Shown in pieces: positions 1 to 64,000 of a stretch of DNA of 64,000 nt (positions are counted from its first letter, which is position 1; each line of letters opens with the position of its first letter). Source of the stretch: Gammaproteobacteria bacterium (lineage in GTDB: Bacteria > Pseudomonadota > Gammaproteobacteria > Xanthomonadales > Wenzhouxiangellaceae); assembly GCA_021772975.1 (NCBI GenBank), contig JAJFKY010000014.1, forward strand, positions 1 through 64,000, given 5' to 3'. The position numbers were made by a program, and so were the translations under genes. A model generated the notes under the pieces. It was not told the origin of the DNA, made no database searches, and saw only the letters and a list, made by a program, of their open reading frames with translations.

Positions 1-141
1 CCGCTTGCGGGCGACCAACCCATGCCCCTCAGGTGTATATGCCCACTTCCAGTAACCACTATAGCCCTCAGCTGTATGTGTCCACTCTCTATCCATAAAC
101 GCCATTGCCCTCGGATGTAGGAGCCCGCTTGCGGGCGACCA
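1..141. repeat. REP-like repeat cluster upstream of icmF
   Basis: The word CCGCTTGCGGGCGACC occurs at the window edge (1-16) and again at 125-140, where it is preceded by GTAGGAGC. Together GTAGGAGC plus the palindrome CCGCTTGCGGG matches the familiar REP pattern of a GTAG head and a short hairpin. Between them are two further degenerate units beginning GCCC(C)TCAG and continuing TGTATRTGYCCACT, near 24-48 and 66-90, so the interval reads as three related units of about 42 bp. The left copy is cut by the window boundary. Confidence 0.6.
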
Positions 142-257
142 CTCCATTGACCCTGCAAAAACCCACGCCCCAGCATTGACCACCGCCCCACATCCCCGCA
201 CATCACCTTAAAACGTTACAATAAAACGATGTTTACTAACCGTATTCGAGTATCACC

Positions 258-3200
258 ATGAGCACCACTGCCTCTGACATCCGCAGCAGCAAAAAAACCG
301 AGCAGGACAATCCTTTGCGGTTCGTCACCGCCGCCTCGTTGTTCGACGGCCACGACGCGGCTATCAACATCATGCGCCGGCTGATTCAGGCGCAGGGTTG
401 CGAGGTGGTGCATCTGGGGCATAACCGGTCGGTGGATGATGTGGTGCGGGCGGCCATCCAGGAGGACGCCGACGCGATCGCCATCAGTTCCTATCAGGGC
501 GGGCATGTCGAATACTTTAAATACATGGTGGATCGGCTTAAAGAGGAGGGCGCCGAGCATATCCGGGTCTTTGGCGGTGGTGGCGGCACCATTACGCTGG
601 ACGAAATCAAGGAACTGCACGATTACGGCGTAGAACGCATCTATCACCCCGATGACGGCATGAACATGGGGCTGGTGGAAATGATCGAGGACGTGGTCGA
701 ACGCGCCGAGCAGGCCCGCCAGCCTGAATATGAACCCGAGTCCATCGAGAGAGACGATCACCGTAGCGTCGGGGCGATGATTTCGGCGCTGGAAACCGGC
801 CAGATCGGCGATGATCGGCTCCAGTCGCTGCGCAAACAGTGGCAACTGGCCGCCGGTAAAACACCCGTGATGGGTATTACCGGCACCGGTGGTGCGGGCA
901 AATCTTCGGTTACCGATGAGCTGCTTAACCGCTTTCTGCAGCACTTCAATGACATGCGGATCGCGGTCCTGGCGGTCGATCCCACCCGCCGCAAGACCGG
1001 CGGCGCGCTGTTGGGTGATCGCATCCGCATGAACAGCCTGCGCAACCAGCGTGTGTATATGCGCTCGATGGCCACCCGCCGCCAGCATCTGGCCACTTCG
1101 GAAATGCTGGGTGACGCGACCCTTTTTCTAAAATCGCTGGGTTTTGATCTGGTGATCGTGGAAACCGCCGGGATCGGCCAGTCGGACTCGGAAATCGTCG
1201 ATCTGGTGGATTTTCCGGTATATGTGATGACCAGCGATTACGGCGCGGCCAGCCAGTTGGAAAAAATCGATATGTTGGATTTTGCCGAGTTGGTGGTGCT
1301 CAACAAGTTCGACAAGAAAGGCGCTGAAGACGCCCAGCGCGACGTCAAAAAACAATGGAAGCGTAATCGCCTGGCGTTTCAGATGGATAACGATGAAGTA
1401 CCGGTCTACGCCACTATCGCCAGCCAGTTTAATGATCCGGGAATCACCTGGATGTTCAGCAACTTATGCCGTTTACTTCGGGAAAAGCTGAAGCTGGACG
1501 AGACCCGCTGGACGCCTGAAGTCAACACCGATATCAAAGAACCCAAGGCCATGGCGCTGATCCCCGGCGCACGGATTCGCTATCTGGCGGAAATCGCCGA
1601 GCAGGGCCGCGGCATCAATCAGGCGATTGAGCAGATGGCGGAAAATGCCAGCCTGGCGCAAAGCTACTACGAAGCGCTCAAGGCACTGGATGATCAACTG
1701 CCTGAACCACTGATGCTGTTCACCGCGACGCAATCCGCTGACGGCAGCATCACCTTGCTGCGGGAGCGCTACAACGAAGCGCTGAAATCCCTGTCCAGCG
1801 ATGCCATCGACCTGTTGCAGCAATGGCCGGCTAGAATGGAGGGCGTGACCGCGGATCAATTCAGCTATACCGTGCGCGGCCGGGAAATCACCGGTGACAA
1901 CCACCTCATCAGTCTGTCCGGCAACAAAATCCCCAAAATCGCTCCGCCCAGATTCCGTGACTGGGGCGATCTGCTGAAATTTCTAATGAAGGAAAACCTG
2001 CCGGGCGCTTATCCCTACACTGGCGGTGTGTTCCCTTATCGCCGCGTCGGTGAAGACCCCACCCGGATGTTTGCCGGCGAAGGCATGCCCGAGCGCACCA
2101 ACAAGCGTTTTCATTACCTGTCCGCCGGTCAGCCGGCGGCACGTTTGTCCACCGCATTTGATTCGGTCACGCTGTACGGCGAAGACCCGCACGAACGGCC
2201 GGATATCTATGGCAAGGTCGGCAACTCCGGGGTATCCATTGCCTGCCTGGATGATATGAAACGGCTGTATTCCGGTTTCGACCTGTGCCAGCCCACCACC
2301 TCGGTCTCGATGACCATCAACGGCCCCGCGCCAATGATTCTGGCGATGTTTATGAACACCGCCATTGATCAACAGGTGGAAAGGTATCTGCAAGAGCAGG
2401 GCCAGTGGGAACAGGCACAGGACAAGATCAAGTCCTTACTAAACAATGACCTGCCACGTTATCGTCGCGATATACCTGAACAAAATGACGGTCTGGGGCT
2501 GGGCATGCTGGGGGTCAATGGTGACCAGTTGCTGGATGCTGAAACCTACCAGCGGATCAAAGCCAAAACCCTCAACAGCGTACGCGGCACCGTGCAGGCC
2601 GATATTCTGAAAGAAGACCAGGCGCAGAACACCTGCATTTTCTCCACCGAATTCGCCTTGAAGATGATGGGAGATATCCAGCAGTATTTTGTCGATCACA
2701 AAGTGCGCAACTTCTACTCGGTCTCGATCTCCGGCTATCACATCGCCGAAGCCGGCGCGAACCCGATCAGCCAGTTGGCGTTTACCCTGTCCAATGGCTT
2801 TACCATTGTGGAATATTATTTGGCGCGTGGGATGCATATCGACGAATTCGCGCCCAACCTGTCATTTTTCTTCAGCAACGGCATGGACCCGGAATACACC
2901 GTCATCGGCCGGGTCGCGCGGCGGATCTGGGCTCGGGCCATGCGCGAGCGCTACGGCGCCAATCAGCGCAGCCAGATGCTCAAATACCATATCCAGACCT
3001 CGGGCCGCTCACTACACGCCCAGGAAATCCAGTTCAACGATATCCGCACCACGCTGCAGGCGCTGTACGCGATCTTCGACAACTGCAACAGCCTGCACAC
3101 CAACGCTTATGACGAAGCCATCACCACGCCAACCGAAGAAAGCGTGCGCCGGGCGGTGGCGATTCAATTGATTATCAATCGCGAACTGGGTCTCAACTTC

Positions 3201-3686
3201 AACGAAAACCCCTGGCAGGGCAGCTTTGTAGTGGATGAGCTGACCGATCTGGTGGAAGAAGCGGTCTACGCCGAATTTGAAAGCATCAGCGACCGTGGCG
3301 GCGTACTGGGCGCCATGGACACCATGTATCAGCGTGGCAAGATTCAGGACGAATCGCTATATTATGAAAGCAAAAAACACGACGGCAGCCTGCCGCTGAT
3401 CGGCGTCAACACCTTCCTGCCCGATAAAGGCCAGGAAGAAGAACCCGCCGAAATCGAACTGATCCGCGCCACCGAAGCAGAAAAACAGGATCAGATCACC
3501 GGCGTGCGGAATTTTCAGAAACGGCACGCGGACAAGGCCGATCAGGTATTGGCGGAACTGCAGAAGGTGGCGCGAGAGCGGGGGAATGTGTTTGAGAGTT
3601 TGATGGAGGCGGTGAAGGTGGCGAGTTTGGGGCAGATTAGTGGGGCGTTGTATGGGGTTGGGGGGGAGTATAGGAGGAATATGTAA
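258..3686 (+). CDS. icmF: Fused isobutyryl-CoA mutase (B12 domain - GTPase - mutase)
   Basis: This 1142-residue protein should interconvert isobutyryl-CoA and n-butyryl-CoA (or a related branched acyl-CoA pair) with adenosylcobalamin, in the cytoplasm. Three parts are visible. An N-terminal cobalamin-binding domain (about 20-150) has DGHDAA at 30-35, with His32 the expected lower cobalt ligand. A MeaB/ArgK-like P-loop GTPase (about 200-420) has Walker [13 protein letters not shown] near 207-218 and NKFDKKG as base-recognition motif. A methylmalonyl-CoA-mutase-type TIM barrel fills the rest, including [11 protein letters not shown]. The order B12-GTPase-mutase in one chain is that of IcmF, where the GTPase is the built-in chaperone for cofactor loading. 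Length fits the family (about 1090-1100) with a short N-terminal extension. Substrate is inferred; some IcmF-like enzymes prefer pivalyl- or isovaleryl-CoA. Confidence 0.93.
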
Positions 3687-3763
3687 TAAGGTGCATTTTT
3701 AGATATTGCAGGAACTAAAGATATATTTAGCCATTGCAAACTAGATAAGCATGAATTATTAGC

Positions 3764-3982
3764 TTAGCAAGTCATTAATCTGAATGGGCTAAGTGGGGTA
3801 AAGAATAGATATCTGGCAAAAGCCTGCACGCCATTAAACGCCAATTCGTCACGCCAGCGATACAGCACGGCGCGTTTAACACCCAGCTCCAAGGCTAATG
3901 TGGAAGTCGGTTTTTGATCGGTTTGTAATTGTCTGACCGCTTCGAGTTTAAACTCGCGGGTATAGTGGGTTCGTTTTGTCAT
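3764..3982 (-). pseudogene. IS3-type transposase OrfA remnant
   Basis: The first ~55 residues form a classic HTH_Tnp_1 helix-turn-helix of IS3-family OrfA proteins (YTREFKLEAVRQL, then LELGVKRAVLYRWRDEL). A full OrfA is about 90-100 residues with a leucine zipper; here homology stops after FNGVQAF and the last 17 residues look like unrelated flanking DNA read through. No OrfB (DDE integrase) follows. The start has a good ribosome site (AGGAG) and a short palindrome GGGACTATATTGTCCC lies just outside at 3993-4008, possibly part of the old insertion-sequence end. A dead, truncated insertion sequence is the simplest reading. Confidence 0.75.
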
Positions 3983-4140
3983 CGGTTACTCCTATGGGAC
4001 TATATTGTCCCTGTTTTGGAGTGTTTGTTAAACTGAGGAGGTTCAGGGCGTCCCAGCTCTTTTACCAGATTAAACTTGAGTTTTTGCATAAATCCAGAGC
4101 CCCGGTTGCACATGGAAAATTATGCTATAAAATAGTGATT

Positions 4141-5331
4141 ATGCAGATTCAACGGCCTAACTTATTCAAACCTAGCTATCTGGGTTCTAAAATAATCAAA
4201 CTTTTGTTAGCAATAATATTAGCAATATTAACTATCACTCCAGCAGCTGCATCTCAATGCTTCGTTGCATCTCTTGATAATCGGTTTCAGAATTCAGATG
4301 CAGTTTTTGCTGCAGAGATTGGAGAATATTTCGAAGGCAATGCTGGGCATGAACCAGATCAGAGAAATAAGAAACCACTGATTTGGTATTACTATGAGAC
4401 AAAATATATCTGGAAGGGGAGTCCAGGGCGATCTGGATATATTAATCTATGCCATTCGGATTATAGTGTTTGTGGGTCAAGCATAGAAGGTACAGGGTTA
4501 GACCCTCAAGGTAAGGTATATTTGATATTCGCTACATCAGGCTTGAACGGTTTATTAACCAGCCGTTGCAAAGGAACCCAACTATTGGATGTAGCGTTTT
4601 CTGACCGCATGGAACTGGGTGAACCACTAGAATCCTACGAGCTATCATTAGCTGAAATTACGCCTGAATTCCTTCGAGATAAATTGAGCTCGGAGAAGCC
4701 AGGTGATGCACGTAGAGCGGCAAGCTTATTAACGACAAGGACGTTGGGTAGAAGTGACGTGTTGATAACGCACATGCTACAACATGAATGGCCATGCGAT
4801 GTTGATACGCAACAGATCGAAGATATTAAGTTTTTTTTTCAGGTTCTGAAGACCGAAGCAACTCCATTGATTAACGAGTTTGAGTATATCTGGGCGTGTA
4901 GTAATCCTGAGTTTCGTGCAAGTTGGGTGTCGGTTCTGGGTGATATAACAGTTGGTGCGGAACTATTAGAGAATGTAAAGCGAGGCTTGCGTGATGATAG
5001 CTATCAGGTGCGTAGACAGGCTAGTTTTATCGCACCGAAAATAAAAGGTTCGTTCCGTAAAGAGATTCGGAAACATCTATTTGAGATGATGCAGAGTGAT
5101 TCACCTAGCGCTCGATTAAGTGGTGCTGAGGGCATCACAGCTTTCATTTCTACCTCCTCTGCTTTTATTATTACCTTTGAAGAAGCAAAGGCCGTCTGTA
5201 CGTTGAACACAGATGGCATGACGGAATTTGAAGTAGGTCGCTCCAATGGTGCTTGTAGAAGCGTAGATAAAGTGATGAGGAGTAGGGGTAAAGAAAATCA
5301 ATCAGGACAGGCACGTTTTAAAATGTTTTAA
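4141..5331 (+). CDS. AT-rich exported protein with HEAT-like C-terminal region
   Basis: I do not recognise a named family. The 396-residue product starts with a positively charged segment and a long hydrophobic stretch (IIKLLLAIILAILT) ending in PAAAS, a Sec signal peptide that favours the ATG at 4141 over in-frame codons further up. The mature part is rich in Cys and aromatic residues at first. From about residue 220 it becomes helical, with paired-helix segments resembling HEAT repeats (DARRAASLL, DDSYQVRRQASFIAPK, SPSARLSGAEGI). The start codon has no convincing ribosome site. The gene is clearly richer in A and T than its neighbours and sits directly beside an insertion-sequence remnant, so recent acquisition is likely. 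Function unknown. Confidence 0.6.
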   Translation: MQIQRPNLFKPSYLGSKIIKLLLAIILAILTITPAAASQCFVASLDNRFQNSDAVFAAEIGEYFEGNAGHEPDQRNKKPLIWYYYETKYIWKGSPGRSGYINLCHSDYSVCGSSIEGTGLDPQGKVYLIFATSGLNGLLTSRCKGTQLLDVAFSDRMELGEPLESYELSLAEITPEFLRDKLSSEKPGDARRAASLLTTRTLGRSDVLITHMLQHEWPCDVDTQQIEDIKFFFQVLKTEATPLINEFEYIWACSNPEFRASWVSVLGDITVGAELLENVKRGLRDDSYQVRRQASFIAPKIKGSFRKEIRKHLFEMMQSDSPSARLSGAEGITAFISTSSAFIITFEEAKAVCTLNTDGMTEFEVGRSNGACRSVDKVMRSRGKENQSGQARFKMF

Positions 5332-5501
5332 AAGGCACGTTTCAAAAAAGTCCAAACCAATATGAAACCCATAGGTTGAGCCGCCTTTAGATAGGGGCAA
5401 ATGATTCCGGGGGAAAGCAGTGATCGAAAATTATGCCTGGGTGAGTTCAAATAGTCAGGGCAGGCATGATTCATGGGAACAGCAAAAATATACGGCAAAA
5501 A

Positions 5502-5517
5502 TATAGATACCCATTGC
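5502..5517 (+). repeat. Single degenerate ATRGACACCCA repeat
   Basis: TATAGATACCCATTGC is a one-base variant of the TATAGACACCCA core described for the arrays at 9656, 13514 and 15630. Confidence 0.4.
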
Positions 5518-5560
5518 TTCGCTTAACTTATCCTAGGCACCAACTCAGATATTGTAATCC

Positions 5561-5732
5561 TGTAGGAGCGGACCTGGCCGCGATTATTGGTTATAGCTGA
5601 GCTTTGGGTCGCGCCCGGGTGCGCTCCTACAATTTGTAATCCATCTATTGCTGTTAAACCTGTGGAATCTATTTTGGGAGCGACCTTTTTCCATGGGTTA
5701 TGGGCTGGTCGCGGCCGGGTCCGCTCCTACCT
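5561..5732. repeat. REPIN-like 172-bp unit, copy A
   Basis: This unit begins TGTAGGAGCGGACCTGG, has an inverted partner ending GTGCGCTCCTAC about 70 bp on, and a second inverted partner ending GGTCCGCTCCTAC at its right end. The GTAG head plus GC-rich arms is the REP format, and a head-to-head pair matches a REPIN (REP doublet). Copies B (6073-6246) and C (7643-7816) are near-identical over most of the length. The sequence can fold into a long cruciform or RNA hairpin. Confidence 0.75.
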
Positions 5733-6050
5733 GTAACCGCTAATAGTCAGAATATCCGTTACTTTCGGAAATAAAAACTTAAACAAACTATTCTGGCAGT
5801 CAAACCAAGGTTTCAGTCAGCCAGCCATTCTCGCCGGATAGCGATTTAGAAGAATCAGTCGGTAGTGCTTTATCTGCGTAATGGAAAAGAGACGATTAGC
5901 CGCAGATATGCCCTCACAAAAAGCCTATGCAAGCTTTACCGTCAAGTGTACAACTCAAAAGTATATAAAAAGCTTAGCGGCGGCTATTCAGCGATCTTGA
6001 ATGTCTTGTGATTCGATTGGCACGTATACGTTGATCTGCCGGGTTGAATA
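5733..6050. other. Non-coding interval between repeat copies A and B
   Basis: About 320 bp with no open frame of convincing composition, no tRNA-like fold and no clear promoter. It may be debris from earlier insertions. Confidence 0.4.
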
Positions 6051-6246
6051 AGCACTTGTATTGTTATTTGATCCTGTAGGAGCGGACTTGGCCGCGACCA
6101 TTGGCCATAGCTGAGCTTTGGGTCGCGCCCGGGTGCGCTCCTACGATTTGTAATTCATCTATTGCTGTTAAGCCTGTGGAATCTATCTTGGGAGCGACAT
6201 TTTTCCATGGGTTATGGGCTGGTCGCGGCCAGGTCCGCTCCTACCT
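6051..6246. repeat. REPIN-like unit, copy B
   Basis: Same layout as copy A (GTAGGAGC head, two inverted CTCCTAC ends). It also shares its left flank (ACTTGT.TTGTTATTTGATC) with copy C, so copies B and C are the closest pair and the mobile or duplicated unit is longer than the REP doublet. Confidence 0.75.
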
Positions 6247-6274
6247 ATTGGAAAGCATATTGAAGCATATGAAG

Positions 6275-6292
6275 CATATAGACACCCATCTT
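6275..6292 (+). repeat. Single TATAGACACCCA repeat
   Basis: CATATAGACACCCATCTT carries an exact copy of the TATAGACACCCA core. It lies just right of REPIN-like copy B. Confidence 0.5.
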
Positions 6293-6451
6293 ATTTTGGT
6301 CGGAATCAGGCTTTGGGTCGGGTCAAATATATTATTATGGGCGCCCATATCTTATGGGAATATCATGTTATCCCTTTTCGAGATTGACGCCCCCTTAACC
6401 CGATTTTTGAGATGCTAAACTATTAACCTTACCTAAGAGCGCGAGAATCCC

Positions 6452-7609
6452 ATGCTGAACCGGTTTCGATTCACTTTCTCTGTCTGTTGTGTGCTTGTTC
6501 TGATTTTTGCCGTTTCCGTTCAGGCGCAGGATGAATTACCTTTCAATGTGCAGCCTGTCACGTCGTTTGATGAACCATGGGCGATGACATTTCTGCCGGA
6601 TGGCCGATTACTGGTGACCGAGAAAAAGGGCAGTCTGTATATTGTGGGACAGAATGGCGAAAAATCCCGGCCGGTGAGCGGTATGCCAGATGTGGACTAT
6701 GGTGGTCAGGGCGGTCTGGGTGATGTGGCTTTGCATCCGGATTTTGCAAGCAATGGCCAGGTATATCTCAGTTATGTGGAAGCCGGTGCTGGTGATACCC
6801 GTGGAGCCGCAGTGATGCGCGCAACGCTGGATGTCGATAGCCGGCGTCCCGGGCTTGCGGATAAAACCGTCATCTGGCGTCAATATCCCAAGTTTGTCGG
6901 CCGCGGCCATTACGGTCATCGGCTGCTGTTTGATGGCGATGGCTATTTGTGGATTTCATCCGGGGACAGACAGAAATTCACACCCGCACAGGATATGCAG
7001 TCTAATGTGGGCAAGCTGTTGCGGCTGAACGCTGACGGTTCGGTGCCTGATGATAATCCCTTTGTGGGCTATTTTGATGAGAACCCGCTGGTGGACGATA
7101 TCGGTGTGTATGGTCAGATATGGTCGCTGGGTCACCGCAACCCGCTTGGAATAACGCTGGATGGCGATGGTCAGCTGTGGGAAATCGAGATGGGGCCGGC
7201 CGGTGGCGATGAATTGAATCTCATCCAACGCGGCGGTAATTACGGATATCCGGAAGTCTCAAATGGCAGGCACTACGACGGCCGCGAGATGCCCGATCAC
7301 AATACCCGACCAGAATTCATCGCACCGAAAATCACCTGGACACCGGTTATTTCGCCTGGCGACATGATGGTCTATCAGGGCAGTCAGTTTGCCGGCTGGC
7401 GGGGTAATATTTTCGTCGCCGGACTTTCTTCCCAGGCATTGATTCGGATTGAATTAGCTGGTGAGCAAGCCAGTGAAGCGTCGCGCTACCCTATGGGCGC
7501 AAGATTGCGCGGAGTTGCCGAAGGCCCGGACGGCGCTATCTGGGTGCTGGAGGACGAGACCTCCTCGAGCCAGGGCCGACTGCTGAAGCTAACGCCAAAA
7601 TCGCCATAA
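6452..7609 (+). CDS. Exported PQQ-dependent aldose sugar dehydrogenase
   Basis: The 385-residue protein is a six-bladed beta-propeller of the soluble glucose dehydrogenase/YliI group, which oxidise aldose sugars in the periplasm with pyrroloquinoline quinone and Ca2+. It has a Sec signal peptide (about 1-26, ending VQAQ). Family signatures are PWAMTFLPDGRLLVTEK at the start of the propeller, GQGGLGDVALHPDF, GHYGHRLLFDGDGYLW, and the late block GHRNPLG, LWEIEMGPAGGDELN. Length matches E. coli YliI (about 370). REPIN-like copies stand on both sides, and the upstream interval holds no partner gene. No PQQ biosynthesis genes are in the window, so cofactor supply is unknown. Confidence 0.88.
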   Translation: MLNRFRFTFSVCCVLVLIFAVSVQAQDELPFNVQPVTSFDEPWAMTFLPDGRLLVTEKKGSLYIVGQNGEKSRPVSGMPDVDYGGQGGLGDVALHPDFASNGQVYLSYVEAGAGDTRGAAVMRATLDVDSRRPGLADKTVIWRQYPKFVGRGHYGHRLLFDGDGYLWISSGDRQKFTPAQDMQSNVGKLLRLNADGSVPDDNPFVGYFDENPLVDDIGVYGQIWSLGHRNPLGITLDGDGQLWEIEMGPAGGDELNLIQRGGNYGYPEVSNGRHYDGREMPDHNTRPEFIAPKITWTPVISPGDMMVYQGSQFAGWRGNIFVAGLSSQALIRIELAGEQASEASRYPMGARLRGVAEGPDGAIWVLEDETSSSQGRLLKLTPKSP

Positions 7610-7624
7610 GTGAAATAGCATAGA

Positions 7625-7816
7625 CTTGTGTTGTTATTTGATCTTGTAGGAGCGGACCTGGCCGCGATTATTGGTTATAGCTGGAGCTTTGGGTCGCGCC
7701 CGGGTGCGCTGCTACAATTTGAATCCATTTATTGCTGTTAAACCTGTAGGGTCCTACTTTGGGGGCATTTTCCCATGGGCTATATGGGCTGGTCGCGGCC
7801 AGGTCCGCTCCTACCT
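7625..7816. repeat. REPIN-like unit, copy C
   Basis: Third copy of the unit, with the GTAGGAGCGG head near 7645 and the inverted CTCCTAC ends near 7712 (here mutated to CTGCTAC) and 7814. It lies between the 3' end of the sugar dehydrogenase and the 3' end of the DUF885 gene, so it may also act as a bidirectional transcript-end hairpin. Confidence 0.75.
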
Positions 7817-7874
7817 TTAACAGTTGCCAGAATATCCGCGCGCATGCTGACACTGGATGCTCGTCACAAGGTAT

Positions 7875-9536
7875 TTACGGTGACCTCAACAGGCTTTCCA
7901 GCGGAATATGCTCCCGCAGCAACCGCACTTCATCATCGTTACCGGTCATTGCATAGCGGATCAGTGACAACGGCATCCAGCCGTAGCGCATAAGCTGATC
8001 GTGGAATGCCTGCAGGTTAAATTCATCGCCTTGCTGCCAACGCCTATCGGCCAGCAGTTTCTGCATCTGCAGGTGGCCGATGGTGTAGCCGAGGCCGTAA
8101 CCGGGTGGACGGCGCAGGTAGATTTCCGCATCGACGCGGGCGACGTTTTTATCCAGCCCGGGGGTTAGCTGCATCCAGTACCGCATAACGTCGTCAGTAG
8201 TCATTTGATTGAGCTGCAGCCTGACATCACCGATGCTGCGCACGGCACGGAACAGGCCAAAGTTATAGATCAGCTCGCGGGTGCGCGGTCGGTCGGTGTA
8301 AAAACCCAGCTGCAGCGGCAGCTCTTCCAGATACACAGCCCAGCCTTCGGCGCGTGCGCCATCATAGAGTTTGCTGCGAATTGGGTGCTCCAGATGTTCG
8401 CGCAGCATGCTGTCAAAGCGGTGGCCTGGAATGACCGCGTGCCAGTGATCGGGTGAGGGGTCGCGGAACTGGATGTGCTCCCAGTAATTCGGGCCGCCGG
8501 GTCGTTTTATCCAGCGCACGTTGTAGCCCATTTCCTCAAAATCAGCCGGGATATAATCCGGTACGGTGATCAGCTTCTGACGCTGGATAAAAGCCCGGAT
8601 ATCGGCATCCAGATCAGCGACGCGTTCGGTATAGCCTGTCTCATCTGCCGGCAGCTCCAATTCGGGCAGATCACGATTACGGTGTTCGGCCAGTGCGTAG
8701 CTGGCACGCAGTCGGTCCAGTTCGCGCTGTGACATCAGCAGGATATCGTCAGCATCGTAGGGCATCATTTTGACCTGCCGCAGATACCAGTCGAATGCCT
8801 TGCGGCCAACCCCGGACTCGGCCGTCAGTTGGGGGCGCTGCTGTTGCAGCCATTGCTGAAACGCCTGTACCGCGGCCAGGGCCGGATTGATATGCTCCAG
8901 TAATTCCGGCTGGGTTTGCTGCGCACGTTGCTGCAAATCCTGATACCAGCCGATTACACCGGCGGGTGGTACCGTACGGCGCGGATGCCCGTGGCCGACG
9001 CCATCCGGGTTGGATAAAGCATACAGGGCCAGATCGGTGTAATCGGCGGTGGCCTCGGCCAGATTGGACCGGGCCTGCTGACTTAAGCGCACCACTGATT
9101 GCAGACGCTCAATCAGTTCATCACGCTGTTCAGCTTCGACCGGCAAGTCGGTAAACGCCACCCACAGCATCCGATCCACATAAGAACCAGGGTCACGAAA
9201 CCAGGGGCGGGATATCTGCAGGGTAAAATCATATTCATTCATCTGCGCACGTACGGCCAGATAATCAGCTTCTTGTTCGCGCGTCCAGTCATCGGCTGAC
9301 AGGGCTTGCAGCCTGTCCTGCAATTGCTGCAGTTCAGTTACCCGCCCGGCCACGCTGTCGTGATCGGTCCTGCTCGGTTCAAAGTTATTGCGCCAGTCGA
9401 TAAATTGCTGATGGAGGGTGACCAGATCGGCATAGTCGGTGGCAGCATAAACGTTGCCCGCCACCAGGCTCGTGCACACTATGCATAACGCCAGCAGGTG
9501 TCGATGCATGGCTGTGGGCTGATCAATCGTTTGCAT
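7875..9536 (-). CDS. Exported DUF885-family protein with altered HExxPGH motif
   Basis: The product, 553 residues from the ATG at 9536 (preceded by GGGAG at proper spacing), belongs to the DUF885 group of predicted zinc-dependent carboxypeptidase-like proteins. It has a signal peptide (LLALCIVCTSLVAG, cleaved near VYAAT). The middle and C-terminal helical region contains EGWAVYLEE and the arginine-rich block after it, both typical of the family. The usual HExxPGH metal motif reads HAVIPGH here: both histidines remain but the glutamate is alanine. Catalysis may therefore be lost or changed. An in-frame ATG at 9596 exists but would put a charged extension before the signal peptide. Substrate unknown. 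Confidence 0.75.
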   Translation of the reverse strand: MQTIDQPTAMHRHLLALCIVCTSLVAGNVYAATDYADLVTLHQQFIDWRNNFEPSRTDHDSVAGRVTELQQLQDRLQALSADDWTREQEADYLAVRAQMNEYDFTLQISRPWFRDPGSYVDRMLWVAFTDLPVEAEQRDELIERLQSVVRLSQQARSNLAEATADYTDLALYALSNPDGVGHGHPRRTVPPAGVIGWYQDLQQRAQQTQPELLEHINPALAAVQAFQQWLQQQRPQLTAESGVGRKAFDWYLRQVKMMPYDADDILLMSQRELDRLRASYALAEHRNRDLPELELPADETGYTERVADLDADIRAFIQRQKLITVPDYIPADFEEMGYNVRWIKRPGGPNYWEHIQFRDPSPDHWHAVIPGHRFDSMLREHLEHPIRSKLYDGARAEGWAVYLEELPLQLGFYTDRPRTRELIYNFGLFRAVRSIGDVRLQLNQMTTDDVMRYWMQLTPGLDKNVARVDAEIYLRRPPGYGLGYTIGHLQMQKLLADRRWQQGDEFNLQAFHDQLMRYGWMPLSLIRYAMTGNDDEVRLLREHIPLESLLRSP

Positions 9537-9655
9537 GGTGTCTGACTCCCAGGGCAGTTGTTGTTGGTCTGTACCCCTTTTACCGAACGCCATCATAACA
9601 GCCGCACGAGGTCTGATTGCTTTTTTTCAGAGTATGGGCAGGCTATGGACAAAGG

Positions 9656-9744
9656 CTATGGGCACCCAATAACTTCTCAACAGGATATGGACACCCATAA
9701 CTTCTCACAACAGGATATGGACACCCATAACGTCTCAAGAGAGT
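9656..9744 (+). repeat. Tandem ~30-bp array of ATGGACACCCA repeats
   Basis: Three consecutive units start at about 9656, 9685 and 9715, each reading (AT)ATGGRCACCCA followed by TAACTTCTC and CAACAGG. The last two are almost identical; the first has GGGCACCCA. The 30-bp period with no unique spacers is a simple tandem repeat. The core is the same as in the arrays at 13514, 15630 and 16943. Confidence 0.7.
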
Positions 9745-9844
9745 TTTAAAGCCCGGAGACCACCCATCACGACACTATTAGAGGTTTCTTTCGGATCGAT
9801 ATGGGTCAACATATAGACTGTACTGCTGGGGCATGCATGCCATC

Positions 9845-9991
9845 ATGAGGCAAAGCAAGCAGACTGCCACCGGGTTTTTAATGGATAAACCCTTAAGGTC
9901 GTCAGTGCTTCTGATTGCTATCATCGTTTCGTTTGAAACATACGCTGATCTTGGTTTTTGCCAGGAAAGCTATTCAAATACTCAACTGTAG
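9845..9991 (+). CDS. Possible 48-residue exported peptide or truncated gene
   Basis: A short frame encodes a basic start, a hydrophobic core (SVLLIAIIVSF) and an ETYADLGFC-like cleavage region, followed by only a dozen residues. This resembles a signal peptide whose mature part has been lost, or a very small secreted peptide. There is no strong ribosome site and I recognise no family. Confidence 0.25.
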   Translation: MRQSKQTATGFLMDKPLRSSVLLIAIIVSFETYADLGFCQESYSNTQL

Positions 9992-10061
9992 ATGGATTAG
10001 GGTATTAATCGGTTACACAAAGCAGGAACCCGCTCTTACAGTATTTGAATCTTTTATTTAA

Positions 10062-10646
10062 TTAAGGATGAATCTTCCGCGATTCACATGACAAATCATT
10101 CATCATCAGTGGTGAAAAATTAGCGGCACAGCCCCATTCGATCAAAGTACCATCCATGGTTTCCCGAGGGCTGAGTACAATCATTTTGTCTGCCCCCATC
10201 GAATCTCGCAATTTGGCAACCAATGCGCCATCCTGGCCAATGATGACCGAATCGATTTGTTCGCTGTTGGTTTCACCAGGATCGAATCCAAGCGCTTCGA
10301 GCCGTTGCGGCCATTCGTTTTGTTGTAAATAGTGCTCTGCTATAGCGATTTTAATCGGTGTTATGGCATTGAGTGCCTGACCCAATTGCTGGCGCAGCTT
10401 CAGCATATCTTCCAAGCTCATATTGCTGTTGTCCTGATAAGCTTCTGAGCTGAAGTGGCCGGTGACCGCATCAGGGCGGACGGTTTTTTCAGTCAATATC
10501 TCACTTTCGTCCGGGCATTCTGTATCCGAAAAAATAATACTACCACTTGCATCTTTACATTTGAAATAACCGGCAGCTTCGCCAGGTGCGGAGAGAAAAT
10601 TAAAAAAAGCAATAGAAAAACAGATGGTTATGATTGTTTTCTGCAT
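10062..10646 (-). CDS. DUF4124 - pilin-like C-terminal domain fusion, exported
   Basis: From the ATG at 10646 the protein has 194 residues. A signal peptide (about 1-24, ending GEAA) is followed by a DUF4124 module (YFKCKDASGSIIFSDTEC), a small disulphide-bonded domain common in proteobacterial envelope proteins. A linker leads to a stretch resembling the C-terminal half of type IV pilins: ALNAITPIKIAIAEHYLQ, then NEWPQRLEALG, an alternating strand with DGALVAKL, and the closing EWGCA...LSCESR cysteine pair. The class III prepilin leader is missing, so this is not a pilus subunit itself but may bind or mimic pilins in the periplasm. An upstream ATG at 10715 would place a polar stretch before the signal peptide and is disfavoured. 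Confidence 0.6.
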   Translation of the reverse strand: MQKTIITICFSIAFFNFLSAPGEAAGYFKCKDASGSIIFSDTECPDESEILTEKTVRPDAVTGHFSSEAYQDNSNMSLEDMLKLRQQLGQALNAITPIKIAIAEHYLQQNEWPQRLEALGFDPGETNSEQIDSVIIGQDGALVAKLRDSMGADKMIVLSPRETMDGTLIEWGCAANFSPLMMNDLSCESRKIHP

Positions 10647-10861
10647 AATTTTTTGAGTTGATAGGTTAGAGCAATAAGCCTTTGGCAATTCTTTAAAACA
10701 ATGAATTATGATCAACTATAAACTATGCCTGTTCAGAAAGCTTCCTTCCCGTATTTTTATTATTCTGGCCAGTCCTAACCAAACGAGCAGCAATGCCTAA
10801 ACAGCAGTAAAGCCTGATGCTGTTATGCCTGGTTTTTATAATCATCGCGCTAAACGCGGTT

Positions 10862-11344
10862 TTACGAGTCTAAACCTGTTGGTACACTAATATCAAAATG
10901 CAGTACATTTTCACGCGGACCCAGTTTGCTGTAGAGTTCGATGGCGGGCGTATCACCATCATCGGCCTGGACAAAAATCACGTAAGCGCCTCTGGCTGAG
11001 CTCAATTGTCTGAGCTTTTGAAGCATAGCGGTAGCAATGCCTTTACGGCGATGTGCAACGGCTACTGCCAGATCATAGATATAGATCTCACTGCGCTGCT
11101 GTTCGAATTTTCTGAGTTCATACGCGGCTATGCCACCGACAACCTCATGCTCGATTTGTGCTGTCAAAGCAATGAAATAGTCACTGCCCAGAAGTTGCTG
11201 GACATACGCTGTTTCAGGCCGTGCGGCAGTATATGTATCAAGTTCTTCAAGTGCTTCACCAAACAGCGTCATCATGGCCTCGAAAAGCTGAATATCGTCA
11301 ATGGTGAGCTGGTGGATGCTGATCGCGGGAGTCTGGGTGCTCAT
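10862..11344 (-). CDS. AAC(3)-I-like GNAT acetyltransferase
   Basis: This 160-residue GNAT-fold protein resembles aminoglycoside 3-N-acetyltransferase type I, which transfers acetyl from acetyl-CoA to the 3-amino group of gentamicin-type drugs. The N-terminal ALEELDTY region, the block KFEQQRSEIYIYDLAV, the acetyl-CoA loop HRRKGIATAM, and the closing YVIFVQADDGDTPAIELYSK with LHFDIS all follow the AAC(3)-Ia pattern closely. The length also matches (about 155-160). No ribosome site is obvious. It stands alone between non-coding stretches, with no attC site or integrase visible. Resistance is an inference; the physiological substrate could be another amine. Confidence 0.72.
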   Translation of the reverse strand: MSTQTPAISIHQLTIDDIQLFEAMMTLFGEALEELDTYTAARPETAYVQQLLGSDYFIALTAQIEHEVVGGIAAYELRKFEQQRSEIYIYDLAVAVAHRRKGIATAMLQKLRQLSSARGAYVIFVQADDGDTPAIELYSKLGPRENVLHFDISVPTGLDS

Positions 11345-11643
11345 CGTTTGTTATGCTTTGATTGGACGGGTAGAATCAATGACTATAGCAGTGATGGGTA
11401 GTTCCCTTACAGATCACTGAGGTCAGTATCAGGATTCAAAGGCTCCAGTCGCCAGGTCTTTAGGCTGGATGCGGATTGTCGTTAACAACAGTCTGCCTGG
11501 CTGGGGATGATCATTGCGGTTGATTATGTCAGGTGTTAATTTGAGCTGATCATCTCAATGAAGATGGGACAGTTGATGAAACGCTGTGTTGTGAGGTAAT
11601 CAATATTGTTGATTGTTTTTAAAGGCATCTAAAGCGAACCGGG

Positions 11644-12186
11644 TTGCGGTATGGTTATAAGCAGTTGACACAAGGCTCCAGTCAAACAGTCCGCATATTC
11701 TTTGCGTTATGGCCGGAAGAACACATTCGTGATGCCATCATTGATCGACGCCAGCAACTTGGTCAACTGACCAGGCGCAAAGTACCGGACCATAACCTGC
11801 ATTTGACCTTGCTGTTTCTGGGCAATCAGCGTCGCACAGTGCTGCCTGAACTGAAACGTGCTGTGGATGTTATCAAGGCAGATACTTTTTTATTGAAACT
11901 GAATGAATTCGGCTGGTTTAGAATGCCACGGGTCGCCTGGCTGGGTGGTGCTGCCGTTGAGGCAGGTCAACGTCTGGTAGATGCCCTGGCTGCAACCTGT
12001 ACAACGCTTGGTATGGGCTATCGGCAAAACCCATGGAATCCGCATGTCACCCTGTATCGCCAGGTTCAGACAAAACCGGTGTTCCCGCAACCCGAAACAA
12101 TATTTTGGCCGGTGAGCAGCTATGTATTGCTGGAATCCATTCCCAACAAACCGTACAAAATTTTGTATCAATGGGCACTGAGTTGA
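11644..12186 (+). CDS. thpR: RNA 2',3'-cyclic phosphodiesterase (2'-5' RNA ligase family)
   Basis: The product is a two-lobed 2H phosphoesterase, cytoplasmic, expected to open 2',3'-cyclic phosphate ends on RNA. Both HxT motifs are present: HLTLLFLG (near residues 53-60) and HVTLYRQ (near 133-139). IFFALWP at the start of the fold is also typical. The frame opens with TTG codons (11644 and 11665); the second gives a 173-residue protein beginning close to the usual N-terminus, and neither has a strong ribosome site, so the start is uncertain. A decayed copy of its 3' part lies about 770 bp downstream. Confidence 0.82.
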   Translation: MRYGYKQLTQGSSQTVRIFFALWPEEHIRDAIIDRRQQLGQLTRRKVPDHNLHLTLLFLGNQRRTVLPELKRAVDVIKADTFLLKLNEFGWFRMPRVAWLGGAAVEAGQRLVDALAATCTTLGMGYRQNPWNPHVTLYRQVQTKPVFPQPETIFWPVSSYVLLESIPNKPYKILYQWALS

Positions 12187-12257
12187 CTGAAAACCCGAAA
12201 CACTCAGCTCTGTGAATGTTGCTCAAAACCACAATAGCGTGCTACCGCAGTGAGCTA

Positions 12258-12608
12258 TCAAGTGGGCGGGTTATCAGTGATTGCCCATCCGTCGGGTAAG
12301 GGAGCAGCGGATTCGCCGTTATAAATCGCCATCAATTGCGAAGCATCGAAGGTATATTGGGTCCAGCCGCTGCCTGGATCAGGCCAGCTCATAAAGAAAA
12401 CAACCATTGATGAGTCACTTTGGTTCTGGATTTCAAGGTAGCCAGTGGTCAACCAGTTCAGATACCAATCTCCATCGGAAGGAGGCGGATCTAATCCATA
12501 GGGTCCGCATGTAGGCTCTTCGTTATATCCACATGGATGGTAGTAGAGGGTTAAGTAATTGTCGTCGATATCATTATTGATCTGCACTGCCCATCCGGAT
12601 TCACTCAT
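12258..12608 (-). CDS. Small acidic protein of unknown function
   Basis: The 116-residue product is preceded by a good ribosome site (GGGAG) and has a coherent composition rich in Trp, Tyr, Pro and Asp, with no signal peptide or membrane segment. Blocks such as DGDWYLNWLTTGYLEIQN and VVFFMSWPDPGSGWTQYTF suggest a beta-rich fold with exposed aromatics. I recognise no family. It lies tail-to-tail with thpR. Confidence 0.5.
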   Translation of the reverse strand: MSESGWAVQINNDIDDNYLTLYYHPCGYNEEPTCGPYGLDPPPSDGDWYLNWLTTGYLEIQNQSDSSMVVFFMSWPDPGSGWTQYTFDASQLMAIYNGESAAPLPDGWAITDNPPT

Positions 12609-12782
12609 TGGCTGTCTCCCATTGGCTGACCTTAAGTCACTTCAGTGATAATGGCTTAAGCGTCGTCAGCATATATACCCTGTTTGAGAGGCCTAAGATA
12701 TATCAATTGTCGGTTGCTTGCAAAACACCATGCGAGTGTAAACACCTGTAGCTGCATCTGCAGGCCTGATGTCAGGTATGCA

Positions 12783-12905
12783 GTATCGGTAAAACCAGTG
12801 GAGTCCGCAGGTGAACCTTTATCGCCAGGTTCAGGAAAAGCCCGTGCTCCGGTAACCCGAAAAAGCTTTGGCTGCTGAGCGGGTGTGTATCGAAGGAATC
12901 CATTT
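12783..12905 (+). pseudogene. Decayed partial copy of thpR
   Basis: This stretch aligns with the last third of the intact thpR gene at about 12020-12140. TATCGCCAGGTTCAG is identical in both; the flanks (TATCGGYAAAACC, then GGARTCCGCA) and the later AACCCGAAA and GGAATCCATT words match with scattered substitutions and small indels. Weaker similarity may extend left to about 12736. The reading frame is broken, so it is a relic of a duplication or of a second thpR acquired from elsewhere. Confidence 0.65.
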
Positions 12906-13130
12906 AAGGCTCAGCGTATTAAATGTTGAGTAACAGATTAGAACATCGTGAATGCACACGAAAAGTACAACACGCATATCAGTATGCGCCAGTCTTGCTG
13001 GTGACGGCATCTACGGCTGTTTGTTTGCTTTTATACCTTATGGGTTCTAAGGGTTGGTTATGGCCAAAACCCGCTGCTGACATTGATACCTATTAACAAA
13101 TGGCGTAATACCCGGATCATTCAGCAGACA

Positions 13131-13658
13131 TTATTCCGGCCTTGAAGTTAAACGTTGCATGGGCACTGCATCCCGTTGCCACAGGCGCGGTTGCTGACCA
13201 CGAAATTGTACATCCATGCTGGCGATGACATTGGCGCCGGATTGTGCATTGCCGTTTAATTGCAGGCTAATGCTGCCGGCTGGTTGCAGTTGCCGCTCAA
13301 CGGGTTCACAGCCATCGCAATAACCATTGATCTGCAGCATCTCGACAGTCACTTCAGATTGACCGCTGTTTTCGGCTACCCCGGCCAGCCAGCGCGGCTG
13401 GCCGGCGCCATCGTATAAATAGGCAATGATGGTCAGGCTGTCAGCGTTCTGCTGCAGGCTCAGCGCCCAGCCGCCGTCCTGCTCGCCGGCATACCAGCCA
13501 CCGCTGAGGTTAAGAGCAGAGCATGGACAGCCACAACTCAGCCAAAAAGAGCAGAGCATGGACAGCCACAACTCAGCCAAATGTGCAGAGAAAGAGCAGA
13601 GCATGGACAGCCACAACTCAGCCAAATGTGCAGAGTAAGAAAAAGTATAGACACCCAC
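13131..13658 (-). pseudogene. C-terminal remnant of an exported protein cut by a repeat array
   Basis: Only the part from about 13131 to 13512 looks like real protein: SGGWYAGEQDGGWALSLQ followed by LTIIAYLYDGAGQPRWLAG is a WY-rich module found, often repeated, at the C-termini of secreted proteins in gammaproteobacteria (typically SG.WY...SG.GW...YDG.G.P.WL.G). Upstream of 13513 the frame simply translates the tandem DNA repeat (SAHLAELWLSMLCSF twice). The original N-terminal half and signal peptide are missing, so the gene was truncated when the repeat array arrived or expanded. Confidence 0.65.
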
Positions 13659-13690
13659 AATTTTCAGTAAAAGAGTCAGAAATCATGGAC
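13514..13690 (+). repeat. Tandem array of ATGGACAGCCACAACTC repeats
   Basis: Three near-identical units begin GAGCAGAGCATGGACAGCC at 13514 (35 bp), 13549 (45 bp) and 13594 (45 bp); the last two share the tail GCCAAATGTGCAGAG. They are followed by diverged units at 13639 (GTATAGACACCCACAATTTTCAG) and about 13675 (ATCATGGACACC). One copy in the opposite direction (CTATGGGTGTCCAG) lies at 13741. The core equals that of the copies flanking the Y1 transposase. Confidence 0.75.
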
Positions 13691-13919
13691 ACCTTGGGCT
13701 CACAATGTGTGATGACTCCAGAGATTCGACGGTGCATGAACTATGGGTGTCCAGAGATAGCAGGGGGTAGCTGTGAATAGCCTGTTTTCTTACACAAAGC
13801 AGCAGCAAAGTACGCTTATGATCAGCTTTCGCTGGGTGATACAGTTTTCCAGCCAGCTATGCGTGCATCGATTTTCTTACGTCTCGGGAATCACTGAGGT
13901 CTGGCTCTGGCCAACCGCT

Positions 13920-14648
13920 TTAAAAGAGCCGCCAAATCGTGTTTATCGCACTATGCATCAGAATAGGAACGACAACGCTGCCGGTGTTGAGACGAAGCCA
14001 GGTGAGCAGCGCGCCGAACCCGCCTGCGAAAATGAACGCCTCTGCCGATGCCTGCATCCCTTGCTCCGTCCAGAAAAGGCCGTGAATAACACCGAACATG
14101 AGAGTCGATATCAAGGCGGCAAAACCAAAATTAGCTGCTGCAAATCGGGGTCCTTCGCCAAACACCCGGATCAGCGCAAAGAGAAACAAACCACGGTAGA
14201 ATATCTCTTCTTCCAGGCTCGGCATAGTTAGCTGATAGGCAATGGTTTCGATGCTGTGCTGCTCATCTGGTATATTCAGGGCAATCAGAATACCGGTCAC
14301 GCACAGCAGTCCCAACACGCTCCATCCGATCCATGCGCGTCTGGCTTGCCGTAAAGTGATTCCGGCGGCCCGGGCATTGATTCCGGAAAAGGCCAGGATG
14401 ACGATGGATGCGAGCAAGGCGACGGATTTTCCGAACCAGTTGAATAACAGATTCTGATCGTTGAAAAAAGCCGGCAAAATATCCCGTAAACTAAACAGAT
14501 CGAGTACTAAAAGAATATTGAGATTGAATAGGGCTATGCTGATAAAGATCCATTTGAAAGGCACCGACCGGCGCTGAAGCAGGGTGATTCCCGCGATCAG
14601 TACAACAAGTATCGTGTTCCATAAAGCAAGGCTGGCCCATTCGTTCAC
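13920..14648 (-). CDS. CPBP-family intramembrane metalloprotease
   Basis: The 242-residue membrane protein has about seven hydrophobic segments and the three CPBP/Abi motifs: EEIFYRG with paired glutamates and arginine, the FGVIHGLFW histidine motif, and a late HSAINT segment. Such proteases cut within membranes; relatives process prenylated proteins or act in bacteriocin immunity. I take the GTG at 14648 as the start because GGAGGTGAT stands just ahead of it; the TTG at 14660 overlaps that site. The gene is divergent from the DUF2975/XRE pair across a very AT-rich interval of about 110 bp, which probably holds both promoters. Confidence 0.8.
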   Translation of the reverse strand: MNEWASLALWNTILVVLIAGITLLQRRSVPFKWIFISIALFNLNILLVLDLFSLRDILPAFFNDQNLLFNWFGKSVALLASIVILAFSGINARAAGITLRQARRAWIGWSVLGLLCVTGILIALNIPDEQHSIETIAYQLTMPSLEEEIFYRGLFLFALIRVFGEGPRFAAANFGFAALISTLMFGVIHGLFWTEQGMQASAEAFIFAGGFGALLTWLRLNTGSVVVPILMHSAINTIWRLF

Positions 14649-14756
14649 AATCACCTCCAATGGTCTTAAATCTATTCAAACTAAACAGTACAATTGATAT
14701 AAAATACGCAAAAAATTATCTTAACACAATAATTAATTGCTAATATTGGAAATATT

Positions 14757-15281
14757 ATGATAAAATCACAATCCTGGACAGCCATTGGCCGGCGCGCCTT
14801 CCTGATCGTGCTGCCACTCAGCGCATTACTGATTGTCGCCGGCGTGCTGTGCTATTGGGGCCTGGGTATCAATCGTATCGGTGACAACCTGATTGTTCTG
14901 GCGGCGCAGCCGCCGGTCGCAGATCGGCGCTCGGCCGGGTTGCTTGCGATATCGATTCCAACTATTCTTCTATTGGCGGGATTATGGCGTCTGTTTGTGA
15001 TGTTCAGACCGCTTAACTCGCCTGAACAATTGGGTGTTCAGACCGTTCGTCATTTAAGAGTCTTCGCGAGCTTCAGCGCAGCATCTGCTATCACAGCGTT
15101 CTTCCTAAGTGGCGTACTACGCTGGGCGATGGGGGTTTTCGACGACGCGCCGCTTTGGACGCATCTTGGATTCTCTTTCCTTCATGCGACCGTCCTGTTT
15201 TTTTGTGCGGTCATATTCATGGCGTCTCGCCTTATAGAAGCTGGATACGCGTACAAGCGCGAAACCGAGGAGTACGTTTGA
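14757..15281 (+). CDS. DUF2975-family membrane protein
   Basis: This 174-residue protein has four hydrophobic segments (near 12-35, 62-80, 100-120 and 130-155) and the general pattern of DUF2975 proteins. These are small integral membrane proteins usually encoded immediately before a short Cro/CI-type regulator, as here, where the next start lies 2 bp after the stop. The regulator-plus-membrane-protein pairing is recurrent in bacteria, but its role is not established. Ribosome site GGAAA lies shortly upstream of the ATG. Confidence 0.75.
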   Translation: MIKSQSWTAIGRRAFLIVLPLSALLIVAGVLCYWGLGINRIGDNLIVLAAQPPVADRRSAGLLAISIPTILLLAGLWRLFVMFRPLNSPEQLGVQTVRHLRVFASFSAASAITAFFLSGVLRWAMGVFDDAPLWTHLGFSFLHATVLFFCAVIFMASRLIEAGYAYKRETEEYV

Positions 15282-15283
15282 TA

Positions 15284-15493
15284 ATGACCGTGATTATCAC
15301 CCTCGATGTCATGCTCGCCCGCCGAAAAATGAAGTCAAAAGACCTGGCCACAGCGATAGGCATAACCGAAGCCAATCTTTCCAAATTGAAGTCAGGGCAC
15401 GTTAAGGGCGTCAAATTGGAAACGCTAGATCGGATTTGTGCCGTGCTCGACTGCAAACCAGGTGACCTGCTCGACTATGAGCCTGATAAATGA
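15284..15493 (+). CDS. Small XRE-type DNA-binding regulator
   Basis: The 69-residue protein is almost entirely one Cro/CI helix-turn-helix (HTH_26 type): MLARRKMKSKDLATAIGI, TEANLSKLKSG, then LETLDRICAVLDCKPGDLL. It begins at the ATG 2 bp after the DUF2975 stop, implying coupled translation. The longer frame that opens at 15155 only translates the DUF2975 gene out of frame. By analogy with similar pairs it probably controls its own operon and perhaps the divergent protease gene. Confidence 0.82.
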   Translation: MTVIITLDVMLARRKMKSKDLATAIGITEANLSKLKSGHVKGVKLETLDRICAVLDCKPGDLLDYEPDK

Positions 15494-15507
15494 AATGCCG
15501 CTCGAAA

Positions 15508-15684
15508 GTATAGACACGGTGAGCTCCCATAATAACCGCAACACTTAGAGATTAACGAAAGAGATCCAGTGCTGGTAGAACGGGTAGCTCTCGCACTAAA
15601 GATTCAAGTGTAAAAAAAGTATAGAAAAAGTATAGACACCCACAATTCCCAGAGAGAAAAAGCATAGACACCCACAATTCCCAG
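15508..15684 (+). repeat. Left flank repeats of the Y1 transposase
   Basis: Three plus-oriented copies: a partial one at 15508 (GTATAGACACGG) and two nearly identical at 15629 and 15661 (AGTATAGACACCCACAATTC, then CCAG). They face the transposase gene, and the copies on its other side are in opposite orientation. Confidence 0.7.
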
Positions 15685-15801
15685 CAGCCCGCAAGGCCAG
15701 TTAAGTTGAATTGATCTATTAGTAATCTTCCCCAAAACTGAATAGCATAGAGCTTAAAATTATTGAGGTAGTGCTAGACCCTGGATTTCAGACATGACGA
15801 T

Positions 15802-15820
15802 TATTCACCGGAGGTGAATA
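15802..15820. other. Hairpin beside the transposase 3' end
   Basis: TATTCACC, a 3-base loop GGA, then GGTGAATA: eight perfectly paired bases, 22 bp beyond the stop of the Y1 transposase. IS200/IS605-like and REP systems use such hairpins as recognition structures; a transcript-end role is the alternative, but no T-run follows. Confidence 0.45.
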
Positions 15821-15841
15821 GGTGGCTTGGTTTGCCCTCGC

Positions 15842-16852
15842 CTAATGTGATTGTGGGAATAGTCGCTTAGCAGCGGATATTCCCTTCAAGAATTTCAGTC
15901 CGAGATTTAAGGCTGCCTTTTGAATTGATCGCGTAGAGCCAACCACATTAACAAAGCCGCGTTCTTTACGGTTAAGATAACGCAGCAGTTGGTTTGGCTC
16001 GATGCTTAATCTTGCCAGTATCGATGGAACATTGTCGTTTATCTTGCCGCGTTTACCAGGGTGTATCGCTCGCCCGCTCCAATCAACTAGCTCCAGATAA
16101 TCGCTATGAAAGAATGGTAAATGTTGTGGGCTATCCAACCTGCCTGTTAAGCTCAGCAGTTCAGGGATGGTGGCTTTCAGGTTCTCGATCGATTGTGTTG
16201 TCTTTGCAAGTGCATTGCTCTCAACGATCCGTTGTTGAATCGAGGTATAGTCAGACTCTTCCGGGGTATTGCTAATGCTTGCCCGGATAGGGTTCAGATC
16301 CACATAAGCCATACAGCAAAGCAAAGCCTTTTCATCCAGCAATGCCTGTGACTTGAAGCGTCCTTCCCAGAACCGTCCGGTACAGTTGTCCTCAGCATTG
16401 GCCATGCGGGCAATGGGCTCGTTGAGGCAGCGCATAAACCAGGACAGATCAGCCAGTCTGGTTCGATAGGTATCAATAAACTCAGTAACTCTTGCCAGTT
16501 CAGCAGCACCCAGTGATTCCCCAGTTCGATAACGCTGAACCAGCAAGGGCCCATCAAATATCTGACACCAGTGATCTAATACCTCATGATCTGACCATGC
16601 TGCTGCACATTGAATGTTGACCTTTAATACCAGATGGTAATGATTGTTCATGATGGCATAGGCACAAACATCCAGTGCGAAAGCCTTTGCCAGTAGCGCC
16701 AGACGTTCAACAATCCAGTCCCTACGGTGCTCGAAGGACTTACCTGTGACGATATCGTTACCGCATAGGAAGGCACGCCGAACACAGCGCCCTATGCAGT
16801 GATAATAGGGAGTTGTATTTAAGCAGACCAGTGCAGATCGAGGTAAGGGCAT
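15842..16852 (-). CDS. Y1 (HUH) transposase, RAYT-like
   Basis: The 336-residue protein is a Y1-type single-strand DNA transposase of the REP-associated tyrosine transposase group. The N-terminal strand YYHCIGRCVRRAFLCG is typical of the family. The HUH metal motif is NHYHLVL (histidines at about 71 and 73), and a candidate catalytic tyrosine is Tyr202 in SDYTSIQ, after the conserved MAYVDLNPIRA helix. It is longer than IS200 TnpA (about 150) and carries a C-terminal extension with a conserved-looking basic tail. All key residues appear intact, so the enzyme may be active. It is flanked by inverted copies of the GACACCC repeat; GTAG-type REPs occur 8 kb and more to the left. Confidence 0.85.
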   Translation of the reverse strand: MPLPRSALVCLNTTPYYHCIGRCVRRAFLCGNDIVTGKSFEHRRDWIVERLALLAKAFALDVCAYAIMNNHYHLVLKVNIQCAAAWSDHEVLDHWCQIFDGPLLVQRYRTGESLGAAELARVTEFIDTYRTRLADLSWFMRCLNEPIARMANAEDNCTGRFWEGRFKSQALLDEKALLCCMAYVDLNPIRASISNTPEESDYTSIQQRIVESNALAKTTQSIENLKATIPELLSLTGRLDSPQHLPFFHSDYLELVDWSGRAIHPGKRGKINDNVPSILARLSIEPNQLLRYLNRKERGFVNVVGSTRSIQKAALNLGLKFLKGISAAKRLFPQSH

Positions 16853-16942
16853 ATTCAGTCACAATTAAAACAGTGATCAGATTAAGGCCATATCTAAGCT
16901 GAAACTATAGGAAATCTCGGTAAATTTTGTAGTATTCCGACC

Positions 16943-17057
16943 ATAAAAGTGGGTGTCTATATAAAGAAGAAATGCTCTCGGTAAGTCTTTTAGGATTGCA
17001 GTCACAAGAAGTGGGTGTCCATAAACCGCATAAACCGCTATAAAAGTGGGTGTCTAT
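16943..17057 (-). repeat. Right flank repeats of the Y1 transposase
   Basis: Three minus-oriented copies: ATAAAAGTGGGTGTCTATA near 16943, GAAGTGGGTGTCCATAAA near 17008, and ATAAAAGTGGGTGTCTATA near 17040. The first and third are identical over 19 bases and both are followed by AGAAGAAATGC. Confidence 0.75.
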
Positions 17058-17074
17058 AGAAGAAGAAATGCAGA

Positions 17075-17097
17075 GAGCCCGGCGTGGGGCCGGGCTC
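17075..17097 (-). terminator. Hairpin terminator candidate of the secreted protein gene
   Basis: GAGCCCGGC, loop GTGGG, GCCGGGCTC: a nine-pair GC-rich stem 13 bp beyond the stop of the minus-strand gene. The downstream tract on that strand is pyrimidine-rich but not a clean T-run. Confidence 0.55.
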
Positions 17098-17109
17098 GTG
17101 GGGGAGGGC

Positions 17110-18513
17110 TTAATTGCATGCAACCGGGGTAGTGTTAAGCAGAATGCCGGCGGGGATTGAGATCAATCCGGGGATAAAAAACTGTACATCCCAGTCCACC
17201 AATTCCTGTGGCTGCATGATCTTACTGGTGATGGTTGAAACCCGCGGGCCTGCCGGGCATTTGGTGAATACCCGCGCCAGTGGTTTGAGCGTGCCATTTT
17301 CAGTGACTTTGAAGACGCCATCATAATGACGCGAAGCACTGGCGGCTGAATCAGCGCAAGGCTGCTGACCCGGATAACTACTCAGCTGTAATTTAGCGTC
17401 CACACATTGTGCGGTTTGATTAAAGGCCGCAAAGTTAAGTTGATATTCCACACCGTAGTTAGCGGTGGACCAGGGGTCGCTGTCACGCCCTTCGCTGGCT
17501 CCGGAGGTATTGGTGTAGTAATAACCCAACGCCGGGGAGCGCTGCGAGTTACTGGAGGGTGTTGTGGTACTGGGGTTCATCCGGCAATCACTACCAACCT
17601 GTTGGTTGGGCGGCGCCAGTAATAACTCCCAACCCTGGCTGGAATTGGCGGAGTTGATCGGTACGCTCAGTCCACCGCGCCATATCTCGTACTGATAAAT
17701 ACCTGCCGGACGACCCCAGCCGATGTTATCAGGGTCGGTACAGGGTGCGCCGCCGGGGCCCTGACCACTGGGAACATTGCCCCAGGCGTAAGCGCGTTTG
17801 CTTAAACTATTGGCCAGCGCCACAGAACCATTGACTGCCCTGGTGGCTACCACCCGCACAGTCAGACATCCGTTGGCGCGGACCTTGATACGGGCATCCA
17901 CAGACTTGCTGTTATCGGTTCTTAGGTTAACCAATGCAAACACACCCGAAATGGTCTGATCGAACAGCTTTACAAAAGTTGATCCATTGGCTGTGCCGAC
18001 GGTGTTGGGCAGCCCCGCCGGCGATTTTAGAATGGCTAAACCAACGGCATAGGAAGGGCTTTTGCCGGCATCCAGTGAGCCGGTATCCAGTTCTGAAATT
18101 GCCGCGCCGTAGGCATTGAAGGTGACTGAGCTGCCAGCTGTGGCCGGTTCCAGCAAGACGTAAAAACGCGCGCCGTTGCCCAGATTCTGATTAAAATGAT
18201 GCATATAAAATGCGAATTCACGCAGGCTGCCAGCCGGGCAGTTCTGCCCGTAATCGGTGCTGCTGAGTGTCCGCCGGACGGTATTCGGATCCTGGGGTGA
18301 CATCTGCATGGTTCCCAGTATCAACCCTTCACGGTTAACACTTTCAGGATTATTGCTGATAATCATCGGTGCGCCTTCCATCCGGCCGGGCAAATCCTGG
18401 AGCGAGCCAAAAGCCGGTTGTGCCTGGGCACTGGGAAACCCGATGATGGCAAAGCTAATAATGACAAGTAAGTATTTGACAGAGTGGTACTTGAGGTGAT
18501 TGTAAAACAACAT
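17110..18513 (-). CDS. Secreted protein of unknown function
   Basis: I do not recognise a family. The 467-residue protein has a clear Sec signal peptide (YLLVIISFAIIGFPSAQAQ) and a strong ribosome site (AAGGAG, 8 bp). The mature chain is rich in Gly, Ser, Asn and Pro, with several Cys in the second half (CPAGS, CTDPDN, QCVDAKLQL, CADSA, CPAGP, PVACN), suggesting disulphides and a beta-sheet fold. No catalytic motif, anchor or C-terminal sorting signal is seen. It is monocistronic with its own hairpin terminator. An extracellular or cell-surface role is likely. Confidence 0.6.
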   Translation of the reverse strand: MLFYNHLKYHSVKYLLVIISFAIIGFPSAQAQPAFGSLQDLPGRMEGAPMIISNNPESVNREGLILGTMQMSPQDPNTVRRTLSSTDYGQNCPAGSLREFAFYMHHFNQNLGNGARFYVLLEPATAGSSVTFNAYGAAISELDTGSLDAGKSPSYAVGLAILKSPAGLPNTVGTANGSTFVKLFDQTISGVFALVNLRTDNSKSVDARIKVRANGCLTVRVVATRAVNGSVALANSLSKRAYAWGNVPSGQGPGGAPCTDPDNIGWGRPAGIYQYEIWRGGLSVPINSANSSQGWELLLAPPNQQVGSDCRMNPSTTTPSSNSQRSPALGYYYTNTSGASEGRDSDPWSTANYGVEYQLNFAAFNQTAQCVDAKLQLSSYPGQQPCADSAASASRHYDGVFKVTENGTLKPLARVFTKCPAGPRVSTITSKIMQPQELVDWDVQFFIPGLISIPAGILLNTTPVACN

Positions 18514-19240
18514 ATTGCAACTCCTTTTGCAGGCTGATAAGGACAGGGGAAAGTTTAACCTAGCATCCTTGCATGGTCAGCAAGCTTCGACCAGAAATGC
18601 TGAGTAATACACTCTCGACCGAAACTTTTTCCAACTGGTATTGATTATAGTTAATGTTGATAAATAAACAGTGAAGGCGGCAGTTAATAACGCTGATACG
18701 CTGATAAAATTTAATTAAATATCAGTTAATAAAATGACGATAAAATCAAATCGATAAATTAAAAAATAATTATTCGTAACAATCGAATTATCAGTGTCAG
18801 CCGGGCATAACAGGCCATCACTTGATGAAGGCTTTGTTTCTGGCAGACGGAAAGCTATTGGCTGGCAAGGTCATAGCTTGTAAAAACAGCAGGGTTACCT
18901 ATTGTTATGTGCCGCGACATCGCTATTATTGTGTCGGCATAAAATGTCTGGTGCTCGAATGCCTGACCGCTGTCAGGCCGTTGTCGCGGCCTGGAGCTAT
19001 GCAATACAAGGTATTTGGTGCGGACCGGTTCTGAAACAGTCCGCTATTACGGCCTTACGGGTTTTATAACTTATGTTATATATTTAATGTGCCAGTCACC
19101 GGCGCATATAAGCCTTTATCGATAGCTCATTGATAAAGTTAGTAAAATACCTGCCGCCGGCTACAGGACAGTTGTTAATTGCCGGTAAAAAGTACTATGA
19201 TTCCAAATCGCTATAACGCCATGACTAGCAATTGATATTT
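18514..19240. other. Long AT-rich intergenic region
   Basis: About 730 bp, strongly AT-rich from 18640 to 18800 and again near 19070. It separates two divergently transcribed exported protein genes, so promoters are expected, but none can be assigned. One 70-codon frame at 18822-19034 has no ribosome site or recognisable content. Confidence 0.4.
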
Positions 19241-20089
19241 ATGTTTAAGCACTATTTAACCTGCCTGTTAAGCCGGACTGCCATTGTCAGCCTCGTGACG
19301 CTGTCATGTGCTGATCTTGCATTGGCTCAGTCAAGGGATGGTTTTTACGCTGATCTGGTGGAGTTTGCTGATTTGCTGGTGCCTGACGGTACCCGTATAA
19401 CGCTGGGTGTGGGGCCTGAACTCAGCCCGGATTATTTTGGTTCCGACGAGTATGAAATTGAGCCGGATATCTTGTTCGCGATACGTCTGGGGCAGATATT
19501 CAGGGTAGGCAATGATGGTGCAGCGCTCAACATTCTGGGGCTTAAGGGGGTTGAGTTTGGCCCTGTGGTACGTACCACAGGCGGGCGGAATGAAAGAGAA
19601 AATGCTGCTTTGACCGGTCTGGGTAATATCGGGACCAGCCTTGATCTGGGTGTTTATGCCAAGGTGAATGTAGCGGATTATTTTTCTGCGCGTATCCGTT
19701 ACTACCATGCAGTGGTCGGTGGCGGCAATGGCGGGCTGTTGGATTTGACCTTGACCAGGTTGATCTATCAGCAGAATGATTTATCGATTGCCATGAGTCT
19801 GCGCGCCAGTTGGGCACAGAAAAACCGGGCGGAGCAGTTTTTTGGTATTTCAGCTCAGCAATCGGCTGATTCGGGCTTGCCTGAATATTCCCCCGGTGCT
19901 TCTTTTCAGGATCTGCGTGTCAATATCGGTGCGCGCTGGCAGTTTGATGAAAACTGGTCATTAAACGGCTTTGCCCGTTTTGCCCGCTTACTGGGAGATA
20001 TTGTTGACAGTCCGATCGTGCGTCCACTGGGCTCGCCTAATCAATTCACGCTGGGCAGTTACATAGCCTATAGCTTTAACATCGACTGA
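19241..20089 (+). CDS. MipA/OmpV-family outer membrane protein
   Basis: The 282-residue product carries a signal peptide (LSRTAIVSLVTLSCADLALA) and then amphipathic beta strands ending in aromatic residues. The family pattern is seen in ITLGVGPELSPDYFGSDEY near the N-terminus, repeated central barrel strands, and the closing strand LGSYIAYSFNID with a terminal aromatic-hydrophobic pattern. MipA/OmpV proteins are outer membrane barrels; some scaffold murein enzymes, others respond to osmolarity or metals. The ATG at 19241 is preferred to the TTG 9 bp earlier. No operon partner. Confidence 0.8.
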   Translation: MFKHYLTCLLSRTAIVSLVTLSCADLALAQSRDGFYADLVEFADLLVPDGTRITLGVGPELSPDYFGSDEYEIEPDILFAIRLGQIFRVGNDGAALNILGLKGVEFGPVVRTTGGRNERENAALTGLGNIGTSLDLGVYAKVNVADYFSARIRYYHAVVGGGNGGLLDLTLTRLIYQQNDLSIAMSLRASWAQKNRAEQFFGISAQQSADSGLPEYSPGASFQDLRVNIGARWQFDENWSLNGFARFARLLGDIVDSPIVRPLGSPNQFTLGSYIAYSFNID

Positions 20090-20140
20090 GCAAAGCGATC
20101 TTATCGAGTGGCCGCTGCCGGTTATTAAGCTGATCACCCA

Positions 20141-21010
20141 TCAGCGATTACTGCCACAGCCAGCTTCAGTCAGGCCGCGTATTTCCCCCGGATCGGTAAA
20201 CAAATCTCCGCCAAGCCGGGTCCGCCAGGCATCGCCGCTGCCGGCTGCGGCAATCGGCACATGAATACCGATGGTGCGGGCTGGTTTCAGCCTTTGATCC
20301 AGAATCGATTGGCCCGCTGCACTGCCCAGAAACCAGTAAGGCGGAAACGCCGCATCCAGTGGTTGTGCATCCCAGTGAGCCTGGTGCGGGGCAAATAAAC
20401 TGTCATCGCTATCAGCATCGCCCAGATGCAGTACTGTCATACTGTCATTTAACGTCACCCGAAAGGCCAGATTTTCAATATTTTCGGTACGCTGACCACC
20501 GGCGTGCGGGATACGTACCACAGCAATGTCGATTGAACCAACGCTGGCAGACTGAGCCGGATCACCCGCCGCCAGCGTAAAGGCATGCAGACGCTGCAGC
20601 ATTGCATCATCGGCACCCGCTGCCAGCAACGCATCGATGACCTGCCTGCTGGCATACAAAGGCACACTGGGATTGGCGCGTAAAAACGCCAGTGTTGGCG
20701 CAGGCGTAAAATGATCGCCATGCACGTGTGATACAAACACGGCATCAACATTAGCATAGGGTTTGCGACCTTCGATCAGCGCCTGGCGGGTGGCATCCGG
20801 CACCAGCGCATACTGCCCGTAGCTGTCCGCATAAAAGGCGTCAAATAAAATCCTGGTGTCGCCGGAGGTCACCATAATGCCTTCGTTTCCAAGGTAGCGC
20901 GCACAGCCAGGGTTGGCTTCCGGGCTCAGCTCATGCGCGTCCGCTGCAAGTGGCAGCTGGAGTACAGCCAGCCACACCATGGCAAAAAATAAGCTAATAA
21001 CCGGTTTCAT
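20141..21010 (-). CDS. Exported MBL-fold metal-dependent hydrolase
   Basis: Starting at the ATG at 21010 (AGGAG, good spacing), the 289-residue protein has a signal peptide ending AADAH and a metallo-beta-lactamase fold of the YtnP/UlaG-like single-domain type. Metal ligands are visible in SHVHGDHF, the later HAGG histidine, HLGDADSDD, and GIHVP. These proteins hydrolyse varied esters, lactones or phosphoesters; its substrate cannot be read from sequence. An ATG at 21085 would add a non-hydrophobic extension and is rejected. The S51 peptidase gene follows upstream on the same strand, about 140 bp away. Confidence 0.82.
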   Translation of the reverse strand: MKPVISLFFAMVWLAVLQLPLAADAHELSPEANPGCARYLGNEGIMVTSGDTRILFDAFYADSYGQYALVPDATRQALIEGRKPYANVDAVFVSHVHGDHFTPAPTLAFLRANPSVPLYASRQVIDALLAAGADDAMLQRLHAFTLAAGDPAQSASVGSIDIAVVRIPHAGGQRTENIENLAFRVTLNDSMTVLHLGDADSDDSLFAPHQAHWDAQPLDAAFPPYWFLGSAAGQSILDQRLKPARTIGIHVPIAAAGSGDAWRTRLGGDLFTDPGEIRGLTEAGCGSNR

Positions 21011-21153
21011 TTGTCGACTCCTGTGAGCCTGGCTGACAGGCTGAGTAATCAATGTAGTATGCCGAATTGCTGGCGGATAATTCATGCGTCAGAATAGCAC
21101 CGCCGTTTGAACCGTTAAAGCAGTCCGGATTGTCTCGGGTAGTTTGTACGGCG

Positions 21154-21807
21154 CTAGGGCTGCCGGTGAGCGGCTATCGTCAGGTTATTGCTGCTGCCAG
21201 TGTGTCCAGCAGCAGCCAGCACAACCCGGCCCTGCAGGCTGGTCAGTCTGTCCGCGCTGATGATCACGCCTTCACCAAAAGGGATACCGATAACTCGCTC
21301 AACACCGGCCTGCTGTGCTGCGCTGAGAGAAGGCCATTGCTCAGCTTCTTCATGCACGGTGGTGGCGATATCAAACCAGTTCAGGTAATTAATTCTGAGC
21401 CCGGAATGGCCGATACCCGACGTCAGATGAATTGCGCCGGCGGAGATGCCGACAAAAACACTGCCCAGTTGCTGCTGCGTGACTAACCATCCACGGACCT
21501 TTGCCTGATTCAAATAGCGCCAGCCTGGAGACAATTCACCGCCCGCCAATATGATCAGAGCAGGCTCATCGATGATATCCAGGGCCCGTTCATCAGCGGC
21601 CTGCAGATGACAGTGACGGGTTATCGAAAAACGTTCGAATGCGCCGACGGCGAGCTGGTAAAACTCGGGTCTATCATGATTGGAGGCGCCAATATAAACA
21701 CCGGTGGCGAGTTGTTTCCGGCGGATGCTGTGGGCTAAAAAATCCTTCAGTACATCCGATTGAAATAACGGCTGGCTGTCGGCCAGCAGGATATACTCAG
21801 GCTGCAT
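21154..21807 (-). CDS. Peptidase S51 / class I glutamine-amidotransferase-like protein
   Basis: This cytoplasmic 217-residue protein resembles the S51 group (dipeptidase E, cyanophycinase). The nucleophile elbow is GISAGAIHL with serine in place of the amidotransferase cysteine, preceded by IILAGGELSPGW, the usual oxyanion-side motif. Length is close to dipeptidase E (about 230). Family members cut Asp-X dipeptides or cyanophycin-type polymers. No cyanophycin synthetase is in the window, so a dipeptidase-like role is more probable. The start ATG at 21807 lacks a strong ribosome site. Confidence 0.75.
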   Translation of the reverse strand: MQPEYILLADSQPLFQSDVLKDFLAHSIRRKQLATGVYIGASNHDRPEFYQLAVGAFERFSITRHCHLQAADERALDIIDEPALIILAGGELSPGWRYLNQAKVRGWLVTQQQLGSVFVGISAGAIHLTSGIGHSGLRINYLNWFDIATTVHEEAEQWPSLSAAQQAGVERVIGIPFGEGVIISADRLTSLQGRVVLAAAGHTGSSNNLTIAAHRQP

Positions 21808-21910
21808 AATTCAGTTGCGTGCAGATACGTTGCATACGGACCGGACGATCAGTCGATTATTGATTAGATAATTAATGCTGGCGGCCCGCGCTGACTTGAT
21901 CAGCTCAAGG

Positions 21911-21939
21911 GTAAAGAATGCCCCGTGGACGGGGCATTC
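21911..21939 (-). terminator. Rho-independent-type terminator
   Basis: GAATGCCCC, loop GTGGAC, GGGGCATTC: nine perfect pairs followed on the minus strand by CTTTAC. It lies about 40 bp beyond the stop of the small exported protein gene at 21981-22406. Confidence 0.65.
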
Positions 21940-21980
21940 GTATCCGATCGGATAATCATCAGGATCATTGACCCGTGATA

Positions 21981-22406
21981 TTATTGACCCGCATTGGTTC
22001 TGCCTCTGACGTGTAAAGGCATGTAGAAGGACTGTGTGGAAAAGCCTACCCGGGTACATTCATCATTTTCATCCCAGTTAAAAGTAATAAATGAATAATC
22101 ATTGCCATTGCTCATACGAGCGACCAGCTCTTCGTTGAAGCTGAAGCAGGTAATGGTTTCTTCTTCAGCATCCTGGGCCTGGCAAAAGCCAAAGGATGTA
22201 ACGGTGCCATCGCCATTCTGGATATGCCGCGTGCCACAGCCGATGAAATCAATATCATTATTGGTGAAGCGGGCATTAACCATGTCACCACTGGCCGTAC
22301 GGTTATCCAGGTCTACGGTAACAGGTGCGGGCTGCAGTAGCCCCGCACTGGCGGTGAACGCAACACATGCAATCGCTAATACAGGTAAAATTTTGCTTAT
22401 TTTCAT
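21981..22406 (-). CDS. Small exported protein with conserved-looking cysteines
   Basis: The 141-residue product has a signal peptide (KILPVLAIACVAFTASAG) and an acidic mature chain with four cysteines (FIGCGTRHI, FGFCQAQ, ITCFSF, DECTRVGF) that could form two disulphides. I recognise no domain. It is the second gene after a membrane-anchored coiled-coil protein on the same strand, 34 bp downstream of it, and ends at a good hairpin terminator, so the two probably form an operon. Confidence 0.6.
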   Translation of the reverse strand: MKISKILPVLAIACVAFTASAGLLQPAPVTVDLDNRTASGDMVNARFTNNDIDFIGCGTRHIQNGDGTVTSFGFCQAQDAEEETITCFSFNEELVARMSNGNDYSFITFNWDENDECTRVGFSTQSFYMPLHVRGRTNAGQ

Positions 22407-22440
22407 GCTCAGTTTCTCACTCTATCAAGTATCATGATTA

Positions 22441-22965
22441 TCAAAGGCGACCATCAAGTTCCCCAGAGTTTATCGCTCTGACGAGCCTGCTCATCGCCTG
22501 CTTTTTCCCCTCGGGGTTCAGTTTCGCAATTTCATATTGCAAGTTGCTCATGTCCTGTTCTGAAATCATTCCCTGTTGAATATAAAAGTCCAGTTCCTGG
22601 TTAACCAGCTCGAATTGCAGCTGCTGATCCAACAGGTCCGCCTGGTTGCTCTGTACCGGCGGGCTTGAATCCCGGCCATCGCTGACCGCGGGTAGTGAGG
22701 CTTTGAACCGGGTCAGTTCGGCCCGCAGCACTTTCTGGATTTGCTCGAGTGTCAGGGCCGCACTTGAATCAACGCGCGGAACGGGATTTTTAAAGCCAGC
22801 GGCGTCAGTCTGTTGTTGAGCAAGCCCGGCTGCGGGGTAGGCTGTGGTCTGATCCTGAGCCAGCTTTTGCAGCGTCTGTAATTGACCGCGCATAGCCATA
22901 ACCGTAATACATAAGATCACAATAACCACCAGCTGCAGCGTGTTCAGGACAATAGATGTTTTCAT
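22441..22965 (-). CDS. Single-pass membrane protein with coiled-coil periplasmic part
   Basis: The 174-residue protein starts with a strong ribosome site (GAGGAG). Residues 5-25 form one transmembrane helix (LQLVVIVILCITVMAM), followed by a Gln- and Ala-rich heptad region and a helical C-terminus (LDQQLQFELVNQELDFYI...AMSRLVRAIN). No enzyme motif is present. Neighbouring an exported Cys protein, it may be an envelope accessory factor. Family unknown. Confidence 0.55.
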   Translation of the reverse strand: MKTSIVLNTLQLVVIVILCITVMAMRGQLQTLQKLAQDQTTAYPAAGLAQQQTDAAGFKNPVPRVDSSAALTLEQIQKVLRAELTRFKASLPAVSDGRDSSPPVQSNQADLLDQQLQFELVNQELDFYIQQGMISEQDMSNLQYEIAKLNPEGKKQAMSRLVRAINSGELDGRL

Positions 22966-23376
22966 AATTTAACCAGACTCCTCAGATAAAAATCTGGAAG
23001 TTTACTGTTAATAACGTAACGTTCGTTTAAAACAGGACAATCCGCATCACCAGCCGTTAAAGCAGCAGGGGAATTGCGATGGGTGGTTCGGTAGCGAAAT
23101 TTGAAGCTCCGCATCATTATTATTATTCTCAGGAGTGCATTAAAAATATGGAAGCACTTGCCGAACTTCCTGGTGAAAGTATAGCACTCTGCAGTGCTGG
23201 ACATTCAAGCGGTGTAGCTGCCGCAGGCAGCCTCGGCTGATGTGGCGGTGAATGCTAAAAGCCTGTCCGTAAAGGCTTGAGCAGGGTCCGAACTGGCTAT
23301 GCCTACAGCCCGGTACGGCGACTTCCTACAGCATATCGCAGCGTTGTCCTACCTATACGCAGCCGGTAGCAGCGGT
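22966..23376. other. Intergenic region without recognised genes
   Basis: About 410 bp. It includes the promoter region of the small membrane protein operon and the 3' side of the antiporter gene. Open frames are short and lack ribosome sites; no clear terminator or repeat was found. Confidence 0.4.
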
Positions 23377-24624
23377 TTATTCAGGCTGATCTGGCTGGAA
23401 GCGCAGTTTCCACCAGCGGATAGTCAGGGGAACTGAAATATTCAGAAAAAACGCGGTCAGCATCAGCGTGTAGAAAGCCTCCAGGGACATTATCTGATGC
23501 TGTACAAAAGCAATATTCAGAACTACAAAAGCCAGCTCGGCTCTACCCAGCATGCCAAATCCGATCAATAAACTGGCTGGCCAGTCGAACTGTCCGGTGT
23601 AACGGGCCGCGAGGGCGGCGGAGGAGATCTGACCGATAAACAGACCGGCAAACAGAATCAGTGTTTCGGGCAAGACCGATAAAAAAGTCTCCAGATCAAA
23701 AATCAGCTTTGCACCCAGGGTGACAAAAAATACCGGTCCGATCCAGGAGAAGGCTACGTTATCGATAATTTCCCGCGCCTGCTGATAAAAATCAATTTGC
23801 TGCTCGTGATGAAAATCGAAATATTCCCGGCGAATAATCAGGCCGGCCATATACGCGCCGATAGCTGGGTGAAAACCAAACTCGTGGGCCAGCAGGCCGA
23901 CCGAGACTGCGATCAGCAGCAGCGACAACACGATGTACTCACCACGGCCCATGGCCAGAAAAGCACGCAGATGGAACTGTCCGATGATCGGTAGTTTTTT
24001 CAGCAGGCCATGACTGGCCGGGAACAGCCAGCCACCGATCAGCGTGACGGCGATAAAAAAAGTGATCGCCTTGCCCAGTATCCACAGAACCCCACTCAGA
24101 CTGAGTATCGCTTCACCGGTGGCGATAGGCACCAGAATAGCGACCAGCGCCAGTGAGCCGATGTCATCAAGCACCGCCGAGGTCATGATTCCGGTTGCGG
24201 CCGGGGTATGGCTCAGGGCTTCGCTTTTCAACGAAACCATGGTTAGCGAGACTGCCGTGGCGGTCATCGCCAGACCGCACAGCAGCGCGATATTAATGTC
24301 GCCCCAGAACATCAGGGTACTGAAATAGGCGACCGAAAATGGTGCGATAGCGCCGAATAAGGCGATGCCCCAGCTGCGTTTTATGCTGTTCAGAAAATTA
24401 CTGGTGTCTTCTTCGAAACCCAGTGAGAACATAATGATGATGATGCCCAGTTCGGCAAAATCATTGATAAAAACCGGCATATCATGTGGCAGGATGCCAA
24501 TGTTGACCAGCAGGGTACCGCAGAATAAATACCACAGTACCGGGGTCAGGCGCGTTTTATGTGCCAGCAGCGCAGCAACGAACACACTGGCCCAGATAAT
24601 GGCCAGTATGGCAATGTCATGCAC
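23377..24624 (-). CDS. Kef-type cation:proton antiporter (CPA2)
   Basis: A 415-residue inner membrane protein with about 12 hydrophobic segments. It matches the CPA2 exchanger domain: GTLLVNIGIL in helix 2, LGIIIIMFSLGFEEDT in helix 3, and the core sequence TSAVLDDIGSLALVAI where the aspartate pair handles ions, plus FHPAIGAYMAGLII further on. The cytosolic RCK/TrkA-N domain of KefB/C is absent, so it is the short form and its ion (Na+ or K+) is unknown. Translation appears to start with GTG. It is divergent from the nor cluster. Confidence 0.85.
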   Translation of the reverse strand: MHDIAILAIIWASVFVAALLAHKTRLTPVLWYLFCGTLLVNIGILPHDMPVFINDFAELGIIIIMFSLGFEEDTSNFLNSIKRSWGIALFGAIAPFSVAYFSTLMFWGDINIALLCGLAMTATAVSLTMVSLKSEALSHTPAATGIMTSAVLDDIGSLALVAILVPIATGEAILSLSGVLWILGKAITFFIAVTLIGGWLFPASHGLLKKLPIIGQFHLRAFLAMGRGEYIVLSLLLIAVSVGLLAHEFGFHPAIGAYMAGLIIRREYFDFHHEQQIDFYQQAREIIDNVAFSWIGPVFFVTLGAKLIFDLETFLSVLPETLILFAGLFIGQISSAALAARYTGQFDWPASLLIGFGMLGRAELAFVVLNIAFVQHQIMSLEAFYTLMLTAFFLNISVPLTIRWWKLRFQPDQPE

Positions 24625-24792
24625 GCGGCGATATCCGGGCTGATGGCGGTTGGCGGAGAGCGGCCACTATTGGTGAGCTGATGATGAAGCAAAGCCAACA
24701 GGCTAATGGCAGTGGCAAAAAAATTGTTCGCTGCATCGTCAAAACCACAGGACACTTGTGACGACACTATGCACCAAATACTTTGATGGTTG

Positions 24793-24839
24793 TTTGATCT
24801 GGATCAAATGACAGCCACCTGGTTCAGGTATTTTGTATA
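24793..24839 (+). promoter_or_regulatory. FNR/DNR-type box and -10 region of the nor operon
   Basis: TTTGATCTGGATCAAA (24793-24808) is a perfect match to the FNR/DNR consensus TTGAT-N4-ATCAA, with palindrome centre at 24800.5. A TGTATA hexamer at 24834-24839 would put the transcript start near 24842-24846, i.e. the box near -41.5, the class II activating position. A regulator of the FNR/DNR family sensing low oxygen or nitric oxide is therefore expected to switch on the genes at 24876-27281. Confidence 0.75.
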
Positions 24840-24875
24840 CCTACCAAAAGCGAGGCCGGATCGTCATCCGTCGAT

Positions 24876-25235
24876 GTGTCTATGGAACCAGTGGCAGTAG
24901 AAAACATCATGCAGGCAGTTATTGCCGGGGCTGTGGTGATCATGATGGGGGCACTGTATGCAGGGCTATTTGCGTTTGGCCGATTACGCGGCTCCCGCTG
25001 GCTATTGCTGTTGTCGATGCTGGCTTACGCTGGACTGGCCGCCTCGGTATTGGTGCTGGCGCAGGCATTACATCTAAACGGTTACTGGCGCTGGCTGGTG
25101 GGCGCAATGCTCTTGGGTTATCTGCTGGCGCCAGCGGGTATTTGGTGGTTGTGCGTGGGCACCCACGGAGAGTCGACAAGCGCCAGCGGTATTACCAGGT
25201 CAGACAGGCTTAAGACTTTGGAGCAAGATCGATGA
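24876..25235 (+). CDS. Small membrane protein leading the norCB operon
   Basis: The 119-residue product has three hydrophobic helices (AVIAGAVVIMMGALYAGLF, LLLLSMLAYAGLAASVLVL, GAMLLGYLLAPAGIWWL) and a polar C-terminus. Translation could begin at GTG 24876, ATG 24882 or ATG 24909. Its stop overlaps the norC start (ATGA), so translation is coupled. I do not recognise a family; it is not clearly NorE or NorF. The position first in an FNR-box operon suggests a role in NO reductase assembly, stability or electron supply. Confidence 0.6.
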   Translation: MSMEPVAVENIMQAVIAGAVVIMMGALYAGLFAFGRLRGSRWLLLLSMLAYAGLAASVLVLAQALHLNGYWRWLVGAMLLGYLLAPAGIWWLCVGTHGESTSASGITRSDRLKTLEQDR

Positions 25236-25831
25236 GTACTACACTTTGGTGGGCCAGTGAAGAATTTTGGCGCAAGACCGCGGTATGGGTTACTGCATTT
25301 ATGGCCGTGGTATTGATTTTCCTGACTTTTGATTCGGTCAAAAAGATCACCGCGGGCAGTCAGCGGGTACCCGCCTATACGGTGATTAACCAACGAATTT
25401 ATTACCGCTGGAATGCAGAGCGTGGTATGCAGGAGCCGGTCATTGGGGACGAAGCGCCGTTGTTTGGTCAGAAGTTGGATGCCGATGCGGCATGGGCTCT
25501 GGTGGATAAGGGTAAACTGACCATTCAGGCCCGTAACTGCATGAACTGCCATACCTTGTTGGGCAATGGGGCTTATTATGCGCCCGATCTGACCAAGGCA
25601 TGGCTGGATCCGGCCTGGGCGGCTGAGCCGGTGCGTGAGACTTTGATGCTGCAGTTCCTGCTGGATCCGGAAACCAATGCAAGAGGCTTTGGCAGCAACC
25701 GGAAAATGCCGAACCTGCATCTCACTGAAGACGAGGCGCGCGGCATCATCGCTTATCTGAAGTGGATGTCGGCCATTGATACCAATGGTTTTCCGCGTAA
25801 TTTCAAACCCATCGCCCAGCCAGGAGATTGA
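25232..25831 (+). CDS. norC: Nitric oxide reductase cytochrome c subunit
   Basis: The 199-residue subunit is anchored by an N-terminal membrane helix (AVWVTAFMAVVLIFLTF) and exposes a mono-haem c domain in the periplasm. The haem site is CMNCH and the distal methionine is in the RKMPNLHLTEDEA segment. It passes electrons to NorB, where two NO are reduced to N2O. The length is somewhat above that of known NorC (about 146-150) owing to extra N- and C-terminal segments. It overlaps the upstream small gene and is followed by norB within 2 bp. Confidence 0.93.
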   Translation: MSTTLWWASEEFWRKTAVWVTAFMAVVLIFLTFDSVKKITAGSQRVPAYTVINQRIYYRWNAERGMQEPVIGDEAPLFGQKLDADAAWALVDKGKLTIQARNCMNCHTLLGNGAYYAPDLTKAWLDPAWAAEPVRETLMLQFLLDPETNARGFGSNRKMPNLHLTEDEARGIIAYLKWMSAIDTNGFPRNFKPIAQPGD

Positions 25832-25832
25832 C

Positions 25833-27281
25833 ATGCAACCCGGTGTTATTGATTCACGCAATCTCAGTCCCGGACAACGGGTCGCGGTTAAGTATTTTAT
25901 AGCGGCGCTGGTGCTGTTTCTGGCGCAAGTGGTTTTTGGTTTGATCATCGGGCTGCAATATCTCATGCCCGATTTGTTCCTCGGCAGCCTGGATTTCAGC
26001 ACTGCGCGGATGGTGCACATCAACGCTATGATCGTATGGATGCTGTTTGGCTTTATCGGCTCCATATACTGGTTGGTTGAGGAGGAGGCTGGCGTGTCCT
26101 TGGTCGGTCAGTGGCTGGCCAATTTGATCTTTTGGGTGTTCAGTATTGCAGTTTCGGTGGTGGTAGTGGTCTACCTGTTCGTGCAATACGGTCCGGGTGA
26201 GCACAGCAGTTTGTGGTTAATCAATGAAGGTCGCGAATATATCGAAGCGCCACGCTGGGCGGATATCGGCATCGTTGTCTGCATGTTGGCCTTCTTCTAC
26301 AACATCGCCGCGACTTTTATGAAAGGCAAGTGGAGTGGTATTTCCGGCGTACTGGTGCTTGATCTGGTCGCCCTGGCGGGCCTGTACCTTGCCGGCATGT
26401 TTTATTCCACCAATATTTCCATGGATCAGTATTGGTGGTGGTGGGTGATTCATCTATGGGTCGAGGCCACCTGGGAAGTGCTGGTCGGCTGCATCATGGC
26501 CTGGGGTTTAATCAAGACTATCGGCGCCAAACGCAAAATTGTAACCACCTGGCTGTATATCGAAGTCGCGCTGATGTTTGGTTCGGGTATCCTCGGGCTG
26601 GGACATCACTATTTCTGGATCGGTACGCCGGAGTACTGGTTAACCGTGGGTGGCTTCTTTTCGGCCCTGGAACCGGTGCCGCTGGTTGCCATGGTAGTGC
26701 ATGCGATTTATGACGCCGGGGTGCATCGTTTCAAAAGCGGCAATCATCCTGCATTGGCCTGGTTGATCGCACATGCCTTCGGTAACTTCTTTGGTGCCGG
26801 AGTGTGGGGTTTCATGCACACTTTGCCGCAGATCAATTTATATACCCACGGCACGCAATGGTCGGCATCGCATGGACATCTGGCCTTTTTCGGCGCTTAT
26901 GCCACGATCAATATCGCGGTTTTTTACCTGGCTATTCAGAAATGGCGCGGCAATGTCTGGATGTCAGCGGGTATGCCGGGCAATGGCTGGAAGTGGAAGT
27001 GGTCGCTGGCATTGCTCAATCTGGGCATGATCGGAATGACCATGGCATTGTTGATTTCCGGATATGAGCAATCTTTCGTTGAACGTGCTCTGGGTGGTTC
27101 TACCTGGAGTGCATACTTCCAGGCACAGCAAACCGCCTGGTTCGTACAGGGTATGTTCTGGCGTCAGGTCTTCGGCTATATATTTGCCATCGGCACCGTA
27201 TTGTTGATATGGGATCTATTAACAGTCGGCCGTGGTGAACACCGACCACAAGCACAGCTGGAAGAGGTGATGACGGCTTGA
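25833..27281 (+). CDS. norB: Nitric oxide reductase catalytic subunit
   Basis: This 482-residue, 12-helix member of the haem-copper oxidase superfamily reduces NO to N2O using haem b and a haem b3/non-haem iron centre. Recognisable features are RMVHINAMIVWMLFGF with its haem ligand histidine, the metal-binding block WVIHLWVEATWEVL with His and Glu, GHHYFWIG, and the late HGHLAFFGAY block. The length is that of cytochrome-c-dependent NorB, not the longer quinol-dependent form, consistent with norC next door. The ATG at 25833 follows AGGAG by a normal spacing; a longer frame beginning at 25776 overlaps norC and is rejected. No norQ or norD follows. Confidence 0.95.
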   Translation: MQPGVIDSRNLSPGQRVAVKYFIAALVLFLAQVVFGLIIGLQYLMPDLFLGSLDFSTARMVHINAMIVWMLFGFIGSIYWLVEEEAGVSLVGQWLANLIFWVFSIAVSVVVVVYLFVQYGPGEHSSLWLINEGREYIEAPRWADIGIVVCMLAFFYNIAATFMKGKWSGISGVLVLDLVALAGLYLAGMFYSTNISMDQYWWWWVIHLWVEATWEVLVGCIMAWGLIKTIGAKRKIVTTWLYIEVALMFGSGILGLGHHYFWIGTPEYWLTVGGFFSALEPVPLVAMVVHAIYDAGVHRFKSGNHPALAWLIAHAFGNFFGAGVWGFMHTLPQINLYTHGTQWSASHGHLAFFGAYATINIAVFYLAIQKWRGNVWMSAGMPGNGWKWKWSLALLNLGMIGMTMALLISGYEQSFVERALGGSTWSAYFQAQQTAWFVQGMFWRQVFGYIFAIGTVLLIWDLLTVGRGEHRPQAQLEEVMTA

Positions 27282-27298
27282 CACGAGAGGCTGACTGG

Positions 27299-27326
27299 CG
27301 CCCTCCTATGGGGGGCGTTTATTTTA
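27299..27326 (+). terminator. Rho-independent terminator after norB
   Basis: CGCCCTCC, loop TAT, GGGGGGCG (eight pairs, one G-U), then TTTATTTTA. It ends the nor transcript. Confidence 0.8.
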
Positions 27327-27417
27327 TCATTAGCGGGCCGTGTGTGATGATCAGCAGTGCAGTACATCAACAACAACGTTGGCAATGCAAAAACAGACAA
27401 TCAGGAGAGTATCAGTG

Positions 27418-27759
27418 ATGCAAATATTGACCCGTGTAACAGTGACCAGCGATCGCTTGCGGGGTATTGCCTTGCCCGGCTTGTGGGCCGCCATGTTATT
27501 GGTTTCGCCCGTACAGGCTGCAGATATGGCGGCTGCCGAACAACAGGCGCAGACACTGTGCGCGGCATGTCATGGGCCGCAGGGTATCAGCAGCAACCCT
27601 TTGTGGCCCAATCTTGCTGGTCAGCAGGAAGCTTATCTGGCCAAGTCCATCAAGGATTATCAGTCCGGTGCCCGCAATGACCCATCAATGTCACCGATTG
27701 CGCAAATGCTGAGTGAGCAGGATATCGCCAACCTGGCTGCCTATTTCAGCGCCAAATAA
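27418..27759 (+). CDS. Periplasmic cytochrome c (c553 type)
   Basis: The 113-residue protein has a long N-terminal signal peptide (ending PVQA-AD) and one class I c-type haem site, CAACHG, with the distal methionine in the segment PSMSPIAQML. LAGQQEAYLAKSIKDY is typical of the c553/c4-like subgroup. It begins at the ATG at 27418, with AGGAG 6-10 bp earlier, and stands just after the nor terminator. It could donate electrons to NorC, but it has its own transcript. Confidence 0.85.
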   Translation: MQILTRVTVTSDRLRGIALPGLWAAMLLVSPVQAADMAAAEQQAQTLCAACHGPQGISSNPLWPNLAGQQEAYLAKSIKDYQSGARNDPSMSPIAQMLSEQDIANLAAYFSAK

Positions 27760-28037
27760 ATCTTTCCAGAGCGGGCCTGATCAGCCGGCAGCAGCTGAAT
27801 ACCCCCGCGGCTTGGCCGGCAAATGGGTTGCTTACAGCCAGTCGAGCCGGTTTCCTACACTCTTGGTGATATATAAGTGCTATACAGTAATAGCAGTTTT
27901 GGTTTTAACGGATAAATTCAGGGAAGTGCCACGACACCATTGGGATGTGGTCAGGCATAAACCGGATTATCCTGGTGTGTTTACAGCGATGATGAGGAGA
28001 AGTGAATTTAAACAATAGATAGTATTGAGGCAATCTT

Positions 28038-28577
28038 ATGAAAATAACAAAAGCATTCTTTGCTGCCGGGATGGCATGCTTACTGCTGACCATGATATCG
28101 GCCTGCGTGACTGACCGGAATACCCTCCCGGACGATACTGAAGACTCCAGCATGGCCCAAGCTGCCGGGCACGATCACATTGAAGATGACCTGGCCGAGT
28201 TGTGCGCCACTGATGAGGCTGCAACCGATCCCGAGCTTATCGATATTTGTCGGCAACTGGCGGCCAGATTTTATAAAGACACCGTTGATGGTGGCAGCAA
28301 TGTGTTTGAACCGGGCTGCCATCGCGTATACCGTGTTGCCGGTTGCCCGGCACTGGGTGCGCTGTTCCGTTCCAGCGGCGATCTTTGTCAGAGCAATACG
28401 CGGCTTGCCGAATGGACCAATGCAGGTTGTCACCCGGCCAAACCGGTTGACTCCAGCAAATTTGATTGTGACGCGGAGTGCCGCAGGATCGGCGCCGATG
28501 CCGGGGTGTGCGTCACCCTCAAGAATTTCTGTGCAGCCAATATTGATTCAGCCAAATGTGAGTGCGTATTTCTATGA
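28038..28577 (+). CDS. Cysteine-rich lipoprotein of unknown function
   Basis: The 179-residue product has a lipoprotein signal (MACLLLTMISAC), so the mature protein starts with a lipid-modified cysteine. The mature part contains a dense cysteine pattern (about 12) in the spacing ELC, DIC, GCH, GCPAL, LCQS, GCH, DCDAEC, VCV, FCAA, KCEC, suggesting several disulphides. No named domain was recognised. It is probably outer-membrane anchored and monocistronic. Confidence 0.65.
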   Translation: MKITKAFFAAGMACLLLTMISACVTDRNTLPDDTEDSSMAQAAGHDHIEDDLAELCATDEAATDPELIDICRQLAARFYKDTVDGGSNVFEPGCHRVYRVAGCPALGALFRSSGDLCQSNTRLAEWTNAGCHPAKPVDSSKFDCDAECRRIGADAGVCVTLKNFCAANIDSAKCECVFL

Positions 28578-29062
28578 CGGTGTTGCCGTTAATCAGCAAT
28601 TATGGGCCGTGAATGTTGACTTGACGGGAAAAGCACTCCGCTGGTCTGGGGACCATTGCGGCAGAGCGGATAATGCGCGCAAGATCATTGAGGCCTAAAC
28701 CAGCTGTGTTTGGCGACTCAAGTTTATTTGGCTCACTTGTAAGCGGCGATACGTCTGTTTTTGGAGTACAGCAATATGGTGAAAGAATTCCTCGCCGCTG
28801 CTCCTGTTTATCTGATAGGTGTGACCCATTGCAGGGTGCGTGAAGATAAAACAGACGGCTGCCGAGGCATGTGTTAGACTGCACATCTTCCGGGTGCCTG
28901 ACTGGTTAGCACCCACGCGGTTTTAACCGCCGGAAAAACACTTGAGCTGTTTGCCCCATCTAAACCAGGGCTTCACTAGACAAGAATTCTTTTTATCCAG
29001 GCCGGACCGGTTCCCACCAGCAAATGCTGCGGCGGGAGGCCAATACTGGAGTATAACCCCCA
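28578..29062. other. Intergenic region and leader of rhlE
   Basis: About 485 bp without a supported gene. A small inverted repeat GCGGTTTTAACCGC lies at 28918-28931. The last 150 bp are probably the untranslated leader of rhlE, which in cold-responsive helicases is often long; no conserved cold-shock box could be confirmed. Confidence 0.4.
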
Positions 29063-30466
29063 ATGTCATTTGATACCCTCGGCCTGTCGGCCGATCTTCT
29101 GCGTGCTGTCAGCGAACAGGGCTACAATCAGCCCACGCCTGTGCAGAGTCAGGCCATTCCCGTGATTCTGCAGGGCCGTGATGTGATGGCCGGTGCCCAG
29201 ACGGGCACCGGTAAAACAGCTGGCTTTACCTTACCATTACTGCAGCGCCTGAGTACCAGCAAAGCCCCTAATGGGCGCCGTCCGGTACGGGCACTGGTAT
29301 TGACACCCACCCGCGAGCTGGCTGCCCAGGTGGCGGAAAGCATCCAGACCTATGGTCGTCATCTACCGCTGCGCTCCACGGTTATTTTCGGCGGCGTCAA
29401 GATCAACCCGCAAATTGACAAGCTGCGACGCGGTGTGGATATCGTGGTGGCGACACCCGGCCGCCTGTTGGATCATGTCAGCCAGAAAACCGTGGATCTA
29501 TCCCAGGTCGAAATTCTGGTACTGGATGAGGCGGACCGCATGCTGGATATGGGCTTTATTCACGATATCCGGCGCCTGATTGCATTATTGCCGAAAAATG
29601 GCGTTCGCCAGAACCTGTTGTTCTCAGCCACTTTCTCCACCGAGATCAAACAGCTTGCCGATCGTCTGCTGAATAATCCGGAATTAATTGAAGTGGCGCG
29701 CCGTAACGCCACCGTTGATCAGATCAAACAGACCGTGCATCCGGTGGATAAAAGCCGCAAACGCGAACTGCTGAGTCATATGATCGGCTCACAGAACTGG
29801 CGTCAGGTGCTGGTATTTACCCGCACCAAACATGGCGCCAACCGATTGGCCGAGCAACTCGGCAAAGATGGCCTGAGCGCGGCCGCGATCCACGGTAACA
29901 AGAGCCAGGGTGCGCGCACCCGGGCACTGGCTGAGTTCAAGCAGGGCAAAGTGCGCGTACTGGTGGCCACTGATATCGCCGCCCGTGGCCTGGATATTGA
30001 TCAATTACCGCACGTGGTGAATTTCGAGTTGCCGAATGTGCCGGAAGATTACGTCCATCGCATTGGCCGCACTGGCCGGGCCGGGCGTGACGGGGAAGCG
30101 ATATCGCTGGTCTGCGTGGACGAAAACAAGCTATTGCGGGATATTGAAAAGCTGCTCAAGTGCGAGTTGCCAAAGGTTGTTCTAGAGGGCTACCAGCCTG
30201 ATCCCCGCATCCAGCCGGAACCGATCAAAAACGGCCGTGGGCGTGCCCAGCCGCAGTCACGTCATGCCCCCAAAAACCGCAAACGCGGCGGCCCAGCGAA
30301 CAGCAGGTCGGCTGCCGGGACGAGTGATACCGGCTCGCGCTGGAGCCAGTCCAGCCGGCGTGGAGCGAAAAATGGTCCCCAGCCCGGCCAGCGCAAGTCG
30401 CATGGCTCTTCACGCAAGGCTCGCCCGGCAGGCGCTAAACGTTCCGGCGCTGGCAACAGCGCCTGA
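29063..30466 (+). CDS. rhlE: DEAD-box RNA helicase RhlE
   Basis: The 467-residue ATP-dependent RNA helicase shows the full motif set: the Q motif ([14 protein letters not shown]), Walker [27 protein letters not shown], the SAT motif (LLFSATFS), and the late blocks [11 protein letters not shown] and [29 protein letters not shown] at the N-terminus and the basic Arg/Ser/Gly-rich tail (about 375-467) are typical of RhlE, which remodels RNA during ribosome assembly and RNA decay and matters in the cold. GGAG precedes the ATG by about 10 bp. Confidence 0.92.
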
Positions 30467-30636
30467 GATCATTGCTGAGAATGTTGCCATGGCATGGCTA
30501 TGGCAACGCAGACAGTTAATTTCGCGTTGATGAGATAACCGGCACTGCTGAATCTGATAGCGACCAGTCCGTCAGCGAGCATTTATTTGCGGCGATGATC
30601 GGCGGCACTGAGCACGACTATTGAGCGACAATAAAA

Positions 30637-30711
30637 TGGAGCGGGAGACGGGGATCGAACCCGCGACGTCAAGCTTGGGAAGCTTGCATTCTACCGCTGA
30701 ATTACTCCCGC
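30637..30711 (-). tRNA. tRNA-Gly(CCC)
   Basis: The minus strand reads GCGGGAG at the 5' acceptor arm, paired with CTCCCGC near the 3' end, followed by the U discriminator and an encoded CCA. The anticodon arm CAAGC-TTCCCAA-GCTTG gives the anticodon CCC, which reads GGG. The T arm contains GGGTTCGATCCC. The D arm (TTCAGCGGTAGAA) is normal. Confidence 0.96.
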
Positions 30712-30780
30712 CCGGGTATTGCTCAGCCAAGCCGTCAGCATGCCATAATGCTCCCGCCAGTGCCAGACGGCAGCTTGAGA

Positions 30781-32280
30781 TTACATTTCGGCAACCAGTT
30801 CCAGCAGGCGCGAAGTCACTGACTGCACCGCAAACGTCTCAATACCACCAGCCGGATCGTTGGCTAATGCAATCACTACAAAGGCGTCCTCGCCACTGTT
30901 TTCCAGCATCCAGACATTGGTCAGCACATGCAATCCGGTGCTGCCCGAGGCCAGACTGCCGCCTTTATACCAGACGCGGTCCCAGGCGTTGCGGACATTC
31001 GGCTGAGCAGCCTGTGAACCCAGCGCCAGATTGACCACTGACAATGCGTCTGAGCCGTTAGCCAGGTTGCGCAGGCTGGCGAAGGTCCGGCAAATGTCTA
31101 GCGCTGTGGCGCGCCAGCTGCCCGCGGTGAGCAGCGACTCATTATTAAAGCCGCCGGTGCCGGGCACATAGGGGCCCAGCGGCTCGATCTGGTTACTCAA
31201 AAACTGCTGTTGAAAACTTTCGCTGCCATTGAGATAGCTCAAGGCGTCATTCAGCGAAAATGAAAAGAATAAATGAAACTGTTCACTGATATTTAAAAAT
31301 GGTGTCAGCACGGCAGGTTGCGCTACACCGTAGGCATTGACGATATCGCCGACCGCATCGCGGCCAACCAATTCGTGCAATAAATCGGTAGCGGTATTGT
31401 CACTGTTGGCCATCATCAGTGTAGCCAGTTCGGTTACCGTGAACTGGGTGCCCAGTGGTTCAAGATTAATGTCCCCACCGGATGCCAGTTCGGAGGCCAC
31501 CAGCTCAACCAGATCATCCTGCATCAGATTGCCGATATTAAAACCGTTGGCAACCGCGCCCAGCACCCACAGCTTGAATACCGAGGCGGTAGCACGCAGG
31601 CTGTTGGGATCGCGTTCAATCACGGAACTGCACTGGTTGTCAGAACCTATCCGACCGATATACAGGCTGCTATCCGCGCCGAGCGTCTGAAACTTATCGG
31701 CCGCCTGGGTCAGGGTCAGATTCTGATCTTCAATAAACTGTACCTCCCCGGAAAACGGCTGAAAACCGAACTGGATAATGGTCTGATTGCCACTGAAGCG
31801 CGTTCGCAGCGTTAGAAAGCCGACGGTTCCGGGTGGCGCGGACGGGCTGTCCACCACCGCGGTGGCTCTGATCGGCGAGAGAGCAATCAGGTCGCTGATA
31901 AAGCCGTCCGGGAAATCATTGCGAATCGCGGCAATGAAATCCCGGGTCTGCTCAGCACTGATCTGGGAAAGCCAGAGTTCCGGATCAAACCGGGCATTGA
32001 TCTCGGCGATACTGGTGTCATCCTCAGCCAGTTGCTGAATAATCCATTCCAGTTGGCCGGCGACGGGTCCGGGCGGCAACTGAAATTCATCATTGACTAT
32101 CGGAAACAGCGGTTCCAGCACCGCGCCCTCAAAACTTGATACCAGCAGAGTCTGGGCGCCAAGGTTAGCCGTCAGCAGGCCTGCCAGCAGCAGCATGGCC
32201 AGACTCCAGCGCCGAGCAAGGCAAAGCCCGGCAATATTTGGATAATCACAATAATCGCCAGGACGATATGGATGTTTCAT
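30781..32280 (-). CDS. Exported class A beta-lactamase-like serine hydrolase with N-terminal domain
   Basis: This 499-residue exported protein has a transmembrane/signal segment at about 27-43, an N-terminal domain of some 170 residues (a helix-rich part plus a DUF3887-like or cystatin-like beta part), then a class A beta-lactamase fold. Its active-site motifs are TASVFKLWVL (nucleophile Ser233, Lys236), SDN at 293-295, and WYKGGSL in place of KTG. True class A enzymes are about 290 residues. The KGG variant and extra domain suggest a peptidase or esterase in the envelope, though penicillin hydrolysis cannot be excluded. GGTGAG precedes the ATG. Confidence 0.78.
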   Translation of the reverse strand: MKHPYRPGDYCDYPNIAGLCLARRWSLAMLLLAGLLTANLGAQTLLVSSFEGAVLEPLFPIVNDEFQLPPGPVAGQLEWIIQQLAEDDTSIAEINARFDPELWLSQISAEQTRDFIAAIRNDFPDGFISDLIALSPIRATAVVDSPSAPPGTVGFLTLRTRFSGNQTIIQFGFQPFSGEVQFIEDQNLTLTQAADKFQTLGADSSLYIGRIGSDNQCSSVIERDPNSLRATASVFKLWVLGAVANGFNIGNLMQDDLVELVASELASGGDINLEPLGTQFTVTELATLMMANSDNTATDLLHELVGRDAVGDIVNAYGVAQPAVLTPFLNISEQFHLFFSFSLNDALSYLNGSESFQQQFLSNQIEPLGPYVPGTGGFNNESLLTAGSWRATALDICRTFASLRNLANGSDALSVVNLALGSQAAQPNVRNAWDRVWYKGGSLASGSTGLHVLTNVWMLENSGEDAFVVIALANDPAGGIETFAVQSVTSRLLELVAEM

Positions 32281-32499
32281 TGTTTAACTCACCAGATATT
32301 CTTGTACAATATCTATAGCGATAAATCGTGACATTTCGTGTCAGCCAAGACAGTCTGGTATCCGCGGTAACAAACAATGACATGCGGACTTGACAGGATC
32401 AGCAGGCGTTCCAGGCAACCGGAAAACTTACCGCGGTTGTGAGCATAGTGAGGCCGGGCAAGCCAGACGAAGCAGGCGAATACGGCAAACTTGCGGTGT

Positions 32500-34152
32500 T
32501 TATGGAAGCTGGTAGGTTACCTGCCAGGTGTTGGCGTGATCGCGTGAGGTCCTGATCCAGCCATTGCTGCAATAAACGTGCAGTTCCTGATCGGTGGATA
32601 CTGCGTGTAGGATTTGACGGCAGTCATTTTCCAGGCTGCTGCGCAAATCCCAGTGGCGGGCAAAATTTCTAGAGTTAAAAAACTCGGCGCCGATCACCTG
32701 CTGCTCGGCGGAGCGGCTTTCGGTCAAAGGCACCGCTTTGAGCAGTTGCCTGGTGGTGTAAGCGAATGCCTTACGCTCCAGTGCGTCACTGACGCGGGTT
32801 GCACGGATAGGGTTTTCCCATTCCTGGGCATTGTCATAACTGACTTTGCGGGCCGCGCGAAGCACCAGATTTCCTTGTTGCAACATAGGGCCGGGAAGTT
32901 TTTTACGCAAAGCTTTGAAGGTGTTGGATGGTATTTGTAAACGATAAAAATCATCTGCGATAAAATAGACCAGACCCGAATCCTCCCCACGCAGTTTGAA
33001 TACACTGTCACTGGTCATTGATCGATAGAGGTCAAAATAGTCCGTTTCCTGCCGGGTGATAGTCGGCAACAGGCTGACGGTCTGCCATGATCCGCTGTCG
33101 ATGATGGCCGCAGAATAAATACTGTCGGTATTCATGATCGCCAGCAGGCGACCGTCCCCCAGGTTATCCAACAGAGCAATGTGATCAGCAGGCAAATGCA
33201 AGGGCGCATCCAGCCAGCGTTTTTTATTCAGGTCATAGCGATACAGTCGGCCAAATTCAGTGCCGATAATCAACTGTTGACCAGCCACTAATTCAGCCGC
33301 TGTTACTGCATAAAAAGTCGGCAGATCAATACGTTGCCATTGCTGGCCTGGGGCATTAATCATGGCTTTACCAAACCTGCCCAGCAGCACTCTGTAGGTC
33401 GAGGGCTGATCCAGTATCAGTCCATTATCAATGGCCACCGGCAGTTGGACGTCGGTTAAGCTTTGGGTGTCAGTATAGGTCGTATTCCAGTCAACCAGCG
33501 TATATGGGGCGGTGATTTTTCTTTGCGCAATGGTTTTGACTGCATCCGTTTTGAAGTGCAGCCCAAAGGCAAACATGCTTTGATTATTAATGCCGATATC
33601 CAGCTGCCTGGCAAAAAAAGATTTCTTCGGTTCAAGGCTGATATCGCTATCGAAATAGGCCATACCGTTTAAATCAGTCAAAACGTCAGCGCTGATAGCA
33701 AACTCTTTATCGGGGTTGAACCGGTAGGTAACGACAAACCCCTTATCCACAAAAACGAGCTCCGAACTAAGCTTGACCAGACGATAACGTCCGACGGGTA
33801 ATTTGCCGATATAAATTTTGGCGGGCGTGGCCAGATCAGCAAGCGGGCTTATCTCGAACTCTTTGTCGGTATCGAGGTTTTCGACATGCAGGGTTTGCCA
33901 ATAACCTAACTCCGGAAAAGTAATGCCATCGGCCTTTTTTCCTGAACCGATGGCCACAGCCAGGCCCAGATAACCGGTGGCCGCAGCATAATCCCGATCA
34001 TGTTCAATACTGGCATCTTTATTGCCAAACCAGCCGGCATACGCATCCGGCTGCTGCAGCGTAAGGTATGCAAACACAATCATCAGCGCCAAGACGCTCA
34101 AAACTCCGTTCAAACTTATCGTGACTTTACTGATAAGCAAGACGAATGACAA
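32500..34152 (-). CDS. Membrane-anchored beta-propeller-like protein of unknown function
   Basis: The 550-residue frame begins with one transmembrane helix (VLSVLALMIVFAYLTL) and a long extracytoplasmic region. Residues 80-180 look like a carboxypeptidase-regulatory/PEGA-type beta domain (KIYIGKLPVGRYRLVKL). The later part alternates strands with turns such as LIIGTEFGRLYRYDLNKKRW and GDGRLLAIMNTDSIYSAA, as in a WD/sialidase-type propeller. The frame opens with TTG at 34152; alternative codons inside the membrane segment exist, so the start is uncertain. It is 8 bp from the methyltransferase-like lipoprotein gene upstream and is probably co-transcribed. Family unknown. Confidence 0.6.
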   Translation of the reverse strand: MSFVLLISKVTISLNGVLSVLALMIVFAYLTLQQPDAYAGWFGNKDASIEHDRDYAAATGYLGLAVAIGSGKKADGITFPELGYWQTLHVENLDTDKEFEISPLADLATPAKIYIGKLPVGRYRLVKLSSELVFVDKGFVVTYRFNPDKEFAISADVLTDLNGMAYFDSDISLEPKKSFFARQLDIGINNQSMFAFGLHFKTDAVKTIAQRKITAPYTLVDWNTTYTDTQSLTDVQLPVAIDNGLILDQPSTYRVLLGRFGKAMINAPGQQWQRIDLPTFYAVTAAELVAGQQLIIGTEFGRLYRYDLNKKRWLDAPLHLPADHIALLDNLGDGRLLAIMNTDSIYSAAIIDSGSWQTVSLLPTITRQETDYFDLYRSMTSDSVFKLRGEDSGLVYFIADDFYRLQIPSNTFKALRKKLPGPMLQQGNLVLRAARKVSYDNAQEWENPIRATRVSDALERKAFAYTTRQLLKAVPLTESRSAEQQVIGAEFFNSRNFARHWDLRSSLENDCRQILHAVSTDQELHVYCSNGWIRTSRDHANTWQVTYQLP

Positions 34153-34160
34153 AGTGCTGT

Positions 34161-34934
34161 TCAGATTTTTTCAAACAATAAAATAAACCGATCAGTCTTG
34201 CCCCGGACAGCTTCATCAAACACCATGATGTCTTTGTTATCTTCTGGGTTGCGCAGCGCATCGGATGAGCCGGCCAGCTTAAAACCGTGGCTTTGAATGT
34301 CCTGGATGGCGAAGTCCTCGGTAATACGATGCAGGTCCTGAGCGGCCTGGTTGCCGCTGCCTGGCTGGGCGGCATGATCAACGATCAGAAACTTGCCGCC
34401 CGGTTTTAAGGCTGCGTGCAATTGTCCGAGAAAGTTTTTGCTGTCGATGGCTGGCCAGCCATTGTCAGGATCGGCGTGGTAGAGGTCATGGTAGGACATG
34501 ATGATAATGGCGGCATCGAGGCTTTCAGCCGACAGGCCAAGGTCACTGACTTCGCGGTCATATTGCTGCAGTTGCGGCAACGACAATCGTTGCATGCGTT
34601 CGGTCAGCGCGGGCCCGACGAAATTACGGTAGGCCTGGTTATTATGCAGCAGTACCTGACCCTCTGAACCAACCAGATAGGCCATCAACTCCGAATAGTA
34701 GCCCCCGCCGGCAAATACATCGATGACGGTTTGACCTGGCTTGAGCGCCAGCAACTCCAAGACCGCCGCGGGTTTGCCGCGGGCATCGCGCTCGCGGTCA
34801 GCGTCGGTTCTGTCCGGCAGTGCCAGTACTGCGGCCACCGTGTCTTGTGTTGACTGAGTATTTTCGGCCCGGTCACAGGCCGGCATAACCGATACGAGGA
34901 TCAATGCTAAAACCAGTGCAGCAGAAGTTTTCAT
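34161..34934 (-). CDS. Exported methyltransferase-like lipoprotein (COG4798 type), paralogue 1
   Basis: The 257-residue protein has a lipoprotein signal (LILVSVMPAC) and then a class I Rossmann methyltransferase fold. Motif I is VIDVFAGGGYYSELM, normally binding S-adenosylmethionine. LKPGGKFLIVDHAA is the post-motif strand, and the C-terminal end RFILLFEK matches the two other paralogues in the window (54642 and 60916). The shared opening is DAxRDxxGKPAAVLELL. An extracytoplasmic location is odd for a SAM-dependent enzyme, as SAM is cytoplasmic. The activity may be something else or the fold may serve as a ligand sensor. Confidence 0.78.
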   Translation of the reverse strand: MKTSAALVLALILVSVMPACDRAENTQSTQDTVAAVLALPDRTDADRERDARGKPAAVLELLALKPGQTVIDVFAGGGYYSELMAYLVGSEGQVLLHNNQAYRNFVGPALTERMQRLSLPQLQQYDREVSDLGLSAESLDAAIIIMSYHDLYHADPDNGWPAIDSKNFLGQLHAALKPGGKFLIVDHAAQPGSGNQAAQDLHRITEDFAIQDIQSHGFKLAGSSDALRNPEDNKDIMVFDEAVRGKTDRFILLFEKI

Positions 34935-35119
34935 GAGCTAGGGTTCCCGGTAATAATCTGATGATATCGCTGTGAGTGTACACCCGGTGAGTAGCAGTAC
35001 AAGCTGGTTCCGCCGGGCATACGATGACAACCCGTCATAACAGGCTGAAATCCGGAATCGAACTACGCGGCTATCCGGGGCTGAGTTATGATGACGGCTG
35101 CAATCCGGGTTTCCAGTGT

Positions 35120-36019
35120 ATGAGCTACTCAACAGAACACCGCCAGGGTGTCATCGCCGCGCTATTGGCCTTTGGTTTCTGGGGAGTGGCGCCGATTTAT
35201 TTCAAATGGTTTGGTGCGGTTTCACCGTATGAAATCATTGCGCATAGAATTGTCTGGTCAGTGGTTTTTGTAGCCGGGTTTCTGCTGTTGCGCGATGGCC
35301 CGGCTTTCTGGCGGCGCATGCAGGTGCCGTGGCGGACGCTGGCATGGTTGTGGCTGAGTGGCACGCTGGTGGCCTTTAACTGGTTGATTTTTGTCTGGGC
35401 GGTGGTCAATGACAGGGTCTTATCCACCAGCCTTGGCTACTTTATCAACCCCCTGGTTAATGTGCTGCTGGGGATGCTGTTTCTGGGCGAGCGTTTAAGC
35501 TGGCCACGCTGGCTGGCGGTGGCGATTGCCGCTGCAGCTACCACTTATCTGGGCATCTACCTTGGTCAGCCACCCTGGATAGCCTTGATGCTGGCTTTCA
35601 GTTTTGGCCTGTATGGTCTGATTCGTAAGCAGCTGGATATCGGTCCGATCATCGGTCTGCTGTGGGAAACTCTGTTATTGTGCCTGCCGGCGCTGGCATT
35701 TTTGCTCATTGCAGGGCTTTCCGGAGGCCTGACTTTTTTGACTAACGGTACCGGTAACAGGCTGCTGTTGATTTTTTCCGGGCTGGTTACGGTGCTGCCT
35801 TTGATCGGCTTTGCCTTTGCTGCCCGGCGATTGTCCTTATCAGTATTGGGTTTTTTCCAGTATCTGGCGCCATCCATCAGTTTTATGCTGGCGGTATTTT
35901 TGTTCGACGAGCCATTTACCCTGGGTCATCGTGTTGCCTTTGCCGGCATCTGGCTGGCGTTGCTGATTTTTTCGCTCGACCCGGTGTTCCGAAGCCGGCG
36001 GGAAAGATTGCCGATGTAG
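35120..36019 (+). CDS. rarD: EamA-family permease RarD
   Basis: A 299-residue inner membrane protein with ten hydrophobic helices in the two-fold DMT/EamA arrangement. The opening GVIAALLAFGFWGVAPIYFK and the motif PYEIIAHRIVWS are diagnostic for RarD. NWLIFVWAVVNDRVLSTSLGYFINPL and QYLAPSISFMLAVFLFDEPF complete the match. E. coli RarD (296 residues) is linked to chloramphenicol sensitivity, but its transported substrate is unknown. The start is the ATG at 35120; the longer frame from 35024 would add a polar 32-residue stretch. Confidence 0.9.
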   Translation: MSYSTEHRQGVIAALLAFGFWGVAPIYFKWFGAVSPYEIIAHRIVWSVVFVAGFLLLRDGPAFWRRMQVPWRTLAWLWLSGTLVAFNWLIFVWAVVNDRVLSTSLGYFINPLVNVLLGMLFLGERLSWPRWLAVAIAAAATTYLGIYLGQPPWIALMLAFSFGLYGLIRKQLDIGPIIGLLWETLLLCLPALAFLLIAGLSGGLTFLTNGTGNRLLLIFSGLVTVLPLIGFAFAARRLSLSVLGFFQYLAPSISFMLAVFLFDEPFTLGHRVAFAGIWLALLIFSLDPVFRSRRERLPM

Positions 36020-36097
36020 TCTGGTTGAGCTGACAGCTTGCCGCAGCCAGCTCAGTGCTGACGGCCTTTGCGCTGAGCGGATTAAAGGCTAAGCAGA

Positions 36098-38011
36098 TCA
36101 AGCATTATCGTCGAGTTCCGCTTGGGCGATTTCCAGGGCTGTATGTTGGTCTAACCACAGCTCTTCCAGTTCGGTATGCCGGACGCGTAACTGGCCTTGC
36201 TCTTTCAGAAATTGCTGGAGTTGCGCGGAGTTTTCCGGCGAATACAATCCGGTATCAGCCAGACAGGCTTCCAGTTTGCTCAACTGCTGGCTTATGTCAT
36301 CCAGTTGTTGATCAGTTTTTTTAACCTGGCTGCGTAACGGCTGAAGACGCTGACGGATTTCCGCGGCTTGCTGACGCCTGGCTTTTTTACTGTCGGTGCC
36401 GGGTGTTTTTTCCGCTGCATCGTCTGATTTATCGATGGATTTGTAATGCTCACGCAACTGCTGCTGATAATCGCCCAGACTGCCATCAAACAATGTCACC
36501 TGCCCGTGATTGATCAGCAACAACTCGTCAACACTGTTACGCAATAAATGCCGGTCATGTGAAACCAGAATCAGGGCGCCCGCATATTGCTGCAGGGCAA
36601 TCGTAAGCGCATGCCGCATTTCCAAATCCAGATGGTTGGTGGGTTCATCCAGAATCAATAGGTTGGGTGCCTGCCAGGCAATGATAGCCAACGCCAATCG
36701 GGCTTTTTCGCCCCCGGAAAAATGTGCGATGGAATCGGCCGTGGCCTGTTCAGCAAACCCGAACCCGCCCAGGAAATTGCGGATTTCCTGTTCCCTGGCC
36801 TGCGGACTCAGGCGTTGCAGGTGCAATAACGGGCTGGCCTGCAGATCCAGCGCTTCCAGTTGATGCTGGGCAAAATAGCCGATCCGCAGATATTCCCCGG
36901 CTGTCCGTTCGCCGCCAAGAAGCGGCAAATGGCCAGCCAGGCTTTTCAGCAGAGTGGTTTTACCGGCCCCATTGGGACCGAGCAGGCCAATCCGGTCGCC
37001 GGGCCGGATGGTTATTCTGGCCTGTTCGATAATGGTCCTGTCCGGATAACCCAGGGCGCCTTCGCGCAGATCGATCAGCGGATCGGACATTTTTTCCCGG
37101 CAGGGCAAGGTAAATCGGAAAGGCGAATCGATATGCGCTGCTTCGATCTGCTCCATGCGTTCCAGTTCTTTCAGCCGACTCTGGGCCTGTTTGGCTTTAC
37201 TGGCTTTGTAGCGAAAGCGGCGGACAAACTGATCGATCTGCTTGATGCGCTCCTGTTGTTTTTCATACTGCGCCTGCTGCTGGGCCAGGCGCTCGGCTTT
37301 CTGCTGTTCGGCGGCTGAGTAATTGCCCTTATAGACATGGATTCGGCCTTGCTCGAAGTGCAGAGTGCGCGCGGTGATATTGTCCAGGAAGTCACGGTCA
37401 TGCGAGATTAACAGGAGTGTACCCGGATAACGCAACAGCCAGCTTTCCAGCCAGGCCACCGCATCCACATCCAGATGGTTGGTGGGCTCATCCAACAACA
37501 GCAGGTCCGATTGACGCATCAACGCTTTGGCGAGATTGAGACGGATTCGCCAACCACCGGAAAAGTCTTCAACTTTATGCTGGAGCTGGTGCGATTCAAA
37601 CCCCAGTCCGGTCAGTAACTGGCTGGCGCGGGTTTCCGCGTTATAGGCCTGCAGATTATCCAGCTCGCCGAGAATGGTGGCGATGGCGTGATCATCACCG
37701 CGTTGCTCAGCTTCAGTAAGTAAGGCCTGCTGGGCGCGCAATTCAGTATCACCATCCATCACATAATCCAGCGCGGTACGCTGGATATGTCCGACTTCCT
37801 GCAGCATGATAGCGATCCGACAGTCCCTGGGAATACTGAGCTCGCCACTGTCCGCGCTCAAGTCACCCATGATCAGTGCGAACAGGCTGGATTTGCCACA
37901 ACCATTACTGCCAACCACACCGACCCGCTCGCGGTGCTGGATGCGAAAGCTGGCGTCGCTGAATAATTCCCGGCTTCCGCGACGCAGGCTGAGATGGTCA
38001 AAGGTGATCAT
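36098..38011 (-). CDS. yheS: ABC-F ATPase, YheS type
   Basis: The 637-residue cytoplasmic protein has two ABC ATPase domains and no membrane segment. Walker A is GSNGCGKSSL and later GPNGAGKTTLL; the signatures are FSGGWRIRLNLAKAL and FSGGEKARLALAI, each followed by LLDEPTNHLD or LILDEPTNHLD. The linker is the charged, Gln-rich arm of ABC-F proteins, and a coiled-coil C-terminal domain follows (about 530-637). YheS-type ABC-F factors act on stalled ribosomes. The start at 38011 precedes MITFDHLSLRRGSREL; a frame from 38056 lacks a ribosome site. Confidence 0.9.
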   Translation of the reverse strand: MITFDHLSLRRGSRELFSDASFRIQHRERVGVVGSNGCGKSSLFALIMGDLSADSGELSIPRDCRIAIMLQEVGHIQRTALDYVMDGDTELRAQQALLTEAEQRGDDHAIATILGELDNLQAYNAETRASQLLTGLGFESHQLQHKVEDFSGGWRIRLNLAKALMRQSDLLLLDEPTNHLDVDAVAWLESWLLRYPGTLLLISHDRDFLDNITARTLHFEQGRIHVYKGNYSAAEQQKAERLAQQQAQYEKQQERIKQIDQFVRRFRYKASKAKQAQSRLKELERMEQIEAAHIDSPFRFTLPCREKMSDPLIDLREGALGYPDRTIIEQARITIRPGDRIGLLGPNGAGKTTLLKSLAGHLPLLGGERTAGEYLRIGYFAQHQLEALDLQASPLLHLQRLSPQAREQEIRNFLGGFGFAEQATADSIAHFSGGEKARLALAIIAWQAPNLLILDEPTNHLDLEMRHALTIALQQYAGALILVSHDRHLLRNSVDELLLINHGQVTLFDGSLGDYQQQLREHYKSIDKSDDAAEKTPGTDSKKARRQQAAEIRQRLQPLRSQVKKTDQQLDDISQQLSKLEACLADTGLYSPENSAQLQQFLKEQGQLRVRHTELEELWLDQHTALEIAQAELDDNA

Positions 38012-38141
38012 GAGCGCGCATTGTATCGGTAGCTCTGAGGCAGAACAAACGCTCAACCTGGCGCCAGCATATCAGGCTGATTTAGAACGCAATGAATTCG
38101 CCTCATGCTAGGATGTGACCGGTCATTCCCAAGGTGTCCAT

Positions 38142-39320
38142 GTGGATCAACTGTTTATCCTGGTGATTTTGCTGTGCAGTGTGGCGTTGGCGCACTGGCT
38201 GGCGCAGAAGCCCGTTGGACGTGCTATCGGCGGAGCCATTCTGGTGATAGTGATAGTGGCGTTGGCGGCCAATACGGGTGTGATTCCAACTGCGTCCAAC
38301 GCACCGCCGCTATACCGATATCTGATCTCGGTGGGTGCCCCGGTGTCGATTTTCTGGCTGTTGCTGGAAGTGCGTCTAAGCGCGGTCCGGCAGGCCGGCC
38401 TGCCGATGTTGTTATTGTTTGCACTGGGTGCGATAGCGACCATGAGCGGGGTGTTCATCGCCGGCTGGCTGACCGGCGCCGATGCCTGGCTGGGTGAGTG
38501 GTTTGGGCCTTTGAGCGGTATGTTTACCGCCACCTATATCGGCGGCGGCGCAAACTTTAATGCCCTGGCGCTGCATTATGAATTTGTTGAGGCCGGCAAT
38601 ATTTTTGCCGCTGCCACGGTGGTGGATCATGTGGTGACGGTATTGTGGGTGGCCGCCTTGTTGATTCTGCCCAGGTTGATTCACCGTCTGGCGGGACAAT
38701 CAACGCCAGCCGGCGGCGAGCATACCAATCCGCAAAGCAAGGCACTGGCAGATAACGGCAGCGAGGCTGAAGTGAACGCACAGAAGCGTCCCGCGATGGG
38801 CGATCTGGCGGTGCTGCTGGCGATGGCGTTCGCGGCGCACTGGGCCTCTCTGGTGCTGAGTGCCTGGTCAGCCAGCTTGGGACTTAACGTCCCTTCGATA
38901 TTAATTTTAACCAGCCTGGCACTGGTGGTTGCCCAGTTGCCGGTGGTGCATCGCCTGCAGGGCACGCAAATGCTGGGCATGTATGGCGCCTATCTGTTTT
39001 TAGGCACACTGGGTGCTTATTGTGAGCTGTCAGCCTTGCTTGAACTGGGCCGGTTAGGTTTGCTGCTGTTGTTATTTGTCGCCCTGGCGGTGCTGCTGCA
39101 TGGTCTGATTATGTTTGCCGGCGGGCGTCTGTTGCGGCAGCCACCGGAACTGGTCGCGATTGCATCGGCTGCCAATGTAGGCGGTTCCACTATTGTGCTG
39201 CCGCTGGCGCAGAGTTTTAAGCGGATGGATTTATTGCTACCGGGCATTCTGGTAGGCAGTCTTGGCAATGGCCTGGGAACCTATCTGGGCTTTTTGATGG
39301 TCAGGCTGGTCAGTGGCTAG
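38142..39320 (+). CDS. DUF819-family membrane protein
   Basis: The 392-residue product contains about ten to eleven hydrophobic helices and matches the DUF819 (YjcL) group: PVSIFWLLLEVRLSAVR, GMFTATYIGGGANFNALALHY, and the second-half LVAIASAANVGGSTIVLPLA. These Gly- and Ala-rich hairpins recur in both halves, implying an inverted repeat as in ion-coupled transporters. Function is not established. I prefer the GTG at 38142, with AAGG 7 bp before; in-frame GTG 38115 is possible. Confidence 0.8.
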   Translation: MDQLFILVILLCSVALAHWLAQKPVGRAIGGAILVIVIVALAANTGVIPTASNAPPLYRYLISVGAPVSIFWLLLEVRLSAVRQAGLPMLLLFALGAIATMSGVFIAGWLTGADAWLGEWFGPLSGMFTATYIGGGANFNALALHYEFVEAGNIFAAATVVDHVVTVLWVAALLILPRLIHRLAGQSTPAGGEHTNPQSKALADNGSEAEVNAQKRPAMGDLAVLLAMAFAAHWASLVLSAWSASLGLNVPSILILTSLALVVAQLPVVHRLQGTQMLGMYGAYLFLGTLGAYCELSALLELGRLGLLLLLFVALAVLLHGLIMFAGGRLLRQPPELVAIASAANVGGSTIVLPLAQSFKRMDLLLPGILVGSLGNGLGTYLGFLMVRLVSG

Positions 39321-39375
39321 CCCGGTCAGGCATTTGGACTAAACTAACGACTTAATCCAGCGCGGCCTTAAGGTC

Positions 39376-39999
39376 TTACCTGTGACTGGCGTAATGGGCA
39401 GCGATATCCACTAAAATCTTGAGTCCGACCAGCAACAGCAGGGCCCAGATAGGCTGCTGGAACATAGCGGTTAGCCAGGCGCCCAGAATAATGGTGATGT
39501 GTAACACAATCACCCGCCCGTAGGGTTTAAATAACAGGCTTTCAGGGGTTTCACCGAGGCGCTCATTGCCCATTATAAAGTGCCACACATAAGAGAACCC
39601 GTGGCTGATCAATAACACCAGCAAAGCCCACCAGAAATCTTGCTGATGCAGAGTATCGGCTAATGTCAGGTCGCCAGCCAGGCTGCCGTTATCGAACTCC
39701 ACCATAAAGAAGAACACCACCACAAATACACCGTGAACCAGGGTAAAGCCACCATAATGTATCGCGAAGAAAGCGATGGTTGAGCGGGTATGCCGGCCGC
39801 GTGGCCGCTGAGCTGGCTGGCAGCTCAGCATCTTGAGGATATTGAATAGGCCGATGATGACATTTTCAGACCAGAACAGCAGCACCAGCTGGCTGACCGT
39901 CCATTGCTCATCCAGCACCAGATAAACCGGTACCAGATTCGCCAGCACCAGCAATACCATGGTGGGCAGAAAGCGCCCTTGCGACAGCGAGGTGTTCAT
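39376..39999 (-). CDS. DUF6498-type membrane protein
   Basis: A 207-residue membrane protein with five to six helices. The N-terminal part (NLVPVYLVLDEQWTVSQLVLLFWSENVIIGLFNILK) is characteristic of the DUF6498 family, found in many proteobacteria without known role. The gene lies tail-to-tail with the DUF819 gene. An ATG at 40017 would add six residues; the ATG at 39999 is chosen because the hydrophobic part follows at once. Confidence 0.7.
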   Translation of the reverse strand: MNTSLSQGRFLPTMVLLVLANLVPVYLVLDEQWTVSQLVLLFWSENVIIGLFNILKMLSCQPAQRPRGRHTRSTIAFFAIHYGGFTLVHGVFVVVFFFMVEFDNGSLAGDLTLADTLHQQDFWWALLVLLISHGFSYVWHFIMGNERLGETPESLLFKPYGRVIVLHITIILGAWLTAMFQQPIWALLLLVGLKILVDIAAHYASHR

Positions 40000-40170
40000 G
40001 TCACCCGGCGCAGCCACTGAGGCCAGCCGCTGTGCACTTTGCAGCAGCGCGCCGGTATTGTTGCGAGAGCTGAATCAAGCGCTTAGTATTCCACAGCGTT
40101 GGTCAGCAGTCATGCTGGACGAGACACTAAAGCTGAATCCGTTCAGCCCAATAACATAAACTGAAGTGCT

Positions 40171-40689
40171 ATGTGGATACTCGAAACGGCAAGATTGAGT
40201 TTACGGCGGATGACTGTAGCGGATGACGCATTCCTGCTGTCGGTGCTGAATGACCCGGCGTTTATCCGGTATATTGGTGATCGCGGTGTGCGCACTCAGA
40301 TTGAGGCGCAACGCTATATCCAGGCTAGCATGATTGCCAGTTATCAGGCGCATGGTTTCGGGATGTATCTGGTGGCCGCTAAAAGCGACTCGCAACCGAT
40401 CGGAATCTGTGGCCTGGTCAAACGCCCGGGCCTGGATGACGTGGATATCGGTTTTGCTTTTTTGCCAGAGTATTGCGGGCGGGGTTATGCCTATGAATCG
40501 GCCCGGGCTGTTATTCGGCATGCTGAAGATGATTTCGGCTTGCAGCGTTTGGTGGCCATAACCTCACCGGATAATCATGCTTCGATGAGCTTGCTGAGCA
40601 AGCTGGGTTTTGTGTTTGAAAAACTGGTGTGCCTGCCGGGCGATGATCAACCGATCAGGTTGTTTGCCCGGCGGACTGCAGTCAGGTAA
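40171..40689 (+). CDS. GNAT acetyltransferase, RimJ/RimL-like
   Basis: The 172-residue acetyltransferase has the usual N-terminal ETARLSLRRMTVADD motif, the catalytic-core strands ICGLVKRPGLDDVDIGFAFLPEY and the acetyl-CoA loop GRGYAYESARAVI, and ends in SMSLLSKLGFVFEK. This group includes ribosomal-protein and small-molecule N-acetyltransferases. The substrate is not predictable. A separate GNAT protein in the window (10862-11344) belongs to another subfamily. Confidence 0.85.
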   Translation: MWILETARLSLRRMTVADDAFLLSVLNDPAFIRYIGDRGVRTQIEAQRYIQASMIASYQAHGFGMYLVAAKSDSQPIGICGLVKRPGLDDVDIGFAFLPEYCGRGYAYESARAVIRHAEDDFGLQRLVAITSPDNHASMSLLSKLGFVFEKLVCLPGDDQPIRLFARRTAVR

Positions 40690-40770
40690 CTGTCAGATGA
40701 CCGTAATGTTACCGTAAGTTTTAATATTCGCCGATTGTATTGAGTGAGATCAGCTGAAAAGGAGTACACC

Positions 40771-41469
40771 GTGTCTGCCGAACAAGCAAAAACCAAGCAA
40801 TGGATCATTTATGCCGTGGTGTTACTGGCCATTTTTGTGCTGTGGTATTTTTTACCGGTCAAAGAATGGATTACCGCACTGCGGGAATGGACCGATAGTC
40901 AGGGACTGTTAGGGGCGGTTGTGTTTGCCTGCGTTTACGCATTGGCTTCGCTGGTGTTTTTTCCGGGTTCAGTGCTGACCCTGGCGGCGGGGCTGGCTTA
41001 TGGTCTGGCTGGTTTTCCGGTCGTCATCTGTGGTGCGACCGCCGGCGCGGCGCTGTCATTCCTGGCCGGGCGCTATTTGTTCCGAGACCGGGTGCAGCAA
41101 TGGGTAGCCGATAACCCCAGGCTCAAAGCCGTTGACCGGGCGGTTGAGGAAGATGGCTGGAAGGTGGTGGGATTATTACGGCTGTCACCAGCGGTGCCGT
41201 TTAATCTGCAGAACTGGTTTTTCGGCATCACCTCGGTCAGTTTCTGGTCTTACGTGCTGGCCACGTTTATCGGTATTATGCCGGGCACGCTGTTGTATCT
41301 GTGGATAGGTTCGCTGGGCGGGGAAGCCGCCAGTGAAGGCGGATCGGCCAGCACGCTGAAATATGTTTTCTTTGGCATCGGTATTCTGGCGACCATCGCG
41401 GTGACCTGGATTGTCGGCCGCAAAGCCAAACAGAAACTGGAACAGTATGGGGTGGAAGAGCAGGGGTAA
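40771..41469 (+). CDS. TVP38/TMEM64 (DedA-superfamily) membrane protein
   Basis: The 232-residue membrane protein has the SNARE-associated/VTT domain: YALASLVFFPGSVLTLAAGLAYG, then GATAGAALSFLAGRYLFRDRV, and RLSPAVPFNLQNWFFGIT. The helix-breaking re-entrant loops of this superfamily are visible. Relatives support membrane lipid turnover or proton-coupled export. The GTG at 40771, following AGGAG by 6 bp, is the likely start. Confidence 0.87.
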   Translation: MSAEQAKTKQWIIYAVVLLAIFVLWYFLPVKEWITALREWTDSQGLLGAVVFACVYALASLVFFPGSVLTLAAGLAYGLAGFPVVICGATAGAALSFLAGRYLFRDRVQQWVADNPRLKAVDRAVEEDGWKVVGLLRLSPAVPFNLQNWFFGITSVSFWSYVLATFIGIMPGTLLYLWIGSLGGEAASEGGSASTLKYVFFGIGILATIAVTWIVGRKAKQKLEQYGVEEQG

Positions 41470-41497
41470 ACCGACCATTTAGTAACAGGAACAAACG

Positions 41498-41902
41498 ATG
41501 AAACATGGCTTAGTATTGTTGATGTTAACAGTGTTGTGGAATTCGGCCGCCACAGCGCAGACCAATCGGCTGCATATCAATCACTGTGGCGATTCGAACG
41601 CGGCGAATATCTCTATACAGGTTTTTGACCCGGGTTCAGATGGCGATTCCGGCGGGGCTGGCGCGGCGGATGCCTCGGGCCTGTTACATCCGGGGCAGGG
41701 TATTGATCTGGAATGTGAGCGCTCAACCGGCCGGGATTATTGCTCGGGCGAGCTGCGCGCCGGTGGCGGTGATCAGCGGGAAATTATCAGCCGCAGCATC
41801 AAGCTGGAGGATGGCGAGGATTATTATGTCTGTGCTGACCCTGAAGCAGGTGAATTAAATATTGATAGTCAGAGTTGTGACTGTGCATTTATTGGCGGTT
41901 AG
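41498..41902 (+). CDS. Small exported protein, Cys-containing
   Basis: This 134-residue product begins with a signal peptide (LVLLMLTVLWNSAATAQ). The mature chain is acidic, with six cysteines (NHCGD, LECER, YCSGE, YVCAD, SCDC) and a Gly/Asp-rich middle. I recognise no domain. The gene follows the TVP38-like gene by 28 bp and precedes tesB by about 20 bp on the same strand, so it may belong to their operon. Confidence 0.55.
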   Translation: MKHGLVLLMLTVLWNSAATAQTNRLHINHCGDSNAANISIQVFDPGSDGDSGGAGAADASGLLHPGQGIDLECERSTGRDYCSGELRAGGGDQREIISRSIKLEDGEDYYVCADPEAGELNIDSQSCDCAFIGG

Positions 41903-41925
41903 CTGGCATGCGCGGTGATGATGTG

Positions 41926-42783
41926 ATGAATCCGGTACTCGCTGATGTGGTCCGGCTGCTGCAGCTGGAACGCATCGAAGACAATATTTTCCGTGGTGAA
42001 AGCCGCGATATCGGCAGCCCGCAGGTATTCGGCGGGCAGGTGCTGGGGCAGGCGTTGTCGGCGGCGCATAATACCGTGGAAGAACGCGTGCCGCATTCTC
42101 TGCACGCTTATTTTCTGCGCCGTGGTGACTTTAATGCGCCGATCGTCTATCAGGTTGAACGGGCCCGCGATGGCGGCAGTTTTTCCAACCGCCGGGTGGT
42201 GGCGATTCAACATGGTCAGCCGATTTTTAATATGGCTGCTTCTTTCCAGCAGCTGGAGCAGGGACTGGAGCATCAGGCGGAGATGCCGGATGTGCCCGGT
42301 CCGGAAGGGTTGCGCAGCTCGTTCGATATCAAGCAGGCATTGCTGGATAAAGTGCCGGAAAAAATGCGCCGTTATCTGTCCCACCAGCCACCGTTTGAGT
42401 TCCGGCCGGTACTGGCGCCGAATTTCCTGAATCCGGTCAGGCAGGCGCCCGTCAAACATGTATGGATGCGGGCCTGTGATCAGCTGCCTGACCAACCCGC
42501 GCTGCATCGAAATTTACTGGCCTATGTGTCTGATTATGAACTGCTGGGCACCGCTACTCTGCCGCATGCACTGCATTTTGATGAAGGCAATGTGCAGATG
42601 GCCAGCCTGGATCATGCGATGTGGTTTCACTGCCCGGTGCGGGTGGATCAATGGCTGCTGTATAGCTTTGACAGTCCCAGTGCGTTTGGCGGGCGTGGTA
42701 CCTCCAGAGGCATGATCTTTACCCAGGATGGCAAACTGGTGGCCAGCACCGCACAGGAAGGACTGATCCGGGTACGCACCTGA
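41926..42783 (+). CDS. tesB: Acyl-CoA thioesterase II
   Basis: A 285-residue double hotdog-fold thioesterase that cleaves medium- to long-chain acyl-CoA to free acid and CoA. Diagnostic parts are LLQLERIEDNIFRGES and QVFGGQVLGQAL in the first hotdog, the VERARDGGSFSNRRVVAIQ block, and LDHAMWFHCPVRVDQW and RGMIFTQDGKLVAS in the second. The ATG at 41926 gives the same length as E. coli TesB (286); an ATG six codons earlier is possible. Confidence 0.93.
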   Translation: MNPVLADVVRLLQLERIEDNIFRGESRDIGSPQVFGGQVLGQALSAAHNTVEERVPHSLHAYFLRRGDFNAPIVYQVERARDGGSFSNRRVVAIQHGQPIFNMAASFQQLEQGLEHQAEMPDVPGPEGLRSSFDIKQALLDKVPEKMRRYLSHQPPFEFRPVLAPNFLNPVRQAPVKHVWMRACDQLPDQPALHRNLLAYVSDYELLGTATLPHALHFDEGNVQMASLDHAMWFHCPVRVDQWLLYSFDSPSAFGGRGTSRGMIFTQDGKLVASTAQEGLIRVRT

Positions 42784-42918
42784 CTGGATGCAATAGCTGG
42801 GTGCGATCACTCTGCACTGTATCGAACCAGCCGCGGTAACAATCAATGCATACGCGAATTTGTCAGGTTGTTTTTATCCGCAAGCGGTTTGACCCGCAAC
42901 ACAATACGATCAAAAAGA

Positions 42919-43401
42919 TTAATCCCGAAAATTTTTATATTGCAACGGCAGCTTTAATTCCGCGCCTTTGAACAGCGCTATTGCCTGCTGCAGGTCATCG
43001 CGCTTTTTCCCGGTTACACGCAGTTGCTGGTCCTGGATAGCGGTCTGCACCTTCAGCTTGGCGTCTTTGATCATCTTCACCAGTTTTTTGGCGGTTGGTG
43101 TGTCGATTCCTTCGTTGATCAGCAGTACCTGGGTGGCGGTTTTGGCGTGAATGACCGGGTCTTTGGCTTCCAGGCAATACAGATCGATGCCACGGCTGGA
43201 CATTTTTTTGCGCAGCACGTCCAGCATCTGTTGTAATTGAAACTCCGCCTGGGCATGCATCGTTATAGTGCTGTCCGCCAGGGTGAAATTGGCGCCACTG
43301 CCTTTGAAGTCAAAGCGCGTGCTGACTTCGCGGTTGGCCTGATCAAGCGCATTTTTCAGTTCGTGCTGTTCAACTTCCGAGACCACATCAAATGAGGGCA
43401 T
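42919..43401 (-). CDS. YajQ-family cyclic-di-GMP-binding protein
   Basis: The 160-residue protein matches the YajQ family along its length: PSFDVVSEVEQHELKNALDQ at the N-terminus, STRFDFKGS, and the C-terminal KVQTAIQDQQLRVTGKKRDD. It has two RNP-like (ferredoxin-fold) halves. Xanthomonas and Pseudomonas relatives bind cyclic di-GMP and help transcription regulators, while E. coli YajQ binds nucleotides or RNA. A frame from 43440 reads into the 5' leader; the ATG at 43401 fits family length (about 160). Confidence 0.92.
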   Translation of the reverse strand: MPSFDVVSEVEQHELKNALDQANREVSTRFDFKGSGANFTLADSTITMHAQAEFQLQQMLDVLRKKMSSRGIDLYCLEAKDPVIHAKTATQVLLINEGIDTPTAKKLVKMIKDAKLKVQTAIQDQQLRVTGKKRDDLQQAIALFKGAELKLPLQYKNFRD

Positions 43402-43458
43402 GCTGATTCCTGTTGTTCTGAAGAGCCGCCATTTTAGCAATTCCTGGATTGCACCGGG

Positions 43459-44001
43459 TCAGTCGGCGGTCCGGTGATCAAGCATGCCATGCATGCTCAG
43501 TTCCTGTTCAAATCCAAACTGGCGCGGATCGGCCAGTTTATCGGTGTACAGCAAGCCATCCAGATGATCGCATTCATGCTGCACCACGCGGGCATGAAAT
43601 TGCTCAGCGGTGCGCTCGATGCGTTGTCCGTACTGATCAAAACCGGCATAGTGGATATCGGTATGCCGGGACACCACACCACGCATACCCGGTACGCTCA
43701 GGCAGCCTTCCCAGTCGCTGGCCAGGGTTTCGCCGATCGGGGTAATCACCGGGTTGATCAAAACGGTCTGCGGCACCTGGCCGGCCTGCGGATAACGCGG
43801 ATTGCCGTCCACTGCGAAGATCACCACCCGCAAGCTGATACCGATCTGTGGCGCCGCCAGCCCGGCGCCATGATAGTGGGCCATGGTATCCAGCATGTCG
43901 GTGATCAGAGCATGCAGTTCCGGCGTATCAAACGCGGTCACCGATTGCGCGGTTTGACGTAGTTTCGGGTCACCCAGTCGTAATACGGTTTTAACGCTCA
44001 T
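43459..44001 (-). CDS. def: Peptide deformylase
   Basis: The 180-residue metalloenzyme removes the N-formyl group from new proteins. All three family motifs are present: GAGLAAPQIG, EGCLSVPG (the Cys metal ligand) and QHECDHLDG (the HExxH metal ligands). The length and the C-terminus short of the usual helix suggest a type II or type I variant. fmt is not beside it, unlike many proteobacterial chromosomes where def-fmt are paired, so this may be a second, separate deformylase. Confidence 0.93.
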   Translation of the reverse strand: MSVKTVLRLGDPKLRQTAQSVTAFDTPELHALITDMLDTMAHYHGAGLAAPQIGISLRVVIFAVDGNPRYPQAGQVPQTVLINPVITPIGETLASDWEGCLSVPGMRGVVSRHTDIHYAGFDQYGQRIERTAEQFHARVVQHECDHLDGLLYTDKLADPRQFGFEQELSMHGMLDHRTAD

Positions 44002-44043
44002 GGTGATGGTCTATGCTGGTCTGGAAATGAACTGTTATTGTAG

Positions 44044-44943
44044 ATGATATGGGTAGCTCAGATGGCTAAGGCATCATCGGGCAATAGCTGGTGGCTATCA
44101 GCTCTGCTGATCAGCATGCTGCTGTCCGGGCTGGCCGGCAATGCATCAGCGGAGGCTGATTGTGTGGCGCAGGCTCTGCAGCAAATCAACTCGCCCCAGA
44201 ATGAGCTGGCCATCACCGCCGGGCCGGAATCCGGTCAGTTTATTTTTGCACGGCGTGGCGGTGTGTGGGGTGAGCCCGGCCAGGCCAGCCGTTTATTGGT
44301 TTATGACTGCAGCACGAATGAGCTTTCAGAGCCTTTATTCAGACAATTGCACAGCAGCGGTGATCCGTATTTTGATCACCGCACAGCGACGCTATGGTTT
44401 ACCGCCACTGCCGGACCTGCCAGCTCCGATGTGGATATCTATACGGTTGGATACCAGGATGGCTGGGGCCAGCCACGGCGATTGCCCGAGCCGGTCAACT
44501 CAAGTGCGGATGAATACAGCCCGATACCGAGAGCGGGCCGCTTGTATTTTGCTTCCGGACGTGGCGGAGATGGTAATTTATACAGCGCTGAACAACATTC
44601 AGGTAATTGGCTGGTCAGCAGTCTGGGGTCGGTTATCAATGCCGATACCGGCGAGTGGAATCTGTGGGTTACCAGTGATGAACGGTTACTGATATTTGAA
44701 GCCTCGGGCCGGCCGCGGAATATCAGCGTGGCCGGAGATTTATATTGCGCGCAAAAAGATAACAGGGGGAAGTGGTTACCTGCTGTTCCGATGGCCGCCG
44801 TCAATGCGGCAGGTTCGCAATTAAATCCGCGCAAAATAGGCCAATGGCTGGTGTACGCGAGTACGGCAGGTGAAAATCACGCGGATCTGGCGATGGTCAA
44901 TTTTGCTTCCGTGGTTTCGGTTTGCAAACAAGCCGATAAATGA
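44044..44943 (+). CDS. Exported PD40 (WD40-like) beta-propeller protein
   Basis: The 299-residue product has a signal segment (ALLISMLLSGLAGNASA) and repeated TolB-like PD40 strands: DPYFDHRTATLWFTATAG, DEYSPIPRAGRLYFASGRGG and EWNLWVTSDERLLIFEASG. The tryptophan- and Asp-rich turns are typical of exported propellers that bind peptides or peptidoglycan fragments. Start is uncertain between ATG 44044 and 44062; neither has a strong ribosome site. It has no enzyme motif and no clear operon partner. Confidence 0.65.
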   Translation: MIWVAQMAKASSGNSWWLSALLISMLLSGLAGNASAEADCVAQALQQINSPQNELAITAGPESGQFIFARRGGVWGEPGQASRLLVYDCSTNELSEPLFRQLHSSGDPYFDHRTATLWFTATAGPASSDVDIYTVGYQDGWGQPRRLPEPVNSSADEYSPIPRAGRLYFASGRGGDGNLYSAEQHSGNWLVSSLGSVINADTGEWNLWVTSDERLLIFEASGRPRNISVAGDLYCAQKDNRGKWLPAVPMAAVNAAGSQLNPRKIGQWLVYASTAGENHADLAMVNFASVVSVCKQADK

Positions 44944-45342
44944 CTGGCTGGAGCAGCAGTAAAATTTATCCCTTTGTCCACAGTGAAAACGCTGGCTAAG
45001 TTGAGCAGCGGTTTCTGGCATCTTGTCTCCTACATGGAGATATAGGCTGGGATAAAATCCCAGCTATGACACCGCCCGATAACCTGGAATATTCGAGCCA
45101 AAACCCGGCCACATCTGCCGGGATTACGCGCAGCGCACTGGACCAGCACGATTATGAAAGTCATTGCCCATACAAATCATTGCCTGTTAAAGCAATTGAT
45201 AAACACCCGAAAAACCTAATCCCGACATTCCGCGACCTTTTTCGCCACTCCGGCATCTATTTAATAACCACAAAGCCATTCGAGCGGTATTTTGAGCGCA
45301 GAGCCATTATCAACTGAGCAGACCGAGCAGCAGGAGCGGGAC
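44944..45342. other. Leader/promoter region of the ECF sigma operon
   Basis: About 400 bp without a supported gene. A hairpin (GCTGGGA, loop TAAAA, TCCCAGC) lies at 45046-45064 and may end transcription of the propeller gene. The sigma-operon promoter should lie to its right; no ECF-type -35/-10 pair could be assigned. An 83-codon frame at 45066-45317 has no domain or ribosome site. Confidence 0.4.
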
Positions 45343-45960
45343 ATGATTTTTCAGGCTCAAGTTGGTGATCAGGCAGCCATGCAGTGGTTGTATCAGGCTT
45401 ATATCCAGCGTGTTTACAGCCTGGCTTACCGGTTGCTGTGCCATCAGGCGGATGCCCAGGATGTGATGCAGGATGCCTTCGTGAAGTGTTTTAAGTGTCT
45501 GCATCAATACCGTGGAGATGCGCCGTTCTGGAGTTGGCTGCGGCAGATCGTGAGCACCACGGCGCTGATGCATATGCGCGGCAATAAGCGGCGTGGCGCG
45601 CAGCTGGGGGTTGATGAGGTGGTGGGGGAACCCGCCCTGGTCAGTCCGCAGCGGGCCGGCCATGCTGCCGCCCAGGCGGAGCTGGAGGCAGCCTTAAGCT
45701 GCCTGCCGGATCTGAGCCGGATGGTGGTGTGGCTGTATCATGTGGAAGGCCATACCCATGCCGAAATTGCCCAATCACTCGGGCGGTCGGTGAGTTTCTC
45801 CAAATCCCGCCTGGCGCGCGCCCAGGTCCAGTTGCGCCAGATACTGAATGCCGAGCCGCTGATTGATGGCCGTGCGTCAACAGCAGCCAGAACCACCCCT
45901 GACCGAAGCACTGTTAATCCGGGCGGTGCAAGCGGCGTATTGTTCGAGGCAAATCAATGA
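45343..45960 (+). CDS. ECF-type RNA polymerase sigma factor
   Basis: The 205-residue protein has sigma-70 region 2 (LYQAYIQRVYSLAYRLL, then DAQDVMQDAFVKCFKCL and FWSWLRQIVST) and region 4 (LSCLPDLSRMVVWLYHVEG, HTHAEIAQSLGRSVSFSKSR). The linker and the C-terminal tail are Ala-rich. It is coupled to the next gene by an ATGA overlap, the usual layout for a sigma factor and its anti-sigma. AGGAG stands 6 bp before the ATG at 45343; an in-frame TTG at 45292 is less likely. Confidence 0.88.
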   Translation: MIFQAQVGDQAAMQWLYQAYIQRVYSLAYRLLCHQADAQDVMQDAFVKCFKCLHQYRGDAPFWSWLRQIVSTTALMHMRGNKRRGAQLGVDEVVGEPALVSPQRAGHAAAQAELEAALSCLPDLSRMVVWLYHVEGHTHAEIAQSLGRSVSFSKSRLARAQVQLRQILNAEPLIDGRASTAARTTPDRSTVNPGGASGVLFEANQ

Positions 45961-46613
45961 ACAAAGCTTTATCAGAACAACTGAATGATTTTATGCACAG
46001 CGCTGACGAACTGCAGTCGCAGCGTGCCCTGCGCGCAGCCCTGCGCGCCTTGCCAGCGGTTGATGCCCCGTCGGGCGAGCCTGGCTGGCAGCAGATTCAG
46101 AACCGCTTGTCGGCTAGCCAGGACAAGCATCAGAACAGCTCGCGGTATCGCACCGGCTGGTTGCGCAGGGAGGAATGGATGGGGCTTGCCGCGGTATTGA
46201 TCCTGACGGTATTGGTGATGTTTTCCCGTCCGGTGGCTGAGCAGGGGCTGGGTGAAGAGCAGCTGGCCGGGCAGCAGCATGAGTTACAGGAATGGGTGGC
46301 CCATTCCCAGCAATTGGAAAATCATCTGCGGATGCTGCGCCAACTGGATTCCAGTCAGGTGATATCGGGCCAGCAGGCGATTACTGTCGATGAGCTGGAA
46401 CGCATGATCGGTCTGGTTGACCTGCAATTGGCTGCTGCTGAAATAGCCCGGGGACAGGCAGGCGGCGATCCATTGTTTGTGTATGAGAGCACCGGCTTAT
46501 GGCAACAGCGGGTGCTGCTGCTCAGTGAACTGCTGGCCAATGAGTTTGGCGAAAGCGTCTCCGTTATAGCCGAAGATGCCGTGTTTGCGGAAACCGCCAG
46601 TCAACAGATTTAG
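45957..46613 (+). CDS. Putative membrane anti-sigma factor
   Basis: The 218-residue product has a cytoplasmic N-terminus (about 1-74) rich in Ala, Gln and Arg, one transmembrane helix (GLAAVLILTVLVMFSR, near 78-93) and a helical periplasmic domain of about 120 residues with heptad pattern (QQHELQEWVAHSQQLENHLRML). That topology and the overlap with the sigma gene argue for an anti-sigma factor that holds the sigma factor at the membrane. No zinc-binding HxxxCxxC motif is present. Downstream lies a PDZ protein. Confidence 0.7.
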   Translation: MNKALSEQLNDFMHSADELQSQRALRAALRALPAVDAPSGEPGWQQIQNRLSASQDKHQNSSRYRTGWLRREEWMGLAAVLILTVLVMFSRPVAEQGLGEEQLAGQQHELQEWVAHSQQLENHLRMLRQLDSSQVISGQQAITVDELERMIGLVDLQLAAAEIARGQAGGDPLFVYESTGLWQQRVLLLSELLANEFGESVSVIAEDAVFAETASQQI

Positions 46614-46692
46614 CACCAGTGTACCGGCATCAGCCGGACACCGCCATGAACTTATTGAACATATTGAACATATTGAAGTTGAGGATAAAGCT

Positions 46693-48042
46693 ATGAAAAC
46701 CATGATGACATTGCTGCTGGGTTTGCTGTTGATCAGCGCTTCGGCCGGTTTATCGGCACAGGATACTGAACAGCAGGATCAGCAGCAGTTGCGAGCGGTG
46801 CAGCAGCTTGAGGCGGTGCGCATGGAGCAGGCCCGGCAGCTTCACGAGCAGGCCAGGGTCAGGCACGAACACACGCGTCAGCAGGCACGACCAGCAGCGG
46901 TGGTAAGCGTACAGAATGCGGAAGTTGTGCGTGAGCGTGCGGTGCGCGACCGCAGAGAATACCAGCTGGCCCGTCAGGAATTGCAGGAGGCTGCCCGCAA
47001 AGTGGCGGAAATATCAGCGCAAATCAGTCCCGCGCGTGGTTATGCTTTCCGGTTTTTAACCGATGCCAACCGTGCCATGCTGGGGGTCAGCATTTCTCAT
47101 GATGATGATATATCCGGGGTCAGGATTAATTCAGTCAGCCCTGGCGGCCCGGCTGAACAGGCTGGCCTGCAGGCCAACGACGTGTTGTTGGCGATCAATG
47201 CCGTGCGTCTGGATGATGATGAGCTGGACAGCCCCGCCGAGACCGTGTTTGAAGTGATGTCAGAGTTGGAACCTGGTGAGGAAGTTACGCTGGAGTATGC
47301 ACGTGATGGCGCCATTGCCAACGCAACGGTGATGGCCGAGCGCCGGCCGCCGCATGCGTTTGCCCCGCTGGCGCCGATGGCGCCGCTACCGCCAGGCGTG
47401 CCGTCGTTCGGTCAGCATTCACGCCGACTGGTGCATGCCTTGCACGGCGGATTTTCCGGCGGTTTGGAACTGGTCAGCCTGAATCCTGATCTGGGTCGCT
47501 ACTTCGGCACCAGTGAAGGCCTGTTGGTGGTCAGTGTTCCGGAAGACTTTCCCGCCGAAGTGCGCGGTGGTGACGTGCTGTTGTCTATTGATGGTCGGGA
47601 ACCGGCTGATCCACAGCATGCATTCCGTATTCTGCGCTCCTACCAAACCGGAGAAAACGTGACCCTGGATATACTGCGTGACCACGATCAGCTGAGTATC
47701 AGTTTTGCGGTGCCGGAAAACGATGACCCGCTGCACAGCCTGAGCATGCTCAAGGGACGGGACGCCTTCCAGGTTCTGGGTGGCTTGAAGGACCTTGATC
47801 TGGACAATATCCGGATCAAAGGTTTACAGGGGTTACAGAATCTGAATCTCGAAGATATGCAAAGCCTGCATATTCTGAAAGGTCTGCCTGAAGCATTGCA
47901 GAATGATTTTGAAATATTAATGGAAGACGGCTTTATCAACGGCTTTCATTTTGAATTCAGCACCGATGATGAAGTATCGCCGACGCCACAGAGCGAGTTG
48001 GAGCGGGTTGAACAAAAGCTTGAACAGGAGTCGATTATCTAA
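46693..48042 (+). CDS. Exported protein with two PDZ domains and a coiled coil
   Basis: The 449-residue product has a signal peptide (LLLGLLLISASAGLSAQ) and a Gln/Arg/Glu coiled coil (about 25-110). PDZ1 (about 125-215) includes LGVSISHDDDISGV and SPGGPAEQAGLQANDVLLAI. A Pro-rich linker leads to PDZ2 (about 270-350: EGLLVVSVPEDFPAEVRGGDVLLSI). A C-terminal stretch has leucine-rich repeat-like steps (GLKDLDLDNI, GLQGLQNLNLEDM). No protease triad or trypsin fold is present. It follows the anti-sigma gene by 79 bp, so it probably senses unfolded or peptide ligands and relays this to the anti-sigma protein. ATG 46693 is chosen because the signal peptide starts there. Confidence 0.75.
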   Translation: MKTMMTLLLGLLLISASAGLSAQDTEQQDQQQLRAVQQLEAVRMEQARQLHEQARVRHEHTRQQARPAAVVSVQNAEVVRERAVRDRREYQLARQELQEAARKVAEISAQISPARGYAFRFLTDANRAMLGVSISHDDDISGVRINSVSPGGPAEQAGLQANDVLLAINAVRLDDDELDSPAETVFEVMSELEPGEEVTLEYARDGAIANATVMAERRPPHAFAPLAPMAPLPPGVPSFGQHSRRLVHALHGGFSGGLELVSLNPDLGRYFGTSEGLLVVSVPEDFPAEVRGGDVLLSIDGREPADPQHAFRILRSYQTGENVTLDILRDHDQLSISFAVPENDDPLHSLSMLKGRDAFQVLGGLKDLDLDNIRIKGLQGLQNLNLEDMQSLHILKGLPEALQNDFEILMEDGFINGFHFEFSTDDEVSPTPQSELERVEQKLEQESII

Positions 48043-48338
48043 GCACAGTGCAAGCCCAAGCAGTGTTTATCTGAGCGGGACCAGTCTGGCCCCATTCGGT
48101 CATTATTTAGCCTGGGTAAGAAGTTGGAGCGCAATTTGCGGACATCGGGCCTGGAATCAGCAGGTGGGTGAGGCTTTGGGGGTATCAGCTGCCGGGCCAA
48201 CGGACCCCGATGGCTGACTCAATGCAGCATGCTTCGGGTGTCTGGCAGCCTGTGTTAGCGGGCATTTTCAGGTAACATGCTGGTTTTGCCCGCCGGACTG
48301 TCCTGGTCCGGCGTTATGAAGCTATTTAAGGAGTCATG

Positions 48339-48842
48339 ATGAGCGATTTAAGCGCAGTGATGGAAACCAGCAAAGGCCCGATTAACCTCAAGCTACATGC
48401 GGATAAAACACCATTAACGGTGGCTAACTTCTGTAATCTGGTGGAAAAAGGTTTTTACGACAATCTGAGTTTTCACCGTGTGATCCCTAATTTTATGATC
48501 CAGGGTGGTTGTCCCAGCGGCACCGGAACGGGCAACCCGGGTTACCGCTTTGAAGATGAGATTGACCCGGGTCTGAGGCATGATAAACCGGGAAAACTAT
48601 CCATGGCCAATGCCGGTCCCGGTACCAACGGCAGTCAGTTTTTCATCACCCATGAGGCAACCCCGTGGCTGGACGGCAAGCACACGGTGTTTGGAGAAGT
48701 GGTCAGCCAGGCCGATCAGGATGTGGTCAACAAAATCGTTCAAGGCGATTCGATTGATAGTGTGAGCATCAACGGTGATACCCAGAGCGTCTACGCCAAG
48801 GTTCAGGACCGGGTGGACGAATGGAATAAGACACTGGACTAA
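48339..48842 (+). CDS. ppiB: Cyclophilin-type peptidyl-prolyl isomerase
   Basis: The 167-residue cytoplasmic cyclophilin catalyses cis-trans isomerisation of prolyl bonds. Active-site motifs are [13 protein letters not shown] (with the catalytic Arg), [19 protein letters not shown], and [12 protein letters not shown]. There is no signal peptide, so it is the PpiB rather than the PpiA type. Two adjacent ATG codons follow AAGGAG; the second (48339) is better spaced. Confidence 0.93.
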
Positions 48843-48907
48843 CAAACCTCTGATTATAGGGCTGTCTGACAGCTAGCATAATCAGTTTACTGTTTACGGA
48901 GACCGGG

Positions 48908-49324
48908 ATGACAACGGAAACACTAACCGGCAGTTGCCTGTGTGGCGCGGTGGCCTATGAAGTCAAAGGCGAACCTGCGAAATTTTATCATTGCCATTGT
49001 CAACGCTGCCGCAAGGCCAGTGGCACCGGGCATTGCAGCAACATCATCATACCCGAAGCAGATAGCATTACCTGGACCCGCGGGCAGGACCAATTGACGC
49101 GTTATAAGGTGCCTGAAGCTATTCGCTTTTCGACCTGTTTCTGTAACACTTGTGGCAGCCTGATGCCGCGGGAAATACCGGGTGGCAAGATGGTGATTAT
49201 TCCAGCCGGTTCGCTGGATTCGCAACCCGCTATCAAGCCACAGGCACGGATATTCTGGGATTCACGCAGCGACTGGTCCTGCAGTGAAGCCCAGGTGCCG
49301 GTGTTTGCCGAATACCCGGACTAG
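48908..49324 (+). CDS. GFA-domain protein (glutathione-dependent formaldehyde-activating type)
   Basis: The 138-residue protein has the zinc-binding GFA fold: CLCGAVAYEVKG with CxCG near the N-terminus, then FYHCHCQRCRKASGTGH, and FCNTCGSLMP near the C-terminus. All cysteine pairs that bind the two zinc ions are present. Members of this large family do not all act on S-hydroxymethylglutathione, so the substrate is open. It begins at the ATG at 48908 and has no operon partner. Confidence 0.87.
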   Translation: MTTETLTGSCLCGAVAYEVKGEPAKFYHCHCQRCRKASGTGHCSNIIIPEADSITWTRGQDQLTRYKVPEAIRFSTCFCNTCGSLMPREIPGGKMVIIPAGSLDSQPAIKPQARIFWDSRSDWSCSEAQVPVFAEYPD

Positions 49325-49350
49325 CACCATTGGTTATGCCCGCTGGCTTA

Positions 49351-50589
49351 TTACGGGTATTTTTTAACTGTGCGTGGAAATGAAATCCCGAGCAGCATTA
49401 ATAGCGCTGCCATAATCAGCATGCCAGAAATACCAAGGCCGGGGACGGGCGAAGCTGGCGGAATGTTCAGACCGTCATAACGAAACACGGTAATGCCGTT
49501 GAATCCGCCAAAGTATATCAACGCCTGATCAGCGTTTATCGCAAGTGCCGCATCTCCGTTAGGGCGAAAGGGCAGGTTATTGACGATGGCATCTTCCAGT
49601 AATACCGCTTCATTGGCTTCGGTCAACCGGTACACTCTAAACGGATTGGCAGCAATAAAAAGCCGATCCTGATCAAACAGCAGCATGTTATCTGCTCTGG
49701 CACCGTTGGTTCCGAAGGTGACTAAAGCGATTGTAAAATCCGATAAATCACCGCTGTCAAGGTTGACGGAAAAAATAGACAGCGCGGGTGAAGGCGGGTC
49801 CCCGGTGAAGACGCTGGGCACAAATACCTGGCTGCTGTCCAGGGAGAACAACGGTGTCTGAGATTGAATAAAAGGACTTTGACCGGTTGGCCCCGCTCTG
49901 GATAATCTGCCATCCGCCATTCGATTAAACAAAATAAACTCTGTAAAGATGATGATATTGAGTGAGCTGACGCGGCGCTCAGCGATATATATAAAATTCT
50001 CGTTTGGGCTGAGGAATAAAGTGGCTGCCTGTTCAGCGTACATTAGCGTTTGCTGCAGCGATAATGTGCCGTCAGCGCTGGCTATCGTAAATACTCAAAC
50101 GGTATAGTTTGGTGTTTGTCCCGTCGTGCTGGTTATCAGGTACAGGTTCAGATTGTCCAGGCTGAGCACAAAAGTAATGATGTCCTGATCGGGAGGCAAT
50201 TGAGAGCTGTCTGCGTCGATCAGTGTCAGGCTTCCGCTAACCATGTCTCTGCTATACAGCGCCAGACCATCGGAGCCAAAGCCGCCGGCATAGAAAAACT
50301 GTCCATTGGCGCTCAAGTGTATAGTGGTATTTGGCGCGTCTGATGCCAGTCCGGTAACTTCGCTGTCGATACTGACAAGACTGCCGGTGTTCTGATCAAT
50401 CGAAAAGGCGCCGATCAGTGCTTCAGTGCCGCTGACGGTATACAGATGTTGTCCGTCATTGCTGATTTCGAAGCTGCTGACGTCTGAGCTTGCCGGCTGC
50501 TCGCCAATGAACTCTGCCGCGGTCAGTACCTGTGCTGAACCTGATGCTGATACCAGCGCGCATAGCAATAATAAAAGTAACCGCATCAA
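49351..50589 (-). pseudogene. Exported beta-propeller protein split by an in-frame TGA
   Basis: Two open stretches in the same frame, 50095-50589 (signal peptide LLLLLLCALVSASGSAQ plus strands) and 49351-50043, are separated by a TGA at 50095-50097. The 17 codons between them read on sensibly (VFTIASADGTLSLQQTL), and strand-turn units such as GQHLYTVSGTEALIGAFSID and FFYAGGFGSDGLALYSRD continue after the stop. The whole would be about 410 residues: a seven-bladed lactonase-like propeller with a C-terminal hydrophobic helix and RTVKK tail resembling a sorting signal (PGLGISGMLIMAALL). TGA probably replaced a TGG (Trp) codon. A base-call error is possible. Confidence 0.72.
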
Positions 50590-50826
50590 TACCCTTGGGG
50601 TTGGAGTAAAAGTGTGTTGAGAAAAGACAAGAATTAATAATATATTATGTGGGGTTTAGTAAAAGCTGGCACTTGCATTATTGCATATCCATTTAAAGTT
50701 GCGGTTATTAAAATGTAATCTTTCTATCGGCTGGTCATGATTGTGAGCAGATCAGAGAAGCTTTAGTGTTTTTATAAGCGTGCCGGACTGAATTTTGTTA
50801 GCCGGCCATCGTTTTATAGCGGTAAA

Positions 50827-50857
50827 AGCCAGCATGCAGTAATACTGCATGCTGGCT
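50827..50857 (-). terminator. Perfect 15-bp hairpin after the DoxX gene
   Basis: AGCCAGCATGCAGTA, one central base, TACTGCATGCTGGCT. On the minus strand it is followed by TTTTACC and lies about 15 bp beyond the stop of the 50871-51263 gene, fitting a terminator. The unusually perfect palindrome could also bind a dimeric protein. Confidence 0.65.
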
Positions 50858-50870
50858 GACCATTAATGGG

Positions 50871-51263
50871 TTAGCGTTTATCAACCGCCCACGCACCCGG
50901 GCCATTGGCAACCACATACAGCATGCCGCCCATCACCGCCAGATTCTTGAGGAAGCCGGACATCTGGTTGATGTCCGCCCAGACGGGGTGGAAAAATATG
51001 TTGATGGGGATAATCAGCAGGAAAATAGCCCACGCCGCCAGGCGGGTCTTAAAGCCTAACAGCAGCATTAAACCACCCCCGGCCTCGATCAATATGGTCA
51101 GGGCGGCCAGCACATCGGGTAGTGGCAGACCCTTGCTGGCTATTGCGCCCGAGGTGGCGCTGAAACCACCGCCGATAAAACCAAAGGCTTTATCAAAACC
51201 GTAAATAACAAAAATCAGCGCCAGTAAAATCCGACCGATGGCCTGTGTTTTTGAGTGATGCAT
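50871..51263 (-). CDS. DoxX-family membrane protein, copy 1
   Basis: The 130-residue protein has four helices and the DoxX pattern: LLALIFVIYGFDKAFGF, then LPLPDVLAALTILIEAGGGL and LAAWAIFLLIIPINIFFH. DoxX-like proteins are small inner membrane proteins, some linked to redox or sulphur metabolism, most with unknown activity. GGGAG precedes the ATG at 51263. A second DoxX gene lies at 54125. Confidence 0.82.
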   Translation of the reverse strand: MHHSKTQAIGRILLALIFVIYGFDKAFGFIGGGFSATSGAIASKGLPLPDVLAALTILIEAGGGLMLLLGFKTRLAAWAIFLLIIPINIFFHPVWADINQMSGFLKNLAVMGGMLYVVANGPGAWAVDKR

Positions 51264-51472
51264 AGCTTATCTCCCGGTAATTATGTGAATGATTATAGTT
51301 TCAGGCAGAGTCAATATTGATGATCAGAATAACTGGTCAATCATCAATTGGGGTAACCACAGGTGACTTCGTGATCAGCTTGGTTAACAATAGGCGGGTC
51401 ATGGTCAGGACTATAGCAAAAACCCGTGCTTTCAGCACATCATGGTCGCCCCAACGTAAGGATGTAGATTAA

Positions 51473-52906
51473 ATGCTATTGCCTGATTCTGCTGAACGTC
51501 TGGAACTGCTGCAACAGACCGGAAAGCTTATCGACGAGTATTATCAGCAGCTGGAAACACTGCCGGTGGCGCCCAAGGTGCGCTCCAGTGAGATCAGGCA
51601 ATTTCTGCAGGACTATGATTTTGAGCAATCGCATGATCTCAAGCAGGTGCTGGATACCACCTATCGGGCGTTACGCGACTGGGGCATGAAAGTAGCGCAT
51701 CCAGGCTATTACGGTTTGTTCAACCCGGCGCCCAGCTACGCGGGCGTGCTGGCCGATTTGCTGGCCGCGGCGCTCAATCCGCAGGCCGGCGCCTGGCACC
51801 ACCAGCCGTTTGGGGTGGAAATGGAGCGGCATGTGATCAAGTATTTCGCCGGCCGTTTTGGTTTGCCGGTGGAAACCGCGTATGGCAATTTCACCACCGG
51901 CGGTTCGGAAGCCAATTCCACCGGTGTACTGCTGGCGCTGACCCGTCAATTGCCAGAATTTACCCGCCGGGGCCTGCGGGCCGCGGCAGGGCAGCCGGTG
52001 TTTTACTGCTCTGAAGAATTTCATCATTCATTTGAAAAAATTGCCCACAGTTGCGGGCTGGGACGTGACGCGGTGCGGACCATTGCCACGGACAGTGATT
52101 TTCGCATGATTGTGAGTCAACTGGAGCAGGCCATCAACCGGGATCGTGAACTGGGACACCTGCCGTTTATGGTGGTGGCAACCGCCGGCACCACTAACGC
52201 CGGGATTATTGATCCGCTGGCCGAGATTGCGGCAGTCTGCCGGCAGCAACAACTACATCTGCACGTGGACGCCGCGTGGGGCGGGGCGGTGATATTGTCA
52301 GATAAGCTAAAAAGCTGTCTGGCAGGTATTGAGCATGCCGATACGATTACCTTTGATGCGCATAAACTGCTGTCGGTGCCTATGGCTGCCGGTTTATTGA
52401 TCAGCCGCGAAGCACGCTGGCTGGCGGATACGTTCCATGTGGAAACCGCCTATGTGCCGGAAAGCAGTGAAGTAGGCATGGACAATTACCGGCTCAGCCT
52501 GCAGTTTTCCCGTCGCTTGATCGGTCTCAAGTTGTTTATGACGCTGGCCAGTGCCGGACGGCAGGGCTATGCCGAAACTATCGAACACCAGGTCGCCATG
52601 GCGGAATATCTGGCCGGCCGGCTGGTTCAGCATGACTGGCGGCTGGCGATTGCGCCCTCGCTGGCGATTGTGTGCTTCGCGGATCAGCAGGCCGGGGCCT
52701 TAGCGTCCGAGCAGCTGGCGGCACATCAGGCCGCCATCGTTGCCGCGGTGGTGGATTCAGGCCGGGCCTGGATTTCAGTCACGCGGATTGCCGGCCAGCC
52801 GGTGATCCGGGTCTGCGTGACCAGTTATCTGACCCGGCGACGGCATGTGGATGAACTGCTGCAACTGCTGAATCAGGCACGTGCCGGGCTGGCAGTGCAA
52901 GGCTGA
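51473..52906 (+). CDS. PLP-dependent group II amino acid decarboxylase-like protein
   Basis: The 477-residue protein is a fold-type I, pyridoxal-phosphate enzyme of the aromatic amino acid/glutamate decarboxylase group. HVDAAWGGAVILSDKL holds the Asp that contacts the pyridine nitrogen, and the lysine that carries the cofactor is in TFDAHKLLSVPMAAG. The N-terminal PGYYGLFNPAPSYAGVLADLL and GNFTTGGSEANSTGVLLAL match the aromatic-L-amino-acid decarboxylase type. The likely products are amines from tyrosine, tryptophan or a related acid, or tyrosine-type phenylacetaldehyde chemistry; not resolvable by eye. AAGGA precedes the ATG. Confidence 0.83.
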   Translation: MLLPDSAERLELLQQTGKLIDEYYQQLETLPVAPKVRSSEIRQFLQDYDFEQSHDLKQVLDTTYRALRDWGMKVAHPGYYGLFNPAPSYAGVLADLLAAALNPQAGAWHHQPFGVEMERHVIKYFAGRFGLPVETAYGNFTTGGSEANSTGVLLALTRQLPEFTRRGLRAAAGQPVFYCSEEFHHSFEKIAHSCGLGRDAVRTIATDSDFRMIVSQLEQAINRDRELGHLPFMVVATAGTTNAGIIDPLAEIAAVCRQQQLHLHVDAAWGGAVILSDKLKSCLAGIEHADTITFDAHKLLSVPMAAGLLISREARWLADTFHVETAYVPESSEVGMDNYRLSLQFSRRLIGLKLFMTLASAGRQGYAETIEHQVAMAEYLAGRLVQHDWRLAIAPSLAIVCFADQQAGALASEQLAAHQAAIVAAVVDSGRAWISVTRIAGQPVIRVCVTSYLTRRRHVDELLQLLNQARAGLAVQG

Positions 52907-52931
52907 GCCGAGCCCAACCTCTTCCTGATCG

Positions 52932-54128
52932 TCAAAGCTGACTGAAAACCATGTCCCAGAAAGCGGTCGTCAATTGACTGGCGGTACTGTCTTCGGCGTT
53001 CAGCAACAGAGCAAAGCCGATCTTGTGTTGACGGGAAAAAGCGATGTCGGCTCGAAATCCGGATACCCAGCCGCCGTGGTAGATCAATTCCTCCTCACCC
53101 CAGCGATACACCCGCCAGCCTAAACCGTAATGGGCGTCGGTCAGGTGATCGCGCCAGAATTTACGCCGCAAAGCGTTTTTGGTGCTGAGCCGAGGGGCGG
53201 TTACGCTGTCGATAACCGTGTCCGAAATGACGTCGGGATTGGCGCCCAGCTGGGCCTGCAGCCAACGGGCCATATCCAGGATGCTGGCATTGACTCCGGC
53301 CGCCGGGGTAATCCGATAGTAAGTCGGCAACACCGGCACTTCCGCCCAGCGTGAGCCGCGCTTGCGGTGTGGCCGGGCATACCCTTCACTGCTTTGCAGG
53401 GCACTCAACCCGACCGAAGCAGTGCGCATATTCAATGGCGTAAAAATCTGTGTATCCAGGTTGTCCGCATAACTGGACTGGCTGACGGACTGGATAGCGG
53501 GTTCGATCAGACTGAACGCCACGTTCTGGTAGGTGTAGCAGCTGCTGGGTGCGCACACCGGCCTTAACTCCGCGAACTTGGGCAGAATCTGCTCGACCGG
53601 TTGACCTGCTTCAATCAGATGGTCATAGGCATGCCCGACGATGCCGGTGCTTTGGCCCAGCAGGTCCTCCAGGGTGATGCGCTGCGTATTACCATTAATC
53701 CGAAAATCCGGAGAATAGCGATTGGCCGGGTCCTGCCAGCTTAATTTGCCCTGTTCCACCAGCAGCGCGGTCAATTCGGCCGCGAAGGTTTTGGAGACCG
53801 AAGCCAGACGGAAGACCGTGTTGGCGGTGACCGGCTGGCCGTTCTTGACAGCGGTTGTGCCGGCGGTTCCCAGGCCGGCAATCGCGGCCGGTGTGACAAT
53901 CACATAGGCGCCGCCGGGAATTCTGGCGGCCTGCAGAGTGGTGTGAAAATATTTTTCAAAGTCGCGGCCCAGTTGCCGGTCAAACACCGGCGCTGCAGCG
54001 GGTGCCTTAGTGACCAGCAGCGGAGCGGCTGAATCAGCGCACAGTTGAGCGGCTGCGGTCCAGCACAGGCAGCCGCACAACAAACGGGTGATAGATTTTA
54101 AATCAGTGGGCATTCTGGACAGGCTCAT
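52932..54128 (-). CDS. Exported class C beta-lactamase-family serine hydrolase
   Basis: The 398-residue product has a signal peptide (LLCGCLCWTAAAQLCA) and the PF00144 fold with its three motifs: SVSK (nucleophile serine and lysine, in FRLASVSKTFAAEL), YQN for the Tyr-x-Asn motif, and HGG replacing KTG (IYHGGWVSGFRA). Families with HGG are mostly esterases or D-amino peptidases, not antibiotic hydrolases. It overlaps the second DoxX gene by the ATGA of its proposed start (ATG at 54128), implying coupled translation; ATG 54113 is an alternative. Confidence 0.82.
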   Translation of the reverse strand: MSLSRMPTDLKSITRLLCGCLCWTAAAQLCADSAAPLLVTKAPAAAPVFDRQLGRDFEKYFHTTLQAARIPGGAYVIVTPAAIAGLGTAGTTAVKNGQPVTANTVFRLASVSKTFAAELTALLVEQGKLSWQDPANRYSPDFRINGNTQRITLEDLLGQSTGIVGHAYDHLIEAGQPVEQILPKFAELRPVCAPSSCYTYQNVAFSLIEPAIQSVSQSSYADNLDTQIFTPLNMRTASVGLSALQSSEGYARPHRKRGSRWAEVPVLPTYYRITPAAGVNASILDMARWLQAQLGANPDVISDTVIDSVTAPRLSTKNALRRKFWRDHLTDAHYGLGWRVYRWGEEELIYHGGWVSGFRADIAFSRQHKIGFALLLNAEDSTASQLTTAFWDMVFSQL

Positions 54129-54550
54129 TCCGGTTTGTCGAGGCTCAACCAATCGTATTGGCAGGGTATCGCCAGCACAATGAAAATCAATATCAAACGG
54201 GTAAAGGTGTGTCCGGCGATATCAAATAAGGGTTGCTGCAGGGTGTGTCCGTAGGTAGTAATCAGCAGCAGCAGGCCAAAGCTGATCAGAACCCAGCGGA
54301 CATTAAACCCGATCAGCAACATCGCGCCCCCGGCCAGTTCCCAGTAAGGTATGACCTGACCTAAAATCATCAACAGCCATTCCGGAATCCAGTGTTCGGC
54401 AAAACCATCCACAAAAAACTGTTGTGCATGGTTACCGCTGCCCAATACAAACACTTTCCAGTAACCCGCCATACCGAACAGAATGCCCAGCATCGAACGC
54501 GCCAGAAAACGAATGGCGGCGAGATTGTCGCTGGCAATATTCTGATACAC
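54125..54550 (-). CDS. DoxX-family membrane protein, copy 2
   Basis: The 141-residue four-helix protein matches DoxX (RFLARSMLGILFGMAGYWKV, PEWLLMILGQVIPYWELAGGAMLLIGF, LLLLITTYGHTL). It starts with GTG preceded by GGGAG. It overlaps the following beta-lactamase-fold hydrolase gene, so both are translated from one transcript. The pairing suggests that the DoxX protein and the exported hydrolase work in the same envelope process. It is paralogous to the protein at 50871. Confidence 0.82.
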   Translation of the reverse strand: MYQNIASDNLAAIRFLARSMLGILFGMAGYWKVFVLGSGNHAQQFFVDGFAEHWIPEWLLMILGQVIPYWELAGGAMLLIGFNVRWVLISFGLLLLITTYGHTLQQPLFDIAGHTFTRLILIFIVLAIPCQYDWLSLDKPE

Positions 54551-54641
54551 GATAAGCTCCCGCTGAATGATGGTGGTTCGCGTTCCCAGCAGCTAGAATG
54601 CCAGAAGTTTTTAATTGGGTAAAACCCACCGGGAAAGTTTA

Positions 54642-55421
54642 ATGCGTTATTTAGCTATGATATTGATATCAATTTTGGGCATCGCCAGCGTTGCGGCTCA
54701 GCAAGCTGCTGAGCCGGAACCGGAAAGCCCGTTTGTGCAGAGCCTGCGCGCAGCCATGCAGGCTGATATCCGCGGTGAGGCTGAACAAGAGCGTGATGCC
54801 AACCGCCTGCCGGTGGAAACACTGGAGTTTTTCGGCATTGATGAAACTATGCATGTAGTGGAACTGATCCCGGGGGCTGGCTGGTATACCAAACTGCTGG
54901 CGCCGGCCTTGCGGGAAAACGGTAAACTGTATGTCGGGCTGGGCACTGGCCGACTGGAAGCGAGCGGGCTGCTGGATGAGCCGGGTTTCGAACAGGTCGA
55001 TTTATTGAACATTGATGCGGAATTCAGTCAGAATCCGGCCAATGGCCTGGTCACAATCGGACCATTTTCGCTCGGGGTCAACGATCTGGACGCCGCGCTG
55101 ACATTCCGCAATGTGCATAACTTTGATGCAGTCGGGCGGGCCAACATGAACGACGCGGTTTTTGCTGCGCTCAAGCCCGGCGGGTTGTATGGCGTGGTTG
55201 ATCATACCCGTCGGCATATGGAACCGGCCAACAGTGAAAACCGTCGCCGCGCCGATCCGGTGCTGGTGATCAAAGAAGTTCAGGCAGCCGGTTTTGAGCT
55301 GGTGGATTATGCTGATCTGCATTTTCGCCCGGATGACGAACTGCGCTACGAAGTCGGCCGCAAAAGCGTAACCGGCAACAGCGACCGGTTCACCTTGCTG
55401 TTCCGTAAACCCGGCGGATAA
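54642..55421 (+). CDS. Exported methyltransferase-like protein (COG4798 type), paralogue 2
   Basis: The 259-residue product has a cleavable signal peptide (MILISILGIASVAAQ) and the same Rossmann-like domain as 34161 and 60916. The opening is EAEQERDANRLPVETLEFF, then motif I VVELIPGAGWYTKLLAPAL and the post-motif strand LKPGGLYGVVDHTR. Next comes the stretch IKEVQAAGFELVDYADL, ending SDRFTLLFRK. It follows GGGAAAG at fair spacing. It lacks the lipobox of paralogue 1. A hairpin terminator follows at 55444. Export of a SAM-fold protein is unexplained. Confidence 0.8.
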   Translation: MRYLAMILISILGIASVAAQQAAEPEPESPFVQSLRAAMQADIRGEAEQERDANRLPVETLEFFGIDETMHVVELIPGAGWYTKLLAPALRENGKLYVGLGTGRLEASGLLDEPGFEQVDLLNIDAEFSQNPANGLVTIGPFSLGVNDLDAALTFRNVHNFDAVGRANMNDAVFAALKPGGLYGVVDHTRRHMEPANSENRRRADPVLVIKEVQAAGFELVDYADLHFRPDDELRYEVGRKSVTGNSDRFTLLFRKPGG

Positions 55422-55443
55422 ATCTGCGCTCATAAATAAGCAG

Positions 55444-55470
55444 CGGCCAGTCTGCTGGCCGTTGTGTTCT
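55444..55470 (+). terminator. Terminator after methyltransferase-like paralogue 2
   Basis: CGGCCAG, loop TCTG, CTGGCCG, followed by TTGTGTTCT. Seven GC-rich pairs 20 bp after the stop codon. Confidence 0.6.
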
Positions 55471-55615
55471 GACCGAAAGTATCTTTGCGATCAGCTCGTG
55501 GTCTGATTTTTGCTGGTTGGAGTGATGGCCGGCTGTGAGCATCGGATTAAAGCTGATCTTTCCAGCCGCAGTGAATCGCCGCGTTAAGAAAACGCGAATG
55601 CTGTACTTAAGCAAA

Positions 55616-55775
55616 CTCTGATTTAATCTGCTCTAGCCGCTCCCATAAGCAGTTATGCTCGAAATGTCTCCATCCTGCGTTGCGCAGCCTGGCCATAGGC
55701 TGGCTCATGCTACGGCTATACGTCTTGCTGGATGGCGTTTCATCAATAACGCGGCGATGATAGATTAAATCAGAG
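55616..55775. repeat. MITE-like element with 13-bp inverted ends
   Basis: CTCTGATTTAATC at 55616-55628 is repeated in inverted form (GATTAAATCAGAG) at 55763-55775. The 160-bp interior has no gene; it contains GC-rich segments (GTTGCGCAGCCTGGCC) capable of base-pairing. No target duplication was certain. The format suggests a small non-autonomous element or a strong RNA-folding unit; only one copy is in this window. Confidence 0.5.
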
Positions 55776-55801
55776 CTTCCCTGAATTAAACGGTTTTAGA
55801 T

Positions 55802-56497
55802 ATGGCGCCGGCAGCACCCTTAATTGATTCTTACAAGCTCACTCTGAGTTATCCGGGCAGTGGGCAGGAGGCAGAAATTATCCAGGCGTGTTCTTTTCGC
55901 CTGGAAGCCGGGCAGGCGATGGCGCTGCTGGGGCGCAGCGGCTCGGGTAAAACCACTCTGCTGCACGCCTGTGCGGGCCTGTTGCCGATCAGCACGGGCA
56001 AACTGGTGGTGTGTGGGCAGCCTTTACATCGGATGGGTGAAGCGGCCCGCACCGCATTTCGGCGTCAGCATATCGGTTTGATCTTTCAGCAGTTTAATCT
56101 GATACCCACTTTAACGGTATTGGAAAACCTGCAGCTGGTGTGCGCCATGAACCGGCGGGCCACTGCCGAGCGTGAATTATTGAATCTGCTGGCCAGCCTG
56201 GAGATGGCGGACAAACATAGCCGTTTTCCGGCTCAACTGTCCGGTGGTGAGCAGCAACGCGTGGCAGTGGCCAGAGCACTCGCGCATCGACCGTCGCTGG
56301 TGCTGGCAGACGAGCCCAGTGGCAATCTGGATCTGGAAACTGCCCGCCTGGTGCTGGATCTGCTGGTGGCGGCCTGCCGGACGCAGCGGGCCGGTTTGGT
56401 GCTGGTCACTCATGCCAGCGAATTGCCCGCTGGTCTGGACAGTGTGGCCCGCCTGGATCAGGGCCGGCTGGTATTTGAGCCTGTCCGGGCAGGATGA
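55802..56497 (+). CDS. attE: ABC exporter ATPase, AttE-like
   Basis: The 231-residue ATP-binding subunit belongs to the LolD/MacB class: [13 protein letters not shown] (Walker A), [19 protein letters not shown] (Q-loop region), [16 protein letters not shown] (signature) and [13 protein letters not shown] (Walker B). It energises a FtsX-type permease. The following permease overlaps its stop by ATGA, and an AttH-like lipoprotein gene overlaps the permease, which is the attEFGH layout known from Agrobacterium and other bacteria. The start ATG at 55802 has no clear ribosome site. Confidence 0.85.
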
Positions 56498-59052
56498 TTA
56501 AGGCCTCGCCGCTCAGCGCCTGGCGGCTGCGCTGGTTGTCTTCCTGGCGGTATTTTCGTGCCCATCCTCTGCAGCTGGCGCTGGGCATTCTGGGGGTGAC
56601 CGTGGGGGTGGCGGCAGTGGTGGCGGTGGCCGCCGCCCGGCAAGCGGTCAGCGCCTCCTTCGAGCGTAATCTGCAGGCCCTGGAAGGCACCGCCAGCCAT
56701 TTTATAGTGGCTGCCGATGGTGCCATCGGGCTGAGCGATTATGCTGATTTACGCGCCCAGTTTCCGCATATCGCGATGGCGCCGGATATTCGCGAGCAGG
56801 TTCGTCTGAGCATTCCCGGGCAGACCGAAGACGCTGCTCGGCGGGTCACCGTGCTGGGGCTTGATCTGATCAGTGAAGCGGACTTTGCCAGCCAGGAAAA
56901 CCCGGCAGCCGGGTTGCTGCCCAGCGACGCCGAGATTGATCCCGCGGACTGGTTTGGAGGTATGCCGCTGGCGCTGGTTTCACCTGAGCTGGCTCAGGTT
57001 ATGGCGGGTCAGCCGTTGCCGATCCGCTGGCAGGACAACACTTATCAGATACCCATTGCGGGCAGTCTGTCGGTTTCAGTTGCATTAAATGATGACCTGG
57101 TGGTGATGGATATCTCCCTGGCCAGCCGCTTGTTCGAGCGCGCCGGCATTGATCGGTTGCGCCTGCGGCTGAATGCCGGACAGCTTGAGCAATTGCGGCA
57201 GCATCTGCCGTCCGGACTGCTGTTGCGCGGCAATAATGATCAATCCGGTTTGGGTGCCGCCTTTAATCTGAATCTGATGGCGATGGGGCTGCTGGCGCTG
57301 CTGATGGGGGTATTGATGGTGTTCAGCACGTTCCGCCTGCTGCTGTTGCAGCGTGAACCGATAACGCGTCTGCGACATGCGCTGGGCAGCAGCGCTGCCG
57401 CTCAGGCGGGTGATGCTTTGTGCGAAGCGATACTGATAGGGCTGCTCGGCACGGCGCTGGGCCTGCTGGCCGGATGGGGGTTGGCATGGTGGGTGATTCA
57501 CTGGCTGCAGCAGACCCTGTCGGATTTATGGGTCAGTGGTATTCAAAGCGGGATTCGGGTCAGCATGGAGATGCTATGGCTGGGCTTGCTGGCTGGGCTG
57601 GGAGGCGCTTTGCTGGCGGTTATTCCATTGTTATGGCGGGTACTAAAAACCGGTTATCTGAACCACCCTCAGGCTGCCCGGCAGCTGCGCTGGGCGTTAT
57701 TGACGGGCGCCTTGTTGCTGGTGCTTGCCGCCGGACTGCTGTGGAGGTCACAGAGCCTGTTACTGGCGCTGGCGGCCCTGTTTGCGGCCACCATGGGTTA
57801 TCTGCTGTGGTCACTGCCTGTGCTGGGCAGACTGGCGGTATGGCTGCGGTATGGCTTTGGCTGGCGGCAATGGCTGGGCGTGGTTGCCGCCCGACGCCTG
57901 CAGAACAGTCTCGGCCATACCGGGCCGGCGCTGGTGGCCTTGCTGCTGGCGGTTGCCAGCATGATCGGAATCGGCAGCATGATCGATAGTTTCCGCACCA
58001 GCGTGGAGGATTGGATGGATACCAGTCTGAGTGCGGCCGCCTATGTGACCAACACCGGCCGTGCTTTGCCAGCGGATATGCCGGCAGAGATACGCCGCTG
58101 GCCGGAGGTGGAGGCAGTCAGTTGGCTGCATACCACCAATATCCAGCTGAACAGTGTCTCCGGGTCTGATTCAGGGGCCGGGTCCGGTTCTGATTATGCT
58201 GCCGAATTAAGCATTGTTGATCTGCCGGTCCAGGGGCGTGATTCCTACCGCATGCTGGCGGGTGAGAGCCTGTGGCAGGCGGGTGATCAGGCGCTGCCGG
58301 CGGTGATCGCCGGTGAAACCCTGGCAGCCCGCCAGGACATAACTATCGGACAGCTCCTCAGCTTTCAGATAGCGGGCTCGGCGCATAGCCTGAGCGCGCG
58401 CGTGGTGGGTATTTTTCAGGACTATCGAGCCGGGCCGGGCCGTCTGGTGATCTTGCGTGATGCGTTAAGCGAGCCTCCGCCGGCACCTACCGCGGTCGGT
58501 CTGTACTGGTCATCTGAGCAGTCCGGTGATGCTGTGCGGCAACGCTTTGAAGCACGCACTGAATGGCCGGGCAGTGCTGAACTGATCGACTCGGCGCAGG
58601 TGAAGGCTGAGACCCTGCGGATTTTTGATCAGACATTTTTGCTGACCAGTTCGTTACGCTGGATTGTCGCGCTGGTGGCATTGGTGGGTATTAGCGGCGC
58701 CTTGCTGGCGCTGCAACTGGAACGCAGGCCGGAATTACAGCTGCTGCAGAGCCTGGGACTGAGTGCTGCTGAACAGCGCCGATTGATGCTCTACGAAGCA
58801 GGCCTGCTGGGCGGTCTGGCGGTTTTGCTGGCGCTGCCGCTGGGGGCCTTGCTGGCCTGGCTGCTGTGTGAAGTGATCAATCAGCGAGCGTTTGGCTGGC
58901 ATGTGGCTGTGCGTCTGTTGCCAGGGCATTATCTGCTGGCTGCCGCAGTCGGACTCAGCGCGACATTGCTGGCAAGCTTGCTGTGTCTGCGCAATACACC
59001 AAGTGCTGAGCAGGCATTCGCCACGCCGGCGGCATGGGGAGGCAGGCTATGA
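56494..59052 (+). CDS. FtsX-type ABC permease, fused AttFG-like
   Basis: The 852-residue permease has two FtsX units. The N-terminal helix near 28-46 is followed by a periplasmic domain and three helices around 262-390; the second half has more helices near 395-470, another periplasmic region, and the last three helices from about 720 to 840. Such a doubled FtsX architecture corresponds to AttF and AttG joined in one chain. Members of this family pull lipids or lipoproteins from the inner membrane or extract peptides. It overlaps the genes on both sides (ATGA each), so the operon is tightly coupled. Confidence 0.83.
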   Translation: MIKASPLSAWRLRWLSSWRYFRAHPLQLALGILGVTVGVAAVVAVAAARQAVSASFERNLQALEGTASHFIVAADGAIGLSDYADLRAQFPHIAMAPDIREQVRLSIPGQTEDAARRVTVLGLDLISEADFASQENPAAGLLPSDAEIDPADWFGGMPLALVSPELAQVMAGQPLPIRWQDNTYQIPIAGSLSVSVALNDDLVVMDISLASRLFERAGIDRLRLRLNAGQLEQLRQHLPSGLLLRGNNDQSGLGAAFNLNLMAMGLLALLMGVLMVFSTFRLLLLQREPITRLRHALGSSAAAQAGDALCEAILIGLLGTALGLLAGWGLAWWVIHWLQQTLSDLWVSGIQSGIRVSMEMLWLGLLAGLGGALLAVIPLLWRVLKTGYLNHPQAARQLRWALLTGALLLVLAAGLLWRSQSLLLALAALFAATMGYLLWSLPVLGRLAVWLRYGFGWRQWLGVVAARRLQNSLGHTGPALVALLLAVASMIGIGSMIDSFRTSVEDWMDTSLSAAAYVTNTGRALPADMPAEIRRWPEVEAVSWLHTTNIQLNSVSGSDSGAGSGSDYAAELSIVDLPVQGRDSYRMLAGESLWQAGDQALPAVIAGETLAARQDITIGQLLSFQIAGSAHSLSARVVGIFQDYRAGPGRLVILRDALSEPPPAPTAVGLYWSSEQSGDAVRQRFEARTEWPGSAELIDSAQVKAETLRIFDQTFLLTSSLRWIVALVALVGISGALLALQLERRPELQLLQSLGLSAAEQRRLMLYEAGLLGGLAVLLALPLGALLAWLLCEVINQRAFGWHVAVRLLPGHYLLAAAVGLSATLLASLLCLRNTPSAEQAFATPAAWGGRL

Positions 59053-60164
59053 ACTGGCGAAGTTTGCTGGTTGCCGTTCTGGTTTGCCTGCTGACAGCCT
59101 GCGGGCAACCGCCTCAGACACCGCGGCAAACCGCTATCAGTCTGCTGTCATTGCCGGCGGCGGACGGATTTGCGCGTGCCGAGCGGCCGCGTGAATTTAG
59201 CTTTCCACGCGATCATGGCAGGCATTCGGGTTATCGCACGGAATGGTGGTATATCACCGGCAATCTGCAGGCGCAGGACCGCAGGTTGGGTTATCAGGTG
59301 ACTTTTTTCCGGTTTCTGCTGGACCCCGCGGAAGATGCTCAACTGCCGTGGGAAAGCGATGCGATCTGGCTGGCGCAGGCGGCCGTCAGTGATCCGCGCT
59401 CGGGTCAGTTTTTGACCAGCGAGCGACTGAGCCGGGAATTAACCGGGCTAACCGGCAGCGCCACTGAGTCACTGGATGTATACGCTACGGGCTGGCGATT
59501 GTGGCAGCCCGCGGCCGGTGAGCCGTATGAATTGCGCATCAATGCCGCACAATTCGAGCTGCAACTGACTTTGCAATCTGAGAAGCCGGTGGTGTTGCAG
59601 GGCGAGCAGGGCTTGAGCCGTAAAAGCGCCGCGGATCCACTGAATGCTTCTTACTACTACAGCCAAACCCGGTTGGTGACCCATGGCAATGTGCAACTGG
59701 GTGATCAGAGTCTTGCCGTGCAGGGCGCCAGCTGGTTTGACCGCGAATGGAGCACCAGTGCGCTGCACGCCCGCCAGGCTGGTTGGGATTGGTTTGCGCT
59801 GCAGCTCGATAACGGCTGTGAGCTGATGTTCTATCAATTGCGCCTGCAGGACGGCAGTGCGGATCGCGCCAGTGCCGGTGTGTGGGTCGGGCAGCAGGGC
59901 GAGGTGAAACGGTTGAGCAGTGCTCAGGTGGGGCTGACCCCAATCAGATTCTGGACCAGTCCGGACACCGGCAAGCGTTATCCGGTGGCCTGGCAGATGC
60001 AGATAGCTGATCTTGGGCTGCGGTTGCAGGTCAGCGCGGTGATGCCCGATCAAGAGTGGCAGGGCCGGTTTATTTACTGGGAAGGGGCTGTGGATGTCAC
60101 CGCGACCGATCCGGCCGGCCGGTCTTTAGGCGGCCATGGTTATCTGGAATTAACCGGTTACTGA
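59049..60164 (+). CDS. attH: AttH-like lipocalin/hydroxyneurosporene-hydratase-type lipoprotein
   Basis: The 371-residue product has a lipobox (LLVAVLVCLLTAC), so it is anchored by lipid. The mature part is the CrtC/AttH double lipocalin-like beta-barrel: FPRDHGRHSGYRTEWWYITG near the start, GYQVTFFRF, and the diagnostic WFDREWSTSAL with AGWDWFALQLDNG. Related CrtC is a carotenoid hydratase, but AttH proteins are partners of AttEFG transporters and have no proven activity. The start overlaps the end of the permease gene by four bases. Confidence 0.87.
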   Translation: MNWRSLLVAVLVCLLTACGQPPQTPRQTAISLLSLPAADGFARAERPREFSFPRDHGRHSGYRTEWWYITGNLQAQDRRLGYQVTFFRFLLDPAEDAQLPWESDAIWLAQAAVSDPRSGQFLTSERLSRELTGLTGSATESLDVYATGWRLWQPAAGEPYELRINAAQFELQLTLQSEKPVVLQGEQGLSRKSAADPLNASYYYSQTRLVTHGNVQLGDQSLAVQGASWFDREWSTSALHARQAGWDWFALQLDNGCELMFYQLRLQDGSADRASAGVWVGQQGEVKRLSSAQVGLTPIRFWTSPDTGKRYPVAWQMQIADLGLRLQVSAVMPDQEWQGRFIYWEGAVDVTATDPAGRSLGGHGYLELTGY

Positions 60165-60376
60165 GCAGCTGATAGAACCGTTTTTAAGCTGTTTTAGGGT
60201 ACATCACTAAAATAGAATATAGATTATTAACATTTTCTATCTTATTGATAATAAAATATTCAGTTATTAATTTTTTTCAGTTTCATGTGAATTTCGGGCC
60301 TGCCGGTGCAATCTCGACTATACTTCGTATTCACACGCGATGTGTGGATAATTAAAACAATTCCGGGAGTAAAGTC

Positions 60377-60829
60377 ATGAACTGGAAAATTATTTTTATC
60401 GGAGGAGTGGTTTTTTACGTCACGCAGTTTATCGTTGGTTTGGGCTCAGGCGCAGTCATACATGAAGGGGTGCTGAAAGAATTATACCTGGCCAATGCGG
60501 GTTTCTGGAGGCCTGAGCTTAACGAAGTTCCACCGGATATGGCCGCATTGATGCCACGCTGGATTACCGTCGGGCTAATCTGTGCATTTATTCTAGCCGC
60601 TATTTACAGCTGGATTCGCTCAGCATTGAACGGGGCTGGCTGGCTGAGAGGTGTCAAGTTCGGGCTGATTTGCTGGCTGTTTCTGGTCTGCTTCTGTGCC
60701 GGTTGGTCAGGTATCTTCAATCTGCCGGACGCGGTCTGGTTCTGGTGGGCGGTTGAAGGCCTGTTGTATTACCTGGTGGGCGGCGCGGCCCTGGGCTGGG
60801 TGTCTGAGAAGTTATCCCCCGCGGATTAG
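60377..60829 (+). CDS. Small four-helix membrane protein of unknown function
   Basis: The 150-residue product has four hydrophobic helices (IIFIGGVVFYVTQFIVGLG, VGLICAFILAAIYSWI, GLICWLFLVCFCAGW and AVEGLLYYLVGGAALGWV). The first ends in a GSGAVIHEGVLKEL motif. I do not recognise a family beyond general resemblance to small uncharacterised membrane proteins. GGGAG precedes the ATG at proper distance and a strong terminator follows. Confidence 0.65.
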   Translation: MNWKIIFIGGVVFYVTQFIVGLGSGAVIHEGVLKELYLANAGFWRPELNEVPPDMAALMPRWITVGLICAFILAAIYSWIRSALNGAGWLRGVKFGLICWLFLVCFCAGWSGIFNLPDAVWFWWAVEGLLYYLVGGAALGWVSEKLSPAD

Positions 60830-60846
60830 TATTTTTAGCCGCTGCC

Positions 60847-60875
60847 AAAAGCCCGGCAACCTGCCGGGCTTTTTT
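60847..60875 (+). terminator. Strong rho-independent terminator
   Basis: AAAAGCCCGGC, loop AACCT, GCCGGGC followed by TTTTTT. The A-run on the other side would make it functional on the minus strand too. Confidence 0.9.
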
Positions 60876-60915
60876 GTATCCTATGCAGTGTGCCTTTATC
60901 ACAGGAGTTTGGAAT

Positions 60916-61743
60916 ATGAAGCAAGCAATGAAGATATTGCTGGGAAGTCTGCTGTTAACCATTGCAGTCCACGCGCAAGCTGACGAGTCACATGACGTGA
61001 CTGAGAAAATTAAGGCGGCCAAGGCCGGTGAGCATCGTGATGATGTCAACAGGTACCGTGATCAATACCGTCATCCGGTTGAAACACTGAATTTTTTCCG
61101 GCTCAAGGATGATATGACAGTGTTGGAAATCTGGCCGGGGGCAGGTTGGTATACCGAAATCCTGGCGCCTGTGCTGCGTGAAAATGGCCGCCTGGTGGTA
61201 GCCAGTTATGATGTCGATATTCCTGATCAGCCCGAATACCGGTATTTCCTGCATGATCAGTTGATGGACAAGTTTAGCGCTGAGTTTACTATTTATGACC
61301 GGGTGCAGGTGGCCAAATATTCCGAGCCGGGCATCCAGCAGCTGGGACAGCCTGATTCGGTGGATATGGTTTTGACATTTCGCAATATGCACGGCTGGAT
61401 ATCCGACGATGTGATGGATGAAGTGCTGGCGGATTTTCATGCGGTGATTAAGCCCGGTGGCCTGCTGGGCGTGGTGCAGCATCGCGCTGCGTCAGACGCC
61501 GATGCCGAGCAAACCGTTCCCAATGGTTACGTCCCGGAAGCAACGGTTATTGAACTGGTGGAAGCGGCTGGTTTCACGCTGCTTGAGCGCTCGGAAATCA
61601 ACGCCAATCCCAAGGATACCCGTGACCACCCTGAAGGCGTGTGGACGCTGCCGCCATCCTTACGGCTGGGTAAAGAGGACAAGGATAAGTATCTTGCCAT
61701 CGGTGAAAGTGACCGGATGACACTGTTGTTTCAGAAAAACTAA
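60916..61743 (+). CDS. Exported methyltransferase-like protein (COG4798 type), paralogue 3
   Basis: The 275-residue product has a signal peptide (MKILLGSLLLTIAVHAQA), AGGAG 8 bp before the ATG, and a Rossmann-like methyltransferase domain. The opening is EHRDDVNRYRDQYRHPVETL, motif I is VLEIWPGAGWYTEILAP, and LTFRNMHGW and IKPGGLLGVVQHRA follow. It ends SDRMTLLFQKN. It is closest in design to paralogue 2 (54642), sharing PGAGWYT and the RNxH motif. The nearby terminator (60847) isolates it from the upstream gene. A hairpin lies 50 bp after its stop. Confidence 0.8.
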   Translation: MKQAMKILLGSLLLTIAVHAQADESHDVTEKIKAAKAGEHRDDVNRYRDQYRHPVETLNFFRLKDDMTVLEIWPGAGWYTEILAPVLRENGRLVVASYDVDIPDQPEYRYFLHDQLMDKFSAEFTIYDRVQVAKYSEPGIQQLGQPDSVDMVLTFRNMHGWISDDVMDEVLADFHAVIKPGGLLGVVQHRAASDADAEQTVPNGYVPEATVIELVEAAGFTLLERSEINANPKDTRDHPEGVWTLPPSLRLGKEDKDKYLAIGESDRMTLLFQKN

Positions 61744-61793
61744 GCCTGTAGCGGTCACACTAGGATCGCCGCAGAGCTGCCAATCCAGTTTAA

Positions 61794-61823
61794 GTGCACG
61801 GCGGGCAGCGGCCCGCCGTGCAC
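61794..61823. terminator. Perfect 13-bp hairpin between convergent genes
   Basis: GTGCACGGCGGGC, loop AGCG, GCCCGCCGTGCAC. It lies between two convergent genes and probably ends both transcripts, although no T-run flanks it. Confidence 0.6.
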
Positions 61824-61847
61824 CCATTCAAATGGATAATTGCCGCG

Positions 61848-64000
61848 TCAGCGCAGCTTTGAGCTGTAAGCGGGCGCGCGCAGTACCGCATTCATGAAAA
61901 GGCTGTTCAGGCCATTCAGATAAGCCCTGACCGTCGGGTCTTCGGTAAAACCGATCACCATTCCCCGGCCATTGGTCTGAACCACAACAAACGGTTTGTA
62001 AGCCAGCTGCGGCAGGGTATCTGGCCACGAATGTCCGCTTTGCAGTAACGCATCGGCAGCGGCAAAACGCGCCACGATGGTGCCCCGATCCAGCGGCATG
62101 GGTGTAAATACCCGCTGGCCACGGGCCAATACGTTCAATTCCGGGGCAACGCCCGCCGACAGCCAATGATCGGCATTCACCACGGCTTTCAGCAAAACGC
62201 CCGGGTTATCCAATGGCGGCTGGCTGTCAGGCAGCAGCAACTGCTGATACTGGCTATCCTGCTCGATCACCCGGCCCGGTTGCTGGTCGGCATCCAGATC
62301 AATTGCATCTTCGCTGTCTTGCTGACGTGCCTGGCTTTCACTGCGCATCGCCAGCAGGTCAATGTCCTTGCTGGCGGCCCAGGTAGTGGCATCGGCCAGT
62401 GTGACCAGCACGCCGCCGCGCTGAATCCAGCCTTTCAGAGCGCTCACCGTGCGATCGTTGAAATGCGTGGCATAACCGCCAAAAAAAGGACTGCTGTCAG
62501 GCATGATCAGGACATCAAAATCATCCAGCTGCGCGCCACCCAGGTTATCGCCCCGGATCGGGGTTACCGGATAACCGAACTGGCCTTCAATCACGAACCG
62601 CACCGCACCCGGAGAATAGACATCGGCCGGCACGTCCCAGATCAGCGCGATCCTGGGGGCCAGCAGGCGGACGGTCTGGAAGCTGCCAAAGCTGGGGCCG
62701 TCAGTCATCCAGCTATCATTGAGGGCGGCCACTTCGAGGCCATTCAGGTCTGACTGTAAGCTCTGAATCACCGTATGCAGATCATCCGGGTTGTCTTTGA
62801 CCGGAATAATCAGGCTGCCGGAAGGGTAAGTCCGCGTACTATGTGTAAACGGCTGATGACTGGATTTGACCGTGATGCCCAACTGCAGCAGGCGGCTTAA
62901 CGCCTTGGCGATGCGGCGGTCACCACCTGGCAGCACATACGCCACCTGCGCACGGGCCAGACTGGCGGCCGCGATGACCTCATCGGGCCGCACCGCCTGC
63001 ATGCCGCTGGTTGACACCGGTTTGCCGCAGGTATCTATGTCGATATTGAACATCACCGGCAGCGACCAGGCCGTGACGTCATAGATTTCGTGATTCAGAC
63101 CCTTATCCAGCCGCTGTTGCTGAGCGGTCAGGTAATCGGGGTCAATATCCACCTGCTGGTCCAGCATGGTACGTAACAGCCGCTTGGCGGGCTGGGCCAG
63201 TGGAATGATTACGGAACCGGCCTTATAGTCATTGCCGCAGGCGGAAAAAGCCGCTGCGCTGCGCCAGACTTCAGCGCCATGCTGAACCATCAGTCTGCTG
63301 AGGTAATCGGCGCCGCCCTGATCGGTCTGTGCGGGGATGATATAGGTCTGAGTATTGCCGCGCGAACCTTCCTGGATAGCACTGCGGCGGTAATCATAAA
63401 ACTGCCGCCACAGTTGCTGACGGTTATTGCTGACGGTTTCCGCCACTGCGATCGAGCTGACAAAATGCTGCCGCACGGCCTGCCGGTAGGTCAGCAGGCT
63501 GCCGTCTCTGCGGCGTACCGCCAGTCCCCGTGGCGAAGCCTGCTCATGGGTCATGGAGATACCACCATAATAAGCCGGCCAGCTGGCTCCATAGCCGGGA
63601 TAGAACTCATCAAAGACTTCCCGGGTGAAATAATCAAAGCCATATTGGTCGAACCATTTGGCATTGTTGCGCCCGAACAGGTTCAGGCTTTCGCGATGGG
63701 TTTTGGACAGGTGCGGGTTGTAGGGTTCAGCGCCAGGCGCAAAGAAGTAACTGGCATCCGAGCCCATTTCATGGGCATCAACAAAAGCCAGTGGATACCA
63801 CTGCCGGATTGCTTTGACCCGGCCCTGGGTTTCCGGCTGGGTCAGCGCCAGCCAGTCACGATTCAGGTCGAACAGGTAATGATTGACCCGTCCCGACGGC
63901 CAGGGCTCATCGTGTTCGGCGGCGAACCGGCTGGTGTCCGGCTGAATGCCCTGTGCCTGGCGGAAATGGCTGATAAAACGATCGCGCCCATCCGGATTCT
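61848..64000 (-). CDS. Exported M14-type zinc carboxypeptidase (5' end beyond window)
   Basis: The reading frame is open to the window edge, so the N-terminus (signal peptide and first metal motif) is missing; at least 717 residues remain. Visible parts of the M14 catalytic domain are NPDGRDRF, NHYLFDLNRDWLAL, and FVDAHEMGSDASYFFAP. A long C-terminal region of some 450 residues includes a glutamine-amidotransferase-like segment (LIMPDSSPFFGGYATHF, GWIQRGGVLVTLADATTWA). This large subtype is common in marine gammaproteobacteria and cuts peptides in the envelope or outside. An internal ATG at 63767 is not the start. Confidence 0.85.
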   Translation of the reverse strand, partial: NPDGRDRFISHFRQAQGIQPDTSRFAAEHDEPWPSGRVNHYLFDLNRDWLALTQPETQGRVKAIRQWYPLAFVDAHEMGSDASYFFAPGAEPYNPHLSKTHRESLNLFGRNNAKWFDQYGFDYFTREVFDEFYPGYGASWPAYYGGISMTHEQASPRGLAVRRRDGSLLTYRQAVRQHFVSSIAVAETVSNNRQQLWRQFYDYRRSAIQEGSRGNTQTYIIPAQTDQGGADYLSRLMVQHGAEVWRSAAAFSACGNDYKAGSVIIPLAQPAKRLLRTMLDQQVDIDPDYLTAQQQRLDKGLNHEIYDVTAWSLPVMFNIDIDTCGKPVSTSGMQAVRPDEVIAAASLARAQVAYVLPGGDRRIAKALSRLLQLGITVKSSHQPFTHSTRTYPSGSLIIPVKDNPDDLHTVIQSLQSDLNGLEVAALNDSWMTDGPSFGSFQTVRLLAPRIALIWDVPADVYSPGAVRFVIEGQFGYPVTPIRGDNLGGAQLDDFDVLIMPDSSPFFGGYATHFNDRTVSALKGWIQRGGVLVTLADATTWAASKDIDLLAMRSESQARQQDSEDAIDLDADQQPGRVIEQDSQYQQLLLPDSQPPLDNPGVLLKAVVNADHWLSAGVAPELNVLARGQRVFTPMPLDRGTIVARFAAADALLQSGHSWPDTLPQLAYKPFVVVQTNGRGMVIGFTEDPTVRAYLNGLNSLFMNAVLRAPAYSSKLR

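Follow-up and report, generated by a model that had tools for sequence, protein, structure and literature searches.

How a single stop codon comes to lie inside an otherwise open bacterial gene is the question raised by a locus in the window (the whole stretch of 64,000 nucleotides that was analysed), where one minus-strand frame running from ATG 50586 to TAA 49351 (49351..50586) holds 411 codons before its final stop and contains a single in-frame TGA (50097-50095; codon 164 of 411, counted from ATG 50586). The part upstream of the TGA (163 codons; 50098..50586, minus strand) encodes a signal-like N-terminal helix and about three blades of a beta-propeller and matches Lactonase PF10282 with an E-value of 3.5e-08; the open reading frame that begins at the next ATG, 50043 (230 codons; 49354..50043, minus strand), carries the remaining blades and a C-terminal tail, and by itself matches PF10282 at an E-value of 0.32 only. 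Exactly 17 sense codons separate the TGA from this ATG. Translation more likely starts at ATG 50586 than at TTG 50589, itself a possible start, because the motif AAGGG, a likely ribosome-binding site, lies at 50596-50592 (minus strand) and this is also where the same-genus gene begins. Promoter and terminator scans performed no better than shuffles.

The 247 codons 3′ of the TGA contain no stop, a stretch that remained open in none of 20,000 dinucleotide shuffles, and each of its other five frames holds from 6 to 24 stops. Codon-usage scores are positive on both sides (0.166 bits per codon before the TGA and 0.078 after it), the downstream score exceeding those of the other frames of the same stretch, and both lie below the scores of most of the 14 long open reading frames of the window (-0.10 to 0.43). 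As the downstream frame is open in comparison with the shuffles, and both halves match one continuous gene of the same genus, the locus is a truly interrupted gene rather than two open reading frames lined up by chance.

A search of 61 genomes, the window's own included, returned matches in 19. The one further genome of this genus (G001; MAG OFTM154, Gammaproteobacteria, contig JAJFKX010000034.1) carries the orthologue as a single intact frame of 414 amino acids, flanked by the same genes as in the window, namely a DoxX-family gene upstream (50871..51263, minus strand) and a convergent GFA-family gene downstream (48908..49324, plus strand). An uninterrupted frame is found in all four relatives that cover the TGA site, i.e., G001, two copies in G003, and a G004 copy that is cut by a contig end yet includes the site; a further relative in G008 stops at a contig end short of the site and is not counted among the four. 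The initial annotation, which described one propeller gene in two same-frame halves, 17 sense codons apart and intact but for one TGA, is thus borne out by the coordinates, the open downstream frame and the unbroken orthologue, and the two separate genes that it envisaged in relatives as a counter-argument are seen in none of the four. Its proposal that the TGA replaces a TGG is not supported: in the aligned position the four relatives have Tyr, Leu, Tyr and Leu, never Trp, and none of them has a TGA there. Identity across this alignment is 19-41%, a local divergence too high for the codon that preceded the TGA to be named.

Scanning of genome contigs with the window protein (P0001) found no relative, and scanning with the G001 protein gave 31 loci, all of them distant apart from the gene of G001 itself. 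Alignment A2 comprises nine rows, P0001 and eight of these 31 loci, picked for frames of roughly single-propeller length. No plasmid match to the propeller was obtained. A redundant paralogue was rejected as an explanation, since the window's own genome has no second propeller of the family at E <= 0.001 and its three other matches cover the C-terminal tail only. Elsewhere in the window, an ECF sigma factor gene, a gene for a 218-aa protein without a Pfam match and a gene for a PDZ-domain protein stand in a row (45292-48042), with counterparts likewise arranged in G001, and two DoxX-family genes lie on the same strand about 3 kb apart (50871-51263 and 54125-54550).

Family and fold were assigned on the protein read through, the TGA being taken as a residue. 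This sequence matches PF10282, the lactonase family of seven-bladed propellers, with 44.3 bits (cut-off 21.7; E-value 1.8e-11), and PDB profiles of solved PGL-type propellers at 3e-19 at best. Against NF008258, the NCBIfam equivalog for true 6-phosphogluconolactonase, the score is far under the curated cut-off (36.2 of 370 bits). In the AlphaFold2 model (mean pLDDT 71, pTM 0.70), 27 consecutive strands lie between an N-terminal and a C-terminal helix, and Foldseek places it with 3fgb (1.1e-11), 3scy, 4qrj and other propellers; the read-through protein is accordingly modelled as a seven-bladed propeller of the PGL/lactonase type. The TGA (position 165 in a count that begins at the TTG) falls within a predicted strand at 162-169, in about the third blade, in a block whose mean pLDDT is 94.

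The C-terminal end (49354..49446, minus strand) combines a VPxL...G motif with a predicted hydrophobic helix and resembles the sorting tails of exosortase H substrates (IPTL/midcut). The genome encodes one exosortase, of type H (XrtH; G000:C15:61164-61598; L150 1480-2043), with a PF09721 match and 197.7 bits against TIGR04177 (cut-off 86). Three other proteins of the genome match the family model only in the tail, and the two examined (L147 and L149) share the VPxL...G pattern of the propeller, which suggests a small set of putative XrtH substrates. Sorting of the propeller itself by exosortase H is put forward as a prediction, since its tail scores under the cut-offs of the curated IPTL-CTERM and midcut models (best midcut_by_XrtH, 12.2 bits against a cut-off of 45). 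A literature search on IPTL-CTERM together with exosortase yielded no paper.

The rate at which the gene changes was compared with that of its surroundings by matching the window against contig C28 of G001, where 72 of 349 open reading frames matched and 32 non-overlapping best pairs were kept; the first 20 kb of the window have no pair on that contig. The propeller is the sole pair with an interior stop and has the lowest identity (35.7%, against 42.9-90.5%); two of the 32 pairs have a stop at the start of the alignment (columns 1 and 3), which was read as a start-codon difference. By this comparison the propeller gene evolves fast amid conserved neighbours. Next to it, the adjacent genes are 70-88% identical and the propeller 36% identical to their same-genus orthologues. 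Three-way counts against the two G003 copies and G004, made before and after the stop, revealed no significantly elevated change in the window copy in any of six tests; the nearest to significance (p = 0.054) was the comparison with one G003 copy after the stop. Residues common to G001 and both G003 copies are kept by the window at 17 of 22 positions before the stop and 21 of 31 after it, and the frame carries no further stop or frameshift. This lack of visible decay fits a young mutation and equally a gene still in use, and the neutral bound set by the lack of further stops is loose, as about 95-129 substitutions could pass at the 5% level. The recent change considered in the initial annotation is therefore compatible with the alignments, in which neither additional lesions nor significant excess change appear.

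Could the TGA be decoded rather than terminate translation? In this DNA it is an ordinary stop, as it ends seven of the 14 long open reading frames of the window. In the organism's own genome, none of nine matches to SelB is over the cut-off (best 99.5 of 242.25 bits), and of ten matches to tRNA-Sec one is just above it (47.7 of 47), a gene that ARAGORN reads as tRNA-Ser (tga). Selenocysteine was therefore rejected, SelB not being over cut-off and tRNA-Sec being absent. All 37 tRNAs of the genome were assigned anticodons by ARAGORN, and none has tca. The single tRNA-Trp is ordinary, with the usual G at position 24, the Hirsh suppressor position, and with an anticodon stem of 5 bp. With no UCA anticodon among the 37 tRNAs and a tRNA-Trp stem of this length, not the 4 bp looked for in a UGA-reading tRNA-Trp, an opal suppressor or a reassigned UGA was likewise rejected; a shortened anticodon stem of tRNA-Trp is the case treated in PMC13092985. 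A hairpin just 3′ of the TGA (z -2.46; as stable in 5 of 200 shuffles) was rejected as a readthrough signal after a scan of the whole gene: among 393 codon-start windows its own is 19th by z and 17th by energy and is thus not distinctive, and in another scan 6 of 197 windows reached -2.4 or less.

Taken together, the locus quite probably records a nonsense mutation of recent date, in an exported beta-propeller's gene that evolves fast and is probably dispensable. One change would have turned codon 164 into TGA, and translation ending there would yield about three of seven blades and lack the C-terminal sorting tail; such a three-blade product would be unlikely to fold. So truncated, the gene would most likely be a pseudogene of recent origin, or an allele that has lost its function in this strain. 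The loss of function, youth and dispensability are expectations from this reasoning.

The competing readings differ in whether the stop exists and in what ribosomes do on reaching it. An error of sequencing or assembly, or a consensus mixed from several strains, over a gene that is really unbroken is rather unlikely: the base rests on a single assembly, change in the gene is not significantly in excess, as expected of an intact one, and its interior stop is the sole one among the 32 compared pairs, yet the assembly is of good quality (24 contigs, completeness 99.9%, contamination 0.13%), the absence of any other interior stop in those pairs means that the region is not error-rich, and long-read errors are mostly indels. 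Functional readthrough, by which some ribosomes would pass the TGA so that a short secreted form is accompanied by a rare longer one that bears the sorting tail, is improbable. The intact frame 3′ of the stop and the adjacent hairpin could speak for it, as could the argument, made in PMC7918605, that numerous bacterial genes with an in-frame stop are not pseudogenes. However, the hairpin is unremarkable within the gene, suppressor and selenocysteine tRNAs are lacking, the TGA is absent from all four relatives covering the site and so is no conserved signal, and a three-blade fragment would be unlikely to fold; the read-through stop entertained in the initial annotation thus receives no backing from tRNAs, SelB or sequence context. 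More specifically, the TGA might act as a leaky switch: translation would mostly end there, a small amount of full-length propeller, exosortase H tail included, would still be produced, and the stop would set how much arrives at the surface; this reading is very improbable.

The least probable reading is a split gene, with each half translated on its own and the two products perhaps joining to form a propeller. It would draw on the ATG 17 codons 3′ of the stop and on both halves being open, but no Shine-Dalgarno-like stretch was seen before ATG 50043, no signal peptide is evident on the downstream half by itself, and each of the four relatives has one gene. For readthrough and the split gene alike, positive support extends as far as the open frame. 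In annotation the locus should be entered as one interrupted gene rather than two hypothetical proteins, and should not be counted as UGA recoding; readthrough, if true, would add one more case to the question of how often bacterial in-frame stops still yield full-length protein.

Among known systems, the in-frame TGA is shared with selenocysteine insertion and UGA-to-Trp recoding, from which the locus differs in that SelB, tRNA-Sec and a tRNA with a UCA anticodon were not found in the genome and the relatives have neither Trp nor TGA at the site. It resembles the bacterial pseudogenes with a single nonsense codon and the in-frame stop polymorphisms covered in PMC7918605, having one in-frame stop, an intact remainder and unbroken relatives; the present locus is known from a single assembly. 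With XrtH substrates bearing IPTL-CTERM-like tails it has in common the VPxL...G motif, the hydrophobic C-terminal helix and an XrtH in the genome, although its tail is below the curated cut-offs and its sorting is predicted only. Finally, in sequence and predicted fold the read-through protein is like the PF10282 lactonase and 6-phosphogluconolactonase-type propellers (PDB 3fgb, 3scy, 4qrj, 6igb and 1ri6), and differs from them in its extra sorting-like C-terminal tail, in the interruption by TGA and in a score far below the 6-phosphogluconolactonase cut-off.
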